A DNA stretch of 64,000 bases, from contig JAFSBX010000106.1 in assembly GCA_017437065.1 (NCBI GenBank), positions 22,193-86,192 of the forward strand. The letters are read 5' to 3'. Positions 1-64,000 of this stretch are shown piece by piece. The position numbers and the translations under genes were made by a program. The notes below the pieces were generated by a model. The model did not search any database, was not told the origin of the DNA, and saw only the letters and a program-made list of their open reading frames with translations. The first letter of the stretch is position 1; each line of letters begins with the position of its first letter. This DNA is from Lachnospiraceae bacterium (GTDB lineage: Bacteria; Bacillota; Clostridia; Lachnospirales; Lachnospiraceae).

Positions 1-60
1 TAACAAAATTTCTTTACATAAATGCAAATAACTAAAAAACATGTTTAGGGAGGAAATAAC

Positions 61-1473
61 ATGAAGAGAAAAGTATTAAGTACTTTACTGGCAGCAACAA
101 TGGTAGCAAGTGTATTAACCGGCTGTGGTTCCAAAACTGAAAGCACATCCAACACAACAACAGATTCTGCTACAAGTAAAACAGACACAGCAGATAAGGC
201 AGAGGCTACAGACACAGCGGATGCTTCATCCACAGAACAGGGAAAAATCGTTAACATCTATTGTTGGAATGACGAATTCAAAAGCCGTTACGAAGCATAT
301 GCAGCTGATTTGGCTGAAACACACGGTGTTGAAGTAAACTTCGTAATCGTAGCAAATGAAAACAATGCGTACCAGAACAACTTGGATGCAGCATTAACTG
401 CTCAAGAATCTGCAGCAGCAGACGATAAAGTTGACGTATTCTTAATTGAAGCAGACTATGCATCAAAGTATACAAAAACAGACTTCACATTGGATGTTAT
501 CAATGATGTAGGATTAACAGCAGAAGATTTATCCGGACAGTATCAGTATACAAAAGATATCGTTTCAGTTGACGGAGTACAGAAAGGTACCACATGGCAG
601 GCAACACCGGGTCTTTTCGCTTACAGACGTTCTATTGCAAAGGAAGTTCTTGGAACAGATGATCCGACAGAAGTACAGGCAATGTTAAGTGACTGGACAA
701 AATTCGATGAAGTTGCAGCTAAAATGAAAGATTCAGGTTATTTCATGCTTTCCGGTTATGATGATGCTTTTAGAACATTCTCTAACAACGTATCTGCACC
801 TTGGGTAAGCGGTACACAGATTGTTATTGATGACAACATCATGAAATGGGTAGAGCAGACTAAATTATATACAGACAACGGATATAACAACAAAACAACT
901 CTTTGGGCACCGGAATGGAGTGCTGATCAGGGTCCTGCAGGTAAAGTATTCGGTTTCTTCTATTCAACATGGGGAATTAACTTCACATTGTTAGGAAACT
1001 CTTTAGAAGATGCAGAAGGCGAACAGGCAGTTGGAAACGGAATCTTTGGTGATTATGCAGTATGTGAAGGTCCTCAGGCTTATTACTGGGGTGGAACATG
1101 GATTTGTGCAGCAAAAGGAACAGATAACATTCCTTTCATCAAAGATATGATGTACAGATTAACATGTGATGCTGCAACTATGAAACAGATTACTCTTGAT
1201 ACACAGGATTATACAAACAATGTAGCAGCTATGGAAGAAATTGCAGGCAGTGATTACGCTTCAGATTTCTTAGGCGGACAGAACCATATTGCACTTTTCT
1301 CAGAAGCAGCTAAGAAAATTGATATGAGCAACATCAGTGACTATGATCAGGGATTAAATGAATCAATTCAGCAGGCAATGCACGAATATTTCGAAGGCAA
1401 TGTTGATTTAGATACAGCTTTAGAAAACTTCTATACAGCAGCTATGGAAAAATATCCTGAATTAACAAAATAA
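61..1473 (+). CDS. Sugar ABC transporter substrate-binding lipoprotein
   Basis: A 470-residue extracellular solute-binding protein of the MalE/family 1 type. It should capture an oligosaccharide outside the cell and deliver it to the two permeases that follow. The N-terminus is a lipoprotein signal (basic start, hydrophobic stretch, lipobox LTGC at about residues 19-22), followed by a low-complexity Ser/Thr/Asp linker to about residue 60 and then the binding fold. The start has a good ribosome site (AGGGAGG). The two GH16 enzymes and the GH94 phosphorylase downstream suggest a beta-glucan oligosaccharide such as laminari-oligosaccharides; that substrate is inferred. The ATPase gene is absent, so a shared MsmK-type ATPase encoded elsewhere probably powers the system. 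Confidence 0.9.
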   Translation: MKRKVLSTLLAATMVASVLTGCGSKTESTSNTTTDSATSKTDTADKAEATDTADASSTEQGKIVNIYCWNDEFKSRYEAYAADLAETHGVEVNFVIVANENNAYQNNLDAALTAQESAAADDKVDVFLIEADYASKYTKTDFTLDVINDVGLTAEDLSGQYQYTKDIVSVDGVQKGTTWQATPGLFAYRRSIAKEVLGTDDPTEVQAMLSDWTKFDEVAAKMKDSGYFMLSGYDDAFRTFSNNVSAPWVSGTQIVIDDNIMKWVEQTKLYTDNGYNNKTTLWAPEWSADQGPAGKVFGFFYSTWGINFTLLGNSLEDAEGEQAVGNGIFGDYAVCEGPQAYYWGGTWICAAKGTDNIPFIKDMMYRLTCDAATMKQITLDTQDYTNNVAAMEEIAGSDYASDFLGGQNHIALFSEAAKKIDMSNISDYDQGLNESIQQAMHEYFEGNVDLDTALENFYTAAMEKYPELTK

Positions 1474-1493
1474 TTTTGTAAGGACAATATTGT

Positions 1494-1556
1494 GACAGAA
1501 AAAAGGGGCGTCTGAGAAAAGAAAAAAGGATGTCCCTTTTCTGACTAAAATCTGTC
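1494..1556 (+). terminator. Intercistronic hairpin between binding protein and permeases
   Basis: AAAAGGGGCGTC (1501-1512) pairs with GATGTCCCTTTT (1529-1540), allowing two G-U pairs, and the short arms GACAG and CTGTC (1494-1498 and 1552-1556) can close an outer stem. The U-run after the stem is short. Such hairpins often let the binding-protein message accumulate over the permease message, either as a leaky terminator or as a processing/stability element. That role is inferred. Confidence 0.5.
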
Positions 1557-1574
1557 AGGAATAGGAGAAGGAAT

Positions 1575-2495
1575 ATGAAAGCTTCCAGCATGAAAAAGAA
1601 AAAGCATGTAAGTTATTCTAAATGGGGATACATTTTCCTCATACCGTTTTTTCTGGTATATACGATATTTTCGCTTATACCTATGATATCAACTTTTTAT
1701 TACAGTTTCTTTGAAAACTATATGTCCGGATTAAAGACAATTGGACCAACATTTATTGGTTTAGAAAATTATAAAACATTGTTAACACAGGGCGATTTGC
1801 TGAAATATATAGGAAATACTTTGATTATGTGGATTCTTGGATTTGTTCCGCAGATAATCGTTTCTTTACTTTTAGCATCATGGTTTGCTAATTCGCGCTT
1901 AAGATTAAAATGTTCCGGTTTCTTTAAAACCGTTATTTATATGCCAAACCTGATTATGGCATCTGCAATGTCAATGTTATTCTTTGCATTATTCTCAAAC
2001 AATGGTCCTATCAACATGGTATTAATGGATGCAGGCATTATAGATGAGTCAATTCATTTTATGTCTTCCACAGGCGGTGCCAGAGGTTTGATAGCACTTA
2101 TGAACTTTTTAATGTGGTTCGGAAATACTACGATCGTTTTAATGGCAGGAATCATGGGAATTGATCCGGGGTTATTTGAAGCAGCAGAAGTGGATGGAGC
2201 AACTCCGGGACAGGTATTTACTAAAATTACCTTACCGTTATTAAAACCGATTTTAACATATACTTTTATTACTTCCATGATTGGAGGATTGCAGATGTAC
2301 GATCTTCCACAGATTCTTACAAATGGTGCCGGTGGTCCGGACAGAACAACAATGACTTTAATTATGTATCTGAATAAACATTTGTTTAATAAAAACTATG
2401 GTATGGCAGGAGCACTTTCCGTACTCATCTTTATTGTTACAGGTGCATTAAGTGTTATAGTATTTAACTCCTTAACCAGTCAGAAAGAGAAATGA
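1575..2495 (+). CDS. Sugar ABC transporter permease, MalF/UgpA type
   Basis: A 306-residue inner-membrane permease with about six transmembrane segments (the first at residues 15-38). It carries the EAA loop that contacts the ATPase, visible around residues 197-220 as EAAEVDGATPGQ followed by FTKITLPLL. It forms a heterodimeric channel with the next gene product. GGAGAAGG lies just upstream of the ATG. It lies 101 bases after the binding-protein gene, separated by a hairpin, and 11 bases before the second permease, so the genes form one operon. Family assignment is firm; the substrate, beta-glucan oligosaccharide, is inferred from context. Confidence 0.9.
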   Translation: MKASSMKKKKHVSYSKWGYIFLIPFFLVYTIFSLIPMISTFYYSFFENYMSGLKTIGPTFIGLENYKTLLTQGDLLKYIGNTLIMWILGFVPQIIVSLLLASWFANSRLRLKCSGFFKTVIYMPNLIMASAMSMLFFALFSNNGPINMVLMDAGIIDESIHFMSSTGGARGLIALMNFLMWFGNTTIVLMAGIMGIDPGLFEAAEVDGATPGQVFTKITLPLLKPILTYTFITSMIGGLQMYDLPQILTNGAGGPDRTTMTLIMYLNKHLFNKNYGMAGALSVLIFIVTGALSVIVFNSLTSQKEK

Positions 2496-2506
2496 GGTAA
2501 CGTGGA

Positions 2507-3370
2507 ATGGAAAAAGAATTAAAAGGAAGCGAATTATCCAGTATAAAAAGAAGAAGGATTGTTTCCTACATAGTATTGGTTGTATTAACATTTGCATGTA
2601 TATTGCCTTTCTATATGCTGCTCATTAACTCAACAAGAGCGCATGTAGATATTCAAAGAAGTTTTTCTCTGATACCGGGAGGAAGTTTCGTAAAGAATAT
2701 TACAAACGTGTTGAATAACGAAACAATATTGATTGTTCAAGGTATGATTAACAGTTTAATCGTATCCACATTGACGGTCGTATTATCTGTATATTTTTCA
2801 GCGATGACTGCATATGCGATACATGCCTATGATTTTAAATTTAAAAAAGCAGCATTTAACTTTATTTTACTTATTATGACAATACCGACTCAGGTAGGTG
2901 CTCTTGGTTTCGTAAATATGATTACGGATATGGGATTAAAAGAAACCTTTATTCCATTGATTATACCGGCAATTGCTTCTCCGGCAACATTTTTCTTTAT
3001 GAAACAATATATGGAAGGTTCTATAGCTCTAGAGATTGTTGAAGCAGCAAGAATTGATGGTTCAGGAGAATTCCGTACATTTAACAGTATCATTATGCCG
3101 ATGATGAAACCGGCATTGGCCGTGCAGGCTATCTTTGGATTTGTATCAAGCTGGAACAATTATTTTACTCCGTCTTTGGTATTAACAAAGGCTACAAACA
3201 AAACACTTCCATTATGGATTGCATACCTTAGAAGTGCAGACTTTACAAAGTTTGATATGGGTCAGTTATATACAATGATTGCGTTCTCTATTTTTCCGGT
3301 TATTGTGATTTATCTGTTCCTTTCTAAGTACATTGTAGCAGGTGTTACTCTTGGTGGCGTGAAGGGTTAA
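2507..3370 (+). CDS. Sugar ABC transporter permease, MalG/UgpE type
   Basis: A 287-residue partner permease. The first membrane segment is at about residues 20-40. The EAA loop appears around residues 181-200 as [11 protein letters not shown] with the following IIMPMMKP. It should pair with the preceding permease and an ATPase encoded elsewhere to import an oligosaccharide. The gene is followed after 14 bases by a chemoreceptor gene, and the close spacing implies joint transcription. Confidence 0.9.
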
Positions 3371-3384
3371 AAGGAAATGATTTT

Positions 3385-5094
3385 ATGAAAAAAAGAGTAT
3401 GGACATTTTCAAGGAAATTACTGGCGTTATGTCTGTTACCAATGGTAGTGGTATGTGCATTGGTTGCAACCATCAGTACAGTAACTTTGAGGAAGGCTAT
3501 TGAAGAGGAAATTTACAGTTCCTTGCAGATAGTTGCCGCAGCAGTAAGTGAAACATATACGAATCTTTATGAAGGAGATTACTCCGTTGACTTTGTGGGC
3601 AAGGTCAGAAAAGGAGATACGGAGATTAACGGCAGATATGAGCTGATAGATGCGATAAAAGAAAAGACCGGTTATGATGTCTCTATGTTGTTTGGAAATA
3701 CAAGGTTAATAACTTCTCTGAAAAAAGAAAATGGTGCAAGAGCCAATGGGATTCCAACAGATAAAGCAGTTTATGCAAGAATTGAAGAGGGAAAGACTTT
3801 TTTTCTAAAAGATTTCGAGGTTGTCGGAAATGAATCGTATGTAATATACGAGCCGTTAATTAACTCAGATGGAAGTATTGCAGGAGCAATTGAGGTAGTA
3901 ACACCCAGTGCGAGTGTTAATCGGATGATTAGTGAACAGGTAATGGAAATCGTTATTTTTGCATTGGCGTTTTCTGTTGCAACAGCCATCATAGTCTTGT
4001 TGCTTTCACGTTCCATGGTAATCAGAATGGGAAGGATTAGTCGTTTTCTGGAAAGACTTATCAGCGGAAAACTTGACCATGAACCTCATGTGAAAAATTT
4101 GAAAGTACAGGATGAGTTAGGCGATATTTATCGAAATTGTGTTAAGGTGCAGGATACATTTAAGGAGATGGTAAGAGAAATCAAATTGTCCTGTGATGAC
4201 TTGAAAAATGCAGCAGATAAATTTTCAGATTTGGCTCAGAATACTACCGATGCTGCAGACGGAGTGAAGGTAGCAGTAGAAGAGATTTCCAATGGTGCAA
4301 GGATTCAGGCAGACAGTACGGGAGTTGCACATGATAATATAGCTATGATAAGCAACCAGATTGGTCTCATTAATAAAGAAGTAGATGATATGGCTGATTA
4401 TGCAAAAATAATGTCCGGAAAGGAAAAAGAATCAGAAGTGATTATTGGAGAACTTTCAGTATCTAATGACCACACAAAAGATTCCGTAGCAAAGGTTGCA
4501 GAACAGATTACATTGATGAGTAGTGCAGTAGTTAATATAAAAAATGCAGTTGAAATGATTCAGGCAATTGCAGAAGAAACGGATTTACTGTCATTGAATG
4601 CAAGTATAGAGGCTGCAAGAGCAGGAGAAGCAGGAAGAGGTTTTGCGGTTGTGGCAGAACAGATTAGCAAGCTGGCGTTGCAATCGAATGATTCAGGAAA
4701 GGATATTGAGAGAATTCTTGGAGAAATCACCGAAACGTCTGAAAAGATGGTATCTGTTATGGGTGAGGTTCGCTTGAATATGGATATCCAGCAGAAGAAG
4801 CTGGAAGAAACGCGAATTACTTATCAGGCTGTAGCAGAGGGTGTAGATAAATCATTAGAGAATATCGGTAGTATCAGAGAAAAAATTACGGTATTAAATT
4901 CTTCCGGTGAATCTATCAATGATACGGTAGAAGATTTGGCAGCAATTTCTGAGGAAAATGCAATGGCAGCATCCAATACGATGGAAACTGCTAAGCATAT
5001 GAGTGATACTATGCAGACAGTGCAAAAGTCTTCAAAGGAGCTGTTGAATTTGGCCGACAGATTGCAGGAAGTAGTTGGAAGTTTTAGTGTTTAA
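3385..5094 (+). CDS. Methyl-accepting chemotaxis protein
   Basis: A 569-residue transmembrane chemoreceptor. A first membrane segment (about residues 12-32) is followed by an extracellular sensing region of about 150 residues that looks like a single-Cache fold, a second membrane segment (about 189-211), a HAMP linker and a long coiled-coil signalling domain. The conserved signalling tip is present as [19 protein letters not shown] with the following GRGFAVVA near residues 392-428. It signals to CheA/CheW. It sits in the transporter operon 14 bases after the second permease and ends at a strong terminator, so it may sense the same glucan oligosaccharides or the loaded binding protein. The ligand is inferred. 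Confidence 0.92.
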
Positions 5095-5100
5095 GGTAAA

Positions 5101-5137
5101 AATGAGTGTCGCAATATGTGTGACACTCATTTTTTTA
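5101..5137 (+). terminator. Rho-independent terminator of the transporter-chemoreceptor operon
   Basis: AATGAGTGTCGCA pairs with TGTGACACTCATT across a 5-base loop (one G-U pair) and is followed directly by a run of seven T. It ends the operon 7 bases after the chemoreceptor stop codon. Confidence 0.9.
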
Positions 5138-5151
5138 TTTATTTAAGCAGG

Positions 5152-5183
5152 ATTTTGATATTTAAAGCATGATTTTTATATTT
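5152..5183 (+). promoter_or_regulatory. Shared element upstream of glucanase genes, copy 1
   Basis: This 32-base AT-rich stretch matches 8977-9008, upstream of the second glucanase, at 28 of 32 positions by my alignment. The core ATTTTGATATTTA then CATGATTTT is identical in both. It lies about 75 bases before the start codon of the cytoplasmic GH16 gene. It is a candidate operator or upstream promoter element for co-regulation; no regulator is identified. Confidence 0.5.
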
Positions 5184-5258
5184 GGTTGTAAATAAATTTG
5201 ATATTATATGTATGATATATAGGGAATTTTTGTCATGCTTGGAAAAAAGGAGAAAGAA

Positions 5259-6068
5259 ATGGAAAAGAAAGAGAGAATAACAGAATCCGAATATCGTCTG
5301 GTGTGGGAAGATGATTTCGATGGTACAGAATTAAATATGGATGATTGGAATTATGAATATCATGAACCAGGCTGGGTAAATAATGAATTACAAGAGTATG
5401 TGGATTCTAAGGAAAATATCTTTGTGAAAGACAGTAATTTAATACTTAAAGCGATAAAAAGAGAAAAAGAAGGAAAAGTTTGTTATACGTCAGGTAGAGT
5501 TAATACACAAAATAAGCATGATTTTAAATATGGCAGATTTGAAGCAAGACTGAAAGTACCAAGCGGAAAGGGATTTTTGCCTGCGTTTTGGATGATGCCT
5601 ACTGAAGAGGAGTTTTATGGTCAGTGGCCAAAATGTGGCGAAATTGACATTATGGAAGTGCTTGGAGATCAGTTGGAAACAAATTATGGAACCATTCATT
5701 ATGGTGAGCCACACGAACAGAATCAAGGAAGTTATACGTTGGCAGAGGGTGATTTTTCCGGCGAATATCATGTATATGCCTGTGAGTGGGAACCGGGTGA
5801 AATTAGGTACTATGTAGATGGCAAGAAGTATCATACGGTAAATAACTGGTTTACCAAAAAAGAAGGAGAATCAGAGAAGGAATATCCGGCACCGTTTAAT
5901 CAACTGTTTTACATAATTTTAAACGTTGCAGTAGGTGGAAATTGGCCGGGAAATCCGGAGCCGGATGCTGTTTTTGCAGAAAATGCAGAGATGTGGATTG
6001 ACTATGTAAGAGTGTATCAGAAAGACAGCTATGATGAAAATGTAACAAAACGTGTGAAAGAAGCTTGA
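5259..6068 (+). CDS. Cytoplasmic GH16 endo-beta-glucanase (laminarinase-like)
   Basis: A 269-residue glycoside hydrolase family 16 enzyme. The catalytic motif CGEIDIMEVLG is present near residue 127, with both glutamates and the central aspartate intact, so it should cut beta-1,3 or mixed beta-1,3/1,4 glucan internally by a retaining mechanism. There is no signal peptide or lipobox, so it probably acts on imported oligosaccharides in the cytosol. The ATG at 5259 is preferred because AAGGAG lies six bases upstream; an in-frame ATG at 5235 lacks such a site. It is closely related to the catalytic domain of the secreted enzyme at 9114 (both contain HEPGWVNNELQEY). The GH94 phosphorylase follows after 44 bases. 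Confidence 0.92.
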   Translation: MEKKERITESEYRLVWEDDFDGTELNMDDWNYEYHEPGWVNNELQEYVDSKENIFVKDSNLILKAIKREKEGKVCYTSGRVNTQNKHDFKYGRFEARLKVPSGKGFLPAFWMMPTEEEFYGQWPKCGEIDIMEVLGDQLETNYGTIHYGEPHEQNQGSYTLAEGDFSGEYHVYACEWEPGEIRYYVDGKKYHTVNNWFTKKEGESEKEYPAPFNQLFYIILNVAVGGNWPGNPEPDAVFAENAEMWIDYVRVYQKDSYDENVTKRVKEA

Positions 6069-6112
6069 TAAAAATAAAATATAAAGCACATTTTGTGCGG
6101 ACAGGAGGAAAA

Positions 6113-8812
6113 ATGAATCAGATTAGCTTTTTAGATAAAAATGGAAATTTTGCAATGAAACAGCCGGAAAATTATAGTTATTTATACTTTCCGGTGGCAG
6201 GTGAAAAAGGAATTAAAGGTGCTGTAACACCGAATTTTGGTGGAGATATTAAACTTAACCAGAATGCGTTCATTATGGAGCCGGTAAGTGCAGAGAATCT
6301 TCACAATAACCGCTCAGGAAGAAATTTCTGGTGTACTGTAGAAGGTGTGGGAAGCTGGTCAACAGTAGGAGCTTCAGCAGAAGAGGAAGTAAAAAAGTTT
6401 ACGGATTGTCAGGATAAAAGTGAGCTTATGGCAGGATTTATGTGGCACAGTATGGTAAGAAGTTCCATGAAATATCAGCTGACATCCAAGGTAACCTCTT
6501 TTGTTCCGTTGACACATAATGTAGAGATTATGCAGGTGGAAATATGTAATACGAGCCGTATGAAACAGACAATAACTCCTACGGCGGCAATTCCGATTTA
6601 TGGAAGAAGTGCAGATGATATCAGGGATCACAGACATGTAACATCTTTATTACATAGAATTAAAACAACAAAATATGGTGTGGAAGTAAAACCTACTTTA
6701 TCTTTTGATGAACGTGGACATCAGAAAAATAATATCACATATTTCGTTTGTGGTATTTCAGGAGAAGGTGTTGCCCCGGTAGAGTTTTATCCTACAGTAG
6801 ATGAATTTTTAGGAGAAGGCGGTAGTTTCACCTCTCCGGCAGCAGTGTTAAGAAAGAAAACCGGAGTACCGGAAGGAAGTGTATTTAGTGGAAGAGAAGC
6901 TGTAGGTGCATTCAAATTTAAACCGATTGAACTGGAACCACAGGAGAAGGTATCTTATACGGTGGTGATTGGTGCAACAGAAACACCCGAAGAAATAGAA
7001 GGTATTGTAAGTGCATTTGACACAGAAAAGAAAGTACAACAGGCACTGGAAAACCTAAAAGAATACTGGCAGAAACAAGTAAATGTAAGATACTATACCG
7101 GAAATGAAAGATTTGATAATTTTATGCGCTGGGTAAGTTTCCAGCCGATTTTAAGAAGAATTTACGGATGTTCCTTCTTACCGCATCATGATTACGGCAA
7201 AGGAGGCAGAGGATGGCGTGATTTATGGCAGGATTGTCTGGCACTGTTAATTATGAACCCGGATGTGGTTCGTCAGATGATTGTGGACAATTATGGCGGA
7301 GTCCGTATGGACGGAACAAATGCAACCATTATTGGCGAGAAGCAGGGACAGTTTATTGCGGACAGAAATAATATTACCCGTGTATGGATGGATCATGGAG
7401 TATGGCCATTTATGACTACCATGCTTTATATTAACCAGACCGGTGACATTGAAATTTTGAAAGAACAGGTAAAATATTTTAAAGACCGTCAGGTAGAAAG
7501 AGGAACAGGTATTGACGAAGAATGGACAGCGGAATATGGTGAAATCCAGAAAACAGTAGACGGAGAAGAGTATACAGGAACTATTTTAGAGCATTTACTG
7601 TTACAGCATTTATGTGCGTTTTATGAAGTAGGGGAGCATAATCACATCAGACTGCGTGGTGCAGACTGGAATGATGCACTGGATATGGCAAATAAAAAAG
7701 GTGAAAGTGTTGCATTTACCAGTGCATATGCCGGAAATTTAAGAGATTTGGCAAACTATATGACGATTCTGAAAGAACAGACAGGTTGCACTACGGTAGA
7801 GATTCTTGAGGAAATGCAGATACTTTTAGAAGATAGTGATAAGCTTTATGAAAGTGTACAGGCAAAGACAGAATTATTGCAGAAATATGCAGTGAGCTGC
7901 AGACACAATGTCAGTGGAAAAAAAGTCAATGTGGATATTGATACAGTAATCGAAAATTTGAGAAATAAATCGGAATGGATAGTAGAGCATATACGTAAAA
8001 CAGAATGGGTAACAGATAACGAAGGAAATGGCTGGTTTAACAGTTATTATGATGACCATGGAAATGCGGTAGAAGGTATATTTGAAAAAGGAGTCCGCAT
8101 GATGTTAACCGGTCAGGTATTTACGGTAATGAGCGAAACAGCCGATTTAGAACAGGTAAAATCAATCTGTGTAAGTGCAGACAAATATCTTTACGAAAAA
8201 ACAGTTGGCGGATATCGTTTAAATACAGATTTTAAGGAAGAAAAATTTGATTTAGGAAGAATGTTTGGATTTGCTTATGGTGAAAAAGAAAACGGTGCAG
8301 TATTCTCACATATGACCGTTATGTATGCGAATGCTCTTTATAAGAGAGGGTTTGTAAAAGAAGGTTATAAAGCATTACAGACATTGGCAGACACGGCACT
8401 TAACTTTGAGGTAAGCAAAATTTATCCGGGTATTCCTGAATATTTTGATGCAAACGGAAGAGGAATGTATCATTATCTGACAGGAGCTGCCAGCTGGTAC
8501 ATGCTTACCATGATTACAGAAGTATTTGGTGTACACGGTGAAGTTGGAAAAATGGTAATTGAGCCGAAGCTAGTAAGCAAACAGTTTGACGAAAACGGAT
8601 GTGCTTCCATTCAGGTAAATTTTGCACATAAAACCTTTGAAATTCAATTTTCCAACAAAAAAGGTCTGTCTTATGGAGAATATCAGGTAGGAAGTGCTAT
8701 TTGTGACGGAAGTAAGAAATTACTTTACGAAGATGGACGTGTAGTAATTTCAAAAGAAGAGCTGTCCGCAATGGATGATTCGATGCATCGGATTGAAGTG
8801 GAATTACAATAG
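6113..8812 (+). CDS. GH94 disaccharide/oligosaccharide phosphorylase, probably laminaribiose-type
   Basis: An 899-residue inverting phosphorylase of family GH94, the cellobiose/laminaribiose/chitobiose phosphorylase family. It splits a beta-glucoside with phosphate to glucose 1-phosphate and a shorter sugar. The C-terminal two thirds form the (alpha/alpha)6 barrel, with GGRGWRDLWQD near residues 362-372 and the DWND motif near residue 522 that holds the likely catalytic aspartate. The ATG at 6113 has AGGAGG just upstream; an in-frame upstream start overlaps the glucanase stop and lacks a ribosome site. Between two beta-glucanases and a transporter, laminaribiose is the likeliest substrate, but cellobiose cannot be excluded by eye. 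Confidence 0.85.
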   Translation: MNQISFLDKNGNFAMKQPENYSYLYFPVAGEKGIKGAVTPNFGGDIKLNQNAFIMEPVSAENLHNNRSGRNFWCTVEGVGSWSTVGASAEEEVKKFTDCQDKSELMAGFMWHSMVRSSMKYQLTSKVTSFVPLTHNVEIMQVEICNTSRMKQTITPTAAIPIYGRSADDIRDHRHVTSLLHRIKTTKYGVEVKPTLSFDERGHQKNNITYFVCGISGEGVAPVEFYPTVDEFLGEGGSFTSPAAVLRKKTGVPEGSVFSGREAVGAFKFKPIELEPQEKVSYTVVIGATETPEEIEGIVSAFDTEKKVQQALENLKEYWQKQVNVRYYTGNERFDNFMRWVSFQPILRRIYGCSFLPHHDYGKGGRGWRDLWQDCLALLIMNPDVVRQMIVDNYGGVRMDGTNATIIGEKQGQFIADRNNITRVWMDHGVWPFMTTMLYINQTGDIEILKEQVKYFKDRQVERGTGIDEEWTAEYGEIQKTVDGEEYTGTILEHLLLQHLCAFYEVGEHNHIRLRGADWNDALDMANKKGESVAFTSAYAGNLRDLANYMTILKEQTGCTTVEILEEMQILLEDSDKLYESVQAKTELLQKYAVSCRHNVSGKKVNVDIDTVIENLRNKSEWIVEHIRKTEWVTDNEGNGWFNSYYDDHGNAVEGIFEKGVRMMLTGQVFTVMSETADLEQVKSICVSADKYLYEKTVGGYRLNTDFKEEKFDLGRMFGFAYGEKENGAVFSHMTVMYANALYKRGFVKEGYKALQTLADTALNFEVSKIYPGIPEYFDANGRGMYHYLTGAASWYMLTMITEVFGVHGEVGKMVIEPKLVSKQFDENGCASIQVNFAHKTFEIQFSNKKGLSYGEYQVGSAICDGSKKLLYEDGRVVISKEELSAMDDSMHRIEVELQ

Positions 8813-8914
8813 TATATAAAAGGAAATGTATTCGTAAGTATGGAATCGAATTATATTGGATATCTTTATTGAGATAATATAGAATTGACAGAATAAAAAT
8901 TAACAAGGTTTTAG

Positions 8915-8969
8915 AAATCCTCCGGAAGATGTGTAATCATTAGTAATGACACCTTTCAGGGGATTTTTT
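8915..8969 (+). terminator. Terminator after the GH94 gene
   Basis: An imperfect hairpin with outer arms AAATCC and GGATTT is followed by a T-run. It closes the GH16-GH94 transcription unit. The rest of the 8813-9113 intergenic stretch is AT-rich and otherwise holds only the shared element and the ribosome site of the next gene. Confidence 0.7.
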
Positions 8970-8976
8970 GTGTAGT

Positions 8977-9008
8977 ATTTTGATATTTATATCATGATTT
9001 TGATTTTT
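8977..9008 (+). promoter_or_regulatory. Shared element upstream of glucanase genes, copy 2
   Basis: The second copy of the 32-base element at 5152-5183, with four mismatches. It lies about 105 bases before the secreted glucanase start. Conservation in an otherwise unalignable AT-rich leader suggests that one regulator controls both glucanase units. Confidence 0.5.
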
Positions 9009-9113
9009 TAAAATGACTATATTTAGTATATTTAAAAAGTACATATTTTAATAAAAAAAGTGTGTAAAACTAGCAAATTTTAACAAAACTAAGTAGGTTA
9101 TAAGGAGGTTACA

Positions 9114-12100
9114 ATGAAGCGAAAAAATGTGAAATGGATATCGTATCTGTTAATTTGTGCAATGTCTTTTTCAAGTATGGCAAGCTATTCTTCCATAACT
9201 GCATACGCAGAAGAAGGTATAGCTACAGAAGAAACATTAGTAGTAGAAGAAACAGAAACATCCACAGTGGTTGAGGAAAGTAAAACCGGGGAAGAAACAG
9301 AAACCGGAACAGAGATAGAAACAGAGGTTGTAACGGAAACCGGAACAGAGACAGAAACAGAGGTTGTAACGGAAACCGGAACAGAGGCAGAAACAGAAGT
9401 TGTAACAGAAACGGAAACAGAGACAGAAACAGAGGTTGTAACGGAAATTGAAACAGAGACGGAACCGGAAGTTGTAACAGAAGTTGAGACAGAAGCTGTG
9501 GAGGAAGAAACAGAAATTACGACAGAAAATGAAACAGAAGCTGCAACGGAAGTGGAAACCGAAACAGAAGAAGTTTTTGAAGTACAGGGTGAAATCGTAG
9601 AAGTAGTGTCCGATGCGCTTGATTTTGAACCGGAAAAAGATGGTGAATATACTTTAAAGTTTAAAGAAGAATTTACAGGAAACACATTAAATTCAAAATA
9701 TTGGCAGCCGGAGTTACATGAACCGGGTTGGGTAAATAATGAATTACAGGAATATACAAATTCGGAAGAAAATATTTTCATTATCGAAGATGCAGAGGAA
9801 GAAGGAGATGGAATTCTTGTCCTTCAGGCAAATAAAGAAACTCGTGACGGAAAAGATTATTATACATCAGGTAAAGTAACAACACAGAATAAGTATGATT
9901 TTAAATACGGTAAGATAGAAGCCAGAATTAAAGTTCCGGAGGCAAAAGGATTACTTCCTGCTTTCTGGCTGATGCCAAGAAATGAACAGTTCTACGGACA
10001 GTGGCCAAGATGTGGTGAAATTGATGTTATGGAGGTACTTGGACATCAGACAGATACCGTGTACGGTACCATTCATTATGGAAATCCACATAAAGAGAAA
10101 CAGGGGTCTTATACTTTAACAGACGGCAGTACATTTGCAAGTGGATATCATACCTTTACGGTAGAATGGGAACCGGGCAAGTTTACATACTATATGGATG
10201 GTATCAAATATCATGAAGTAACAAACTGGTTTACAAAGACAGAAGGTGGGGATGAAATTACGTTTCCGGCACCGTTTGATCAGGAGTTTTATTTACAGTT
10301 AAATCTTGCAGTAGGCGGAAACTGGCCGGGAAATCCTGATGGTACTTTTAGTGCAGATGGTGAACAGCTCTGTGTAGACTGGGTAAAAGTATGGCAGAAG
10401 GATTCCTATGATGAAAATGTGGAAAAACCGGAAGAAATCGTAAACTGGAGAGAACCGGATGCCAACGGAAACTATATTGTAAATGGTGATTTTGCTACAG
10501 CAGAAGCATTAGATGATGAAGAGTACTGGAGCTTTTTAACAGCATTGGGAGGAGAAGCAGTTGCATCAATTGCAGGAAATATTTTAACAATTGATACAAC
10601 AAATGCCGGTACGGTAGATTATTCCGTACAGCTTGTTCAGCCACAGCTTCCAATGAGAAAAGGAAATACATATAAGTTATCTTTTGATGCAAAAGCAGCT
10701 GCTGAAAGAACAATGATTGTGGATGTATCCGGTCCGGATAATGGATATATTCGTTATTTCAATGATACAAAACTTACTCTTGGAACAGAGTGGGCAACTT
10801 ATGAATATACCTTTACAATGACAGGGGAAGATGATGCAAACGGTCGTTTGGAATTTAACCTTGGAAATCAGGGCTCAGCAGCACAGGTACAGCTGAAAAA
10901 TGTAAAATTGGAAGTAACAGGAAAAGAGGAATTAGAGGAAGATTCCGGTATGCTTCCGGATGGTAATTATGTGCATAACGGTACATTTGATATTGGAACA
11001 AATCGTCTTGGATACTGGGATGTAGTAAACACAGCAGAAAATGCAACAGTAAGCGTAACAAATGACAATGGTGTGCGTCAGTTGAAAGTAGACGCAACTG
11101 CGGTAACAGCGCTTGAACAAGTGGTTGTAAAACAAAAAGAACTGGCATTAGTAGCAGGTACAGAATATGAGCTTACTTTTGATGCTTATGCAGATGCAGC
11201 AAAAAGTGTGAAAGTGATTGTTGCAGGTCAGACAATGGATGTGGATTTGACGGAAACAAATCAAAAGTTTACTTACAAATTTAAAACACCGGAAGAACCG
11301 GGCAACACAGATTTAGAGTTGCATTTGGGTACCACAGGAACAACGTATGTAGATAATGTAACAATCAAAGAGGATTCACCACTTGTAAACGGTGAATTTA
11401 ATAATAAAATGGCTGGTTGGGAGCATTTTGCAGATTCCGGCATCAGCAGTGCGGTAACTGCGGAAGTGGTAAAAGAAGATGACAACAATGTAATCAGATA
11501 TACCATTGGTAATACAGGAGATGCCGATTGGAAAATCCAGTTAAAACAGAATAATATTACTCTGGAAAAAGGAAAGAGTTATAAACTTGCATTCAAAGCA
11601 AAATCAGATATGAATAGAAAAATTATGTTTGCTTTACAAAGAGATGGGGCGAGTGATAATGATTGGACATCCTATTCCGGAACAGACATTATTGATTTAA
11701 CAAATGAATATGCAGAATATTCCAAAACATTCACAATGAGTAATGCCACAGATACAGCAACTATTTTAAGTATTTCCATGGGTGCAGTAGGTGGTACGCA
11801 GATTACGGAAGAACATCACGTTTGGATGGACAGCTTTACATTAGTTGAAGTAGAACCGGAAGAACTTCCGAAAGAAGAAATGGGTGCTACAGGAGTCATC
11901 AGAAACGGTAACTTCGTAGAAGGTGATAAAAACTGGCAGGTGACCATTAATGCACCGGCAAAAGCAACCGTTGATTTTAGTAATAATAGTGCTACTTTTG
12001 ATATTGATGAAGTAGGAAGTGAAAACTGGCATATACAGTTAAAACAGTCAGGAATCCATTTGGAATATGGTCAGGAATATGTAATTACCATGAAAATGCA

Positions 12101-14201
12101 GGCGGAAAATACAAGAGATGTTGAATTCTGTTGTATGAGTACAGGTTATGCATGGTATGGCGGTGGAATGGCAAAACTGATTGGTGGAAAAGAAACTGTA
12201 ATTTCCCATACATTCAGAATGGGTGATGCCAATGCGACAGAAAGTGATGCCAATGCAGATTTTACTTTATCCTTAGGTAAAATTGCAGGAGGAGAATCTG
12301 CTGCCGGTAAAGTAACCGTAAAATACATTAGTATTATGCCGAAGGAAGATGTAGTTTCCGAGGGATTACGCGTATTACCGATGGAAGACAGAACTTATAC
12401 CGGAAAGGCAATAATACCTGTAGTTGTAGTATACGATGGTGCAGTTCCATTACAGGAAAAAACAGATTATGTGGTATCTTTCAAAGACAATAAGAAAGCA
12501 GGTACTGCAAAAGTAACTGTAACAGGAAAAGGCAATTATGCCGGAACAGCAGCTACGGAATTTAAGATAATAGCAAAAGATGTGGCAGCAGAGGATGTTG
12601 TAATCAGTTACAAGGACAAGCTTCTTGATACAGGTAAAAACCAGAAACCATTAAGTAAAATTTCCTATAACGGAATTACATTAAACACTAAAAATGATTA
12701 TAAAGTAGAGTACTTTAAATGCGTAAACGGGGAAGTACCGGAAGATGCAAAAGCTTTATCCCAGATTAAAGCAGCAGGCGACTACAGGATGGTAATTACC
12801 GGTAAAGGAAACTTTACAGGAACCGTAACCAAAGATGTAAAAGTGTATGCTAAAAATTCCGTTGTGGATATCAGCAAAACAGCAATTACCGTTGGCGGAA
12901 AGAAATCCGGTTACAGCGTAGTGTGTGACGGAACCGAAAAGAAACCGGAAATAAAAGTAACTTACAAGGGAAAAGTAGTTGACAGTGCAAATTATACAGT
13001 GAACTATGAAAACAATGTAAACGTAGGAACAGCCAAAGTTACCATTACCGGTGTCATGACAGAAACAGAAGACGGCGTAACAGGATATATCGGTTCTGTG
13101 ACAAAGACTTTTAAAATCAAAGCAACCAAACTTTCTGACGTAGCTGCAATTGACACTACAAAATGGAAGAACAAAGTAGATTTCAATGAAACTTTAGGTG
13201 CAGCAGTACAGGAAAGCGAAATGCTGAAACTGAAAGCCGGAAAAACAGATGATACTTTTGCGGAAGGTACTGCATATAAAGTAAGCTACAGCAAAAATAC
13301 AAAAGCCGGAAAAGCAACCGTAATCTATACCGGTATCGGTAAATATTCAGGAACTATCAAGAAGAACTTTACCGTAAATGCCGTGGAATTATTCAAAGAT
13401 AATCAGGCAAAAACAGGAGTAGAGGTAAGCATTGGTAAAACTGCAGTGTATGCACAGAAGGGCAGCAAAGTAGATGTAGTTGTCAGCTTAAACGGAACAA
13501 CACTTGTAGAAGGTAAGGATTATAAAGTAACCTACAAAAATAACAAAGCAGCTACAACTGAAAAAACAAAGGAAAATAAGAAACCTCAGGTAACTATTAC
13601 AGGTATTAATGGTTACAAAGGAAAGATTACTGCGAAGTTTACTATTACACCTGCTGATTTATCAACAATGGATATAAAAGCGGCAGACGTGGCTTACCAG
13701 AACAAAAAAGGTAAATACAAGTCAGCACCGGTACTGACAGATGCAGACGGTAAGAAATTAAAAGTAAACAGAGATTACACAGTAAAATACTATTTAGCAG
13801 CAGACGGAACAGAACTGGGTAAAAATGATGTAGTGGATGCAGGCGAAGCCGTGAAAGTGGTAGTAACAGCAAAAGGCAAAAACTACACAGGAAGTAACGA
13901 AGCAGTATACAAAGTTGCAGTACAGGATATTTCCAAAGCGAAAGTAGTTGTAAAAACCAAACCATATACAGGAAAAGCAATTACACTTACAGCAGAAGAT
14001 TTTACGACAATTAAAGTAGGAGATACAAAATTAAAAGAGGGAGTACACTACGAAATCGTAGAAGACAGCTATGAGAATAATATCAACAAAGGAACTGCAA
14101 GTGTAACAATCAAAGGAATCGGAAACTATGCCGGAACGAAAAAAGTTACTTTTAAAATTACAAGTCGCGCGATGGCGTGGTTCCAGAATATATTCAAATA
14201 A
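9114..14201 (+). CDS. Secreted multidomain GH16 beta-glucanase with CBMs and surface repeats
   Basis: A 1695-residue secreted enzyme that should degrade extracellular beta-glucan (laminarin or lichenan type). Domains in order: signal peptide (residues 1-32, ending near TAYAEE); a Thr/Glu-rich repetitive linker to about residue 160; a GH16 catalytic domain (about 180-450) with intact CGEIDVMEVLG near residue 300; four beta-sandwich modules that look like CBM4/9 carbohydrate-binding domains (starting near 457, 615, 760 and 925); then seven repeats of about 85-95 residues from about 1095 to the end, each closing on a pattern like NYAGT followed by FKI. No LPXTG or membrane anchor is seen, so the repeats may attach it to the cell wall or surface polysaccharide. 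A strong AAGGAGG site precedes the start. Confidence 0.92.
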   Translation: MKRKNVKWISYLLICAMSFSSMASYSSITAYAEEGIATEETLVVEETETSTVVEESKTGEETETGTEIETEVVTETGTETETEVVTETGTEAETEVVTETETETETEVVTEIETETEPEVVTEVETEAVEEETEITTENETEAATEVETETEEVFEVQGEIVEVVSDALDFEPEKDGEYTLKFKEEFTGNTLNSKYWQPELHEPGWVNNELQEYTNSEENIFIIEDAEEEGDGILVLQANKETRDGKDYYTSGKVTTQNKYDFKYGKIEARIKVPEAKGLLPAFWLMPRNEQFYGQWPRCGEIDVMEVLGHQTDTVYGTIHYGNPHKEKQGSYTLTDGSTFASGYHTFTVEWEPGKFTYYMDGIKYHEVTNWFTKTEGGDEITFPAPFDQEFYLQLNLAVGGNWPGNPDGTFSADGEQLCVDWVKVWQKDSYDENVEKPEEIVNWREPDANGNYIVNGDFATAEALDDEEYWSFLTALGGEAVASIAGNILTIDTTNAGTVDYSVQLVQPQLPMRKGNTYKLSFDAKAAAERTMIVDVSGPDNGYIRYFNDTKLTLGTEWATYEYTFTMTGEDDANGRLEFNLGNQGSAAQVQLKNVKLEVTGKEELEEDSGMLPDGNYVHNGTFDIGTNRLGYWDVVNTAENATVSVTNDNGVRQLKVDATAVTALEQVVVKQKELALVAGTEYELTFDAYADAAKSVKVIVAGQTMDVDLTETNQKFTYKFKTPEEPGNTDLELHLGTTGTTYVDNVTIKEDSPLVNGEFNNKMAGWEHFADSGISSAVTAEVVKEDDNNVIRYTIGNTGDADWKIQLKQNNITLEKGKSYKLAFKAKSDMNRKIMFALQRDGASDNDWTSYSGTDIIDLTNEYAEYSKTFTMSNATDTATILSISMGAVGGTQITEEHHVWMDSFTLVEVEPEELPKEEMGATGVIRNGNFVEGDKNWQVTINAPAKATVDFSNNSATFDIDEVGSENWHIQLKQSGIHLEYGQEYVITMKMQAENTRDVEFCCMSTGYAWYGGGMAKLIGGKETVISHTFRMGDANATESDANADFTLSLGKIAGGESAAGKVTVKYISIMPKEDVVSEGLRVLPMEDRTYTGKAIIPVVVVYDGAVPLQEKTDYVVSFKDNKKAGTAKVTVTGKGNYAGTAATEFKIIAKDVAAEDVVISYKDKLLDTGKNQKPLSKISYNGITLNTKNDYKVEYFKCVNGEVPEDAKALSQIKAAGDYRMVITGKGNFTGTVTKDVKVYAKNSVVDISKTAITVGGKKSGYSVVCDGTEKKPEIKVTYKGKVVDSANYTVNYENNVNVGTAKVTITGVMTETEDGVTGYIGSVTKTFKIKATKLSDVAAIDTTKWKNKVDFNETLGAAVQESEMLKLKAGKTDDTFAEGTAYKVSYSKNTKAGKATVIYTGIGKYSGTIKKNFTVNAVELFKDNQAKTGVEVSIGKTAVYAQKGSKVDVVVSLNGTTLVEGKDYKVTYKNNKAATTEKTKENKKPQVTITGINGYKGKITAKFTITPADLSTMDIKAADVAYQNKKGKYKSAPVLTDADGKKLKVNRDYTVKYYLAADGTELGKNDVVDAGEAVKVVVTAKGKNYTGSNEAVYKVAVQDISKAKVVVKTKPYTGKAITLTAEDFTTIKVGDTKLKEGVHYEIVEDSYENNINKGTASVTIKGIGNYAGTKKVTFKITSRAMAWFQNIFK
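9240..9565 (+). repeat. Degenerate tandem repeat encoding the Glu/Thr-rich linker
   Basis: Short units built on GAAACAGAG/GTTGTAACGGAA repeat many times and encode an acidic linker of the type ETETEVVTETGTE. The low complexity makes length variation by slippage likely. Confidence 0.8.
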
Positions 14202-14205
14202 GTAA

Positions 14206-14240
14206 AAAGGAGGCAGGTGAGAAATCATCTGCCTCAAACT
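14206..14240. terminator. Bidirectional terminator between the secreted glucanase and thiT
   Basis: GAGGCAGGTGA (14210-14220) pairs with TCATCTGCCTC (14225-14235) around a GAAA loop. On the minus strand the stem is followed by a run of T (complement of 14205-14209), which makes a good terminator for thiT. On the plus strand the T-run is weaker. The two genes converge here. Confidence 0.8.
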
Positions 14241-14287
14241 TTTACAAGAAAACACCATTAGATTGACATACTTGTATGGACTTTCGT

Positions 14288-14842
14288 CTAAGCGGCAGCC
14301 ATCGCTTTCGCTTTCCTCAATGCCGTTGCGACCGGTGGTAAAGCAATCAAAACAACCGTAGCAATCATCTCCGGTAAGATATAACTCAGGTTATACTGTG
14401 TAGAAGCAACAACTGCCAGCAGATTCCCCTGCATATCCCCCACGTATTCCGTATAAAAAATCAGTCCCGAAATCATATGAAACACAAAGCGCCCCAAAAC
14501 GCCTACAATATACCCCGTTAATAACCCATGCTTTCTATTGCTGAAAAAACCGGAAAGTCCTAAAGCACCGAAAGCCAGAGGATAGTCTAACAGTACCTGT
14601 GCCGGATGTACGAAATAAGGTCCGATGATAAATTGTAAAATTCCGTAAGTTGCAGCGGTAATCAGTCCGATTGCCGGACCATACCAGTAGCCCGTCAGAC
14701 AAATAATCAGCATGGAAAAAAGAGTAATGGAACCGCCGTTTGGCAAAGAAGGCAGTTTGATGACTGCGGAAATAACAGTAGCAAGTGCCAAAGCCATGGC
14801 ACAGAAAACGAGTTGTTTTGTTGAAAGTTTACTTTTAGACAT
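14288..14842 (-). CDS. thiT: Thiamine ECF transporter S component ThiT
   Basis: A 184-residue integral membrane protein with about six helices. It is the substrate-binding subunit of the energy-coupling-factor thiamine transporter and works with a shared EcfAA'T module encoded elsewhere. The family signature is visible: the LPSLPNGGSITLFSMLII stretch near residues 31-48 and the GPxxGLxxxxxYGxLQ pattern that follows. A TPP riboswitch lies about 135 bases upstream on the same strand, which fixes the function. The ribosome site GGGAGG sits in the right arm of a hairpin. Confidence 0.95.
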   Translation of the reverse strand: MSKSKLSTKQLVFCAMALALATVISAVIKLPSLPNGGSITLFSMLIICLTGYWYGPAIGLITAATYGILQFIIGPYFVHPAQVLLDYPLAFGALGLSGFFSNRKHGLLTGYIVGVLGRFVFHMISGLIFYTEYVGDMQGNLLAVVASTQYNLSYILPEMIATVVLIALPPVATALRKAKAMAAA

Positions 14843-14849
14843 AAAAAAA

Positions 14850-14979
14850 TCCTCCCATATTTACGCAGGAGGGGACAATCAATGTATAAATGTGACGTGT
14901 TTTTAGAAGGTATGTCAGTTAAATGGTTAATAGAAAATAAAATAGGGCAAATGCCTATTATAGTCACATTTATATACAT
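14850..14979 (-). promoter_or_regulatory. Expression platform of the thiT riboswitch
   Basis: Between the aptamer and thiT, reading the minus strand, there are three structures. First, arms of 15-17 bases (14963-14979 and 14882-14896) can form a long stem around the platform. Second, inside it, AATAGGC and GCCCTATT (14939-14957) form a terminator-like hairpin with a following T-rich run. Third, CCCCTCC and GGGAGG (14850-14875) form a hairpin that buries the ribosome site and precedes seven T. How they switch with TPP is not determined. Confidence 0.55.
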
Positions 14980-15062
14980 GCTTCCTTACGCCGGTATTAT
15001 CCGGTTCAAGTAGTGAGGGTCAGAATCGAAAGATTCATTCTCAGCAAAAGCTCCCCTAGCGT
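14979..15062 (-). ncRNA. TPP riboswitch (THI element)
   Basis: Read on the minus strand, the aptamer carries the conserved THI-box blocks in order: CTAGGGGAGC, GCTGAGA, GACCCT, then GAACCGGATAATACCGGCG and AAGGAAGC. It should bind thiamine pyrophosphate and turn down thiT when thiamine is plentiful. The 14843-15232 gene-free stretch is largely explained by this element, its expression platform and the divergent promoter region. Confidence 0.96.
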
Positions 15063-15232
15063 TTTTTATTTTTTTACATAATATACTTTTTATGAAAAAA
15101 AAAGTCAAGAGGAAAAATACATTTTGGCTTATTTTTTATGTAAGAATGCAAGAATAGACACTACCAAATTAAAGGGAAATATGGTAAGATGAGGTATAAG
15201 TGGGAGTTTGTATACAAAAGGCGGGTAAGAAT

Positions 15233-17518
15233 ATGGCAGAAAGCAAAAAGAAATTTACGATTGGGGTACTGGTTGGCGGAATTATGGATGAGTTTACGCA
15301 TCAGATTTGCAAGGGGGCATTAAGGGAAGCAAAAGCTGCAGATGTAGATGTAATTGTATTTCCGGGAAAATATTGGGAGCGTGATTTATCAGACAATAGG
15401 GAATTAAGGTATGAGTATCAGTATAATACCATTTTTTCCTATGCCAAACAGGTAGATGCGTTGATTATAGCAGCAGGAAGTATCGGTTGTTATACAACAA
15501 AAGAAGGAATGGAAACCCTGTTGAAAAAATTTGAGGACATTCCTTCTGTGTTGATTGCTTCTAAGATAGAAGGATATACCAGTGTGGTTTTTGATAATTA
15601 TCTGGGAATCAAAGAAGGGCTGGAATATCTGATTGAAAAAAGAAACTGTAAGAAATTCGGAATGGTAGGCGGAAGCCTGGAAAATATGGATGCATATGAA
15701 AGAAAACAGGCTTTTACCGGTGTGTTATCAGAACATGGAATTGAATTTACGGAAAACATGTATGTGGAAGGCGATTTTTCCAAAAGAGGAAAGGCTGTTT
15801 GCAAAAAGCTTCTGGATGATAATCCGGATATTGAGGCAATTTTTTGCGTAAACGATGATACTGCCCTCGGGTTATATGAGGAGTTAAAACGTAGAGGACT
15901 TCAGGCGGGAAGAGACATTTTTGTACTGGGATATGATGACTCGCTTGCAGCGGCAAAGGCAATACCATCACTTTCTTCCGTAAGAGCAGATTCCGCAAAA
16001 TTAGGTGCAGAAGCACTGCGGATGGCGGTACGAATGGTACACGGCGAGAATGTGAAAAGTCAGGTGGTTCCAACTCAGTTTGTGATGCGAGATTCTTTCA
16101 ATAGAGAAGAAACGCAGACAGCAATACATTTTCGCTATGCAAAAGATTATATAAACGGATTTGAAGAAATTTTTTATCGATATTGTCATGAAGAAACAAA
16201 AGATGAGATGGACAGACTGCGTACTGCATACAGACAAATGTTGGAAGTACTGGATAAAAATGCGGAAATTAGTTTTGCAGACAGTACCGGATACATGGAA
16301 ATTATGCTTTGTGTGGATGAATTTTTAAATTTAGGTGGCGTAGAGTACGCGGATGCAGATAATCTGATGCTTATACTGGAAGAAGTATATGGTACGTTAA
16401 GGAAAAAACAAACAGAAAGAAACGGAAGAACGGAGCTTCGAAATGTATTTTTCAATATTTACAGAAAAATTGTTCGGTCCATGAACGGCTTAATGATTAG
16501 TATGAAAGAAACAGAAGACCGGGAAAACTATGAAATGAAGCTGTTTGTACAGGAAATCCTTTCTTTTGAAAAAGGTAAGGATCAAAGTTATAGTGTGTTA
16601 TTGGAAAAATTAGACTGGCTGCATATTAAAAATGCTCAAATATATTTGCTTCCACAGCCGGTATTACATCTATATAAAGAAGACTTTGAACTGCCGGAAG
16701 AGTTCTATTTAAAAGCTGTATTAGAGAATGGAGTGGTGCAGGCAGTTTCTGTAAGTAATCAGAAGAAAAGTTTGGAAGAAGTATTTGCGTATGATTTGAA
16801 ATTACGGAAAAACAGAGTTGTCCTTCCTTTATTTTTCAATGAAATAATTTACGGAATACTGTTTTGTGATATGACGGACAGTTTGTTTGTCAACGGAGAA
16901 TTTTTAGTTAACCAGATGAGTTCAGCAGTAAAAATGATTTCACTGTTGGAAGCAAATGAAAAAATACAGAGTATGCTGGAAGAAAATGTTTCAGTGCTTA
17001 AGGAACATAACATTGAACTGGATACTATTTCAAAATCGGATGTACTTACAGGTATTTTGAATCGTAGAGGTTTTTATGATGTAGCAGAAGAAAAAGTACA
17101 GAGTTGTCGTCAGATGGGAAAATCGGTATTGGCTGTCTATGTTGATATGAATAATCTGAAAATTATTAATGACAGATATGGACATGAAGAAGGTGATTTT
17201 TCACTGAAATTGATTGGCAGATTTCTCAAAGAATCAGTGGAAGGAAATGGTGTTGCGGGAAGAATTGGTGGTGATGAGTATGCTTTTGTTATGGAATACG
17301 ATGGAAATGATGACGGGGCAGCAGTTCTTTCCACGTTGTACGAAAAATTTGAAAACTATAATTTAGAAAGTGAAAAGCCATATAATATAACAATTTCGGC
17401 AGGTGCATGTATAATACATGCAGAAAGTGAACTGGGATTGCATGAAGCTCTTTTAAAGGCAGACGAAAAGTTATACGAGGTAAAGCAGCATAGAAAGAAG
17501 GATGTTGCGAAAAAATAA
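15233..17518 (+). CDS. Diguanylate cyclase with LacI-type periplasmic-binding-like sensor domain
   Basis: A 761-residue cytosolic protein. Residues 1 to about 280 form a LacI/RbsB-type sugar-binding fold (TIGVLVGGIMDEF at the start, IEAIFCVNDDTALGLYEEL near 200-220) without a helix-turn-helix or signal peptide. A middle region of about 300 residues may be helical/GAF-like. The C-terminus is a GGDEF domain with GRIGGDEYAFVM near residue 675, intact at the catalytic site, so it should make cyclic di-GMP. It would link an intracellular small molecule, perhaps a sugar, to a motility or surface switch. I chose the ATG with AAGGCGGG upstream; an in-frame GTG at 15200 is weaker. Confidence 0.88.
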   Translation: MAESKKKFTIGVLVGGIMDEFTHQICKGALREAKAADVDVIVFPGKYWERDLSDNRELRYEYQYNTIFSYAKQVDALIIAAGSIGCYTTKEGMETLLKKFEDIPSVLIASKIEGYTSVVFDNYLGIKEGLEYLIEKRNCKKFGMVGGSLENMDAYERKQAFTGVLSEHGIEFTENMYVEGDFSKRGKAVCKKLLDDNPDIEAIFCVNDDTALGLYEELKRRGLQAGRDIFVLGYDDSLAAAKAIPSLSSVRADSAKLGAEALRMAVRMVHGENVKSQVVPTQFVMRDSFNREETQTAIHFRYAKDYINGFEEIFYRYCHEETKDEMDRLRTAYRQMLEVLDKNAEISFADSTGYMEIMLCVDEFLNLGGVEYADADNLMLILEEVYGTLRKKQTERNGRTELRNVFFNIYRKIVRSMNGLMISMKETEDRENYEMKLFVQEILSFEKGKDQSYSVLLEKLDWLHIKNAQIYLLPQPVLHLYKEDFELPEEFYLKAVLENGVVQAVSVSNQKKSLEEVFAYDLKLRKNRVVLPLFFNEIIYGILFCDMTDSLFVNGEFLVNQMSSAVKMISLLEANEKIQSMLEENVSVLKEHNIELDTISKSDVLTGILNRRGFYDVAEEKVQSCRQMGKSVLAVYVDMNNLKIINDRYGHEEGDFSLKLIGRFLKESVEGNGVAGRIGGDEYAFVMEYDGNDDGAAVLSTLYEKFENYNLESEKPYNITISAGACIIHAESELGLHEALLKADEKLYEVKQHRKKDVAKK

Positions 17519-17610
17519 GCATACGGAAAATTGTATAAGTCAGATGGCAGAAAAATAGGTGTCACTGAGAGAAAAATTTTGGTGCTGAAGGGAAAAGTAA
17601 CAATAGAAAC

Positions 17611-20244
17611 ATGAAAAAAATAGTAATCGGAATTTTAGCACATGTAGATGCGGGTAAAACAACTTTATCGGAGGCTATGCTGTATAAATGCGGCAGCATA
17701 AGGAGTTTGGGAAGAGTAGATAACAAGGACGCGTTTCTTGATACATATACGTTAGAGAGAGAACGTGGAATCACTATCTTTTCCAAGCAGGCAAGGATAA
17801 AAACAGAAAGTCTGAGTATTACTTTACTGGATACTCCCGGACATGTGGATTTTTCTTCGGAGATGGAACGGACGTTGCAGGTGTTGGATTACGCGATATT
17901 AGTAATCAACGGTGCGGATGGTGTGCAGGGGCATACGGTAACCCTGTGGAGTCTCCTTAGAAAATATAAAATTCCGGTTTTTTTATTTGTCAATAAAATG
18001 GACCAGAACGGGACGGACAGTAAGAAGCTTTTGTTAGAATTGCAGTCCCGCTTAAATGAAAATTGTATAGATTTTTCTGAAAAAAAAGAAAATTTTTATG
18101 AGCAGGCAGCCATGTCGGATGAAGCGGCACTGGAAGAATATCTTGAAAACGGAATCCTGACGGATGAAGTGCTTAGAGAACTTATTTATAAAAGAAAAAT
18201 CTTTCCGTGCTTTTTCGGTTCTGCACTGAAGCTTACCGGAGTAGAGGAATTTTTGTCCGGTCTGGAAACTTATACGAAGGAACCGGATTTCAAAAAAGAT
18301 TTTGGTGCAAAGGTGTTTAAAATCACAAGGGATGAACAGGGGAACCGTCTGACATTTATGAAAGTCACAGGAGGCAGCCTGAAAGTAAAATCTTTTTTAG
18401 TTGAAGAAGAAAAAGTAAATCAGATTCGTATTTATTCCGGAGAAAAATTCGAGGCTGTGAGTGAAGTGCAGGCGGGAGATGTCTGTGCGGTAATGGGACC
18501 TTTAAAAACGTATCCGGGACAGGGAATCGGAGTGGAGAGTGCATCAGGAATGCCGGTGTTAGAACCGGTACTTACCTGCAGTATACAGTTGCCGGAAGGG
18601 TGCGACGTGGCTGTTATGTTGCCAAAATTACGCCAGCTGGAAGAAGAAGATCCAATGCTTCATATCATATGGAATGAAAGTCTGCAGGAAATTCAGGCAC
18701 AGATTATGGGTGAAATCCAAATTGAAATATTAAAGAGTATGATTTTGGAACGGTTTGGTGTAGCAGTAGAGTTTGGTTCCGGAAACATTGTTTATAAGGA
18801 GACGATTAAAAACAGTGTGGAAGGTGTAGGACATTTTGAGCCTTTAAAACACTATGCGGAAGTACATCTTTTATTGGAACCTGCTGAAACGGGAAGTGGA
18901 TTGAGCTTTTTTACGGATTGTAGTGAGGACATGCTTGCGAAAAACTGGCAGAGGCTTATTTTAACTCATTTAGAGGAAAAAGAGCATAAAGGTGTGTTAA
19001 CAGGTGCTGCAATTACGGATATGAAAATTACGCTGGTGGCAGGGCGGGCGCATCTGAAGCATACGGAAGGCGGAGATTTCCGACAGGCAACTTACCGGGC
19101 ATTGAGGCAGGGATTAAAGCAGGCAGAAAGTGTTCTGTTAGAGCCTTATTATGAATATCGGTTAGAGGTGCCGGAGACAGTGATTGGCAGGGCAATGACA
19201 GATTTGGAAAAACGTTGCGGAACCTTTGAGATAGCAGGAAATAACGATGGAACAGCCGTATTGACAGGAATGGTTCCGGCGGTAAATATGCAGGATTACC
19301 AGACTGAGGTCAGTGCTTATACAAAGGGGCAGGGCAGACTGTTTATGTCATTGAAAGGGTATTTACCATGTCATAATGCACAAGAAGTAATTGAAAAAGC
19401 AGGTTATGATTCAGAGAGGGATTTAGAAAATCCAACGGGTTCCGTTTTTTGTGCACATGGAGCAGGCTTTGTTGTGGAATGGAATCGTGTAAAAGAATAT
19501 ATGCATGTGGATAGCGGACTGGATTTTTCTGAACAGAATCAGGACAAGGTTTCATTGGACAGACATGAGGGGAATGCCGGAACAGCTTCCGCGGAAATGA
19601 CGATTGGAACGGAAGAAATAGATCAGATTTTAGAGCGGACATTTCATGCCAATACAAAGGATAAAACAAATGGAAAAGCAAGGACTCCGTGGAAGAAGAA
19701 GCCGGCATATGTACCGGCAAAAACCAGCGAATGGAAACCGAAACAGGCAGAGAAAAAGGAACAATATTTACTGGTGGACGGCTACAATATTTTGTTTGCA
19801 TGGGAAGAACTGGCGGAGCTTGCTAAAATCAATATTGACAGTGCAAGAGGACAGCTATTGGATACATTATGTGATTATCAGGCAATGAAGGGCTGTCAGC
19901 TGATTGTTGTGTTTGATGCTTACCGGGTAAAAGGTCATGCAGAAGAAGTGACAGACTATCATAACATTCATGTGGTTTATACAAAGGAAGCGGAAACAGC
20001 GGATCAATATATAGAGAAGTTTGCCCATGAAAACGGTAGCAAGTATCAGGTTACGGTAGCGACCTCTGACGGATTGGAACAGATTATTATCAGAGGACAG
20101 GGATGCCTTTTGGTGTCTGCGAGAGAGTTGCGGGAAGAAGTAGAGCGTACAAAGCAGTTTGTACGGGAAGAATACATTGAAAAACAGCAGACAGGAAAAA
20201 ATCGTTTGATGGAAGGAATCATGCCGGATATAGTTGACAACTAG
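17611..20244 (+). CDS. TetM/EF-G-like ribosomal GTPase fused to a Rae1/YacP NYN nuclease domain
   Basis: An 877-residue fusion. Residues 1-200 are a translational GTPase domain with AHVDAGKTT (G1), RERGITI (switch I), DTPGHVDF (G3) and NKMD (G4). Domains II-V of the EF-G/TetM type extend to about residue 620, as in tetracycline ribosomal-protection proteins. A linker of about 90 charged residues follows. Residues 718-870 are a NYN/PIN-like domain of the YacP (Rae1) family, with LLVDGYN, VVFDAYR, ETADQYIE and TSDGLEQ acidic positions preserved. Bacillus Rae1 cuts mRNA in the ribosomal A site, the region TetM-type GTPases also reach. This may be a ribosome rescue or quality-control factor rather than a tetracycline resistance gene; that role is inferred. 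Confidence 0.88.
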   Translation: MKKIVIGILAHVDAGKTTLSEAMLYKCGSIRSLGRVDNKDAFLDTYTLERERGITIFSKQARIKTESLSITLLDTPGHVDFSSEMERTLQVLDYAILVINGADGVQGHTVTLWSLLRKYKIPVFLFVNKMDQNGTDSKKLLLELQSRLNENCIDFSEKKENFYEQAAMSDEAALEEYLENGILTDEVLRELIYKRKIFPCFFGSALKLTGVEEFLSGLETYTKEPDFKKDFGAKVFKITRDEQGNRLTFMKVTGGSLKVKSFLVEEEKVNQIRIYSGEKFEAVSEVQAGDVCAVMGPLKTYPGQGIGVESASGMPVLEPVLTCSIQLPEGCDVAVMLPKLRQLEEEDPMLHIIWNESLQEIQAQIMGEIQIEILKSMILERFGVAVEFGSGNIVYKETIKNSVEGVGHFEPLKHYAEVHLLLEPAETGSGLSFFTDCSEDMLAKNWQRLILTHLEEKEHKGVLTGAAITDMKITLVAGRAHLKHTEGGDFRQATYRALRQGLKQAESVLLEPYYEYRLEVPETVIGRAMTDLEKRCGTFEIAGNNDGTAVLTGMVPAVNMQDYQTEVSAYTKGQGRLFMSLKGYLPCHNAQEVIEKAGYDSERDLENPTGSVFCAHGAGFVVEWNRVKEYMHVDSGLDFSEQNQDKVSLDRHEGNAGTASAEMTIGTEEIDQILERTFHANTKDKTNGKARTPWKKKPAYVPAKTSEWKPKQAEKKEQYLLVDGYNILFAWEELAELAKINIDSARGQLLDTLCDYQAMKGCQLIVVFDAYRVKGHAEEVTDYHNIHVVYTKEAETADQYIEKFAHENGSKYQVTVATSDGLEQIIIRGQGCLLVSARELREEVERTKQFVREEYIEKQQTGKNRLMEGIMPDIVDN

Positions 20245-20327
20245 CATATTGTTTCGTAAATAACAAAAAGGCATGATTGGTAACGGAAAAATACAAGTGC
20301 GTAACAATGCACAGAAATGAGGAAAAT

Positions 20328-21707
20328 ATGTTTCCAGTAGAATTTGCGGAAAGAATGCAGAAAATGCTTGGTGCAGAATATGAGGATTTTCTGGCAAGTT
20401 ATGATAAACAGAAAAGTCAGGCTCTCAGAGTAAATACGTTAAAGGGCAGTGTAGAAAAGTTTAGGGAGAAGGCTTCCTTTTCTTTAAGTGAGGTAATGTG
20501 GGAAAGGAACGGATTTTACTATGGGGAGGAGGACAGACCGGGAAAACATCCTTACCATGAGGCGGGCGTTTATTATATTCAGGAGGCGAGCGCACAGGTT
20601 CCGGCAGCGTATTTGGATGCAAAGCCGGGAGAAAGGATACTTGATTTATGCGCTGCTCCCGGAGGAAAAAGTACTCAGATTGCAGCGGCTATGCAAGGGC
20701 AGGGATTGTTAATCTGTAATGAAATTCATCCGGCAAGAGCAAAAATCCTCTCCGAAAATATAGAGAGAATGGGTATCTGCAATGCGATTGTTACAAACGA
20801 ATCTCCGCAGTCACTGGCAGATATTTTTTCGGAATATTTTGATAAGATTATGGTAGATGCACCTTGTTCCGGAGAAGGAATGTTTCGAAAAAATGAAGAG
20901 GCACTGGATGAATGGAGTCTGGAAAATGTAAAAATCTGTGCAGAAAGACAGGATGAAACTTTAGAGTGTGCGGCAAAGATGCTGCGTCCGGGAGGAAGGA
21001 TTGTTTATTCTACCTGTACGTTTGCACCGGAGGAAAATGAAGGCAGTGTCAGTCGCTTTTTAAAACAGCATGAGGAATTTCATATTGTGGATGTGCCGAA
21101 GGTAAGCGGTATGGAGTGCGGAAAAAAAGAATGGACAGAGGAACCGGCAGAAGGCTTGGAGCATACGATTCGTTTGTTTCCACATAAGGTAGAAGGTGAA
21201 GGGCATTTTGCGGCAGTATTGGAAAAAGACGGGAGTGTTTTGGAAGAATACCATGGTTACTGTCGAAATGGTGAGCAGAAAGGTCTGAACCTGAAAGAAT
21301 GTAAAGAATATGCTGAGTTTGAGCAAACCGCTCTTAATTTGAAATTAGAGGGCATTTTCTTAAAATTCGGAGAACAGTTGTATTTGGCACCAGCGGGAAC
21401 TCCTTCTTTAAAAGGAATGAAAGTATTGCGTCCGGGACTGCATTTGGGAACGATAAAAAAGAATCGTTTTGAACCTTCACACGCGCTGGCACTTTTCTTA
21501 AAACCGGAGGAGGTCAGAGGCTGTTTGAATCTTTCAAATAATTTAAAGGCGGCTGCGGATTTTATAGCCGGTATGACCTTGAATGCGGAAGGCGAAAAAG
21601 GCTGGTATCTGATATGTGTAGACGGATACAGTTTAGGATGGGGAAAACTGGCAGGCGGCATTATGAAAAATCATTATCCGAAAGGACTGCGGAAGAATTG
21701 TTTATAG
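20328..21707 (+). CDS. RsmF-like rRNA/tRNA (cytosine-C5) methyltransferase
   Basis: A 459-residue SAM-dependent RNA m5C methyltransferase of the NOL1/NOP2/Sun family. LDLCAAPGGKSTQIA (SAM site, about residue 105), DAPCSGEGMFRKN (catalytic Cys of motif IV, about 178) and the second cysteine in YSTCTF (motif VI, about 229) are all present. The C-terminal extension of about 170 residues matches RsmF/YebU-type enzymes, which act on 16S rRNA. I chose the ATG at 20328 because GAGG lies five bases upstream; upstream in-frame starts have no ribosome site. Confidence 0.9.
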   Translation: MFPVEFAERMQKMLGAEYEDFLASYDKQKSQALRVNTLKGSVEKFREKASFSLSEVMWERNGFYYGEEDRPGKHPYHEAGVYYIQEASAQVPAAYLDAKPGERILDLCAAPGGKSTQIAAAMQGQGLLICNEIHPARAKILSENIERMGICNAIVTNESPQSLADIFSEYFDKIMVDAPCSGEGMFRKNEEALDEWSLENVKICAERQDETLECAAKMLRPGGRIVYSTCTFAPEENEGSVSRFLKQHEEFHIVDVPKVSGMECGKKEWTEEPAEGLEHTIRLFPHKVEGEGHFAAVLEKDGSVLEEYHGYCRNGEQKGLNLKECKEYAEFEQTALNLKLEGIFLKFGEQLYLAPAGTPSLKGMKVLRPGLHLGTIKKNRFEPSHALALFLKPEEVRGCLNLSNNLKAAADFIAGMTLNAEGEKGWYLICVDGYSLGWGKLAGGIMKNHYPKGLRKNCL

Positions 21708-21780
21708 AAGAGTTTGAAGTAAAAGGAAATAGACACAACTTGTATTAGCAGAACTTATTGCAAATATAAATAATATTCAT

Positions 21781-21809
21781 TTTACTTATGGTTATATGTG
21801 ATGTATAAT
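21781..21809 (+). promoter_or_regulatory. Sigma-A promoter for purA
   Basis: TTTACT (21781-21786), a 17-base spacer and a perfect TATAAT (21804-21809). Transcription should start near 21816, about 100 bases before the purA start codon and just before the leader hairpin. Confidence 0.75.
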
Positions 21810-21827
21810 CACAAAGTAAAAGACGGA

Positions 21828-21859
21828 AGGCAGGTTTTTTACAAAACCTGTCTTTTTTT
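21828..21859 (+). terminator. Terminator hairpin in the purA leader
   Basis: The arms GGCAGGTTTT and AAAACCTGTC are followed by a run of seven T. It lies downstream of the purA promoter and upstream of its start codon, so besides ending the methyltransferase message it could act as an attenuator within the purA leader. Confidence 0.8.
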
Positions 21860-21914
21860 AAGTAAATGTATTAATTGATGTTGATAGCCTTAAATGGCAG
21901 AATGAGAGGTAGCT

Positions 21915-23195
21915 ATGGTTAAAGCAGTAGTAGGCGCAAACTGGGGTGATGAAGGCAAGGGCAAAATTACGGACATGCTTGCACAGGAAGCGGACATTAT
22001 CGTACGTTTTCAGGGTGGTGCAAACGCAGGACATACCATCGTAAATGATTATGGTAAATTTGCACTTCATACGTTGCCATCCGGTGTTTTTTACAATCAT
22101 ACCACCAGTATTATCGGAAACGGTGTTGCATTAAATATTCCGGTACTTTTTAATGAAATTAAATCGATTACGGACAGAAATGTACCGATGCCGAAAATTT
22201 TGGTTTCCGACAGAGCACAGATGGTTATGCCGTACCACATTTTATTTGACCAGTACGAAGAAGAAAGACTTGGGGGAAAATCTTTTGGCTCCACAAAGTC
22301 AGGCATTGCACCTTTTTATTCTGATAAATATGCAAAAATCGGTTTTCAGGTAAGCGAGCTTTTTGAAGAGGACTCATTGAGGGAAAAAGTAGTGCGTATT
22401 TGTGAAATGAAAAATGTTTTATTGGAGCATTTGTATCACAAACCATTGCTTAATCCTGATGAACTTATGGAAACCTTGCGTGAGTATAAAAAAATGGTGG
22501 AACCTTATGTATGCGATGTATCTGTTTTTCTGGATAAAGCAATTAAGGAAGGTAAGACAATCTTACTGGAAGGTCAGCTTGGAACACTAAAAGATCCGGA
22601 TCACGGTATTTATCCGATGGTAACATCCTCTTCCACATTAGCAGCTTACGGTGCTATCGGAGCAGGTATTCCGCCTTACGAAATTAAGCAGATTGTTACG
22701 GTGTGTAAGGCATATTCTTCCGCGGTAGGCGCAGGTGCATTTGTATCTGAAATTTTCGGCGAAGAAGCAGATGAGCTTAGACGCCGTGGTGGAGATGGCG
22801 GAGAGTATGGTGCAACAACAGGGCGTCCGCGCCGTATGGGATGGTTTGACTGTGTGGCGTCTAAATACGGTTGCCGCTTACAGGGAACAACAGATGTTGC
22901 TTTTACCGTACTGGATGTACTTGGATATCTTGATGAGATTCCCGTTTGTGTAGGATATGAGATTGACGGAGAGGTAACAACAGACTTCCCTGTAACTACA
23001 AAACTGGAAAAAGCAAAACCGGTATTAAAAACATTGCCGGGATGGAAAACAGATATCAGAGGGATTAAGAAGTATGAAGAACTTCCTGAAAACTGCCGTA
23101 AATATATAGAATTTATTGAGGAGCAGATTGGTTATCCGATTACTATGGTATCCAATGGTCCGGGAAGAAACGATATTATTTATCGCAAAAAATAA
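21915..23195 (+). CDS. purA: Adenylosuccinate synthetase
   Basis: A 426-residue GTP-dependent enzyme that joins IMP and aspartate to adenylosuccinate, the first committed step to AMP. The N-terminal signature GANWGDEGKGK, the catalytic loop GGANAGHTIV and the C-terminal GRNDIIYRK are present, and the length is normal. The start is supported by GAGAGG. It is monocistronic, between a promoter with a leader hairpin and a strong terminator. Confidence 0.97.
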   Translation: MVKAVVGANWGDEGKGKITDMLAQEADIIVRFQGGANAGHTIVNDYGKFALHTLPSGVFYNHTTSIIGNGVALNIPVLFNEIKSITDRNVPMPKILVSDRAQMVMPYHILFDQYEEERLGGKSFGSTKSGIAPFYSDKYAKIGFQVSELFEEDSLREKVVRICEMKNVLLEHLYHKPLLNPDELMETLREYKKMVEPYVCDVSVFLDKAIKEGKTILLEGQLGTLKDPDHGIYPMVTSSSTLAAYGAIGAGIPPYEIKQIVTVCKAYSSAVGAGAFVSEIFGEEADELRRRGGDGGEYGATTGRPRRMGWFDCVASKYGCRLQGTTDVAFTVLDVLGYLDEIPVCVGYEIDGEVTTDFPVTTKLEKAKPVLKTLPGWKTDIRGIKKYEELPENCRKYIEFIEEQIGYPITMVSNGPGRNDIIYRKK

Positions 23196-23206
23196 GTTTT
23201 TTATGA

Positions 23207-23254
23207 AAATTACCCGATAAACATTCTGAAATGAGTGTTTCGGGTAATTTTTTG
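23207..23254 (+). terminator. Terminator of purA
   Basis: AATTACCCGA and TCGGGTAATT form the outer stem, AACATTC and GAGTGTT the inner stem, and a T-run follows. Confidence 0.9.
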
Positions 23255-23280
23255 TACAAAACGTAAAGGTAAGGAATGAG

Positions 23281-24174
23281 ATGGTAACGAATTTAGAGTA
23301 TTATAAAGTTTTTTATTATGTGGCAAAAACGGGTAGTTTTACGATTGCAGCAAGAGAACTTTCGGTTTCTCAGTCGGCAGTCAGTCAGTCGATGAAACAG
23401 CTGGAGGGTGTGTTAAAGACTTCTCTGTTTCGCAGACTTGCAAAGGGAGTGGCATTGACTAAGGAAGGGGAGTTGTTATTTTCTTATGTAGCTAAGGGAT
23501 ATGAACAAATAGAAGCAGGAGAAAAGAAACTGGAGCAGATGTTGAATTTGGAATTTGGAGAAATACGAATCGGTGCCAGTGATATGACCCTTCGTTTTTA
23601 TTTGCTTCCTTTTCTGGAAAAGTTTCATGAACGGTTTCCAAAGGTTAAGGTGACGGTTACCAATGGACCGACACCTGAAACACTAAAATTTCTGAAGGAA
23701 GGGAAAATTGATTTTGGGGTGGTCAGTACACCTTTTTCAGGAGCAGAAGGATTTGAAATTAAGAAGGTAAAGGAAATCAGTGACATTTTTGTTGCGGGAA
23801 GAAAGTTTATTTCGTATAAAAATAAAATGCTGGATTTTAAAATTTTGGAACAATTACCTCTTATCTTCTTGGAAGAAGCAACAAGTACACGGAATTACAT
23901 GGACCGTTTTTTTAGCGAGAATGGGGTTACATTAAATCCGGAGTTTGAACTTGCTACCAGTGATATGATTGTTCAGTTTGCCATGCGGAATCTGGGAATC
24001 GGTTGTGTGGTAAAAGATTTTGCAAAAGAGCAGTTAGAAGAGGGAAAATTGTATGAGTTGCGTTTTAATAAAATGATACCTAAAAGACATTTCTGCATAG
24101 TCACAGATAAAAAAAGCGAGTTATCTGCGGCGACAATGGAAATGATGAGAATATTTGAGGATGAAAGCAAGTGA
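23281..24174 (+). CDS. LysR-family transcriptional regulator
   Basis: A 297-residue regulator. The N-terminal winged helix-turn-helix (residues 4-62) contains SQSAVSQSMKQLE and LFRR, typical of LysR proteins. Residues 90-290 form the co-inducer-binding fold. No target gene is adjacent on the opposite strand; purA lies behind it and an unrelated small coiled-coil gene follows, so its regulon and effector cannot be read from context. Confidence 0.92.
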   Translation: MVTNLEYYKVFYYVAKTGSFTIAARELSVSQSAVSQSMKQLEGVLKTSLFRRLAKGVALTKEGELLFSYVAKGYEQIEAGEKKLEQMLNLEFGEIRIGASDMTLRFYLLPFLEKFHERFPKVKVTVTNGPTPETLKFLKEGKIDFGVVSTPFSGAEGFEIKKVKEISDIFVAGRKFISYKNKMLDFKILEQLPLIFLEEATSTRNYMDRFFSENGVTLNPEFELATSDMIVQFAMRNLGIGCVVKDFAKEQLEEGKLYELRFNKMIPKRHFCIVTDKKSELSAATMEMMRIFEDESK

Positions 24175-24303
24175 TATAGATTTAGCTGAGTGAAAAAATA
24201 TAATATGCATAAAAAAGAAGTTGGAAACGTAACCGGAGTGTGCTATTGTAATGATAGGGTTGAACATAACGGAGAGTAAAAACGTGAGAAAGGAGGTAGA
24301 TAT

Positions 24304-24690
24304 ATGTTAGAAAAACAGGATTTGATACTCATCAAAGACGTAGTGCAGGAAGTGACCAGAGAAATAGTACGGGACGTAGTGCAGGAAGTGGTTCAGACAG
24401 AGATTGTAGCGTTAAAGGAAGAGCTGCAAAACGAGATAGTATCCGTGAAGGAAGAATTGCATAACGAGATTGTAACTGTAAAAGAAGAATTACAAGGGGA
24501 TATTGGAGTCGTTGTGGATGAAATTGAACGCACCAGAAACATACTTGAAAATAAAATTGTAAAAATGGATAATAGAATGGCTGAAATGGAAAGCTGTTAC
24601 AGAAGTGACAAGTTGGAACATGATACCATGCAATTTCAGTATGAGGATTTAGAAAAAAGAGTCATAAAACTGGAACGAAGAATGGCATAA
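24304..24690 (+). CDS. Small coiled-coil protein of unknown function
   Basis: A 128-residue, highly charged protein predicted to be almost wholly helical. Its first half repeats an 11-residue pattern, EIVxxKEELQN, three times, and Val/Ile/Leu fall in coiled-coil register throughout. There is no signal peptide, membrane segment or cysteine-rich motif. A perfect AAAGGAGGT site supports the start, so it is expressed. I do not recognise a characterised family. Confidence 0.75.
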   Translation: MLEKQDLILIKDVVQEVTREIVRDVVQEVVQTEIVALKEELQNEIVSVKEELHNEIVTVKEELQGDIGVVVDEIERTRNILENKIVKMDNRMAEMESCYRSDKLEHDTMQFQYEDLEKRVIKLERRMA

Positions 24691-24776
24691 GAGAGAATAC
24701 GAAAGAGTCTGATATAAATTTTTCAAAACGATGGAGAGTTTGTGTAGGACTCTTTTGTATGTTAGAAGGATTGAAT

Positions 24777-25664
24777 ATGAGAAAATGTTTGGTGATTATT
24801 GTAGTAATAATTTTGATGTTACAATTAAATGCCTGTTCAGCTGAGAATGAGGACGAACGACAGAAAGGAGAAACAAATACAGAAATGTCATTACAGGAAA
24901 TTGAAATAGTTTTTTTTAATGCCGGTAAGGCAGATTGTTTTCTTATACAGACCGAAAACAGCGTTGTACTAATCGATACCGGAAAAAACAAAATGGGAGA
25001 ACAAATAGTGTCGTATTGTAAGGAGCATGAAATAGAACATATAGACGCTTTATTTATTACGCATTTTGATAAAGACCATGTGGGTGGCGCGGATGCGGTT
25101 TTGGAAGCAGTGTCTGTTGAAAAAGTATATGAACCGGCATATTTCAGTGAAAGTAAGCAGTACCTGCAGTATATAGAAGCACTGCAGGTATCAGCCGCTA
25201 ATGTAGAAACACTCCAAAATAATACTTCGTTTGTGCTTGATGGGGTTAGCTATAAAGTGGATATTGCCAATAAATCAGATTATGGTCCGGATGAGGAAAA
25301 TGATTTTTCGCTTGTTTTAAGTGTTCAGTATGGAGAGATTTCTTTTCTTTTTGCAGGGGATGCCGAGAATCAGAGGCTTATGGAATTATTGGATGAGAAT
25401 GTACAAAAGCATACGGTTCTCAAAGTTCCGCATCATGGACGTTATGAAAGTACTAGTGAACTGTTTTTTAAGGCAGTCAGTCCTAAGTACGCTGTAATAA
25501 CAAGTGATGAGAAAAATCCGGAAGATAAAGAGGTTGTTTCGCTTTTAGAAAGCTTTGGAACAGATGTCTATTTTACAAAAGAAGGAACGATATATTGCAC
25601 AACGGATGGGAAAAATGTATCTTTTGTTCAGGAATCTTTTGTTCAGGAAGAGAAATATAGTTGA
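24777..25664 (+). CDS. ComEC-like metallo-beta-lactamase-fold lipoprotein
   Basis: A 295-residue lipoprotein. The signal peptide ends in a lipobox (LNAC at about residues 17-20), followed by an MBL-fold domain like the C-terminal domain of ComEC/Rec2. The metal motif THFDKDHVGG (HxxxDH) is at about residue 98, DAGDAE-type ligand FAGDAE near 193 and VPHHG near 217. In ComEC this domain is thought to degrade the non-transported DNA strand; free-standing lipoprotein versions may be extracellular nucleases or phosphodiesterases. The ATG at 24777 is preferred because GAAGGA lies six bases upstream. Its stop codon overlaps the -35 box of the next unit. Confidence 0.85.
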   Translation: MRKCLVIIVVIILMLQLNACSAENEDERQKGETNTEMSLQEIEIVFFNAGKADCFLIQTENSVVLIDTGKNKMGEQIVSYCKEHEIEHIDALFITHFDKDHVGGADAVLEAVSVEKVYEPAYFSESKQYLQYIEALQVSAANVETLQNNTSFVLDGVSYKVDIANKSDYGPDEENDFSLVLSVQYGEISFLFAGDAENQRLMELLDENVQKHTVLKVPHHGRYESTSELFFKAVSPKYAVITSDEKNPEDKEVVSLLESFGTDVYFTKEGTIYCTTDGKNVSFVQESFVQEEKYS

Positions 25665-25689
25665 CATGCAGCAAAAGATATGTTAATGT
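25661..25689 (+). promoter_or_regulatory. Sigma-A promoter of the aspS-like attenuator
   Basis: A perfect TTGACA (25661-25666), a 17-base spacer and TAATGT (25684-25689). Start of transcription is expected near 25696, upstream of the leader peptide. Confidence 0.65.
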
Positions 25690-25723
25690 GAATGACAATA
25701 AAAAAGAAACGAGGTAGTTATCA

Positions 25724-25774
25724 ATGACTCCATTTAATATTCGGTTGATAGAACTGAACAGGGACGACGATTGA
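25724..25774 (+). CDS. Leader peptide with terminal Asp-Asp-Asp, aspS attenuator
   Basis: A 16-codon open frame, MTPFNIRLIELNRDDD, with GAGG ten bases before its ATG. The last three sense codons are GAC GAC GAT, directly before TGA. It is followed at once by a 10-bp stem and then by a terminator ahead of an aspartyl-tRNA synthetase-like gene. This is the layout of ribosome-mediated attenuation: ribosome position over the Asp codons would decide which stems form. Expression of the peptide is inferred from the sequence only. Confidence 0.6.
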   Translation: MTPFNIRLIELNRDDD

Positions 25775-25775
25775 T

Positions 25776-25893
25776 AGCGCTTGTAACTGGGAAATTTCCA
25801 CAGGTACAAGCGCTCATTGTGTTGTGCCTGTGTGGAAAATAAAAGAGTGCCACACCGGTAAAGTAGGAAAATATTTACCCGTGTGGCTTTTTT
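25776..25893 (+). promoter_or_regulatory. Attenuator stems and terminator upstream of the aspS-like gene
   Basis: There are five pairing segments. A:B are AGCGCTTGTA (25776-25785) and TACAAGCGCT (25805-25814). B:C can instead pair CCACAGG (25798-25804) with CCTGTGTGG (25827-25835). C:D can pair GTGTGG (25830-25835) with CCACAC (25850-25855). D:E is the terminator, GCCACAC (25849-25855) plus GGTAAA with TTTACC plus GTGTGGC (25881-25887), followed by six T. A ribosome at the leader stop codon would cover A and favour B:C and termination; stalling earlier would free A and favour C:D and read-through. No T-box sequence is visible. Confidence 0.6.
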
Positions 25894-26042
25894 GTTGTTT
25901 AAAAAGGAAGATTTATACAGCCATACGGGAGCATGGAAAGGTTGTGATCGTATGGGACATAGAGATGATGTCCTTTCGGATAGAAAGAAACAGATTTTTT
26001 AATACATAGAAATAAATATGTTGAGAAAGGACAGAAAACAAT

Positions 26043-27228
26043 ATGAAAGAAGAAAAGGTAAAGAAAATAACCGGAGAAATTTTAAAAACTGAAGTCGAAG
26101 CGGAAATGCTAAAAAAACACATTGGAGAAGTTGTGCAAATACATGGAAGTGTTTATAAAATCAGAAAAATGAGTGATTTTGCTTTTGTGATTCTCAGAAC
26201 AAAAAGAGCACTGATACAGTGTGTATATAGTGAAGAATTCAGTAATTTCACATTAGATATGTTGAAAGAAGAAAGCTGTGTGGTAGTTACGGCAGCAGTT
26301 GTAAAGGAAGAACGGGCGAAAGCAGGATATGAATTAAGAATGAAAGAAGTAACAGTATTGTCGTTACCGGAAGAAATTTCACCAATTGTAATAAATCAGA
26401 AAAAGGTAGATACTTCTCTTGAAAATCTTTTGAATTATCGTCCGATTACATTAAGGAACGAAAAGGAACGGGCAATTTTTAAAATACAGGAAGGCATATG
26501 TAATGGTTTTCGGAAGTTTCTTCATGAAAATAAATTTACCGAAATTCATACACCTAAAATTGTAGCAGCAGGAGCAGAGGGTGGAGCTAATATTTTCCGA
26601 TTGGATTATTTTGGAAAAGAGGTATATCTTGCTCAAAGCCCCCAATTTTATAAGCAGATGATGGTGGGAGTATTTGAGAGAGTGTTTGAAATAGCACCAG
26701 TTTTCAGAGCCGAAAAACATGATACTTCCAGACATTTGAATGAATATACCGGCAATTCGTTTCACAGAGGCGAAAGAACTTATTGCAAAAGAGTATCATA
26801 GAGAGGTTAAGGACTTTGAAGATTTTGAACCGGAGGAAGAAAAACTGCTTTGTGAACTTATAAATAAGAAAACAGGAAGTGAATTTGTGTTTGTAACACA
26901 TTACCCTAGTAAAAAACGACCATTTTATGCTATGGAAAGCAGGGAAAACAGAGAAGAAACATTAAGCTTTGATTTGCTTTTCAGAGGGTTGGAAGTAACA
27001 ACGGGAGGACAGAGGATTCATTCCTATGAGGAACAGATTGAAAAAATGAAATGCAGAGAAATGTCGGTAGAGGTTTTTGAAGAGTATTTGATGATGCATA
27101 AGCATGGTATGCCGCCGCATGGAGGACTTGGAATCGGATTAGAGCGTTTTACAGCAAGACTTTTGCAGTTTGAAAATGTAAGGAGCGCGACGTTGTTTCC
27201 GAGAGACATAAATAGAGTAACACCGTAG
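26043..27228 (+). pseudogene. aspS: Archaeal-type (non-discriminating) aspartyl-tRNA synthetase, broken by an internal deletion
   Basis: The first 236 codons encode the OB-fold anticodon domain and class II motifs 1 and 2, up to VFRAEKHDTSRHLNEYT. The gene then jumps, in another frame, to IPAIRFTEAKELI and continues through GGLGIGLERFTARLL (motif 3) to the end at 27228. Compared with archaeal AspRS (about 430-440 residues), roughly 40-50 residues of the catalytic core after motif 2 are missing and the frame is lost near 26745, so the first frame stops at 26801. The second part alone starts at an ATG at 26740 but lacks motifs 1 and 2. It is almost certainly non-functional; a bacterial-type enzyme elsewhere must charge tRNA-Asp. 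Confidence 0.85.
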
Positions 27229-27294
27229 CACAGGACAGGCTATTTGATAGACAAGGAGGTTATGGCATAAAAAAATGAATGTGGTGCCTGTAAG

Positions 27295-27323
27295 TTGCTA
27301 TTTTTCAGCGGATTAGGTATAAT
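27295..27323 (+). promoter_or_regulatory. Sigma-A promoter of the HAD phosphatase gene
   Basis: TTGCTA (27295-27300), a 17-base spacer and TATAAT (27318-27323), 50 bases before the start codon. Confidence 0.75.
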
Positions 27324-27372
27324 ATGGAAAGTAAATAATGTCCGTAAACAGATAGCAGGAGGCAGATAAATA

Positions 27373-27978
27373 ATGATAAAAACAGTAATTTTTGATATAG
27401 GAAATGTGCTTTTAGGATTTTGTTGGAAAGAATATTATGATAAATTTCCATACAGTGAGGAAGTAAAAGAAAGAATTGCAAATGCAACCGTAAAAAGTGC
27501 AGTTTGGTCTGAATACGACAAAGGAAATATGTCTGATGAAGAGATTATGGAGGCTTTTATAAAAAATGATCCGGAAATTGAAAAGGAACTCAGAGAATCT
27601 TTGGCAGACATTTCAGATATGTTAGTCCGTTATGATTATGCGATACCATGGATTAAATCTTTAAAGGAAAACGGCTATCAGGTGTTGGTATTATCCAATT
27701 TCTCACATAAAGCTGTAACGGATTGTGCGCATGCATTGGATTTTCTGCCTTATACGGATGGTGGAATTTTATCTTACAAAGATCATTTTATTAAACCACA
27801 GCCGGAAATCTATGCACTTTTGTTAGAACGTTATAATCTCGTACCGGAAGAATGCGTTTTCATGGATGATTTGGAGGAGAATATTAAAGGTGCTGCAGAT
27901 GCCGGAATTAATACGATTTTATTTAAAAACGAAATACAGGCAAAAGAAGAACTGCGGGAGATGGGAGTGAAGTTTTAG
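27373..27978 (+). CDS. HAD-superfamily phosphatase (YihX-like, subfamily IA)
   Basis: A 201-residue haloacid dehalogenase-fold hydrolase. Motif I is FDIGNVL (residues 8-14, nucleophile Asp9), motif II is VLSNFS near 113-118, motif III the lysine in FIKPQPEIY near 140, and motif IV FMDDLEENI near 162. It should dephosphorylate a small sugar phosphate or nucleotide; glucose-1-phosphatase YihX is a similar enzyme. A helical cap lies at about residues 18-85. It has its own promoter, and a GC-rich hairpin overlaps its 3' end. Confidence 0.88.
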   Translation: MIKTVIFDIGNVLLGFCWKEYYDKFPYSEEVKERIANATVKSAVWSEYDKGNMSDEEIMEAFIKNDPEIEKELRESLADISDMLVRYDYAIPWIKSLKENGYQVLVLSNFSHKAVTDCAHALDFLPYTDGGILSYKDHFIKPQPEIYALLLERYNLVPEECVFMDDLEENIKGAADAGINTILFKNEIQAKEELREMGVKF

Positions 27979-27998
27979 CTTCCATCTCCCGTAGTATT
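27955..27998 (+). terminator. Terminator overlapping the end of the HAD gene
   Basis: CGGGAGATGG (27955-27964), inside the last codons, pairs with CCATCTCCCG (27982-27991), with GAAG and CTTC adding an inner stem. The T-run that follows is short. Confidence 0.65.
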
Positions 27999-28082
27999 TT
28001 AATATCATATATGTATATTTTATTTTTTTTTACAAATATTAAGTAAAACTTTTAAAAGAAAAATAAAGGAAGAACAATATAT

Positions 28083-28574
28083 ATGAATATACTGAAAGAG
28101 ATTGTTTTGGGAATGATAAGTATGAGTGCCGGGCTTTTGGCAGCAGGTGGTGTTTTTACTGTTTTTATTACAGTAGGACTAGTACCACGTTTTGCAGGAA
28201 AGACACATACCGGAAAAAAGGTAGTACTGTATGAAGATTTTGTAATTGCAGGGACGATTATAGGATGCATAGTGAGTGTGTTTGAAAAAGAATGTCAGTT
28301 TGGAAGTATGCTTTTAAAAAGTGGAATAGTAAGTGAAGAGGTATGGACGGTCATAGGGAATATTTTGTTGCTTATTTTTGGTGTGTTTACAGGTATGTTT
28401 ATCGGATGTTTTGCATTAGCAATCGCGGAAATGTTAGATACAATTCCTATTTTTGCCAGACGTATCGGATTCAGACATGGACTGGGAATTGCCATTTTGT
28501 GCGTAGCATTAGGAAAACTTGCAGGTTCTTTGATTTACTTTATACAGGGGATGTACCGATATGGTGGAAGATAG
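28083..28574 (+). CDS. spoVAB: Stage V sporulation protein AB
   Basis: A 163-residue membrane protein with four to five helices. It resembles Bacillus SpoVAB in its N-terminal FTVFITVGLVPRFAGKT block, the central acidic YEDFVIAGTIIG and the FTGMFIGCFALAIAEMLDT region before the final helix. SpoVA proteins form the inner-spore-membrane channel for dipicolinic acid uptake and release. AAAGGAAG precedes the start. It comes before spoVAA, the reverse of the Bacillus order. Confidence 0.85.
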   Translation: MNILKEIVLGMISMSAGLLAAGGVFTVFITVGLVPRFAGKTHTGKKVVLYEDFVIAGTIIGCIVSVFEKECQFGSMLLKSGIVSEEVWTVIGNILLLIFGVFTGMFIGCFALAIAEMLDTIPIFARRIGFRHGLGIAILCVALGKLAGSLIYFIQGMYRYGGR

Positions 28575-28652
28575 GTATGAAAGCATGAAAAAGAGACATA
28601 ATAGCATTAATATATGAAATTGCGTAAGATAGGAGCGGGTAAGGTGGCACAA

Positions 28653-29264
28653 ATGCAAATATATATTAAAATGGAGCAGAATACCGAGGTGACAAAACCG
28701 GATGTGTATTTAAAGGATATGGCAGAGATTGTATGCAGTGATAAAAATGCGACTGCAAAAGTAAAAGCTATTAAAGTCCATAAATTTAAAGCGGGCGGAG
28801 AACAGAAAATTGCAATAAGCATTACCAAAATTATTAAAATGATTCAGGAAAATTTTCCGGAAGCTTCTGTTATTAATATTGGAGAAAAAGATGCACTGGT
28901 GGAACTGGTGAATGTGGACAGGCATAAGGGGATGCTACAATGGGCAAAAATTGCACTTGTTGCGGCAATCAGTTTTTTTGGAACGGCATTTACAATTATA
29001 GCGTATCACAATGATGTTGGAATTTCATCCATTTTTGAAAAAATGTATATGATGGTAATGGGAAATCCCGGAAATGCGGCTGTGTTGGAAATCAGTTATT
29101 CTATAGGGCTGGCACTTGGAATTATATTGTTCTTTAATCACATTGGAGGAAGACGTATTACAAAAGATCCGACACCGATAGAGGTGGAGATGCGTATATA
29201 TGAAGCACAGGTAAATCAGGCACTGTTAGAGACGGCGAGCAGGGAAGGAAAAGAGAAAATTTAG
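28653..29264 (+). CDS. spoVAA: Stage V sporulation protein AA
   Basis: A 203-residue protein with a soluble N-terminal half (MQIYIKMEQN to about residue 95) and two membrane helices. The C-terminal signature ISYSIGLALGIILFFNHIGG, followed by PTPIEVEMRIYEA, matches Bacillus SpoVAA closely. I chose the ATG at 28653 because AAGGTGG lies five bases upstream and the family begins there. It is part of the dipicolinic acid channel system and lies in one unit with spoVAB and spoVAC. Confidence 0.88.
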   Translation: MQIYIKMEQNTEVTKPDVYLKDMAEIVCSDKNATAKVKAIKVHKFKAGGEQKIAISITKIIKMIQENFPEASVINIGEKDALVELVNVDRHKGMLQWAKIALVAAISFFGTAFTIIAYHNDVGISSIFEKMYMMVMGNPGNAAVLEISYSIGLALGIILFFNHIGGRRITKDPTPIEVEMRIYEAQVNQALLETASREGKEKI

Positions 29265-29324
29265 GGAAAAATTGATATAAAAAGATAAGAACAGGATAAG
29301 TGGAGATAAACAGGAGGTATCGTT

Positions 29325-29783
29325 ATGGATGAACACAAAAAACAGGAATATCAGGAATATGTGAAGCAGGTGACACCCACGCATAATTTATGGTTACAGA
29401 TGGGGAAAGCATTTCTTGTGGGTGGGACTATATGTGTTTTGGGACAGTGTATCCTTAATTACACGCAAAGTCTTGGATTGGATAAGGAAACATCGGGGGG
29501 ATGGTGTTCATTAATTTTAGTATTGCTCAGTGTAATCCTGACAGGCTTTAATATATATCCAAGCATTGTAAAATGGGGAGGGGCAGGAGCTCTTGTACCG
29601 ATTACCGGTTTTGCAAATTCGGTTGCGGCACCGGCAATTGAGTTTAAAAAAGAAGGACAGGTATTTGGTGTCGGATGTAAGATTTTTACCATTGCGGGAC
29701 CGGTTATATTGTACGGAATTTTCTCAAGCTGGGTGTTGGGATTAGGCTATTGGCTATTGAAAATGCTTGGTATCTCGTTGTAA
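29325..29783 (+). CDS. spoVAC: Stage V sporulation protein AC
   Basis: A 152-residue membrane protein with about four helices. MGKAFLVGGTICVLGQ and KWGGAGALVPITGFANSV are diagnostic of SpoVAC, the mechanosensitive-channel-like subunit of the dipicolinic acid system. ACAGGAGGT gives a strong ribosome site. In Bacillus and most Clostridia spoVAD follows; here it is missing and spoVAEb lies 5.7 kb downstream. Confidence 0.92.
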   Translation: MDEHKKQEYQEYVKQVTPTHNLWLQMGKAFLVGGTICVLGQCILNYTQSLGLDKETSGGWCSLILVLLSVILTGFNIYPSIVKWGGAGALVPITGFANSVAAPAIEFKKEGQVFGVGCKIFTIAGPVILYGIFSSWVLGLGYWLLKMLGISL

Positions 29784-29831
29784 TAAGCATGGTAAAAAAA
29801 GAAAAAATAAATTATAATGTAAAATAAGGGT

Positions 29832-29878
29832 GCCGGAAAATGCTGAAAAATAGTGCGTTCCGGCTCCTTTGTACAAAT
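29832..29878 (+). terminator. Possible terminator of the spoVA unit
   Basis: GCCGGAA and TTCCGGC pair around a loop of 19 bases, followed by a weak T-rich stretch (TCCTTTG). An in-frame ATG of the next gene at 29840 falls within this loop, which argues against that start. Confidence 0.45.
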
Positions 29879-29896
29879 AAAGGAAAAGGAAGAAAA

Positions 29897-31072
29897 TTGT
29901 TTGTGAAAAATATATTTTTAGTCTGGATGTTGGCTGGGGCGATTAGCCCCGGTTTGATAAATGCAGTGGGACAGACAGTGCAACGTAATTTAGAAACTGT
30001 AAGCAGGAAGGTAATAGAAACGGAACAAGTAATAGAAAATCCTGAAATTACTCTTGTGATGGTAGGAGACATTTTACTGCATGATCCGGTGGCACAGAGT
30101 GGGTTACAGGAGGATGGAAGCTATAATTTTGAGGCTGTATTTGAAAATGTAAAAGAAAGAATAAGTGCTGCGGATTTGGCACTCGTAAATCAGGAAGTGA
30201 TTCTGGGTGGCAGTGAATTGGGGATTACAGGGTATCCCAGCTTTAATGCCCCTTATGAATTGGGAGATGCTTTAGTAAATGCAGGATTTGATGTGGTACT
30301 GCATGCAACCAATCACACACTGGATAAAGGGAAAAGAGGCGTGGAAAACTGTCTGGCATTTTGGAAAAATACATATCCTGAAATTGCGGTACTGGGAATG
30401 AATGAGAGTGAGGAAGCACAGGAAGAGATTTATGTTTATGAACAGGATGGAATTCGCGTTGCTATTTTAAATTATACCTATGGAACTAACGGGATTCCGT
30501 TACCTGAAAGTATGCCTTATGCAGTGAATATGCTGGAAGAAAATCGAGTGATAGAAGATTTAAAGAAAGCGGAAGAAACAGCAGATTTTGTAATTGTCTG
30601 TCCACACTGGGGGACGGAATACAGGCTGAATGCAACAAAAGAACAGCATTATTGGGCAGAGATTTTTGAAGAGAACGGTGCGGATCTTGTCATCGGTACA
30701 CATCCTCATGTAATAGAGCCGGTGGAGTGGTTTGGAGAGGAAGAGGATATGCTGGTATTCTACTCTCTTGGAAATTTTGTGAACTGGACGTCGGGAACGG
30801 GGGAAGGTGTTACGAACCGCATGGTGGGTGGTATGGCAGAGGTGACAATCGGATTGGACGAGACCGGTGAGGCTGTAATTACTGATTATGCAATGGAGCC
30901 CTTAGTGTGTCATCTGGAGGAAGGAGTCGATGGCGTTACAGTATATTTTATGGACGATTATACAGAGGAATTGGCAGAAAAGAATGAAATACGCAAGCAG
31001 GACGCTTCATTTTCATTGGAATATTGTGAAAAATTATGGAATGATGTGATGGGAGCAGAAGATGTAAATTAA
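29897..31072 (+). CDS. CapA-family (PGA_cap) metallophosphatase-like protein
   Basis: A protein of about 391 residues with an N-terminal membrane anchor (FLVWMLAGAISPG) and a PGA_cap domain. It has VMVGDILLH, ADLALVNQE, LHATNHTLDKG, CPHWGTEY and GTHPHVIEP, the metal-ligand motifs of the calcineurin-like CapA fold. CapA supports poly-gamma-glutamate synthesis in Bacillus, but most Clostridial homologues stand alone and have unknown, probably cell-surface, roles. The start is uncertain: TTG 29897 or GTG 29903 follow AAGGAAG, while an ATG at 29840 lies inside a hairpin. Confidence 0.85.
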   Translation: MFVKNIFLVWMLAGAISPGLINAVGQTVQRNLETVSRKVIETEQVIENPEITLVMVGDILLHDPVAQSGLQEDGSYNFEAVFENVKERISAADLALVNQEVILGGSELGITGYPSFNAPYELGDALVNAGFDVVLHATNHTLDKGKRGVENCLAFWKNTYPEIAVLGMNESEEAQEEIYVYEQDGIRVAILNYTYGTNGIPLPESMPYAVNMLEENRVIEDLKKAEETADFVIVCPHWGTEYRLNATKEQHYWAEIFEENGADLVIGTHPHVIEPVEWFGEEEDMLVFYSLGNFVNWTSGTGEGVTNRMVGGMAEVTIGLDETGEAVITDYAMEPLVCHLEEGVDGVTVYFMDDYTEELAEKNEIRKQDASFSLEYCEKLWNDVMGAEDVN

Positions 31073-31077
31073 GCAAA

Positions 31078-31117
31078 CAGAAATCCATTTGCGAAGCAAA
31101 TTTAGGATGGATTTCTG
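31078..31117 (+). terminator. Hairpin after the CapA-like gene
   Basis: CAGAAATCCAT pairs with ATGGATTTCTG, with an inner TTTGC/GCAAA stem. No T-run follows, so it may stabilise the 3' end rather than terminate. Confidence 0.5.
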
Positions 31118-31156
31118 TACGTAACTATGAAGGTACTGAATAGTTACCTATAAATC

Positions 31157-31185
31157 TTGTATTTTAGGGTGGTAAAGGGTATACT
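31157..31185 (+). promoter_or_regulatory. Sigma-A promoter of the GT-C glycosyltransferase gene
   Basis: TTGTAT (31157-31162), a 17-base spacer and TATACT (31180-31185). Start of transcription is expected near 31192. That rules out the in-frame GTG at 31195 as a normal start codon. Confidence 0.7.
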
Positions 31186-31260
31186 ATAGAAGTTGTGATT
31201 TTACAGAAGTATGGACGGATGAGTTCATTTCGTGCGTCTGTGAGAAAGGCATGGTTCAAG

Positions 31261-32943
31261 ATGAAAGAAAAGTTTAAAAATATGAAGGGGCTGACGATTG
31301 CAAGATGTGTTGCGTTTACAGTTGTCATGTTCCTTATTATTATATTGGCATGGAATTGCGATGATGCGTATCATGCGTATGTCATGGCAAAAAATCTGGT
31401 GGAAGGAAACGGGTTTGTTTATAATCTGGGAGAACGGGTAAACGCCAGTACATGTCCGCTTTTTACACTGCTTGTAGCGGTTGTGTATGCGGTGGTAGGT
31501 GATATGTATTTAAGTGGAATATTAACCTGTGTTTTATGTTCGGGAATTGCAGTCTGGTTTGTGTTTTTTAAATTTTGCAAAAACCTGCCGTCGGTATTGC
31601 TTGCCCTTGTTTGTCTGAGCGGTGCCAACGGATTTATTACTTATGCTACTTCGGGCTTGGAAAACTGTTTATTGTTTTGCATGATGTCCTTAGTGTTTTT
31701 TATGGTAATGAGCAAAGAAGAGTATGGCAAAAAAGATTTGTTTTTCCTTGCCATGGTCATTGGAATTTTGATGGGGGCAAGGATGGATAATGTCCTGCTT
31801 GTGGCACCGATTGGTGTATATGTGTATTTCTTTGCAAAGAAAAAGGAAATTTCCATACCGAAGTCGATAGGAATCGGAGTGCTGGGAGTGTTTCCGTTCT
31901 GGATGTGGGAGATTTTTTCCGTGATTTATTATGGATTTTTATTCCCAAATACAGCTTATATTAAGTTGGGAACAGGACTTCCGCTTACCAACTATCTTTC
32001 CAGAGGTATTTCTTATATGCTGACGGCTCTTTTAAATGATCCGGTGCTGCTGGTAATGCCGCTTCTTTATGGTATTTTTGCAGTAATAAAAAGAGATAAA
32101 AAACATATTCTGATGGCAGCAGGTACATGGATTTATCTGGTGTATGTAGTTTATATCGGCGGAGATTTTATGCTGGGAAGACACCAGACAGTACCGTTTT
32201 TCAGTGCAGTGTGCGGACTGTGCGTGTTATTTAGTGATGCGTCATGTGAAATGGCAAAGAACGCAGCTAAAGTGAGAGAAAAAGGGCAGGAAGCGGAGCA
32301 GGCAGAGGAACGTGAAGCGGATAGGCAAAAGAAAAGAACAGAAAATATACTGATAGGAACGATTGTGGCAGCAGCAGTTTGTGTAATCTTTGCCTATACC
32401 TTTGGCAGAACGGAAGGAAAACGCTATTTGTGGAACGGCGATAAATATCTGATGCAGTGTATGGATGTTGCGGACGAAAGAGCTTATTACAGCCCGACAA
32501 CCGGTCTTCTGGCGTATTTGAAAACGAAGGATGGCGAATATGAAGGTATTGTAACCCAGACTTTTAATACCGTAGAAGTAGAAGAAATGCTTGCAAGAGA
32601 AACACCGGGCGGACAACTTTTCAGAGGTGCTTCCGGTATATTGGTTTATTATTATCTGGAAGGAATCCATGTATATGATTTCTATGGTCTTGCCGATGCG
32701 TTTTTGGCAAGATTACAGGCAACCTACGATGATCATTGGAGAATCGGACATATGCAGAGAGAAATTCCTTCAGGTTACGAAGAAACGGTAGTTACGGGAG
32801 TAAACTGTATTGAGGATGAAAAGCTGCATGAGTTTTATGATGCCTTAAGCATTGTAATAAAAGGCGATTTGTGGTCTGTAGAACGTTTTAAAACGATTTG
32901 GCGTATGAATACAGGATATTATAATAACTTGCTTGGATACTAA
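31261..32943 (+). CDS. Polytopic GT-C glycosyltransferase, AftB-like
   Basis: A membrane glycosyltransferase of about 560 residues with nine to ten helices and a soluble C-terminal domain after about residue 380. The first extracellular loop carries WNCDDAYHAYVMAKN and GFVYNLGERVNAST, which match the DDAY and GxVYNPGERV pattern of mycobacterial AftB-like GT-C enzymes; the C-terminal YGLADAFLARL and WRIGHMQREIP also fit. Those enzymes transfer arabinofuranose from a lipid donor. Here it may decorate a wall or surface glycan. ATG 31219 is an alternative start. The next gene, 93 bases away, encodes a mutase-like flavoprotein. Confidence 0.75.
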   Translation: MKEKFKNMKGLTIARCVAFTVVMFLIIILAWNCDDAYHAYVMAKNLVEGNGFVYNLGERVNASTCPLFTLLVAVVYAVVGDMYLSGILTCVLCSGIAVWFVFFKFCKNLPSVLLALVCLSGANGFITYATSGLENCLLFCMMSLVFFMVMSKEEYGKKDLFFLAMVIGILMGARMDNVLLVAPIGVYVYFFAKKKEISIPKSIGIGVLGVFPFWMWEIFSVIYYGFLFPNTAYIKLGTGLPLTNYLSRGISYMLTALLNDPVLLVMPLLYGIFAVIKRDKKHILMAAGTWIYLVYVVYIGGDFMLGRHQTVPFFSAVCGLCVLFSDASCEMAKNAAKVREKGQEAEQAEEREADRQKKRTENILIGTIVAAAVCVIFAYTFGRTEGKRYLWNGDKYLMQCMDVADERAYYSPTTGLLAYLKTKDGEYEGIVTQTFNTVEVEEMLARETPGGQLFRGASGILVYYYLEGIHVYDFYGLADAFLARLQATYDDHWRIGHMQREIPSGYEETVVTGVNCIEDEKLHEFYDALSIVIKGDLWSVERFKTIWRMNTGYYNNLLGY

Positions 32944-33036
32944 TTTGGGTTGTACAAAAGTAATGTGTCCGATTTGAAGCGATAATAAAGAAACAGTAGA
33001 TAAGCAATGACAGCAATGGCTGTAAAAGGAAAAGAT

Positions 33037-34248
33037 ATGAGTGATAAAGTTTATAAGTACTTAATATTAGGTGCAGGACCTGCAGGATTGAGTTTTGCAA
33101 ATAAATTATTGGAGCTTGGAGAGACGGATTTTCTTGTATTGGAAAAAGAAAAGGAAGCGGGAGGACTCTGCCGAAGTATGGAAGTAGACGGCAGTCCGCT
33201 AGATATCGGAGGCGGCCATTTTCTGGATGTAAGACGTCCGAACGTGAATGAGTTTTTATTCCAATTTATGCCGGAAGAAGAATGGGATAAGTATGACAGG
33301 GATTCCCGTATTCAGGTTGGTAATGAGGTAGTTGGTCATCCGATAGAAGCAAATATCTGGCAGATGAGTCTGGAAAAGCAGGTAGATTATTTAAAATCCA
33401 TTGCCACGGCAGGCTGTAACATTGGTAAGGAAATGCCGGAAGAGTTTATCAACTGGATTTACTGGAAGTTGGGTGATCGCATTGCAGAAGATTACATGCT
33501 TCCATATAACAAAAAAATGTTTGGCGAAGAATTGAATCATTTGGGGACTTACTGGTTGAGTAAGCTACCGAATGTTTCCTTTGAAGAAACTTTGTTAAGC
33601 TGTCTGACAAAGAAAGCATACGGAACACAGCCGGGACATGCACAGTTTTATTATCCGAAAAAATTCGGCTATGGTGAATTGTGGAAGCGTATGGCAGATA
33701 ATCTGGGAGATAAAATACGTTATAATGTGGCTGTGAATTCCATTGATTTTGAAACAAAGACGATAAATGGAAGTTACCATGCTAAGAAAATAATTACGAC
33801 AGTTCCGTGGACGGAGTTTCAAACAATTTCCGGTATGCCGGAGGAAATACAGGACAGTTTAAAAGAATTAAAATACAGCAGTGTGGTCATTGAATATTTT
33901 CCGGAAAAGCTGGATACACAGGCACAGTGGATTTATTATCCGGATGAAGAACTTTCCTATCATCGTATTCTTGTCAGACATAATTTCTGCCCTGACTCAG
34001 CAGGATATTGGACGGAAACAAATAAAGAAAGATTTGCAGGACAAAAGAGCAGTTTTTCCTATGAAAATAAATATGCCTATCCGCTGAATACAGTGGAAAA
34101 GCCGGAAACGGTTAAAAAGCTGTTAGAATGGAGCAGGACAAAAGGTGTATACGGCTTGGGAAGATGGGGAGAATGGGAACACTATAATTCAGATGTTGTT
34201 GTGGATCTTGCCATGCAACTTGCTACTTGTTTTTCTGATGAGACTTAA
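33037..34248 (+). CDS. FAD-dependent amine-oxidase/UDP-galactopyranose-mutase-like flavoprotein
   Basis: A 403-residue protein with an N-terminal FAD dinucleotide-binding motif LGAGPAGLSFANKLLE, and EKEKEAGGLCRSMEVDG with GGGHFLDV typical of the protoporphyrinogen oxidase/UDP-galactopyranose mutase superfamily. The later PYNKKMFGEEL and the motif YPKKFGYGELW also fit that group. It could interconvert or oxidise a nucleotide or lipid-linked sugar for the adjacent glycosyltransferase; this is inferred. The ATG at 33037 has AAAAGGA six bases upstream. Confidence 0.75.
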   Translation: MSDKVYKYLILGAGPAGLSFANKLLELGETDFLVLEKEKEAGGLCRSMEVDGSPLDIGGGHFLDVRRPNVNEFLFQFMPEEEWDKYDRDSRIQVGNEVVGHPIEANIWQMSLEKQVDYLKSIATAGCNIGKEMPEEFINWIYWKLGDRIAEDYMLPYNKKMFGEELNHLGTYWLSKLPNVSFEETLLSCLTKKAYGTQPGHAQFYYPKKFGYGELWKRMADNLGDKIRYNVAVNSIDFETKTINGSYHAKKIITTVPWTEFQTISGMPEEIQDSLKELKYSSVVIEYFPEKLDTQAQWIYYPDEELSYHRILVRHNFCPDSAGYWTETNKERFAGQKSSFSYENKYAYPLNTVEKPETVKKLLEWSRTKGVYGLGRWGEWEHYNSDVVVDLAMQLATCFSDET

Positions 34249-34278
34249 GTATACTAAAGGATGAGTGAGGTGGCTGTT

Positions 34279-34512
34279 ATGCGAAAAATGGAGTTTAAAA
34301 TGGAACGGCAGGGACTGCTGGAAATAGGACAGAAAGTAACGATAACTGAAGGTGTACTTCCAAGTAACTATTACTATACGATAGACCCATCGCTTGCCAT
34401 GTCAGCAAACATTCCTTTTCGTGAGAGACTTCAGGCGAAAGAAGGAATAGTAAAAGATATTATTGAAAATGAACGAGGTTTTTACGTTACCGTAGAATTT
34501 GAGGAGGATTAA
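34279..34512 (+). CDS. Small conserved hypothetical protein with SH3-like barrel character
   Basis: A 77-residue protein with alternating beta-type segments (LLEIGQKVTITEG, KEGIVKDIIENERGFYVTVEFEE) that look like a small beta-barrel. There is no signal peptide or membrane segment. GAGGTGG eight bases before the ATG at 34279 supports that start over the one at 34261. It ends four bases before the RidA start and shares its operon. I do not recognise a named family. Confidence 0.7.
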   Translation: MRKMEFKMERQGLLEIGQKVTITEGVLPSNYYYTIDPSLAMSANIPFRERLQAKEGIVKDIIENERGFYVTVEFEED

Positions 34513-34516
34513 TTTC

Positions 34517-34894
34517 ATGATGAAGAAAATTGTAACAGACAAAGCACCGGCAGCAATCGGACCATATTCCCAGGGAATCGTAGTGGACAAATTTTTATTT
34601 GCATCAGGACAGATTGCAATCAATCCGGCAACAGGAGAAATTCAGGGAACTACCATTGAAGAACAGACAGAACAGGTTATGAAAAACATCGGCGGTTTGT
34701 TGGAAGCAGCCGGATGTGACTATACAAAAGTGGTTAAAACTACATGTTTCCTTGCAGATATGGGAGATTTTGCTACATTTAACGGCATTTATGAGAAATA
34801 TTTTACAGAGAAACCGGCAAGAAGCTGTGTGGCAGTAAAAGAATTGCCAAAGAGCGTACTTTGCGAAGTAGAAGTTATCGCATATTTAGGCTAG
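34517..34894 (+). CDS. ridA: RidA-family enamine/imine deaminase
   Basis: A 125-residue RidA/YjgF/TdcF protein that hydrolyses reactive 2-aminoacrylate-type intermediates to keto acids. APAAIGPYSQGI (residues 9-20), the arginine in ARSCVAV near 103 and the glutamate in CEVEVIAYL near 118 are the conserved active-site positions. The length is typical. GAGGAGG lies ten bases before the ATG. Confidence 0.93.
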   Translation: MMKKIVTDKAPAAIGPYSQGIVVDKFLFASGQIAINPATGEIQGTTIEEQTEQVMKNIGGLLEAAGCDYTKVVKTTCFLADMGDFATFNGIYEKYFTEKPARSCVAVKELPKSVLCEVEVIAYLG

Positions 34895-34943
34895 AATGGT
34901 GGCAAACCCGTAAAGGGAAGAGTCGAAACAGGAGTCAGACAGA

Positions 34944-35441
34944 ATGAAAAACATAGTATTAATCGGTATGCCCGGAGCAGGTAAAAGTACAGTAGGTGTT
35001 GTACTTGCGAAAAGCATGGGGTTTACCTTTTTGGATTCGGATTTGCTTATTCAGGATCGTTATAAACAGCTGCTTCATGAAATTATTGAAGAACGTGGTA
35101 TTGAAGGATTCTGGCAGGTGGAAAACGAAGTCAATGCAAGTATTGAAACAGAAAATGCAGTAATTGCTACCGGTGGAAGTGTTATTTACGAAGCAGAAGC
35201 AATGGAGCATTTAAAAAGTATCGGAACTGTGGTTTATTTGAAGTTGTCCTGTGAGGAACTGGCGGTAAGACTGGGGGACTTAAATGAAAGAGGAGTTACC
35301 TTAAAACCGGGACAGGATTTGACAGGATTGTATGAAGAACGTGTTCCATACTATGAAAAATATGCAGACGTTACGATAGAATGTGACGGACAGATGATAA
35401 GAGACATTGTGGCACAGATTAAGTCAAAAGTATGTATATAA
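34944..35441 (+). CDS. aroK: Shikimate kinase
   Basis: A 165-residue ATP-dependent kinase of the chorismate pathway. The Walker A motif is GMPGAGKST (residues 8-16), the shikimate-binding DSD is at about 33-35 (FLDSDLLIQ), and VIATGGSVIY forms the Walker B-like GGG/GGS region. The usual RPLL lid is replaced by a shorter ERGVTLKPG stretch, so a related small-molecule kinase role is possible. It is isolated from other aro genes and ends at a strong terminator. Confidence 0.82.
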   Translation: MKNIVLIGMPGAGKSTVGVVLAKSMGFTFLDSDLLIQDRYKQLLHEIIEERGIEGFWQVENEVNASIETENAVIATGGSVIYEAEAMEHLKSIGTVVYLKLSCEELAVRLGDLNERGVTLKPGQDLTGLYEERVPYYEKYADVTIECDGQMIRDIVAQIKSKVCI

Positions 35442-35471
35442 ATTTTGCATATAAATAAAGAAATTGTACAA

Positions 35472-35505
35472 AATAACAGGTAGTTACTTCTACCTGTTAT
35501 TTTTG
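35472..35505 (+). terminator. Terminator after the shikimate kinase gene
   Basis: AATAACAGGTAG and CTACCTGTTATT form a perfect 12-bp stem with a 6-base loop, followed by T. Confidence 0.92.
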
Positions 35506-35525
35506 TGTGAATGGAGGAAAATGCA

Positions 35526-35882
35526 ATGGATTATATAAACGCGTTTTGGGTGGGCGGACTGATTTGTGCATTGGTACAGATTTTGATGGAGAAAACCAAA
35601 ATGATGCCGGGAAGAATTATGGTGCTTTTAGTAGTGACAGGAGCTGTCATCAGTTTGTTTGGCTGGTATGAGCCTTTTATGGAATATGCAGGAGCGGGTG
35701 CAAGTGTCCCTCTTTTGGGCTTCGGTAATCTTCTGATGAAAGGGGTAAAAGAAGCAGTAGATGAGGCAGGCTTTTTAGGCCTGTTTCAGGGCGGATTTAA
35801 GGCTGCTGCCGTAGGTGCGTCAGCAGCGTTGGTTTTTGGATATCTTTCAAGCCTTATATTTAATCCCAAAATGAGAAAATAG
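35526..35882 (+). CDS. spoVAE: Stage V sporulation protein AE (AEb type)
   Basis: A 118-residue membrane protein with about four helices. FWVGGLICALVQILME, WYEPFMEYAGAGASVPLLGFGNLL and FGYLSS match Bacillus SpoVAEb, which at 116 residues is nearly the same length. It belongs to the spore dipicolinic acid channel. GGAGG lies eight bases before the ATG at 35526. It stands alone, 5.7 kb from spoVAC. Confidence 0.9.
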   Translation: MDYINAFWVGGLICALVQILMEKTKMMPGRIMVLLVVTGAVISLFGWYEPFMEYAGAGASVPLLGFGNLLMKGVKEAVDEAGFLGLFQGGFKAAAVGASAALVFGYLSSLIFNPKMRK

Positions 35883-35906
35883 ACTACTTTTCTTCGTAGT
35901 CTATTT
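35877..35906. terminator. Bidirectional terminator containing both stop codons
   Basis: AAATAGACTAC (35877-35887) pairs with GTAGTCTATTT (35896-35906). The spoVAE stop (TAG, 35880-35882) and the stop of the convergent gene (35884-35886) both lie inside the left arm. Confidence 0.75.
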
Positions 35907-36387
35907 CCGCTTTTTCCAAAAATAATTTCATGTATTTATCCCAGAAAATATCTGCGGATTTATCAGGTAAAAAAGTCTTTAATGAAGTACCGGTTGTAAT
36001 AGTAAGACCGGACGAGTCATATTTGACAGTTAAAACCAGTGCCGTTACTTCACTGACAGGAACCGTTACAGAGTCATCTGAAAGGATGGACTCTACATAA
36101 GAAGGAATCAGGTGCAGAATAAACTTAAATCCTACAGGAGTGCGAGTCCCCTTAATCAAGTGAAAACATAAGGATTTAATGTCTTTCCACATAGAATAAT
36201 CGTAAGGACGGATGGAGTTGTCTTCCCATTCTTCATCAGAGAAAAATTCTTTATTCTGGTGTCCGTCAATAAAAAAAGTATTGTAAGTAGTAACAGAGGC
36301 TTCGGATAAAAGAAAACAGTCGAATGCTTCAGAAGTCAGAAATCTGCTCATAAAAGTTTTTACGTTTTTTATTTGTAATGCAATCAT
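35884..36387 (-). CDS. DUF5721-like conserved hypothetical protein
   Basis: A 167-residue soluble protein with no signal peptide. It resembles the Lachnospiraceae family DUF5721 (start MIALQIKNVKTFMSRFLTSE, the FDCFLLSEASVTTYNTFFIDG block, RPYDYSMWKDIKSL, and FWDKYMKLFLEKAEIDYE at the end). Its function is unknown. GGAG before the ATG supports the start. It converges with spoVAE on a shared terminator. Confidence 0.75.
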   Translation of the reverse strand: MIALQIKNVKTFMSRFLTSEAFDCFLLSEASVTTYNTFFIDGHQNKEFFSDEEWEDNSIRPYDYSMWKDIKSLCFHLIKGTRTPVGFKFILHLIPSYVESILSDDSVTVPVSEVTALVLTVKYDSSGLTITTGTSLKTFLPDKSADIFWDKYMKLFLEKAEIDYEEK

Positions 36388-36499
36388 TTTATACTCCGTT
36401 CTAACAGCCGGATAGTAGTGGCTGTAAAGGTTGTGTAAATAAGTCTAACATAAAAGATGAGGAAATGTCACTATGATTCATGAACATTTTTGTATGCTC

Positions 36500-36529
36500 T
36501 TTACAGTTATGAGTTGGGTATGTTATCAT
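36500..36529 (+). promoter_or_regulatory. Sigma-A promoter of the degV-family gene
   Basis: TTTACA (36500-36505), an 18-base spacer and TATCAT (36524-36529), 73 bases before the start codon. It lies in the 214-base gap between divergent genes. Confidence 0.5.
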
Positions 36530-36601
36530 AAGTAGTAACTAAAACTACATTTTAAAGTATTGTTTGCGAAATTGCAGTTTTTGCAGTAGATTGGAGTTGT
36601 T

Positions 36602-37441
36602 ATGAGTTATAAGATTGTTGTTGACAGTTGTTGTGAATTACCGGAAGAATTTAAGAATGACGATCGCTTTGAGATTGTTCCGTTAGAGCTTTATATAGGA
36701 GATTATCAGGTGTGGGATGATGAGAATTTTAATCAGGAGGATTTCTTAAAAAGAATTGCGGAATCCAGCCAGTGTGCAAAGACGGCCTGCCCTTCACCGG
36801 AAAAATATATGGAGGCATATAATGTGCCGGCAGATGATGTATTTGTGGTTACGTTATCCTCTAAATTAAGTGGGAGTTACAACAGTGCAGTACTTGGGAA
36901 AAATCTGTATTATGAAACTTATGGAGAGAATAAAAATATTCATATTTGTGATTCGGAATCGGCCTGTTGTGGAGAAACACAGCTTGCATTAAAAGCAATG
37001 GAATTGGAAGAAGCAGGGCTGGCTTTTGAACAGATTGTGAAGCAGCTGGAGGCATTCCGGGATGCACAGAATACGTATTTTGTACTGGATAATCTGGAAA
37101 CACTTCGTAAAAACGGACGATTGACGGGTGTGAAAGCAGTAGTTGCATCCACTTTGAGTATTAAGCCTGTTATGGGTGCCGAAAAAGGGATGATTGTCCA
37201 GAGAGGGCAGGCAGTAGGTATTAAAAAAGCACTTGTTAAAATGGTAGATATGGCTGTAAAGGAATCGGTTGATACAGAAAACAAAAATCTGGTGATTACT
37301 CATGTGAACTGCCCGGAACGAGCTGAAAAAGTGAAACAGATGTTTTTGGAAAAATTGAATTTTAAAGGTGTGTATATATTTAATGCCGCCGGGGTTGGCA
37401 CGGTATATGCTAACGACGGCGGTATCATAGTTACTGTGTAG
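36602..37441 (+). CDS. DegV-family fatty-acid-binding protein
   Basis: A 279-residue DegV protein. VDSCCELPEEF (residues 6-16), TACPSPEKYMEAY near 61-73, SSKLSGSYNSA near 89 and DSESACCGE near 120 are the conserved fatty-acid-contacting stretches. DegV/FakB proteins present a bound fatty acid to the kinase FakA for phospholipid synthesis; whether this copy is a FakB cannot be told without fakA nearby. Its end overlaps the convergent LytTR gene by 11 bases. Confidence 0.92.
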   Translation: MSYKIVVDSCCELPEEFKNDDRFEIVPLELYIGDYQVWDDENFNQEDFLKRIAESSQCAKTACPSPEKYMEAYNVPADDVFVVTLSSKLSGSYNSAVLGKNLYYETYGENKNIHICDSESACCGETQLALKAMELEEAGLAFEQIVKQLEAFRDAQNTYFVLDNLETLRKNGRLTGVKAVVASTLSIKPVMGAEKGMIVQRGQAVGIKKALVKMVDMAVKESVDTENKNLVITHVNCPERAEKVKQMFLEKLNFKGVYIFNAAGVGTVYANDGGIIVTV

Positions 37442-38150
37442 AAGTTCGTTGGTACTCTGCAAACATATAATGCACATATTTGCGGAAATTTGGATGTAAG
37501 AAAAACTTACGTCCATTTTTTGCATATACAGAAAAGAAAGAAGTATGTGAAATATAAGCTACGTTTACAATTGCCTTGTAGGATACCGGAAGAAAACAGG
37601 GAAAATGGCTGATACTATCATAAAAATTTTCGAAGCTGTCCATGGTTTCCAAAACCGTACCATTTGTTAAATGAATTTTGAGTAAGTGTTTTTCAGTGGC
37701 AATATACATAATATCCTTTTCGTGCAGATAAACAGTGTCTTTTTCCGTACGGATTTCTATCTGAGGAACTTTTACGGCATCATTGGTTTTTAAGACAATA
37801 TCTAACATGTCCGTTAAATCATTGACACAAATTGGTTTTTGTAAGAAGTAACAGTTGCCAGGCAAATCATATTCACGATAATTGATGGTGGATATGCATA
37901 GAATAATAGGTACGGTAACACCAGTATGAAGTAAATCCTGTGTGATTTCGTAGCCGTTTTTTTCACTTGCTGTCATATCAATAAAGAAGGCCTTGTAAAG
38001 TGTAGGAGAACTCATAACAGCTTCCGGATTTCCATAGCTGTCAATATAATAGGGTTCTCTGGAACCATGTAATTTATCAGATTCTCTTTGTAACAGACGT
38101 TCCAATTGTTTGCGGTCTGCAATGTTATCGTCACAAATGGCAATATGCAT
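37431..38150 (-). CDS. LytTR-family response regulator (AgrA/VirR type)
   Basis: A 239-residue regulator. The receiver domain starts AICDDN with the phospho-acceptor aspartate in AFFIDMTAS near residue 58 and the lysine in FLQKP near 104. A LytTR DNA-binding domain occupies about 130-235 (IEIRTEKDTVYL, YIATEKHLLKIHL, FLPVSYKAIVNVAYI). No histidine kinase gene is adjacent, so it is an orphan here. It is separated by 56 bases from the DUF1294 gene upstream. Confidence 0.9.
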   Translation of the reverse strand: MHIAICDDNIADRKQLERLLQRESDKLHGSREPYYIDSYGNPEAVMSSPTLYKAFFIDMTASEKNGYEITQDLLHTGVTVPIILCISTINYREYDLPGNCYFLQKPICVNDLTDMLDIVLKTNDAVKVPQIEIRTEKDTVYLHEKDIMYIATEKHLLKIHLTNGTVLETMDSFENFYDSISHFPCFLPVSYKAIVNVAYISHTSFFSVYAKNGRKFFLHPNFRKYVHYMFAEYQRTSTQ

Positions 38151-38206
38151 GAAAATACCTTCTTTCTATGAGAGTATAAGTAAAAATGGAGTATAAATAT
38201 AAAGGA

Positions 38207-38500
38207 TCAAATAGTCAGAAATTGTATCGGTGCATTCATAACAAGAAGAAAAATAACTACCTGCACTATAAGAATTGCAGGCATCCCATATACAAAAGTC
38301 CAGGTTCTTGTTTTGTGGCGAAACAGCTGCATGCCTAAAATACAACCGATACTTCCACCAATCAGTGCCACAATGAAAAGTACGGATTCGGGAATGCGCC
38401 ACAGATGTTTTACAGCTTTTCGTTTATCAATACCCATTAAAGCAAAACCACATATATTCATAATAATAAAGTAAATTATAATCAAAGAGATTGCATTCAT
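38207..38500 (-). CDS. DUF1294 membrane protein
   Basis: A 97-residue protein with three to four membrane helices. MGIDKRKA followed by RIPESVLFIVALIGGSIGCILGM is the DUF1294 signature; the function is unknown. The start MNAISL at 38500 is preferred because the alternative ATG at 38512 lies in the right arm of the argG terminator, while the GGATGGG there could serve as ribosome site. Confidence 0.8.
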   Translation of the reverse strand: MNAISLIIIYFIIMNICGFALMGIDKRKAVKHLWRIPESVLFIVALIGGSIGCILGMQLFRHKTRTWTFVYGMPAILIVQVVIFLLVMNAPIQFLTI

Positions 38501-38501
38501 A

Positions 38502-38554
38502 AAAATACCCATCCAAAGTTTAGAGTTATAAAACCATTCTAAACTTTGGACGGG
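38502..38554 (-). terminator. Terminator of argG overlapping the DUF1294 start
   Basis: Read on the minus strand, CCCGTCCAAAGTTTAGA pairs with TCTAAACTTTGGATGGG (one mismatch), followed by TATTTTTATG. The T-run runs directly into the start codon of the next gene. Confidence 0.85.
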
Positions 38555-38567
38555 TGTTTGTCAAAAA

Positions 38568-39788
38568 CTATTTATTGTTTTCCACTTCCTGCATTTTCAT
38601 TGCACGTACTTTACAGGAAAGACCGAACAGATTGATAAATCCTTCTGCATCATGGTGGTCATATAAATCACCTGTTGTAAAGGAAGCAATGCTTTCATTG
38701 TACAGAGAGTATGGAGAAGTTGTTCCGGCTTTGATGATGTTTCCTTTGTAAAGCTTGAATTTAACTTCACCTGTTACATACTGCTGTGTAGATTCGATAA
38801 ATGCCTGTACAGCTTCACGAAGTGGTGTAAACCATTTTCCTTCGTAAACGATCTGAGCAAGTTTGTTGCCCATATCTTTTTTTACTGCATATGTATCACG
38901 GTCTAAGATAAGTTCTTCTAACTGCTGGTGTGCTTCCATAAGGATAGTTCCGCCCGGTGTTTCATATACACCACGGGATTTCATACCAACAACACGGTTT
39001 TCAACAATATCTACAATACCGATACCATGTTTACCGCCAAGAACGTTTAATTCACGAATAATATCGGAAACTTTCATTTTTTTGCCGTTTACGCTTGTAG
39101 GTACACCTGCTTCAAAAGTCATAGTTACATATTCGCCTTCTTCAGGAGCTTTTTCAGGAGTTGTTCCTAATACTAATAAGTGGTCGAAGTTTGGCTCGTT
39201 TGCAGGATCTTCTAATTCTAAGCCTTCATGGCTGATGTGCCAAAGGTTACGATCACGGCTGTAGGAAGTATCTGCTGAGAACGGAAGGTCGATTCCGTGA
39301 GCTTTACAGTATTCGATTTCGGATTCACGGGAATCCATTGTCCATTTGTCATTTCTCCATGCAGCGATAATTTTTAATTCAGGAGCAAGTGCTTTGATAC
39401 CAAGTTCGAAACGAATCTGGTCATTTCCTTTACCTGTAGCACCGTGGCAGATAGCAGTAGCACCTTCTTTTTTTGCAATTTCAACAAGACGTTTTGCAAT
39501 AACAGGACGAGCCATGGATGTACCGAGAAGGTATTTGTTCTCGTAAATGGCATTCGCCTGTACACAAGGAACTACATATTCATCACAGAATTCATCGATA
39601 ACATCTTCAATGTATAATTTAGAAGCACCTGAGAATTTAGCTCTTTCTTCAAGACCATCAAGTTCTTCTGCCTGTCCGCAGTCGATGCAGACACAAATTA
39701 CTTCGTAATCAAAGTTTTCTTTTAACCATGGGATAATTGCTGTGGTATCCAAACCGCCGGAATACGCTAAAATTACTTTTTCTTTCAT
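38568..39788 (-). CDS. argG: Argininosuccinate synthase
   Basis: A 406-residue ATP-dependent enzyme joining citrulline and aspartate in arginine synthesis. The PP-loop is [11 protein letters not shown] (residues 6-16), with [13 protein letters not shown] near 113-125 and [15 protein letters not shown] near 173. The ATG at 39788 is preceded by TTGGAGG eight bases away. It is monocistronic, has a clear promoter and lies divergently from the arginine operon 11 kb away, with the accessory island between them. Confidence 0.97.
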
Positions 39789-39868
39789 TGTAAAATCCTC
39801 CAATTTGTTATGTGTTTAATATGTATATTTGGTATGGGAACAAGGTCCCTTATCAATGTCCTTCAAAC

Positions 39869-39897
39869 AATATACAACATTATTTATAAGAATGCAA
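39869..39897 (-). promoter_or_regulatory. Sigma-A promoter of argG
   Basis: On the minus strand: TTGCAT (complement of 39892-39897), a 17-base spacer and TATATT (complement of 39869-39874). Confidence 0.75.
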
Positions 39898-39905
39898 GGG
39901 GAATT

Positions 39906-39996
39906 TATGCATATTTTAACAAATTATTATGCATAAAATGTATAAAATACAAAATGTACTTGCATATTATACAATACAGATGTATACTTATGCATA
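39906..39996. promoter_or_regulatory. Cluster of ARG-box-like palindromes upstream of argG
   Basis: TATGCATA occurs at 39906, 39928 and 39989, and TGTATACTTATGCA (39981-39994) fits the TGNAT-N4-ATNCA shape of ArgR half-sites. TGTATAAAATACA and TGCATATTATACA lie between. They sit just upstream of the argG promoter. Binding by ArgR is inferred and the AT-rich background weakens it. Confidence 0.35.
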
Positions 39997-40011
39997 AAAT
40001 AGGAGAAGACT

Positions 40012-40156
40012 TTGGGGAGGGGAAATGGTATTTCATCGGCGGACGCGCTTTCGCTCTATTCGGAACGCAGCGGACACGTAGGCTTGTAAAGGACACAAGC
40101 CAAGTGCCGGCGTTCCTCTAAGGTCCGCCGATGAAATACCATTTCCCCCCCTCCAA
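40012..40156. repeat. 145-bp inverted-repeat element, MITE-like or structured RNA
   Basis: The arms 40019-40044 and 40123-40148 are perfect reverse complements for 26 bases (ending in CATCGGCGGAC), with further imperfect pairing outward. The 78-base centre holds two more stems, GGAACGC/GCGTTCC and AGGCTTGT/ACAAGCC. It is clearly richer in GC than its surroundings, and no open reading frame fits. It stands at the left edge of the accessory island. Confidence 0.75.
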
Positions 40157-40339
40157 CGGAAGGTTTTCTAAGAGGTGTGGGAGAATGAGGCGACGAACGG
40201 GAGAGTGTGAAAATATGGGAGAAAGTGAAAATAGTAGAATTGCATAGTAAATATCAATATGTAATGTAATATATGGAGATGTTTGAAATTGAAGTTAGAG
40301 TGCTTAAGAAGCAGAAAACCTGATTGATTTCAAAAAAAC

Positions 40340-40490
40340 AGGTTGGTAGTCGGGATATATTAAGTGGAAAAAACCGACTAAAAAAGAGAAAAGCTGAGAA
40401 CGGTCGGGATGAGAAAGAGTGAAGGCACCGACTAAAAAAGAGAAAAGTCGGAAACGGTCGGGATGAGTAAACAGAAAAGTCCCGATTAAA
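40340..40490. repeat. Short direct repeats with a 54-base period
   Basis: Two copies of a unit starting ACCGACTAAAAAAGAGAAAA and ending GGTCGGGATGAG begin at 40373 and 40427. Partial copies with GTCGGGAT or GTCCCGAT lie on either side. CCGAC and GTCGG within each unit can form hairpins. The rest of 40157-40604 is AT-rich with no gene that I can support. Confidence 0.65.
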
Positions 40491-40604
40491 ATGAAAAAAT
40501 GTTGAAATAGTTGGAGTAATTAGCAAGCCACTCGATTTAATGAATGAAATAAAAAGAATAGTAGGGATATACAGAAATCAGAATCGGTTTAGGAGTGACA
40601 AACT

Positions 40605-41231
40605 ATGAATATAGTACCATATGCAAACGAAATTGATGAATATTTAAAAGAAGATGATGTGATTGATTATGGAAACGAAGCGATTGCACAATTGGCTGAT
40701 AAATTATTCCAAAAAGCAAATAGTGAGTTGGAGTTTATTGAAATAGCATATGAATTTGTCAGAGATAAAATTTCTCATTCGGCGGATATAAATGAGGATT
40801 TAATTACATGTTCTGCTTCAGAAGTTCTAAATGCCGGTCATGGAATTTGTTTTGCTAAATCCCACTTGCTGGCAGCGTTATTGCGTTACAAATCTGTTCC
40901 GACAGGATTTTGTTATCAAAAGCTTATTTTAGACGATGAAACAACACCTGTCTTAGTATATCATGGGCTAAATGGTGTCTATATTAAAGAATTCAAAAAG
41001 TGGATACGACTTGATGCAAGAGGGAATAAAGATGGTGTGAATGCACAATTTTCAATTGATACTGAACAACTTGCATTTCCGGTACGTCCGGAAATGGGCG
41101 AGGCAGATGGGGCTGTAGTGTATCCGAAACCTGATGTGAAGATAGTAGAGACATTAAGAAAAAGTAAGACGAGAACAAAACTGTGGGATAATCTGCCTAC
41201 GGAACTAAGCGTTATCAGCATTCAGAGTTAG
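40605..41231 (+). CDS. Transglutaminase-like cysteine peptidase-fold protein
   Basis: A 208-residue transglutaminase-superfamily protein. The catalytic cysteine is in GHGICFAKSHLLAALLR (residues 79-95), the histidine in VLVYHGLNGV (about 122) and the aspartate in WIRLDARGN (about 140), so the triad is complete. No signal peptide is seen. Bacterial relatives include peptidases and amidases; substrate unknown. It is the first gene of the accessory island. Confidence 0.85.
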   Translation: MNIVPYANEIDEYLKEDDVIDYGNEAIAQLADKLFQKANSELEFIEIAYEFVRDKISHSADINEDLITCSASEVLNAGHGICFAKSHLLAALLRYKSVPTGFCYQKLILDDETTPVLVYHGLNGVYIKEFKKWIRLDARGNKDGVNAQFSIDTEQLAFPVRPEMGEADGAVVYPKPDVKIVETLRKSKTRTKLWDNLPTELSVISIQS

Positions 41232-41312
41232 TTATATTTAGATAAATATTGAATTTGTTGAGGTAAGGGGTTATTTTAAGTTTATATACAGGATGAGTCA
41301 AAGGAGAAAAAA

Positions 41313-42002
41313 ATGAAAATCACTGTTATACATGGACAGAGCCACAAAGGCTCTACCTATAATATAGCAAAGCAACTTTGTGACAAACTCGGTGGAGAGG
41401 TTACGGAATTTTTTCTGCCGAAAGATTTTGCATGTTACTGTAAAGGTTGTACTGCTTGTTTTATCAGGGAGACGAGTTGTCCCGATTATGAAAAATTAAA
41501 GCCACTTACTGAAGCATTAGACAATGCTGATGTAATCATTCTTGCAAGTCCGGTGTATGTTATGCATGCTACAGGTGCAATGAAGTCGTTTCTTGATCAT
41601 TATGGGTACAGATATATGGTTCATCGTCCCGAAGAAAAAATGTTTTCGAAGCAGGCGGTTTGTATTTCGACAGCCGCAGGTGCAGGTATGCGCAGTACGA
41701 TAAAGGATATGGCTGACAGCACATTTTTCTGGGGCTGTGCTCGTACATATAAACTTGGTGTTGCGGTTATGGAAACAAGATGGGAAATGGTAAAGCCGAG
41801 AATAAAAAGTAAAATCGAAAAGAAAACAGCTTTGCTTGCAAAAAAGATTTTATCTCGTAAAGATAAGGTAAAACCAACTATAAAAACCAGAGTTTTTTTC
41901 GGTATTATGTCATTGGTGCAGAAAAATGGTTTTAATGAGGCGGATGTTAGTTACTGGAAGGCAAAGGGCTGGACAAATGGAAAGAAACCTTGGAAAAAAT
42001 GA
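41313..42002 (+). CDS. NAD(P)H-dependent FMN reductase-like flavoprotein
   Basis: A 229-residue flavodoxin-fold protein. The FMN phosphate loop is HGQSHKGSTYNIA (residues 7-19), then a CKGCTACFIRETSCPD cysteine cluster near 45-60 typical of iron-sulfur-type flavoproteins or redox-sensitive reductases, and ILASPVYVMHATGAMKSFLDH near 77-97. It probably reduces quinones or metals, or acts as an electron carrier. CAAAGGAG precedes the ATG. The motif GAATTTG lies 55 bases before the start. Confidence 0.85.
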   Translation: MKITVIHGQSHKGSTYNIAKQLCDKLGGEVTEFFLPKDFACYCKGCTACFIRETSCPDYEKLKPLTEALDNADVIILASPVYVMHATGAMKSFLDHYGYRYMVHRPEEKMFSKQAVCISTAAGAGMRSTIKDMADSTFFWGCARTYKLGVAVMETRWEMVKPRIKSKIEKKTALLAKKILSRKDKVKPTIKTRVFFGIMSLVQKNGFNEADVSYWKAKGWTNGKKPWKK

Positions 42003-42228
42003 TTACAGGTATTTTAGCAAAAGATACATATAGTATTTGGGGTGAAATAGTTAATATAGTTGCATATAAAAAAGGTATATATAAGGAATTTAAAAAAGTA
42101 TATTATAGGATAGAGCACTTTTATAAAATTTGTGTGATTGTGTTTGAATTGGTGTAGAAGCTTTCAAGTATTATAATAAAATATATTCAGCTAAGCATTG
42201 AAGCACAGGAGAATTTGGGAGGTTTTAA

Positions 42229-43011
42229 ATGGTATTATATTTTTCTGCAACAGGTAACACGGAGTTTATAGCTAAGGAACTCGCTAAGAGGACAAATGAT
42301 GAATGTATAAATCTGCTTGAACGCATAAAAAATCAAGATTTCTCTCCGATTCATTCGGAAACACCGTTTGTAATCTGCGCGCCCGTTTATGTTTGTGAAA
42401 TACCGCGTTTTATGACTAAATATCTTAAAAAACTGCCTCTTTCCGGTAGTAAAGACGTTTATTTTATTCTTACAAGTGGCGGATATTGTGGTCCGTCAGG
42501 TAGGCTTCTGAAAAAGCTCTTTAAGGCAAAGAAAATGATTTGTCATGGACACGCTGAGTTTAAGATGCCTAGAAACTACGTTGCAAGTGATTCTTATCCT
42601 ATGTTGGAAAAGGATGAGGTGGAAGAAAGGATTTTGAACTCATATAAGCAGTTAGAACAAGTTGCGGCAAATATTCTTGCCGGAAATAAATTGACGGCAA
42701 GACACGTTTTTCTTTTTGAAACTATGATTACTGTTCCGTTTAACCCCATCTGGTGCAAGTATAAGTTCACGGCAAAAGATTTCTATGTAGAAGATTCTTG
42801 TGTGGGCTGCGGTAAATGTGAAAAACTGTGTCCTCTCAATAACATAAAGATTGTAGATAAAAAACCCATTTGGGAGAAGCAGTGTACGCATTGTATGGCA
42901 TGTATTGGTAATTGCCCTGTCAATGCTATTCAATATGGGGATATAACCAAGAGTAAAGAGCCTTATAATTTCGGTAAATATAATTACATAGTTAAAAAAT
43001 TAGAGGAATAA
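42229..43011 (+). CDS. EFR1-type flavodoxin-ferredoxin fusion
   Basis: A 260-residue protein: an N-terminal flavodoxin-like domain (YFSATGNTEFIAKEL) and a C-terminal ferredoxin domain with two [4Fe-4S] motifs, CVGCGKCEKLCP (about 187-198) and CTHCMACIGNCP (about 216-227). Such EFR1 family proteins are presumed electron-transfer proteins. GGGAGG supports the start, and GAATTTG lies 12 bases before the ATG. The 226-base gap before it holds nothing I can identify. Confidence 0.9.
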   Translation: MVLYFSATGNTEFIAKELAKRTNDECINLLERIKNQDFSPIHSETPFVICAPVYVCEIPRFMTKYLKKLPLSGSKDVYFILTSGGYCGPSGRLLKKLFKAKKMICHGHAEFKMPRNYVASDSYPMLEKDEVEERILNSYKQLEQVAANILAGNKLTARHVFLFETMITVPFNPIWCKYKFTAKDFYVEDSCVGCGKCEKLCPLNNIKIVDKKPIWEKQCTHCMACIGNCPVNAIQYGDITKSKEPYNFGKYNYIVKKLEE

Positions 43012-43063
43012 GCAAATATTCGCCAATAGATGATGGAAAAGTAATAAGCTCATGATTGTTTGA

Positions 43064-43663
43064 ATGAAAATAATATTAATAGAAAATGTTTCGAAAAGCG
43101 AGTTAACTGAAATCAAAAAAATGATTGGTGAAGCATTTATTACGAATGAGCTTTTCCATGAGTTTGGAGATATAAACAACAGAAAAGAGCTTGTAATGAA
43201 GTATATGGATATATATACAGATTACGTGTATGAATCAAAAGCACTTTATGGAACAGAGAATCATAAGGGTGTAGTTGGTTTTATACATAGTAAAAATGCA
43301 CCGGTTTATCCGCAACTAAAGATGTTAATTCGACTGTTAATGGTTATTCCATTTAAGACATTGAAAAATTACATATCGCATGTTAAGCAAATTGCAGACT
43401 CTAATAAGCAGTATGCTACAAAACCACATATTGATATTTTATTTGTTTGTGTGGATAAAGAATATCAGGGAAAAGGCTATGCAAGATATTTGGTAGAAAC
43501 TGCAAAGAGGTATGCAGAAAAAGAGAGTGTGCCATTACTGTTTGATACAGATATGGAGCGGTACGCACAGATATATCAACATTACGGATGCGAATTATAT
43601 AATCAGGTATTGGCTAGTAATGGTGTCACACGATACAACTTAGTGTGGAAGATAGATAAGTAG
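43064..43663 (+). CDS. GNAT-family N-acetyltransferase
   Basis: A 199-residue acetyltransferase. The acetyl-CoA-binding motif A is DILFVCVDKEYQGKGYARYLVETAKRYA in two contiguous parts near residues 125-152. The substrate is unknown. It stands 52 bases after the EFR1 gene on the same strand; its ribosome site is weak. It is part of the accessory island. Confidence 0.88.
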   Translation: MKIILIENVSKSELTEIKKMIGEAFITNELFHEFGDINNRKELVMKYMDIYTDYVYESKALYGTENHKGVVGFIHSKNAPVYPQLKMLIRLLMVIPFKTLKNYISHVKQIADSNKQYATKPHIDILFVCVDKEYQGKGYARYLVETAKRYAEKESVPLLFDTDMERYAQIYQHYGCELYNQVLASNGVTRYNLVWKIDK

Positions 43664-43690
43664 AATTTGAAGCTGGAGGAGTGATGTAAA

Positions 43691-44455
43691 GTGAATTATA
43701 AAGCGAGTATTGAGCAAACAAAACAAGGTTTTGAAGAAAGCTTTCGAGTTGGAGCGTACTATAATAAGCAAACAAGGGATGATATGCATTTGGAATTAAT
43801 TTTAGGGTACATACAAGTGGAATCAGGAATGAGAATTCTTGACTTAGGAACTGGTTCAGGTTATTTAGCGTTTCCATTTGCAGATAAGTATAAACAGGTG
43901 GAAGTAGTAGGATTAGATATAGTAGAAAAGACTTTAGAGGAAAATCAGAGAAAGGCTGAATTAACAGGCATTAACAATTTACGTTTTGTGAGCTACGATG
44001 GAATGGATTTTCCGTTTGATGATAATTCATTTGATATAGTTATTACAAGGTATGCATTGCATCACTTTCCTGCAATTAATGATACATTTCGTGAAATAAG
44101 TAGGGTGCTGAAGAAGAATGGAGTATTCTTTTTATCTGACCCAACTCCAAATGATGATGATGTAGAACGCTTTGTAGACGAATATATGCAGATGAAAAAA
44201 GATGGACATATAAAGTTTTACACAAAAGACGAGTGGAAAAAAATGGGATGTTCGGTTGATTTGATGTATATTGACGGTTTTCAGACTATTATTCGGTTTC
44301 CAAGAAAAAAAGAAACTGCTTTGGAGTTTGATGATATCATTAGTAGACACAATGAAGCTGTTATTAGGGGATATGAAGTTGAAATTATAGAGGATGAAAT
44401 TTGGATTTCAGAAAAAGTAAATAATCTTATATTTAGAAATAATAAGCAATTGTAG
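43691..44455 (+). CDS. Class I SAM-dependent methyltransferase
   Basis: A 254-residue small-molecule methyltransferase of the UbiE/Methyltransf_11 type. Motif I is ILDLGTGSGYLAF (residues 48-60), the acidic ribose contact is in VVGLDIVEKT and motif post-I/II is FDIVITRYALHHF near 112-124. The GTG start follows GGAGG at a long distance. GAATTTG lies 22 bases before the start. The target is unknown. Confidence 0.88.
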   Translation: MNYKASIEQTKQGFEESFRVGAYYNKQTRDDMHLELILGYIQVESGMRILDLGTGSGYLAFPFADKYKQVEVVGLDIVEKTLEENQRKAELTGINNLRFVSYDGMDFPFDDNSFDIVITRYALHHFPAINDTFREISRVLKKNGVFFLSDPTPNDDDVERFVDEYMQMKKDGHIKFYTKDEWKKMGCSVDLMYIDGFQTIIRFPRKKETALEFDDIISRHNEAVIRGYEVEIIEDEIWISEKVNNLIFRNNKQL

Positions 44456-44489
44456 ATTAGATGTTATCCATAAAAATTATAAAGAGAGA

Positions 44490-44545
44490 CAAATTTAGGT
44501 TTTGTGAAGAATTGAAAGCACACAAGAATTTGAAGTTTACGCATA
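44490..44545 (+). repeat. Decayed copy of the 47860-47950 gene fragment
   Basis: The stretch 44504-44541 matches 47909-47946 at about 32 of 36 aligned bases, including TTGAAAGCAC and GAATTTGAAGTTTACGCA. An upstream TTTAGGTTTTGTGAAG resembles the earlier part of that fragment with an internal deletion. It is a leftover sequence lying before the hydrolase gene, not part of it. Confidence 0.6.
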
Positions 44546-44568
44546 GTTTTGTATGTTCAGGAGTTAAT

Positions 44569-45525
44569 ATGAAGAAGGCAAAGAAGATTATGAAAGTTAT
44601 GATTATTTTATTGGTTGCATTTATCGTTGTTTTGGTAGCAATCTATATAAACCATAGGCTTCAATTGAATAAAGAGGAAGAGTTAAGAACTCCACTTGGA
44701 AATCTTGTTGAAGTTAATGGTCATCAAATGAGTGTTTATGTAGAGGGGAACGGTGACAAGACAATCGTTTTTATGTCGGGGGGAGGAACTTGTTCTCCGA
44801 TTTTAGATTTTAAATCTTTATATTCAACATTAACGGATAACTACAAAATTGTTGTGGTAGAGAAGTTTGGTTATGGATTTAGTGATGTTGTTGATAAGGA
44901 GAGAAATATTGATTTGATATTAGAAGATACTAGAACAGCATTGAAAAAAGCAGATATCGAGGGACCTTATGTGTTATGTCCACATTCAATGTCTGGGATA
45001 GAGGCATTATATTGGGCACAACAATATCCAGAAGAAATAGAAGCAATTATTGGACTTGATATGGCAGTTCCGAAGGCGTATAAGGATTACAAGATTAATA
45101 TGTCGATGCTTAAAATTAGTCAGTTTGCGGCAAGGATTGGAATTACTAGAATTTTACCAGGCATTTCAGAGAGTGATGCTATTAAATATGGAATGCTTAC
45201 CGATACTGAGAAAGAGATATACAGAGCTATATTTTATGAAAAAACTGCTACAACAACAATGTTGAATGAAGTTAATTGTATTAAAGAGAATGCTGAAATA
45301 GTTCAAAATAATGGAGTGCCACAAGTTCCTATGCTCCTGTTTGTTTCAAATGGAATTGGAACAGGCTGGAATGAAGGTGAATGGCGTGAGTATCAAAACA
45401 GTTATTTAGAAAATGTTGAAAATGGCAAACTCATAGATTTGGATTGTCCGCATTACATTCACGATTACGAATATAATACAATCAGTGAAGAAATAAGAGT
45501 ATTTTTGACAGAGATATCTAATTAG
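44569..45525 (+). CDS. Membrane-anchored alpha/beta hydrolase
   Basis: A 318-residue alpha/beta-hydrolase with an N-terminal transmembrane anchor (residues 6-30) and a fold starting at about residue 45. The oxyanion region is FMSGGGTC and the nucleophile elbow is PHSMSGIEAL (Ser near residue 127); the final histidine is in DCPHYIHDYE. I place the start at 44569 because CAGGAG lies five bases upstream and the preceding 108 bases are a repeated remnant. Substrate unknown. Confidence 0.85.
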   Translation: MKKAKKIMKVMIILLVAFIVVLVAIYINHRLQLNKEEELRTPLGNLVEVNGHQMSVYVEGNGDKTIVFMSGGGTCSPILDFKSLYSTLTDNYKIVVVEKFGYGFSDVVDKERNIDLILEDTRTALKKADIEGPYVLCPHSMSGIEALYWAQQYPEEIEAIIGLDMAVPKAYKDYKINMSMLKISQFAARIGITRILPGISESDAIKYGMLTDTEKEIYRAIFYEKTATTTMLNEVNCIKENAEIVQNNGVPQVPMLLFVSNGIGTGWNEGEWREYQNSYLENVENGKLIDLDCPHYIHDYEYNTISEEIRVFLTEISN

Positions 45526-45612
45526 TACAAGGGAAAGACAATTTTCAGTTTAATGAAGCGATGAAGTCCCATTGTTGAGATTGGGAAACTTGAATTTGGA
45601 GGATTGCAAACG

Positions 45613-46152
45613 ATGAACAATATAGATAGAAAAGTAAATGCTGACCGCATATTATATGAATTTGGGTTATTGAAAAGGCTTGAAATGATTGGAGAACCTC
45701 ATATAATTGGCAGTTATAGAATGAATATGATGGCATGGAATGATTTGGATATTGACATTGAAAATAACGCTATGTCATTAGATAGGATGTACGAATTATC
45801 AGCATTTATTATGAGCACATTTAAACCTGTATGGTATGAAGCGAAAGAAGAAATAAATGCAGAGGGGAAAAAGGTTTGGTTTCATGGCTTTGAAACGATG
45901 ATTACGGGAGAATTGTGGAATATCGATTTATGGTTTTTTGATAAGGAAACTATATCAAATGCAGAAAGATATTGTGATACTATTACAGATAGTGCAAACC
46001 AAACACAAAAAGATATTATTGTAAGTATTAAAAGTGAACTAATATCAAGGGGTTTATATTCTTTTGAACAATATAAGAGTATTGACGTATATAAGGCTGT
46101 TTTAGAAAATAATGTGAAAAATTTAGACGAATTTTTGAGGTTGTTTGAGTAG
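45613..46152 (+). CDS. Nucleotidyltransferase-fold protein (MNT/AadE-like)
   Basis: A 179-residue protein with the minimal nucleotidyltransferase signature GSYRMNMMAWNDLDIDIE near residues 34-51, where GS and the DxD carboxylates bind metal and NTP. A third acidic residue is in WNIDLWFFD near 105. Relatives include aminoglycoside nucleotidyltransferases and MNT antitoxins; neither can be asserted. GGAGG precedes the ATG by ten bases and GAATTTG by 14. Confidence 0.75.
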   Translation: MNNIDRKVNADRILYEFGLLKRLEMIGEPHIIGSYRMNMMAWNDLDIDIENNAMSLDRMYELSAFIMSTFKPVWYEAKEEINAEGKKVWFHGFETMITGELWNIDLWFFDKETISNAERYCDTITDSANQTQKDIIVSIKSELISRGLYSFEQYKSIDVYKAVLENNVKNLDEFLRLFE

Positions 46153-46216
46153 ATAAATCTCAATTTGACAAGATGGTAAATTTGAAAGTATCGTGTTCAT
46201 AATTGAAGGTGATTTA

Positions 46217-46673
46217 TGCAAAATGTAATAAATAATCAAGCATTAGATTATGTAAAAAAATATTTGAAAATGATTATAGTGGGCATGACTATTTTCATAC
46301 TTTACGTGTTTATAAAATGGCAACTCATATTGCTATGAAAGAAAACGCGAATTTGGAAATTGTACAACTTGCAGCATTGTTGCATGATGTTGATGATATT
46401 AAGTTATCTCCTAAAACATATATGCAAAAAGATAATGCACGAAGCTTTTTAATGACGAATAATATTGATGAAATGACGATTCATACAATCTGTCAAATTA
46501 TAAATGAGTTTTCATATGCAGGAAAAGATTCAGTTATACCAAAAACATTAGAGGGAAAATGTGTGCAGGATGCAGACAGATTAGATGCAATTGGGGCTAT
46601 AGGAATAGCGAGGGCTTTTTCATACGGAGGAAATCATAATAGTTTTGGAGATTCAAATGATAATAGCAAATAA
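46217..46673 (+). pseudogene. HD-domain phosphohydrolase, frameshifted and 3'-truncated
   Basis: The first 13 codons (MQNVINNQALDYV) are in one frame. After seven A at 46254-46260 the HD-domain reading FENDYSGHDYFHTLRVYK continues in another frame, followed by LLHDVDDIKL and DADRLDAIGAIGIARAF. One A more or two fewer would restore the frame. The domain also ends early, just after AFSYGG, and runs into the start of the next gene. It is either decayed or, less likely, rescued by slippage on the A-tract. Confidence 0.75.
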
Positions 46674-47046
46674 AAAAACGAATGATACTAATAACAGGCA
46701 GAAATGTGATAAGGACAGTGCAAAAAGAAAGGTTGTTATATCAATAAATCAAGTCATATCCATTGCAAATCAAATTTTTGTGATAAGTTTTTTAGGGGTA
46801 TTTGCGATTTGGACAAAACCTTTTATGACAGATTACTATCAAAAACTGGCAAACAGCCATTATGATTCTGTTCAGTGGTTTCAAATGGGAACTGTGTTTT
46901 TAGTGGCACTGTTTTTTGCGATTCATAGCTTTGTAAATAAGAGATTCTTTGTCGGAATATTAACAATTATCATCGCAATATGGTCTTTTTATTGGGCGTT
47001 TTTAGCTGGTCCTTTCTACTGTCAATTGTGTACTTATGGTGGATAG
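46657..47046 (+). CDS. Hypothetical membrane protein
   Basis: A 129-residue protein with a basic, Asn/Lys-rich N-terminus of about 30 residues and three predicted membrane helices (about 35-55, 75-92 and 100-120). It ends in CQLCTYGG. TTTTGGAG six bases before the ATG at 46657 gives a good ribosome site. The start overlaps the end of the broken HD gene, which suggests a recombination junction here. Family not recognised. Confidence 0.7.
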   Translation: MIIANKKTNDTNNRQKCDKDSAKRKVVISINQVISIANQIFVISFLGVFAIWTKPFMTDYYQKLANSHYDSVQWFQMGTVFLVALFFAIHSFVNKRFFVGILTIIIAIWSFYWAFLAGPFYCQLCTYGG

Positions 47047-47132
47047 AAAAGAAGTCAAAATTTGAATTTGTAAGGATTTTTAAATTAAAATATAATCGAC
47101 TAAAGAATTAAGATTTGAGAGGTATCGAAAAA

Positions 47133-47795
47133 ATGGGAAAGTATGAAGATATGAAAAAACTATTTGATTCACATGAAGATAAAGAAAAGGCTGTATCTAT
47201 GGCAAATTACATGAAGAATCAATTTGATTTTTATGGAATAGCAACACCTGAAAGAAAAGAATTGTATAAAGAGTTTATTAAGTCAGAAAAGAAATCAAAA
47301 AAGATAGATTGGAGTTTTTTAGATTGTTGTTATACAGATAATCATAGAGAACTTCAATATCTTGTGTATGATTATCTTCTTGCGTTAAAGCAATTTTTAA
47401 CTTTTGATGATATATCTAAAATCAAAGAGTATATTTTATCTAAATCTTGGTGGGACACGATTGATTTTTTATGTAAAGTTATTGGTGATATAGGTTTGCG
47501 AGATATAAGGGTAAAAGAATTAATGCTTGAATGGTCATTGAATGACAACATCTGGATTAAAAGAACTTCAATACAGCATCAATTGGCATATAAAGGTAAA
47601 ACAGATACAGAACTTTTATCCGAAATAATCATCAACTGTATGGGCACAGATGAATTTTTTATAAACAAAGCTATAGGATGGGCATTAAGAGAATATTCAA
47701 AAACAAATGCGGTATGGGTAAGTGAATTTATAGATAGGCATAAAGATGAAATGAGTAATTTAAGCATTAAAGAAGGAAGTAAATATATAAAGTAA
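47133..47795 (+). CDS. AlkD-like DNA alkylation repair protein
   Basis: A 220-residue all-helical HEAT-like-repeat protein of the AlkD DNA glycosylase family, which removes alkylated purines. YMKNQFDFYGIATPERK (residues 24-40), the central SKSWWDTIDFL (about 106-116), WIKRTSIQHQLAYKG and FINKAIGWALREYSKTN (about 180-196) are typical, including the tryptophan and aspartate positions of the DNA-binding concave face. GAGAGG precedes the ATG at 47133. Confidence 0.9.
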   Translation: MGKYEDMKKLFDSHEDKEKAVSMANYMKNQFDFYGIATPERKELYKEFIKSEKKSKKIDWSFLDCCYTDNHRELQYLVYDYLLALKQFLTFDDISKIKEYILSKSWWDTIDFLCKVIGDIGLRDIRVKELMLEWSLNDNIWIKRTSIQHQLAYKGKTDTELLSEIIINCMGTDEFFINKAIGWALREYSKTNAVWVSEFIDRHKDEMSNLSIKEGSKYIK

Positions 47796-47842
47796 ACACA
47801 CCATAATGCATTGATAATTATGTTGAGCTGATTTGATAGTGA

Positions 47843-48004
47843 GTTATCTCACAGTTAGACCGCAAGTTCGGATTTGTAGAGAACGGAAACTTTCAGTCTT
47901 ACAGAGAGATTGAAAGCACGCATGAATTTGAAGTTTACGCACACTTAATTATGAGTATTCAGAATGGCGGTATTGAGAATATGGTACGTTTTATTCGAAA
48001 ATAA
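47843..48004 (+). pseudogene. C-terminal gene fragment between island genes
   Basis: An open stretch of 53 codons without a start reads ...LDRKFGFVENGNFQ, then SYREIESTHEFEVYAHL and ends MVRFIRK. KFGFVENG suggests the tail of a GNAT acetyltransferase, but that is not certain. Part of it recurs before the hydrolase gene at 44504-44541. It contains both island motifs, CTTTCAG at 47890 and GAATTTG at 47924. It fills most of the 273-base gap before the YhcG gene. Confidence 0.6.
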
Positions 48005-48068
48005 TATTATAATAAATTATGATGGAACTTGAACCAATAAGGAATAAAAATGGAGAAAGGTTGATTTT

Positions 48069-49109
48069 ATGGGTGAAGTTATTATAAATCCGGAATATTC
48101 AGAATGGATAAAAAGCATTAGCTTGAACTTTAAACAATGTCAGATTAAGGCAGCCTCCAAGGTAAATGAAGAGATGCTTTTGTTTTATTGGAATCTTGGG
48201 AAAGATATATCAAGAATGAATCAATTGGCGTTATATGGTTCGGATTTTTATAGTAGAATCAGTAAAGATCTTAGAGCAGAATTACCGGATGTAAAATCTT
48301 TTTCAGTTACAAATTTGAGGTACATGTGTTGGTTCTTCGAATTGTATTTTGAAAATCCACAACAACTTGTTGTGGATTGCATAGATGAAACTATTTTTAA
48401 AATTCCATGGGGACATCATATTCAAATAATAGGTAAATGTAGAAAAGATGTTAACAAGGCACTTTTTTATGTGCACAAAACTTTAGAGAATAATTGGTCG
48501 CGAGCAGTTTTATTAAACTTCCTGGACACAGATTTGTATGAGCGTCAAGGAAAAGCTATTAGTAACTTTTCAAAAGTTTTACCTGATGTAAAAAGTGATC
48601 TCGCGCAACAGATGACAAAGGATCCTTATAATTTTGATTTTTTAGCACTTCGAGAGGGATATGATGAAAAGGAACTTAAAGATGCCTTAATGGCAGATGT
48701 TCAGAATTTCCTTCTAGAGTTAGGAACAGGATTTGCATTTGTTGGAAGAGAGTATCGGCTTGAAGTGGGACAGACAGAACAGTTTTTAGATATGCTTTTC
48801 TATAATATTCAAAATCAATGTTATGTGGTAGTAGAAATTAAAACAAGGAATTTCGAGCCTGGTGATATGGGGCAGTTGGGAACATATGTTGCTGCTGTGG
48901 ATGGAATCTTGAAAAGAAAAAATGAAAATCCTACAGTTGGATTGCTCATTTGTAAGACGAAAGATAATGTGCTTGCCAAATATGCAGTAAACACAATGAA
49001 TGTCCCTATTGGTATTTCTGAATACGATATGAATAACTTTGTTGTAGAGCATTTCAAGAGTTCTATGCCAACTATTGCAGAGATAGAGAATGAATTAAGT
49101 GATAAATAA
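48069..49109 (+). CDS. YhcG/DUF1016-family PD-(D/E)XK nuclease
   Basis: A 346-residue protein with the N-terminal DUF1016 domain (residues 1-165; LLFYWNLGKDIS, TNLRYMCWFFELY) and a C-terminal PD-(D/E)XK nuclease domain. The active site is visible as FLDMLFYN followed by VVVEIKTRNFEPGDMGQLGTYV near residues 238-275. Homologues are frequent in islands and beside restriction-modification or other defence genes; the substrate is not known. GGAGAAAGG precedes the ATG. Confidence 0.9.
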   Translation: MGEVIINPEYSEWIKSISLNFKQCQIKAASKVNEEMLLFYWNLGKDISRMNQLALYGSDFYSRISKDLRAELPDVKSFSVTNLRYMCWFFELYFENPQQLVVDCIDETIFKIPWGHHIQIIGKCRKDVNKALFYVHKTLENNWSRAVLLNFLDTDLYERQGKAISNFSKVLPDVKSDLAQQMTKDPYNFDFLALREGYDEKELKDALMADVQNFLLELGTGFAFVGREYRLEVGQTEQFLDMLFYNIQNQCYVVVEIKTRNFEPGDMGQLGTYVAAVDGILKRKNENPTVGLLICKTKDNVLAKYAVNTMNVPIGISEYDMNNFVVEHFKSSMPTIAEIENELSDK

Positions 49110-49147
49110 AGCTCGCGAAGCTTAGAATTTGACGAGGTATTGATAGA

Positions 49148-49582
49148 ATGGTAGAAGTAAAATTTTATGACAATGTCGCAGATGAATTTTTGAAGTTTGC
49201 AGTGATAATATCCAAAACAGATAACAAGTGGGTATTCTGTAAACACAAAGAAAGAGAGACTTATGAAATGCCAGGAGGTCACAGAGAACCTGGAGAAAGT
49301 ATTTTAGAAACAGCTAAAAGAGAATTACAAGAAGAAACAGGAGCAGTTGATTTTAGAATTGAACCAATATGTGTGTATTCTGTTAAAGGAAAGACACGAG
49401 TAAATGAAAATATTGATGATGAAACTTTCGGAATGTTATTTATTGCAGACATTAACTCATTTGAGGAATTACATAGTGAGATTGAGAAGATATTGATTTC
49501 AGATAAGTTAGTTGAAAATTGGACATATCCTTTAATTCAACCTATATTGATTGAAGAAGCAAAAAAAAGAGGCTTTATATAA
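49148..49582 (+). CDS. NUDIX hydrolase
   Basis: A 144-residue Nudix enzyme. The Nudix box begins GGHREPGESILETAKRE, followed by LQEETG (about residues 43-65), and all catalytic glutamates are present. It hydrolyses a nucleoside diphosphate linked to another group; the exact substrate is unknown. GACGAGG supports the start, and GAATTTG lies 16 bases before the ATG. Confidence 0.9.
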   Translation: MVEVKFYDNVADEFLKFAVIISKTDNKWVFCKHKERETYEMPGGHREPGESILETAKRELQEETGAVDFRIEPICVYSVKGKTRVNENIDDETFGMLFIADINSFEELHSEIEKILISDKLVENWTYPLIQPILIEEAKKRGFI

Positions 49583-49603
49583 ATAGACAAGCAACGGAAA
49601 CTT

Positions 49604-49723
49604 TCAGTTTGTTGTTGGCTTGTATGGCTTTGGTAATGGTTGCCATGCAATTACACGAGCATTAAAATGTGGATTGTGATTTGCATTTCTAAATTCTGCA
49701 AAAGTAATAGTATTCCAATTTAG
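49604..49723 (-). pseudogene. C-terminal fragment of a phage-type protein (DUF551-like tail)
   Basis: On the minus strand an open frame without a start reads LNWNTITFAEFRNANHN, then VIAWQPLPKPYKPTTN and a stop. The WQPLPxPY ending is common in small prophage proteins of the DUF551 kind. It is the only minus-strand coding trace in the island and lies between the NUDIX gene and the next gene. The stop codon overlaps a copy of the CTTTCAG motif. Confidence 0.5.
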
Positions 49724-49745
49724 TTAATGACTTAGGAGAAGTGAA

Positions 49746-50186
49746 ATGAAGAAATTAAAATTAATATTTGGAGTAATTATTGTGGCATTACTTGGATTCA
49801 TGATTTCTATTCCAATAGTAAATGATAATACAGCAAATAGGACAGCTAAAAGTGTGAAAGAGATAGAATTACCAAATGATACTGAGTACATTGAATCATT
49901 TTCAAAAGCCGGAAAACTAGTAGGAAATGGTAATGGTATGCAATATTTGGGAGGTATACTTATTAAGAGTAACTTGTCGTTGGAAGAGTTGCAAGCACAT
50001 TATTCTAAATATGCGAAGAGTGAATGGGAATATATAGTTGAAAAACAGTCAGATAAAGAAGTCCGGGTTGTTGAGCATGGGTCGGTGTTATTGAAGTCGG
50101 ATATAAATGATGACAATTATTATATTGTTTATTCTTGGGGGGATGAGTATTCTATTTATAGTCAATTGGATTTGAGAGGACATTGA
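49746..50186 (+). CDS. Hypothetical single-pass membrane protein
   Basis: A 146-residue protein with an N-terminal membrane anchor or uncleaved signal (residues 4-24) and an extracellular domain of about 120 residues rich in beta-type segments (YLGGILIKSNLSLEELQ, EVRVVEHGSVLLKSD, YYIVYSWGDEYSIYSQ). There is no lipobox. TTAGGAGAAG gives a good ribosome site. Family not recognised. Confidence 0.7.
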   Translation: MKKLKLIFGVIIVALLGFMISIPIVNDNTANRTAKSVKEIELPNDTEYIESFSKAGKLVGNGNGMQYLGGILIKSNLSLEELQAHYSKYAKSEWEYIVEKQSDKEVRVVEHGSVLLKSDINDDNYYIVYSWGDEYSIYSQLDLRGH

Positions 50187-50348
50187 TGATGATATGAATG
50201 CAATGTAATTGATATCTTATCTATATACGTCCCTTTTTATCTTATTTATGAGACGAGATACATTTTTTGTAAATGGATAAATTCTGTTGTAAAACAATAC
50301 TTTTTGCAAGGTTATGGTGTGAATTTGAATTTGTAGAGGTAAGCAACT

Positions 50349-50813
50349 ATGGCATTGAGTTATAAAAAAGCAACACTTACTGATTTGGAAATTCTAACGG
50401 AAACAAGAATAGAAGTGTTGCGTGCGGCTAATCGATTAAGTGATGATGTTGATATGTCCGAAGTAAAAAAACAATCTCTTGAGTATTATCAAAATGCATT
50501 AAGGAATAATACCCATTTAGCCTATTTGATTTTTGATGAAGAAATATTTGTTGGAACTGGTGGTATTAGTTATTTTCAAGTAATGCCAACTTATCATAAT
50601 CCGACGGGAAAAAAAGCTTATATTATGAATATGTATACTAATCCCGGTTATAGAAGGCAAGGGATTGCCTTTAAAACATTGGATTTATTAGTTACAGATG
50701 CAAGAGAAAAAGGAATAACTGCGATTTCGCTTGAGGCGACAGATATGGGAAGGCCTTTATATGAAAAATATGGTTTCAGGAAAATGAATGATGAAATGGA
50801 GTTATCTAATTAA
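50349..50813 (+). CDS. GNAT-family N-acetyltransferase
   Basis: A 154-residue acetyltransferase. AYIMNMYTNPGYRRQGIAFKT near residues 97-117, split around the Q/R-x-x-G-x-A loop, binds acetyl-CoA; LYEKYGFRKMNDEMEL is the C-terminal beta-strand region. TAGAGGTAA precedes the ATG and two overlapping GAATTTG copies lie 16-28 bases before it. It is the last gene of the accessory island. The 162 bases before it hold no gene I can support. Confidence 0.9.
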   Translation: MALSYKKATLTDLEILTETRIEVLRAANRLSDDVDMSEVKKQSLEYYQNALRNNTHLAYLIFDEEIFVGTGGISYFQVMPTYHNPTGKKAYIMNMYTNPGYRRQGIAFKTLDLLVTDAREKGITAISLEATDMGRPLYEKYGFRKMNDEMELSN

Positions 50814-50914
50814 AAAACTTTCAATTGTGGAGATAAAATGAAAGAGAGAGTTATGAAACGAACAAATATAAAAAGAAGAATGATGTAATAAACAACAAAG
50901 CACATAATTAGTAC

Positions 50915-50943
50915 TTGCCTGTACAAGAAAATAGTGGGATAAT
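50915..50943 (+). promoter_or_regulatory. Sigma-A promoter of the arginine operon
   Basis: TTGCCT (50915-50920), a 17-base spacer and GATAAT (50938-50943), 75 bases before argC. The TGTATGCA just after it resembles the half-sites upstream of argG. Confidence 0.6.
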
Positions 50944-51018
50944 ATAAACTGTATGCAAAAATTTAAATATGAGCGTGAAAACGTACATTTCGTATTTATT
51001 TAAAGGAAGGTTTTAACT

Positions 51019-51966
51019 ATGAAAACAAAAATTTTTATCGATGGTAGTGAAGGAACAACAGGTTTAAGAATATATGAGCGTTTTGAAGGCAGAGATGATA
51101 TTGAACTGCTTCAGATTTCCAGCGAGCTTAGAAAAGATGTTGCTGAAAGAAAAAGACTGATTAATGAGTCAGACATTACATTTCTTTGTCTGCCGGATGC
51201 GGCGGCAAGAGAATCGGTGAGTCTGGTGGAGAATGAAAATGTGAGAATTATTGATACCTCCACAGCGCATCGTACAGAAAGCGGCTGGGCATATGGGTTC
51301 CCGGAATTATCTGCTGCGCACAGAGATGCAATTAAAAATGGAAAAAGAATTGCAATACCGGGATGTCATGCAACAGGATTTATGTCTGTGGTATATCCGT
51401 TGGTTGCAGGAGGAATTTTGCCGGCAGATTATCCGGTTGCAGCATTTTCACTGACAGGCTATAGTGGTGGCGGAAAGAAAATGATTGCAGAGTATGAGGC
51501 AGAAGGCAGAAATAAAGATATTGATGCACCAAGAGAGTATGCACTCACACAGCAGCATAAACATTTAAAGGAAATGAAGGCAATCACAGGTCTTGCAAGA
51601 GAGCCGTTATTTTCCCCGATCGTAGCGGATTATTACAGTGGTATGGTTGTTTCCGTGCCTCTTTATACAGAATATTTAAAAAGCCATAAAAATCCGAAAG
51701 AGTTGACAGAGTATTTTGCACAATATTATCAAGGCGAAAAATTCGTTCAGGTAGTGGAAAACGGAAATGAAGATTTATACGGTGGCATGCTTGCAGGAAA
51801 TACGTTAAGCGGCTGGGACGGACTTAAGATTTACATAACAGGAAATGAAGAAAGAGTTGTAGTTTCTGCACAGTTTGATAACCTTGGAAAAGGTGCTTCC
51901 GGTGCAGCAGTGCAGTGCCTGAATATTTTGATGGGCTGTGAAGAAAATAAAGGTTTAGTTTTATAG
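51019..51966 (+). CDS. argC: N-acetyl-gamma-glutamyl-phosphate reductase, type 2
   Basis: A 315-residue NADPH-dependent enzyme of arginine synthesis that reduces N-acetylglutamyl phosphate to the semialdehyde. FIDGSEGTTGLRIYER is the nucleotide-binding start and IPGCHATGF (about residues 112-120) holds the catalytic cysteine. The length is that of the shorter ArgC2 type. AAAGGAAGG precedes the ATG. It leads the operon argC-GNAT-argJ-argB-argD. Confidence 0.95.
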   Translation: MKTKIFIDGSEGTTGLRIYERFEGRDDIELLQISSELRKDVAERKRLINESDITFLCLPDAAARESVSLVENENVRIIDTSTAHRTESGWAYGFPELSAAHRDAIKNGKRIAIPGCHATGFMSVVYPLVAGGILPADYPVAAFSLTGYSGGGKKMIAEYEAEGRNKDIDAPREYALTQQHKHLKEMKAITGLAREPLFSPIVADYYSGMVVSVPLYTEYLKSHKNPKELTEYFAQYYQGEKFVQVVENGNEDLYGGMLAGNTLSGWDGLKIYITGNEERVVVSAQFDNLGKGASGAAVQCLNILMGCEENKGLVL

Positions 51967-51981
51967 AAAAGGTTGATTGAA

Positions 51982-52425
51982 ATGATACGGGAGATGAAAT
52001 TAGAAGATTATAAAGGTGTGCATGACCTCTGGATGACGATTAAAGGATTTGGCATCCGAAGCGTGGATGATTCAGAAGAGGGAGTGGAACGGTTTTTAAA
52101 ACGAAATCCGGGACTCAGTGTGGTAGCGGAAGAAGATGGGAAAATTGTAGGCTGTATTTTGTGCGGACATGACGGCAGACGAGGTTGTCTGTATCATGTG
52201 TGTGTGGCAGAAGGATATCGTATGCATGGTATCGGCAGAAGCATGGTCGTGCATTGTATGGAGCGTTTGAAAGCCGAAAAAATCAATAAAGTCTGTCTGA
52301 TTGCATTTACCCAGAATGATATCGGAAATGCTTTTTGGAAAGAAATCGGTTGGACGAAGAGAGAAGACTTGAATTACTATGATTTCGTGCTGAATGAAGA
52401 AAATATTACTGCTTTTAATAAATAG
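51982..52425 (+). CDS. GNAT-family acetyltransferase in the arginine operon
   Basis: A 147-residue acetyltransferase. LYHVCVAEGYRMHGIGRSMV near residues 73-92 is the acetyl-CoA-binding motif, and FWKEIGWTKRED is the C-terminal strand. It starts 15 bases after argC and precedes argJ. Its position suggests acetylation of glutamate or another arginine intermediate, but ArgJ can already make N-acetylglutamate, so this is speculative. Confidence 0.85.
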   Translation: MIREMKLEDYKGVHDLWMTIKGFGIRSVDDSEEGVERFLKRNPGLSVVAEEDGKIVGCILCGHDGRRGCLYHVCVAEGYRMHGIGRSMVVHCMERLKAEKINKVCLIAFTQNDIGNAFWKEIGWTKREDLNYYDFVLNEENITAFNK

Positions 52426-52518
52426 AGCGGTAATTTAGAGCAGTGATGATGAGCAACATTACATAAGTAAAACAAAACATAGATAATAATGTTTGTATAG
52501 GCGGAAAGGAGAAGCATT

Positions 52519-53745
52519 ATGAACATATTAAAAGAAGGCGGTGTTACCGCAGCAAAAGGTTTTAAAGCAGCCGGCGCAGAAGCAGGAGTGAAATATAAAA
52601 ACAGAAAAGATATGGCAATGATTTACAGTGAAGTACCGTGTAAGGCAGCAGGAACTTTTACAACAAATGTAGTAAAAGCAGCACCTGTTTTATGGGATAA
52701 GGACATTGTGGAAAATCAGGAATTTGCACAGGCAGTTGTTGTAAACTCAGGTATTGCAAATGCGTGTACGGGAAAAGAGGGTTTTTCTTACTGTGAAGCA
52801 ACTGCAAAGAAAGTGGCATCTCTTTTGAATGTTTCCGAAAAATCAGTTTTGGTCGGTTCTACCGGTGTAATCGGTATGCAGCTTCCGATAGACAGAATTG
52901 AAGCAGGTGTAGAAAAATTAGTACCGATGTTATCAGACAGTATTGAAGCAGGTACACAGGCAGCGGAAGCAATTATGACAACAGATACCGTTTCCAAACA
53001 GGTAGCAGTTTCCTTTGAAATTGGTGACAAAACAGTGACTATCGGTGGAATGTGTAAAGGCTCCGGTATGATTCATCCGAATATGTGTACCATGCTCGCG
53101 TTTGTAACAACAGACGTTGCAATTTCCAAAGAGCTTTTAACAGAAGCCGTAAAAGCGGATGTAGTGGATACATACAATATGATTTCCGTAGATGGGGATA
53201 CTTCTACAAACGATACTTTCCTGGTTATGGCAAACGGTATGGCAGGAAATGAGGAAATTACCGCAAAAGATGAAAACTATCAGAAATTCTGCGAAGCATT
53301 ACGTTATGTAAATGAAACGTTAGCTAAGAAAATGGCAGGAGACGGAGAAGGTGCAACTGCACTTTTTGAAACAAAAGTTATCCATGCAAAGACAAAAGAA
53401 GATGCAAGAATTTTAAGTAAATCCGTAATCTGCTCCAGCCTGACAAAAGCGGCAATCTTTGGACATGATGCAAACTGGGGAAGAATTTTATGTGCATTAG
53501 GTTATTCAGGAGTACAGTTTGACCCGGAAAATATTGAACTGTATTTTGAAGGAGAAAACGGCAAAATTCAGATTTACAAAGATGGTGTTGCTACAGATTA
53601 CAGCGAAGAAGAAGCAAGCAGGATTTTAGCAGAACCTAAGGTAACTGTTTTAGTAGATATGAAGATGGGCGAGGAAGAAGCAGCGGCATGGGGATGTGAC
53701 TTATCCTATGATTATGTAAAAATAAATGCGGATTATCGTTCTTAA
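52519..53745 (+). CDS. argJ: Glutamate N-acetyltransferase / amino-acid N-acetyltransferase
   Basis: A 408-residue enzyme that transfers the acetyl group from N-acetylornithine to glutamate and may also use acetyl-CoA. It is made as a precursor that cuts itself before a threonine. The site is visible as KGSGMIHPNMCTMLAF, where Thr of CTML is the nucleophile; the preceding residue is Cys rather than the usual Ala. GHDANWGRILCALGYSG near residues 315-331 is also conserved. GGAAAGGAG supports the start. Confidence 0.96.
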   Translation: MNILKEGGVTAAKGFKAAGAEAGVKYKNRKDMAMIYSEVPCKAAGTFTTNVVKAAPVLWDKDIVENQEFAQAVVVNSGIANACTGKEGFSYCEATAKKVASLLNVSEKSVLVGSTGVIGMQLPIDRIEAGVEKLVPMLSDSIEAGTQAAEAIMTTDTVSKQVAVSFEIGDKTVTIGGMCKGSGMIHPNMCTMLAFVTTDVAISKELLTEAVKADVVDTYNMISVDGDTSTNDTFLVMANGMAGNEEITAKDENYQKFCEALRYVNETLAKKMAGDGEGATALFETKVIHAKTKEDARILSKSVICSSLTKAAIFGHDANWGRILCALGYSGVQFDPENIELYFEGENGKIQIYKDGVATDYSEEEASRILAEPKVTVLVDMKMGEEEAAAWGCDLSYDYVKINADYRS

Positions 53746-53805
53746 TAAGATAAGAGATATAAATATTACAGGCAGAGAAATGCCACAGAAAAGAGGATGA
53801 AACAA

Positions 53806-54711
53806 ATGGATCAGAGAGATATGAAACAGGTAATGGAAAAGGCGGAAGTATTAATTGAAGCCCTTCCTTATATTCAAAATTTTAACAGAAAAATCATCGT
53901 AGTAAAATACGGCGGAAGTGCCATGAGCGATGAAGAGTTACAGAAGAACGTTATTAAAGATGTTACTTTATTGAAACTGGTAGGTTTCAAACCGATTATC
54001 GTACACGGCGGTGGAAAGGAAATCAGCCGCTGGGTAGGTAAAGTAGGAAAAGAAGCACAGTTTATCAACGGACTTCGTGTTACGGATGAAGAAACGATGG
54101 AAATTGCAGAAATGGTACTTTCCAAAGTAAATAAACGTTTAGTAACCATGGTAGAAGAATTAGGCGTAAAAGCAGTCGGTATCAGCGGTAAAGATGGCGG
54201 ACTTTTGCAGGTAGACAAGAAATATTCTGACGGACAGGATATTGGTTTCGTAGGGGATATCAAAAAGGTTGACCCGAAAATTTTGTATGATCTTTTAGAG
54301 AAGGATTTCCTTCCGATTGTGGCACCAATTGGATTGGATGACAACTTTGATACATACAACATCAATGCAGATGATGCAGCATGTGCCATTGCAAAAGCAG
54401 TAAGTGCAGAAAAACTTGCATTCCTGACAGATATTGAAGGATTGTACAAAGACATTAACGATAAGAGCTCTTTCATTTCCAGACTCACGGCAGATGAAGC
54501 AGATCAGTTAATTTCTGACGGATTTATCGGTGGAGGTATGCTTCCGAAGCTGAACAACTGTACACAGGCAATCAGAAACGGTGTAAACAGAGTACATATT
54601 CTGGACGGAAGAATTCCACACTGTCTGCTTTTGGAAATCTTTACAAACGAAGGTATCGGAACAGCAATTGTGGCAGACGAAGAACAGATGGAAAAGATGA
54701 GCGGGAAGTAA
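53806..54711 (+). CDS. argB: Acetylglutamate kinase
   Basis: A 301-residue amino-acid kinase that phosphorylates N-acetylglutamate. VVKYGGSAM (about residues 31-39), VHGGGKEIS (about 66-74) and [11 protein letters not shown] near 244-254 form the ATP and substrate sites. The N-terminal helix of about 25 residues before KYGGSAM is characteristic of arginine-inhibited, hexameric forms. The ATG at 53806 is nine bases after AAGAGG; the ATG at 53797 is directly adjacent to it. Confidence 0.96.
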
Positions 54712-54842
54712 TCAGTACTGTCAAAACGCAATAAAAATAAAGTAAAACACGATAAAGGCAAATCAAGACACGACAGAAGCAAATGCTTGAGTGGTAGAGA
54801 TAAAATTTGCAGAGACAGAATTTAGAAAGGATGAATACGACA

Positions 54843-56036
54843 ATGAACATGCAGGAATACATTGATGAAGCAGAACAGGCGCTACTTCATACATACAATC
54901 GTTTTCAGATAGTATTGGACAAAGGTGACGGAGTTTATCTGTACGATATTGAAGGAAAGAAATATTTGGATTTTGTATCAGGTATTGCAGTATTTGCACT
55001 TGGATACAATAACAAAGCATACAACGATGCTTTAAAGGCACAGATTGATAAGGTAATTCATACATCGAATTACTACTATAATGTGCCGGCAATTGAAGCC
55101 GCAAAGAAGATGAAAAAAGTGTCCGGTATGGATAGAATTTTCTTTACAAACAGCGGTGCGGAAGCAATTGAAGGGGCATTAAAAGCAGCAAGAAAATACG
55201 CTTATTTAAAAGATGGAAAGACAGATCATGAAATCATTGCATTAAATCATTCCTTCCACGGAAGAACGTTCGGCGCACTTTCCGTAACCGGCAATCCGAA
55301 ATACAGAGAAGCTTTTGAACCGATGATTGGCAATATCAAATTTGCGAATATGAACGATTTGGAAAGCGTGAAAAACTGCGTGACTGACAAGACCTGTGCA
55401 ATCATTATGGAAACAGTACAGGGTGAGGGCGGTATTTATCCGGCGGAAAAAGAATTTATCGAAGGTGTACGTGCACTTTGTGATGAAAAAGACATTCTTC
55501 TTATTTTGGATGAAATCCAGTGTGGTATGGGACGGTGTGGAGCTATGTATGCATGGCAGTTGTACGGTGTTAAACCGGATATTATGACAACTGCAAAGGC
55601 ACTTGGATGCGGTGTTCCCGTAGGAGCTTTTCTGATGACAGAAAAAGTAGCAGCTTCTTCACTGACAAGTGGCGACCACGGAACGACTTACGGTGGAAAT
55701 CCCCTTGCAACGGCTGCAATCAGCAAAGTGTTGGATTTATTTGAAGAAGAAAAGATTTTGGAAAATGTAAATGCAGTAACTCCTTATCTGGAAGAAAAAC
55801 TGGATGAGCTTGCAGCGAAATATGACTTTATTGAGACAAGACGCGGACTTGGATTTATGCAGGGACTGGTATTTGACAGACCGGTTGGGGAAATCATTAA
55901 CAAAGCGTTGGAAAAAGGTCTGATTTTGATTAATGCAGGAACAAATATTATCCGTTTTGTGCCGCCGCTCATTATTTCAAAAGAAAATGTGGATACGATG
56001 ATTGAAATTTTAACGGAGTGTTTAAATGAGCTTTAG
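54843..56036 (+). CDS. argD: Acetylornithine aminotransferase
   Basis: A 397-residue PLP-dependent class III aminotransferase making N-acetylornithine. FFTNSGAEAIEGALKAARKYA, the HSFHGRTFGALSVTG block, LILDEIQCGMGRCG (PLP-binding Asp) and the catalytic lysine in MTTAKALGCGVPVGAF are all present. The start is uncertain between 54831 and 54843 because AGAAAGG lies next to the first and 12 bases from the second. The end overlaps the next gene by 11 bases. Confidence 0.95.
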   Translation: MNMQEYIDEAEQALLHTYNRFQIVLDKGDGVYLYDIEGKKYLDFVSGIAVFALGYNNKAYNDALKAQIDKVIHTSNYYYNVPAIEAAKKMKKVSGMDRIFFTNSGAEAIEGALKAARKYAYLKDGKTDHEIIALNHSFHGRTFGALSVTGNPKYREAFEPMIGNIKFANMNDLESVKNCVTDKTCAIIMETVQGEGGIYPAEKEFIEGVRALCDEKDILLILDEIQCGMGRCGAMYAWQLYGVKPDIMTTAKALGCGVPVGAFLMTEKVAASSLTSGDHGTTYGGNPLATAAISKVLDLFEEEKILENVNAVTPYLEEKLDELAAKYDFIETRRGLGFMQGLVFDRPVGEIINKALEKGLILINAGTNIIRFVPPLIISKENVDTMIEILTECLNEL

Positions 56037-57555
56037 AAAAAGATTATTGGCTGTACTGGTAGTATGTCTTATGGCGGAGCTGGTGTGGTATGCCGGAATA
56101 ACCAAAATGACAGTAAAAGAGCAAAGCAGGGAAAATACATTCTTTATGAATAAGGATACCTTGTATTTGTGGTATATGGATGAAAGTCTGACGGATTATC
56201 TGAATAGTGCAGCAGTAGAGTATAATGAAAAATATAATGTACGAATTATCCCAAGACTTACTACAGGAAGGGATTATTTGGAGGAATTGAATGACCATTC
56301 CGTATCCGAAGAAGAAATGCCGGATATGTATATTGTCAGCAATGACTCTCTGGAAAAGGCATGGCTGGCAGGTCTTGCCAGCGAAATCAGGGATGCGGAT
56401 AGTATATGTACAACAGAAAATTTCCCACAGACAGCACTGGATGCTGTAACTTATAAGGACAAGCTTATTGCATATCCGTTTTATTATGAAACCAGTGTTC
56501 TTTTGTACAATGAAACTTATCTGAAACAGCACGCGGAAAATGTAATTCAGGCAAAGAAGGACGCTGCGGAAGGAGAAGCCGCAATGGAAGCGATTGAGGC
56601 GGCAGAAACACAAGAGCCGGAAAGTGGCGGGATGCAGGAGGAACAGACAGCAGAGAACCTGGATACAGAAAGTACTGCAGAACTGCAGATGCAAACGGAA
56701 GAAATAATGCAGGAGCTGTTACCGGAAAATGTGGATGAACTTTTAGTATTCGCAGACAGCTATGATGCTCCCGCAGAGTTACAGAGTATTTTTAAGTGGG
56801 ATGTTACGGATATTTTTTACAGCTATTTTTTCTCCGGTAAGTATATGATTGTAGGCGGAGAAGCGGGTGACAGTACAGACAATATAGATATTTATAATTT
56901 GAATACCATTGATTGTCTGAAAGTGTATCAGAACTTAAATCAGTTCTTTTCCATTGATACGGAAGAAGTAGAATATGCAGATATAATTCAGGAATTCATG
57001 GATGGTAAAATTTTGTATACGATAGCGACTTCGGATGCGATAGCTACGTTAGAATCCGCGAAGGCGGAGGGAAAATTCCCTTATGAATATGGTGTGGCAC
57101 TTGTGCCAAATCCCAGTAAGGAGTTGGAAGGAAGATCGTTATCCGTAACAAATGCAATTGTAGTAAACGGTTTTTCAGAGCAGAAAGATCATGCAAACAG
57201 TTTTGCCAATTTTCTGTTAAATGAGTATGCAGACAGCCTTTATGAACGTACGGGAAAACTTTCTTCCTGTTATAATGTGGAGCATGAGAATGAAAGTTTC
57301 AATGTGTATATGAAAGAATATGAAAAGTCTATTTCGATTCCTAAAATGATAGAAACGAGTAATTTCTGGGTACAGCTTGAAATTGCCTATACAAATATCT
57401 GGGACGGAAACGGTGTCAATGAAACGTTAAAAACACTTTCCGAGCAGATTAAAGGGCAGGTATCAGGAGAACCGGTAACGGAAGAGTATATTGAAGAACC
57501 GGTAGAAGAAACAACAGAAGAATATCCGGATGAAGAAATGGATGAGGCATCTTAG
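56026..57555 (+). CDS. Membrane-anchored solute-binding-like protein
   Basis: A 509-residue protein that resembles family 1 sugar-binding proteins (YLWYMDESLTDYLNSAA at the start, IAYPFYYETSVLLYNETY near 145). It has an N-terminal membrane segment without a lipobox. An acidic, Glu/Gln-rich insertion at about 175-245 and an acidic tail from about 478 are unusual. No permease gene is nearby, so it may be a sensor or structural protein rather than a transporter part. It overlaps argD by 11 bases, implying translational coupling, and ends at a terminator. Confidence 0.75.
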   Translation: MSFRKRLLAVLVVCLMAELVWYAGITKMTVKEQSRENTFFMNKDTLYLWYMDESLTDYLNSAAVEYNEKYNVRIIPRLTTGRDYLEELNDHSVSEEEMPDMYIVSNDSLEKAWLAGLASEIRDADSICTTENFPQTALDAVTYKDKLIAYPFYYETSVLLYNETYLKQHAENVIQAKKDAAEGEAAMEAIEAAETQEPESGGMQEEQTAENLDTESTAELQMQTEEIMQELLPENVDELLVFADSYDAPAELQSIFKWDVTDIFYSYFFSGKYMIVGGEAGDSTDNIDIYNLNTIDCLKVYQNLNQFFSIDTEEVEYADIIQEFMDGKILYTIATSDAIATLESAKAEGKFPYEYGVALVPNPSKELEGRSLSVTNAIVVNGFSEQKDHANSFANFLLNEYADSLYERTGKLSSCYNVEHENESFNVYMKEYEKSISIPKMIETSNFWVQLEIAYTNIWDGNGVNETLKTLSEQIKGQVSGEPVTEEYIEEPVEETTEEYPDEEMDEAS

Positions 57556-57596
57556 TTACTGAATACAGAATAAAAAAACAAATAAAGGAAAGAATG

Positions 57597-57628
57597 AAGG
57601 AGAAGGGAAACCTTCTCCTTTGTTGTTG
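57597..57628 (+). terminator. Terminator of the arginine operon
   Basis: AAGGAGAAGG and CCTTCTCCTT form a 10-bp stem with a GAAA loop, followed by a T/G-rich run (TGTTGTTGG). Confidence 0.75.
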
Positions 57629-57700
57629 GAAAAAGAAAAATGTAAAGTATTTCAAGTTTTCACATCTGTATAGAAGGTTTCGGAAAGGCGGAATGGAATC

Positions 57701-58129
57701 ATGATAGGAATTGTTATTGCACTTATATCCGGTGCACTGATGAGTATTCAGGGAGTTTTTAATACGGAGGTTACAAAAAATTCGGGAATATGGGTTGCAA
57801 ACGCGTTTGTACAGGCATCAGCGTTTTTGGTATGTCTGGCGGCATGGGGATTTTTTGAGCGGACACCGATTACAAGTGTATTTAAAGTTGAACCCAAATA
57901 TATGCTGCTTGGAGGGGTAATCGGTGCATTTATTACTTATACTGTAATTAAAAGTATGGATATGTTGGGGCCGGCGAAAGCAGTTATGCTAATTGTGATT
58001 TCCCAATTGATAGTGGCATATGTTATTGAACTTTTGGGGGTGTGGGGGACGGAAAAGCAGCCATTTGAATGGAGAAAAGCAATAGGAATGCTGATTGCGA
58101 TTATTGGTGTAGTTATCTTTAAAAAGTAG
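57701..58129 (+). CDS. YdcZ/DMT-family small membrane transporter
   Basis: A 142-residue protein with about five membrane helices, matching the YdcZ (DUF606) half-size members of the drug/metabolite transporter superfamily. Such proteins act as dimers. LISGALMSIQGVFNTEVTK at the start and LLGGVIGAFITYTVIKSM in the middle are typical. Substrate unknown. It is followed within 2 bases by a promoter for the competence genes. Confidence 0.85.
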   Translation: MIGIVIALISGALMSIQGVFNTEVTKNSGIWVANAFVQASAFLVCLAAWGFFERTPITSVFKVEPKYMLLGGVIGAFITYTVIKSMDMLGPAKAVMLIVISQLIVAYVIELLGVWGTEKQPFEWRKAIGMLIAIIGVVIFKK

Positions 58130-58130
58130 C

Positions 58131-58159
58131 TTGCGTAAAGCATTTATTTGGCATACAAT
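58131..58159 (+). promoter_or_regulatory. Sigma-A promoter of the comEA unit
   Basis: TTGCGT (58131-58136), a 17-base spacer and TACAAT (58154-58159). Start of transcription is expected near 58166, about 35 bases before the comEA start codon. Confidence 0.7.
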
Positions 58160-58199
58160 GAAGAGGTGCATAGGGGCCGCTCCTGAAAAGGAGAAAATT

Positions 58200-58934
58200 A
58201 TGCATAGAAATCAAAAAAATATTATTGCGAAGGCAATAGGTGTGTTTTTTAGGAAAGTATTGTTCATTGGAGTTGTATCAATACTTTTTACAGGATGTGG
58301 AAAAAAAGATACGGTACTTTTTTTAGAAGAAACACTATCACAGACGCAAGAGGAAACAGATACTTTTATTGAAAGAGAAGATATGGAAATTTCGGGTACG
58401 TCTGCGATAGAAACGGATAACTCACAGATGAAACAGGCAGCAGAGCAGACAGGAATAAAAATGACTGCGGAAAGCTGCTTTGTACATATTTGCGGAGCGG
58501 TGAAAAACCCGGGAGTTTATGAGTTGCCGGAAGGAAGCAGGATATTTGAAGCGGTGGAGCTGGCGGGAGGACTGACAGAGGAAGCATGCGGAGAATATCA
58601 GAATCAGGCACAGAAAATTACGGATGGCATGATGATTTATATTCCTACTTCAGAGCAGATGGAAAATGGAGAAGTGGAAGAGATGCTGTTGAAAAAGAAG
58701 GAAGCTGCAAAAGAGGCAGACGATGTGCCGGATACAAGCAAAGTAATCAATATTAATACAGCGGACAAAGAAATGCTGATGACTCTGCCCGGAATCGGAG
58801 AAAGCAGGGCTGAAAGTATTCTTTCTTACAGGGAAGAAAGTGGCGGGTTTACAAAAATAGAAGATATTATGAAGGTTCCCGGAATTAAAGAGGGAGCATA
58901 TCAGAAATTAAAGGATAAAATTTGCGTAGATTAA
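58200..58934 (+). CDS. comEA: ComEA-like DNA-binding lipoprotein
   Basis: A 244-residue competence-type DNA receptor. The N-terminus has a hydrophobic segment with a lipobox-like FTGCGKK (Cys near residue 34), then an acidic linker, an SLBB domain (VHICGAVKNPGVYELPEG, about 95-112) and a C-terminal helix-hairpin-helix pair (ININTADKEMLMTLPGIGE, about 182-200) that binds double-stranded DNA. AAGGAG lies seven bases before the ATG. comEC follows 3.2 kb downstream on the same strand. Confidence 0.9.
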   Translation: MHRNQKNIIAKAIGVFFRKVLFIGVVSILFTGCGKKDTVLFLEETLSQTQEETDTFIEREDMEISGTSAIETDNSQMKQAAEQTGIKMTAESCFVHICGAVKNPGVYELPEGSRIFEAVELAGGLTEEACGEYQNQAQKITDGMMIYIPTSEQMENGEVEEMLLKKKEAAKEADDVPDTSKVININTADKEMLMTLPGIGESRAESILSYREESGGFTKIEDIMKVPGIKEGAYQKLKDKICVD

Positions 58935-58986
58935 GAAATGAGTAAAGTGTAATACCTGTATGCAGTACAGGCAGATGGGAGAAATG

Positions 58987-59673
58987 ATGGGAAAGAAAGT
59001 TTTGGTAGTGGATGATGAAAAATTAATTGTGAAAGGAATCCGTTTCAGTCTGGAACAGGACGGCATGGAAGTAGATTGTGCATATGATGGTGAGGAAGCG
59101 TTACAGTGTGCGAGAGAAAAAGAATACGATATCATTCTTTTAGACGTTATGCTGCCTAAATTAGGTGGTTTCGAGGTATGCCAGCAGATAAGGGAATTTT
59201 CTAACGTGCCGATTGTGATGTTAACAGCTAAAGGTGATGATATGGATAAGATTCTGGGCTTGGAATATGGGGCGGATGATTATATTACCAAACCTTTTAA
59301 CATTCTGGAAGTAAAAGCAAGAATAAAAGCAATAATGCGCCGTACTGCAAGAAAAGAACAGATGGCTATTCCCAAGACTATAGAAAATGGTGATATGAAA
59401 CTGGACTGTGAAAGCAGAAGAGTATATATATGCGGAAATGAAGTAAATCTGACAGCAAAAGAATTTGAATTGCTGGAGCTTTTGATTTTAAATCCAAACA
59501 AGGTATATGGCAGGGAAGAATTGTTAAAGCTTGTATGGGGGGCGGATTATCCCGGTGATGTAAGAACGGTAGATGTACATATCAGGAGACTTCGTGAAAA
59601 AATTGAAGTAAGTCCCAGTGAACCGAAGTATGTGCATACAAAATGGGGTGTAGGATACTATTTTAAAGCGTGA
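58987..59673 (+). CDS. OmpR/PhoB-family response regulator
   Basis: A 228-residue regulator. The receiver has VVDDEKLIV, the phospho-acceptor Asp in DIILLDVMLPKLGG (about residue 53) and the lysine in YITKPF (about 103). The winged-helix DNA-binding domain has LTAKEFELLELLI and VDVHIRRLREKIE. The start at 58987 follows GGGAG by five bases. It overlaps the kinase reading region, so both are translated together. Confidence 0.95.
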   Translation: MGKKVLVVDDEKLIVKGIRFSLEQDGMEVDCAYDGEEALQCAREKEYDIILLDVMLPKLGGFEVCQQIREFSNVPIVMLTAKGDDMDKILGLEYGADDYITKPFNILEVKARIKAIMRRTARKEQMAIPKTIENGDMKLDCESRRVYICGNEVNLTAKEFELLELLILNPNKVYGREELLKLVWGADYPGDVRTVDVHIRRLREKIEVSPSEPKYVHTKWGVGYYFKA

Positions 59674-59687
59674 GAGGATTCCTTGTC

Positions 59688-61154
59688 ATGTGGGAAAAAA
59701 TTAAAGAAAAATTGTTACGAACCATCTCCTGTAAAAGTCTGAAGGCAAGAATTTTTATTATTATGATTGCAGTTGGGATGATTCCAAGTATTTTGCTACA
59801 GTATGGAATTTTAAACAGCTATGAAGACCGTGCTGTTTCACTTCGGATTTCTGACGTGCAGAATCAGATGAAAATCATTGCAGATCATTTATTGAATTAT
59901 AATTATTTACAGGATACTTCTTCAGAAGTAATTAATGCAGAACTGGATCAGATTTCCAATCTTTATAATGGACGTGTGCTGATTATTAACAGCAATTTCA
60001 GAATTGTAAAGGATACTTATGGAATAAGTGAAGGAAAAACGATTATTTCCGAGGAGGTAATCAAGTGTTTTAAAGGTGAAAGTATATCTAATTATGACAA
60101 AAAAAATGGATATATTGAGTTAACAACACCGATTATGTTTTCCGGTTCCGCAGAGTATGACAATCCGAAAACGGGAAAAATTCAAGGTGTTATGCTGACG
60201 AGTGTGTCTACGGACAGCATTGCTGCTACACTGGATATTCTTGGAAGAAAAGCAATTATTTTGCAGATTTTGATTTGTGTTGTAATTTTGGGTGGAGCAG
60301 CGGTTTTATCCAATATTCTGGTTCGACCTTTTAATCGGTTGACAGATGCGATTAAGGACATAAAAGAAGGTTATACAGAAGAATTGGCATATGTACCGGA
60401 TTATGCGGAAACGATACATATTGTAGATGCTTTTAACCAGGTGCTTGCCAGAATGAAACAATTAAATGATTCACGTCAGGAGTTTGTGGCAAATGTCTCC
60501 CATGAGTTGAAAACACCTATTACATCGGTAAAGGTATTGGCCGATTCCCTGATTGCACAGGAGGACGTACCTGCAGAGCTGTATAAAGAATTTATGGAAG
60601 ATATTGCGGCAGAGATTGACAGGGAAAATAAGATTATTAACGATTTGCTGGCACTTGTAAAAATGGATAAAACAGCGGCGGATCTGAATATTAGTGCGGT
60701 AAATATTAATGAACTGACAGAGATTATTTTGAAACGTTTGCGTCCGATTGCGAGAAAACGGGATATAGAGGTAGTATTTGAAAGTATCAGACAGGTAACG
60801 GCGGAAGTTGATGAAGTAAAAATGACGCTGGTTATTACAAATCTTGTGGAAAATGCAATTAAATATAATAAAGAACAAGGTTCTGTAAAAGTGGTGTTGG
60901 ATGCGGATCATCAATTCTTTATGCTGAAAGTAAGTGATACGGGTATTGGTATTCCGGAAGAATCCATGGATCACATTTATGAAAGATTTTATCGTGTGGA
61001 TAAATCACATTCAAGGGAGATTGGTGGCACGGGATTGGGACTTGCAATTACAAGGAGTGCCGTGCTTATGCATAGAGGCTCCATTAAACTGACAAGCGTG
61101 GAGAATGAAGGAACTACTTTTGATGTTAAAATTCCGCTGAACTATATTGCATAA
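59688..61154 (+). CDS. Membrane sensor histidine kinase
   Basis: A 488-residue kinase with two membrane segments (about 20-40 and 178-200) around an extracellular sensor of about 140 residues, a HAMP linker (RPFNRLTDAIKDI) and a transmitter. H-box FVANVSHELKTPITS (His near 274), N-box NLVENAIKYN, and G-boxes DTGIGIPEE and GGTGLGLAI are intact. The ATG at 59688 follows GAGAGG by ten bases; a GTG at 59670 overlaps the stop of the regulator. It is the partner of the preceding regulator. Confidence 0.94.
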   Translation: MWEKIKEKLLRTISCKSLKARIFIIMIAVGMIPSILLQYGILNSYEDRAVSLRISDVQNQMKIIADHLLNYNYLQDTSSEVINAELDQISNLYNGRVLIINSNFRIVKDTYGISEGKTIISEEVIKCFKGESISNYDKKNGYIELTTPIMFSGSAEYDNPKTGKIQGVMLTSVSTDSIAATLDILGRKAIILQILICVVILGGAAVLSNILVRPFNRLTDAIKDIKEGYTEELAYVPDYAETIHIVDAFNQVLARMKQLNDSRQEFVANVSHELKTPITSVKVLADSLIAQEDVPAELYKEFMEDIAAEIDRENKIINDLLALVKMDKTAADLNISAVNINELTEIILKRLRPIARKRDIEVVFESIRQVTAEVDEVKMTLVITNLVENAIKYNKEQGSVKVVLDADHQFFMLKVSDTGIGIPEESMDHIYERFYRVDKSHSREIGGTGLGLAITRSAVLMHRGSIKLTSVENEGTTFDVKIPLNYIA

Positions 61155-61174
61155 CAGAAGGAGATGCACAATTC

Positions 61175-62098
61175 ATGAAAGGATTAAAAAAAATATTCTT
61201 AAGTATATGTGTGCTGCTTTTTCTTACCGGATGTTCTTCAGCAGATAAACAGGTAGAAGGCAATATTTATCAGATATACTATGTAAATAAAGAGCAGACG
61301 AAGGTTAGTTGTAATGAATATATTACTGCGACGGAAGATATGGAGGGGCTTTTGGAAGAACTTTTAAAGCAGCTCGGTGAAGTGCCGGAAAAGTTAAAAT
61401 ACAAGCCTCCTTTGGCAGGAAAATTTTCGTTGTTATCTTATACTGTAGAAAATGGAACAATAACTTTGTCATTTGACGACTATTATAAAGAACAGAGTCC
61501 GATTGAAGAAGTGTTGACGCGTGCTGCCATTGTGCGGACACTGACACAGATTGACGGAATCGATTATGTAACTATGCAGATACGCGGAGAACCGATTACA
61601 GACAGTCTCGGAAATGTTGTCGGAGCAATGTCGGCGGATATGTTTATTGATAATGCAGGAAATGAAATTAATGCTTATGAGCAGGTAAAGCTCTGCCTTT
61701 ATTTTGCGAATGAAACAGGGGACAAGTTGATTGAAACAAGCAGAAAAGGAGTGTACAGCAGTAATATTTCCATGGAAAAACTGATTGTAGAGCAGTTGAT
61801 AAAAGGACCCAACGGAGAGGGAATTTATCCGACGATTAATCCTACAACAAAGGTAATCAGTGTTACAGTAAAAGATGGAACCTGTTATGTGAATCTGGAT
61901 GAGAATTTCCTAAAGCAGACGACAGAAGTAAGTGCGGAAGTTACCATCTATTCCATAACTAATTCTCTTGTAGAACTGCCTAATGTAAACAAAGTGCAGA
62001 TATCCGTCAATGGGGAAACAAATTATATGTTTTGCGAAAGTATAAGTCTCGCAAAGAGTTTTGAACGTAATCTGGATCTTGTAGAAAGTGTGAAATAA
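61175..62098 (+). CDS. GerMN-domain lipoprotein
   Basis: A 307-residue lipoprotein with a lipobox at about residues 17-20 (LTGC) and two GerMN domains (about 30-155 and 165-295), as in spore germination protein GerM. GerM supports SpoIIIA/SpoIIQ assembly in sporulation, but in actinobacteria the GerMN protein LpqB works with the MtrB kinase. This gene follows a regulator-kinase pair by 20 bases, so a signalling role like LpqB is plausible. AGAAGGAG precedes the start. Confidence 0.88.
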   Translation: MKGLKKIFLSICVLLFLTGCSSADKQVEGNIYQIYYVNKEQTKVSCNEYITATEDMEGLLEELLKQLGEVPEKLKYKPPLAGKFSLLSYTVENGTITLSFDDYYKEQSPIEEVLTRAAIVRTLTQIDGIDYVTMQIRGEPITDSLGNVVGAMSADMFIDNAGNEINAYEQVKLCLYFANETGDKLIETSRKGVYSSNISMEKLIVEQLIKGPNGEGIYPTINPTTKVISVTVKDGTCYVNLDENFLKQTTEVSAEVTIYSITNSLVELPNVNKVQISVNGETNYMFCESISLAKSFERNLDLVESVK

Positions 62099-62124
62099 GT
62101 TTAAACGGAGAGAAAGGAAGAAAA

Positions 62125-64000
62125 ATGCGCAGACCGTTATGTATGGTTTGTCTGTTGTTCGTGGTTACAATTTTTCTATGTGTTTGTTTGGCTCCTCCAA
62201 AACAGGAGGAGTTAAGCAGGGCAGAGGGAGAAATTGTATACCTTGCCGGAAAAATATATCATAAAGAAATTCGTCCAAGCTATTCAGGCGAGGAGCAATC
62301 TGTTATTTATCTAAATCATATCGCTGTTTCAGGCGAATCAGAATTCCTTTTTGAACAAAAAGAAAATATTCAGGGTGTTATGTGTTATATGCAGAAGAAT
62401 ACAGAGATACCAATGGGAAGTATCGTTGCTGTAAAGGGTAAATTGCAGCAGTTTAACCATGCGACCAATCCGGGAGAATTTGACAGCAGACAGTATTATC
62501 AGATTTTAAAATTGGATTTTCGACTGAAAGAAGTGGAAATTGTAGAGATTTCAGAGGATTATCATAAACTGAATGAAGTGTTATACCGCATCAGGGAAAA
62601 GTGCAGTCGTATTTTGGAAAGTTATTATGACGAAGTGGATGCGGGTATTATGAAGACCATTCTTCTGGGGGATAAGAATAGTTTGTCGGAAGAAGTGGAG
62701 GAACAGTATAAGAGAAATGGAATTATCCATATCATGGCGATTTCAGGTCTGCATATATCCATGCTGGGAATGGGATTGTATAAGCTTTTGAAAAAGTGCA
62801 GAATCCCCCTGTGGCTGTCGGGAATAGTGACAGTTTTGTTTATTTGGTGTTATGGAATCATGACAGGAATGAGTGCGTCAGCAAACCGTGCTATAGTGAT
62901 GTTTGGAATGAAAATAGCAGCAGATATGATTGGGCGCACTTATGATTTGCTGACGGCACTGGCAGTGGCAGCAGTACTGATTTTAATTGAACAGCCTTTG
63001 TATGTGATGCATTGTGGATTTTTATTGTCTTTCGGAGCGGTTATGGGAATCGGGGTAGTACTTCCGATATTGGAAAAAGATGCTCCAAAAAGACTGCCTA
63101 ATGGTTTACTTTCAGGAATTGCAGTGTTTCTGATCTCTTTTCCAATACAAATTTATTATTACTATCAGTACCCCATATATTCCATTGTGTTAAATCTGTT
63201 GATTATTCCGTTAATGACATTTGTTATGATTAGTGGTTTGCTGATGCTGGGTATGGGAGCAATGCCGATTTCTTTTCTTACGGAAGTATTGGGAAAAGGT
63301 GCGGTATTTGTGGGGCATATGATTTTGAAGATTTATGCTTTTTTATGTGGTGTAACAGAAAGCCTTCCGGGGAGTGTATTTATAACAGGAAAGCCGAAAG
63401 AGTGGCAGATGATTGTGTATTATTTGTTGTTGTGTGTGTTTCTGGTGTGGAAAAAATATGGAAAACGAGTGGTGCAAGGAGTGCAACAGAAACTGCAAAA
63501 AGCGATGATGCAAAATAACCAACAGAAGCGAATACAGTTATTATTGAGTATAATGAGAGTTTTTGTATTGGGAATGGGCTTCTTGATTTTGCTGGTGAGA
63601 GTTCAAAAGGGGATAGAAGTGACATTTCTGGATGTTGGCCAGGGAGACTGTATTTATATCCGAAGTGAAACAGGAAAGGATTATCTGATAGACGGAGGAA
63701 GTACCAATAAATCCAAGGTGGGAGAATATCAGATTACACCTTTTCTGAAAAGTAAGGGAGTGAGTTGTCTGGAGGCGGTTTTTGTTACGCATGGGGATAA
63801 GGATCATTATTCTGGGATTGAAGAACTTTTGGAGGAGACAAAGTCGGATAGGATCAGGATAAAAAGATTGGTGTTGCCGGAAACAGAAAGGGGAAGTGGA
63901 GATAAGGTGGAAGTTAGAATGAAAGAGAAAGATAAATTGTTAACGGTGGAAAAAATGGAAGTTATGGCAAAGAGGGAAGTAGGGGAAGAAGTAAAAGAAG
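62125..64000 (+). CDS. comEC: ComEC/Rec2 DNA uptake channel protein (runs off the window)
   Basis: An open frame from ATG 62125 (AAAGGAAG upstream) to the window end, at least 625 residues. An N-terminal helix and OB-type domain (DUF4131) are followed by the competence domain with IIHIMAISGLHISMLGMG (about residues 206-223) and eight or more helices to about 470, then the metallo-beta-lactamase domain with TFLDVGQGDCIYI and THGDKDHYSG near 555. It imports single-stranded DNA. After the metal motif the visible part becomes a Lys/Glu-rich stretch (from about residue 580), which is an insertion relative to short forms. Confidence 0.93.
   Translation, partial: MRRPLCMVCLLFVVTIFLCVCLAPPKQEELSRAEGEIVYLAGKIYHKEIRPSYSGEEQSVIYLNHIAVSGESEFLFEQKENIQGVMCYMQKNTEIPMGSIVAVKGKLQQFNHATNPGEFDSRQYYQILKLDFRLKEVEIVEISEDYHKLNEVLYRIREKCSRILESYYDEVDAGIMKTILLGDKNSLSEEVEEQYKRNGIIHIMAISGLHISMLGMGLYKLLKKCRIPLWLSGIVTVLFIWCYGIMTGMSASANRAIVMFGMKIAADMIGRTYDLLTALAVAAVLILIEQPLYVMHCGFLLSFGAVMGIGVVLPILEKDAPKRLPNGLLSGIAVFLISFPIQIYYYYQYPIYSIVLNLLIIPLMTFVMISGLLMLGMGAMPISFLTEVLGKGAVFVGHMILKIYAFLCGVTESLPGSVFITGKPKEWQMIVYYLLLCVFLVWKKYGKRVVQGVQQKLQKAMMQNNQQKRIQLLLSIMRVFVLGMGFLILLVRVQKGIEVTFLDVGQGDCIYIRSETGKDYLIDGGSTNKSKVGEYQITPFLKSKGVSCLEAVFVTHGDKDHYSGIEELLEETKSDRIRIKRLVLPETERGSGDKVEVRMKEKDKLLTVEKMEVMAKREVGEEVKE

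Follow-up and report, generated by a model that had tools for sequence, protein, structure and literature searches.

In the 64,000-nucleotide stretch of Lachnospiraceae DNA analysed here (the window), argG and argC are separated by a 10.9-kb insertion filled with 14 plus-strand ORFs. Alignment to another genome of the genus (G001) placed the inserted island (+ strand) at about 39997–50895, in place of about 55 bp: homology to the G001 argG-argC spacer ends at ~39996 and resumes at ~50896. The GC content of this interval is low, 0.331 versus 0.384 in the rest of the window. In both congeners compared (G001 and G002), argG (minus strand) and argC (plus strand) are adjacent and the island is missing. 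The ORFs between 40605 and 50813, all on the same strand, correspond to a transglutaminase, an FMN reductase, a flavodoxin/ferredoxin, a GNAT, a methyltransferase, an alpha/beta hydrolase, a nucleotidyltransferase-like protein, an HD protein, a membrane protein, AlkD, YhcG, a NUDIX hydrolase, an unknown protein, and a second GNAT. Pfam matches were weak or lacking for four of them (the hydrolase, the nucleotidyltransferase-like protein, the membrane protein, and the unknown protein), and were obtained for the others. The original prediction of 14 small, unrelated, same-strand genes between argG and argC was thus confirmed by the ORF list and the family matches. Comparison of the interval across relatives, which it had proposed, supports its suggestion that the two arginine genes were once neighbours.

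The junction site of this array is a ~60-nt element (nAAaTTTCAGtCTTntGgaGAGaTTGAAAGCAnnngaagATTTGAAtTT). The cassette genes and sites, all on the plus strand, are described here in order. The transglutaminase-like gene (40605–41231; PF01841; 82% DNA match to a gene in G132) is followed by a site right half, GAATTTGTTGAGGTA (41251–41265), which is one of three exact motif matches in the genome. The NADPH-dependent FMN reductase gene (41313–42002; PF03358) has an 88% copy on contig C79 of G001; that contig also bears a fragment of the recombinase IntL, described below. A right half at 42211–42222 (GAATTTG then GAGG; regular-expression scan) precedes the flavodoxin/4Fe-4S gene (42229–43011; PF00037 and others) and the first GNAT gene (43064–43663; PF00583), and no site was seen in the window at the junction between these two genes. 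Next come a right half at 43663–43679 (regular-expression scan, letters checked) and the SAM methyltransferase gene (43691–44455; PF13847; 78% single-gene match in G132). The junction site at 44485–44547 was matched at 44499–44541 (25.0 bits, E 2.2e-5) by a model built from other genera only. For the alpha/beta hydrolase gene (44569–45525), the start codon was taken after this site and the frame was checked; the longer ORF matches PF12146 below the Pfam cut-off. A probable degenerate site (45534–45604) scored 37 bits with model R1, itself trained on this site, and was not recovered by the independent model. The gene at 45613–46152, labelled nucleotidyltransferase-like by the original prediction, has a weak DUF7249 match only.

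The HD-domain gene (46216–46673; PF01966 on 46317–46673) is broken, with a late-starting ORF of 118 aa as against 213–214 aa at two other loci (L107, L108). Its 84% DNA relative in G366 matches it up to about 46645. A small membrane protein ORF (46645–47046; ORF list; weak PF12832), a right half at 47064–47077 (GAATTTG at 47064), and the AlkD-like DNA alkylation repair gene (47133–47795; PF08713) lead to the best-preserved site of the window (47882–47947; independent model, 47888–47939, 52.5 bits, E 6.1e-14). The 3' end of the YhcG-like nuclease gene (48069–49109; PF06250/PF17761) and its junction are 96% identical to contig C44 of G001 up to GAATTTGA and divergent beyond, which marks an exchange breakpoint at the right half at 49125–49139, an exact motif match. 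The remaining features are the NUDIX hydrolase gene (49148–49582; PF00293; 77–78% single-gene matches in G393 and G283), a left half, AACGGAAACTTTCAGTT (49593–49609; regular-expression scan, letters checked), the unknown gene (49746–50186; no Pfam match at E 0.01), a right half at 50321–50341 with an exact motif at 50327, the second GNAT gene (50349–50813; PF00583; 87% single-gene match in G097), and the last left half of the array, AAAACTTTCAATTGTGG (50814–50830; regular-expression scan, letters checked). The G097 relative of this GNAT gene adjoins ORFs resembling a RelBE pair.

While the original prediction saw no junction site, the ~60-nt element and a short motif within the array, GAATTTGNNGAGGTA, do exist at the junctions. 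Exact matches to the short motif number three in the 3.9-Mb genome, all of them in the array (41251, 49125, and 50327). With up to one mismatch allowed, 24 matches were found in the whole genome versus 10 for a read-backwards control, and weight was therefore placed on the exact matches. The independent model of the full site was built from 49 sites; the best of 20 block-shuffled windows reached E 0.37 with it, versus 6e-14 and 2e-5 for the real sites. What had been predicted to be gene fragments at junctions (44485–44547 and 47882–47947) match this family-wide site, and we therefore read them as sites and not as GNAT remnants. Most of the remaining window junctions are half-sites.

Sites were present at E ≤ 0.02 in 103 of 397 genomes of the family, and at E ≤ 0.001 in 47; three of these 47 (G000, G001, and G213) supplied training sites. 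Series of sites on one strand occur, for example on G132:C61 (six listed) and G372:C5 (four). In a phylum sample of 393 genomes, some of them from this family, seven had a site at E ≤ 0.001, namely the window's genome and six with one match each (20.8–23.1 bits). Of 53 sites placed relative to ORFs (two of them identical), 35 lie in intergenic spacers flanked by same-strand genes, and 41 lie in spacers whose downstream gene is on the same strand as the site. Sequence comparison thus indicates arrays of single-gene cassettes in one orientation, as in integrons, with most, not all, sites between same-strand genes. TTTGAA[TGA]TT or a near form is found in 53 of 67 sites. The attC core pair RYYYAAC/GTTRRRY, as originally claimed, is absent (0/67), and GTTRRRY alone is present in one. 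One site contains a group II intron. The half-motif GAATTTGNNGAGGTA was rejected as the shared unit: exact matches are present in 91 of the 397 family genomes, and apart from the window's genome no contig was seen, by eye, to carry two of them less than 60 kb apart. It is the full site, not the half-motif, that is common across the family.

An inner hairpin of the site paired in 78.2% of cells versus 74.6% in shuffled alignments, and its covariation was 0.102 versus 0.073; neither value was reached in 500 shuffles. The hairpin exceeded shuffles on three of five covariation measures, while on the other two 137 and 39 of the 500 shuffles equalled or exceeded it. No covariation was found in the outer stem. 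For 36 sites whose left arms are variant, a swap test gave a weak signal (P 0.046). A purely structural definition of the site was abandoned, as the folds of eight single sites had no clear advantage over shuffles (best z −1.44).

Comparison between genomes points to exchange of cassettes at the sites. Of 59 homologous stretches of at least 200 bp extending to a site, 57 end at the site or no more than 130 bp from it (27 of these are IntL-toxin-antitoxin units compared with each other, and three are the group II intron), and two, a reciprocal pair, cross it. Near-identical cassettes (92–99%) in different genera begin and end at junction sites. One such cassette (L226/L184) is 93.2% identical over 839 bp and ends 1 nt past the site's TTTGAATTT; two others are 99.2% identical over 527 bp (L230/L362) and 99.1% over 352 bp (L253/L235). 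Single genes of the window array are likewise common to other genera, in different neighbourhoods, and in 19 of 21 other loci all DNA matches longer than 200 bp concern one array gene only. These single-gene relationships, and exchange boundaries at a conserved site, support the earlier proposal of a recombination-built, integron-like array.

The candidate partner of the site is IntL, a 323-aa tyrosine recombinase that forms one clade, is 92–100% identical across 13 loci, and is mostly followed by a type II toxin-antitoxin (TA) pair in the same orientation. The upstream end of the IntL-TA unit is near-constant, TTTCAGTAAT(A/G)CG in 14 printed sequences; the downstream end is ...TTTGAA(T/G)TT in most, with unrelated sequence beyond the ends. 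After the TA pair, like sequence extends to TTTGAA(T/G)TT and unrelated cassettes follow (L282, L283, L284, L286, L287, L288, L110, and L226), which suggests, by comparison, a primary site beside the recombinase. Sites found with model R2 are present in 10 of 13 IntL loci versus 1 of 40 sister loci (Fisher p 1.5e-7). Without L286, L288, and L293, whose only match is at the right end of the unit itself, the figure is 7 of 13 (p 8e-5), and leaving out also L282 and L283, the contigs through which IntL was first found, 5 of 11 (p 0.001). The three IntL loci without a site are L285, L292, and L334; in the first two, no right end of the usual kind was seen after the toxin gene. The original prediction had seen no tyrosine recombinase. 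IntL is indeed absent from the window; a search of the same genome, which it had advised, revealed fragments only, on contigs C57, C83, and C97, and complete copies are found in Roseburia and other Lachnospiraceae.

In a 30-row tree, a long-stemmed branch with 100/100 support separates the IntL rows from the rest. The nearest relatives, up to 68% identical, often lie beside hsdS-like genes (hsdS judged by eye). IntL scored 66 bits against the integron-integrase model TIGR02249 (cut-off 265) and 36.6 against PRK15417 (cut-off 435); the sole model above its cut-off was NF040815 (234.2 versus 220), a XerA model whose description also names integron integrase. A wider recombinase family (IntL and its sisters, E ≤ 1e-40) was considered as the partner and set aside: it is present in 6 of 30 genomes with a site at E ≤ 1e-5 versus 63 of 394 overall, with contigs often ending in this gene. 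This genome-level link is weak, and the association rests on IntL. Among plasmids, 12 records contain IntL relatives that match part of the query at 67–70% DNA identity; of 15 phage records, 14 are below 60%, and one, an unannotated 5.2-kb faecal scaffold, carries a broken IntL at 94%. IS91-like elements with a Xer-type gene near sites (G001 C10 and C66) were rejected as the mobiliser, being found, among the loci first compared, only there and at one short overlapping locus. Similar genes were seen in loci added afterwards, L284, L334, and L273.

An array built at a family-wide site that in related genomes lies beside a recombinase and TA pair of its own may represent integron-style gene capture. 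A cassette would carry a single small gene preceded by a ribosome-binding site, and the stop codon would be followed by a ~60-nt recombination site with the proposed layout nAAaTTTCAG...hairpin-forming middle...ATTTGAAtTT. Sequence comparison places the exchange point at the site's 3' end, at about TTTGAA(T/G)TT, so that any site could receive a cassette behind it, in a single orientation. In related genomes, the IntL locus appears as recombinase, mostly TA pair, and then a putative primary, attI-like site. IntL would cut and join sites, placing free cassettes behind primary or internal ones, and the TA pair may keep the platform in the genome. The window array would have been assembled by this route; its recombinase would later have been lost or become separated, and mostly half-sites would remain. 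We consider the block to be, with fair confidence, a worn array of single-gene cassettes that has no recombinase and belongs to an integron-like but distinct system of cassettes in Lachnospiraceae. With less assurance, we lean towards the view that integron-style capture arose a second time in Lachnospiraceae, from an hsdS-invertase-derived recombinase, a folded site, and a TA stabiliser, and moves single genes among gut genera.

The strongest competitor, in our judgement still unlikely, is that the ~60-nt sites resemble MITEs, being copies of a mobile IntL-TA element that have lost their interior and landed between genes, with the neighbours as bystanders spread by ordinary transfer. The near-fixed unit ends do match both halves of solo sites, and solo sites and IntL units share two kinds of right half, GCACGCG..TTATTTGAATTT and AACAGAAGATTTGAAGTT. 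Against this reading stand single genes that are common to different genera at 92–99% identity with breakpoints at sites, and arrays with several one-direction sites at gene junctions. It is considerably less probable that RecA-type recombination between repeated ~60-bp spacers shuffled the genes without a dedicated enzyme. In its favour, the sites are repeats present in both donor and recipient, and many window junctions are half-sites; against it, these repeats are short and have diverged, several breakpoints lie at a single site end, and the association is with one clade of recombinases.

Marginally less credible again is a plain operon, or a genomic island of metabolic genes that were transferred together. 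HD, NUDIX, transglutaminase, and GNAT relatives do lie together, partly fused, in an operon-like locus on contig C74 of the same genome, and also in G303 (L121), yet in the 19 of 21 other loci noted above each long DNA match concerns a single array gene. None of the motifs tried was present at the junctions of the C74 locus. Least probable, to the point of near-dismissal, is a classical integron or CALIN (an attC array without integrase) of known kind. The array anatomy, the one-gene cassettes, the putative hairpin of the site, and the group II intron in a site all recall it, but the core pair is missing from every site and the IntL score is far below the integron-integrase cut-off. The system appears to work like an integron, but its recombinase and sites fall outside the integron definitions. 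A separate cassette system is the reading we retain.

Integrons are rare in Firmicutes; PMC9024848 names one complete Firmicutes integron (Limnochorda pilosa) and a few CALINs, in data of which 22% of the genomes are from Firmicutes. Among the titles and abstract openings listed, a scope that excludes bioRxiv and most subscription journals, there was no account of arrays of this type in Lachnospiraceae or Roseburia. If a dominant gut family has a cassette system of its own, this would account for the gathering and swapping of small unrelated enzyme genes there and offer a second case for integron evolution; it predicts a testable recombinase, site, and breakpoint.

Like integrons, the proposed system has a tyrosine recombinase, an apparent adjoining primary site, and one-gene cassettes in one orientation, each with one putatively hairpin-forming site near whose 3' end exchange appears to occur, and single cassettes are common across genera. 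Unlike integrons, its recombinase scores too low for the IntI model and clusters with those found beside hsdS-like genes, its sites are without the attC core pair, IntL is oriented like the cassettes and mostly carries a TA pair, and the host is Lachnospiraceae. The window array resembles a CALIN in having sites and no recombinase, whereas its sites are not attC by core motif. The tyrosine recombinases of hsdS loci (apparently phase-variable type I restriction) are the nearest relatives of IntL; they differ in that a weak site match was found in one of 40 loci, and IntL stands apart on its own long-stemmed branch. With MITEs, the sites share shortness, repetition, and ends that match a larger, possibly autonomous unit; in contrast to MITEs, they bound single genes that different genera share one at a time.

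The 14 ORFs between argG (38568–39803, minus strand) and argC (51019–51966, plus strand) all lie on the plus strand of the window, and the ORF list and family matches point to stand-alone functions. In both congeners included in the comparison, G001 and G002, argG and argC are divergent neighbors, and no match to the array genes was found in the argG–argC stretch of either. When the window was aligned with G001, homology on the left side stopped near 39996 and restarted on the right side near 50896; thus, ~10.9 kb stands in place of ~55 bp. The GC content of this island (39997–50895) is 0.331, compared to 0.384 in the remainder of the window. Its left edge is occupied by a strong inverted repeat (40011–40156), with 73–89% similar copies on contigs C65, C64, C60, and C114 of the same genome. 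A tandem repeat with a 54-nt unit is located at 40347–40514, and many of its 69–76% relatives are dispersed on C40, C60, C66, C117, C10, C56, and further contigs. The YhcG-like nuclease (48069–49109) matched the PADLOC candidate phage-defence family PDC-S02. The window also contains a TPP riboswitch (14966–15067, minus strand).

Three exact copies of GAATTTGNNGAGGTA are present in the whole 3.9-Mb genome, all of them at junctions of the array. The fuller element, a ~60-nt site, was found at gene junctions of the congener contig C44 (G001) and of contigs C83 and C57 of the window's own genome. The set of sites was extended with two sequence-only models, R1 and R2, built from 7 and 16 sites, respectively. 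Because their training partly included sites from the window, an independent model was built from 49 sites of 33 loci, none from the window's genome or G001. This model identified sites at 47888–47939 (52.5 bits, E 6.1e-14) and 44499–44541 (25.0 bits, E 2.2e-5), while the best E value in 20 block-shuffled windows was 0.37. A third candidate, 45534–45604, was not recovered by the independent model. Only the right half of the site is seen at the junctions at 41251, 42211, 43663, 47064, 49125, and 50321, and only the left half at 49593 and 50814; no site or half-site was seen at the Fer4–GNAT1 junction.

A DNA search with the array matched 129 of 397 genomes (two candidates were scored per genome), and among the matches scored, the closest relatives of different array genes came mostly from separate genomes or contigs. 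In 19 of the 21 loci compared with the array, all matches longer than 200 bp fell on a single array gene. The two exceptions are operon-like: L098 (9485–17875, contig C74 of the window's genome), where relatives of array genes form a run with apparent NUDIX–phosphotransferase and transglutaminase–GNAT fusions, and L121, which has a similar run. When 176 loci with 60 sites were compared all against all, 59 homologous stretches (≥200 bp) reached a site. Fifty-seven of these ended at the site or at most 130 bp away, though they are not independent events (27 are mutual comparisons of units composed of the recombinase IntL and a toxin–antitoxin pair, three involve a group II intron, and certain pairs were counted both ways); the two that crossed a site are one reciprocal pair. 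The stretch shared by L226 and L184 (93.2% over 839 bp) starts in the upstream site and stops 1 nt beyond TTTGAATTT of the downstream site. Other site-bounded stretches are shared by L230 and L362 (99.2% over 527 bp), L253 and L235 (99.1% over 352 bp), and L235 and L110 (92.2% over 604 bp). Such high identity implies that the ends of the stretches are not due to decay. The YhcG 3' end and the adjoining junction of the window are 96% identical (225/235) to G001 contig C44 up to GAATTTGA, with different genes beyond.

R2 hits were tallied in 397 family genomes, with 12 candidates scored in each: 103 genomes matched at E ≤ 0.02, of which 47 also passed E ≤ 0.001 and 30 passed E ≤ 1e-5. These counts include G000, G001, and G213, which were sources of training sites. 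In a 393-genome phylum sample, partly overlapping the same family, seven genomes passed the E ≤ 0.001 threshold; one is the genome of the window, and each of the other six has a single hit of 20.8–23.1 bits. Several contigs (e.g., C61 of G132 and C5 of G372) carry same-strand series of sites, mostly with one small gene between successive sites. According to crude ORF calls, 35 of 53 sites lie in intergenic stretches flanked by two same-strand genes; another 6 intergenic sites have a same-strand gene only downstream, 4 only upstream, and 2 on neither side, and the remaining 6 lie within a called ORF.

The middle of the site is an inverted repeat, most commonly CTTTCAGTCT/AGATTGAAAG. In 75 distinct rows, whose kinship can inflate these figures, 78.2% of inner hairpin cells pair (74.6% in shuffled controls) and covariation is 0.102 (0.073 in shuffled controls), values reached by 0 of 500 shuffles each. 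Double changes were found in 19 cells, compared to 9.8 in shuffled controls (reached by 1/500); the number of pairs with double changes (137/500) and of further pair types (39/500) was less marked. Both pairing and covariation fell when the partner was slid. Swapping right halves among 67 sites weakened pairing (P 0.00005); among the 36 sites with variant left arms, P was only 0.046. No covariation was detected in a proposed outer stem, and folds of eight single sites were not clearly better than those of shuffles. Given these mixed pairing, covariation, and folding-energy results, folding of the site is only suggested. At L262, a group II intron (positions 1–2000; RF02005, RF00029, and a maturase) splits a cassette site within its loop. 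A fragment of a related maturase is located at a site in L181.

Inspection of recombinases near sites revealed IntL (reference copy, L262:4367–5338), a 323-aa tyrosine recombinase with PF00589 and PF13495 domains. In a scan of named genomes, 80 of 439 relatives were kept; by best segment, 13 of these are 92–100% identical to IntL, while the next relative is at 68%. The hosts of the 13 loci are Roseburia hominis, R. porci, R. inulinivorans, R. faecis (L287, a copy with two stops), Tyzzerella, Eubacterium, Agathobacter, and other MAGs. R2 matches (E ≤ 0.1) were found at 10 of 13 IntL loci (L282–L284, L286–L291, and L293; none at L285, L292, and L334), compared to 1 of 40 next loci, L294–L333 (Fisher p 1.5e-7; 28 further sister loci, L335–L361 and those not kept, are outside the count). 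At L286, L288, and L293, R2 matches nothing but the IntL unit's own right end; without these matches, the count is 7/13 (p 8e-5), and when L282 and L283, the contigs that led to IntL, are left out as well, it is 5/11 (p 0.001). The faecal scaffold L362 had no R2 match. In a 30-row tree, a 100/100 branch parts 10 IntL rows from 20 sister rows. From this linkage, we infer that IntL catalyses recombination at the sites. The window's genome contains IntL fragments on C83 (87%), C57 (91%), and C97 (84%); no complete IntL was found there. By eye, many sister recombinases adjoin hsdS-like genes; those at L294–L333 lie at loci resembling phase-variable type I restriction systems, and near several of them there is a small gene with a TVYHGG-like motif. 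Three overlapping tandem tyrosine recombinase genes adjoin IS66-like genes at L142:4771–7683, on a contig that also has a cassette site, and IS91-like transposase genes with an Xer-type recombinase gene are seen near sites or IntL at L181, L183, L284, and L334.

At loci with a readable 3' side, IntL is mostly followed by a toxin–antitoxin pair in the same orientation: Phd-Doc at L282, L283, and L334 (supported by family matches, with Phd below the Pfam cut-off), or RelBE-like pairs, named by eye, of a first kind (L284, L286, L287, L288, L291, and L292), a second (L285 and L293), and a third (L289). L290 has no clear pair there. In the 14 sequences compared, the unit starts near TTTCAGTAAT(A/G)CG and in most of them ends with TTTGAA(T/G)TT, the sequence outside being unrelated. 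Since solo sites look like the IntL unit's left and right ends joined together, the main rival explanation is that the sites are MITE-like remnants, internally deleted copies of this unit. However, single genes bounded by sites are shared, which favors cassettes.

In its layout, the system works like an integron: it has a recombinase, a primary site, and one-gene cassettes, with exchange apparently taking place close to one end of the repeated site. It nevertheless falls outside the integrons in the two defining parts examined, integrase and attC: IntL scores 66 bits against the integron-integrase model, whose cut-off is 265, and the attC core pair (RYYYAAC/GTTRRRY) is present in 0 of 67 sites. 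The system is therefore integron-like, of separate recombinase ancestry.
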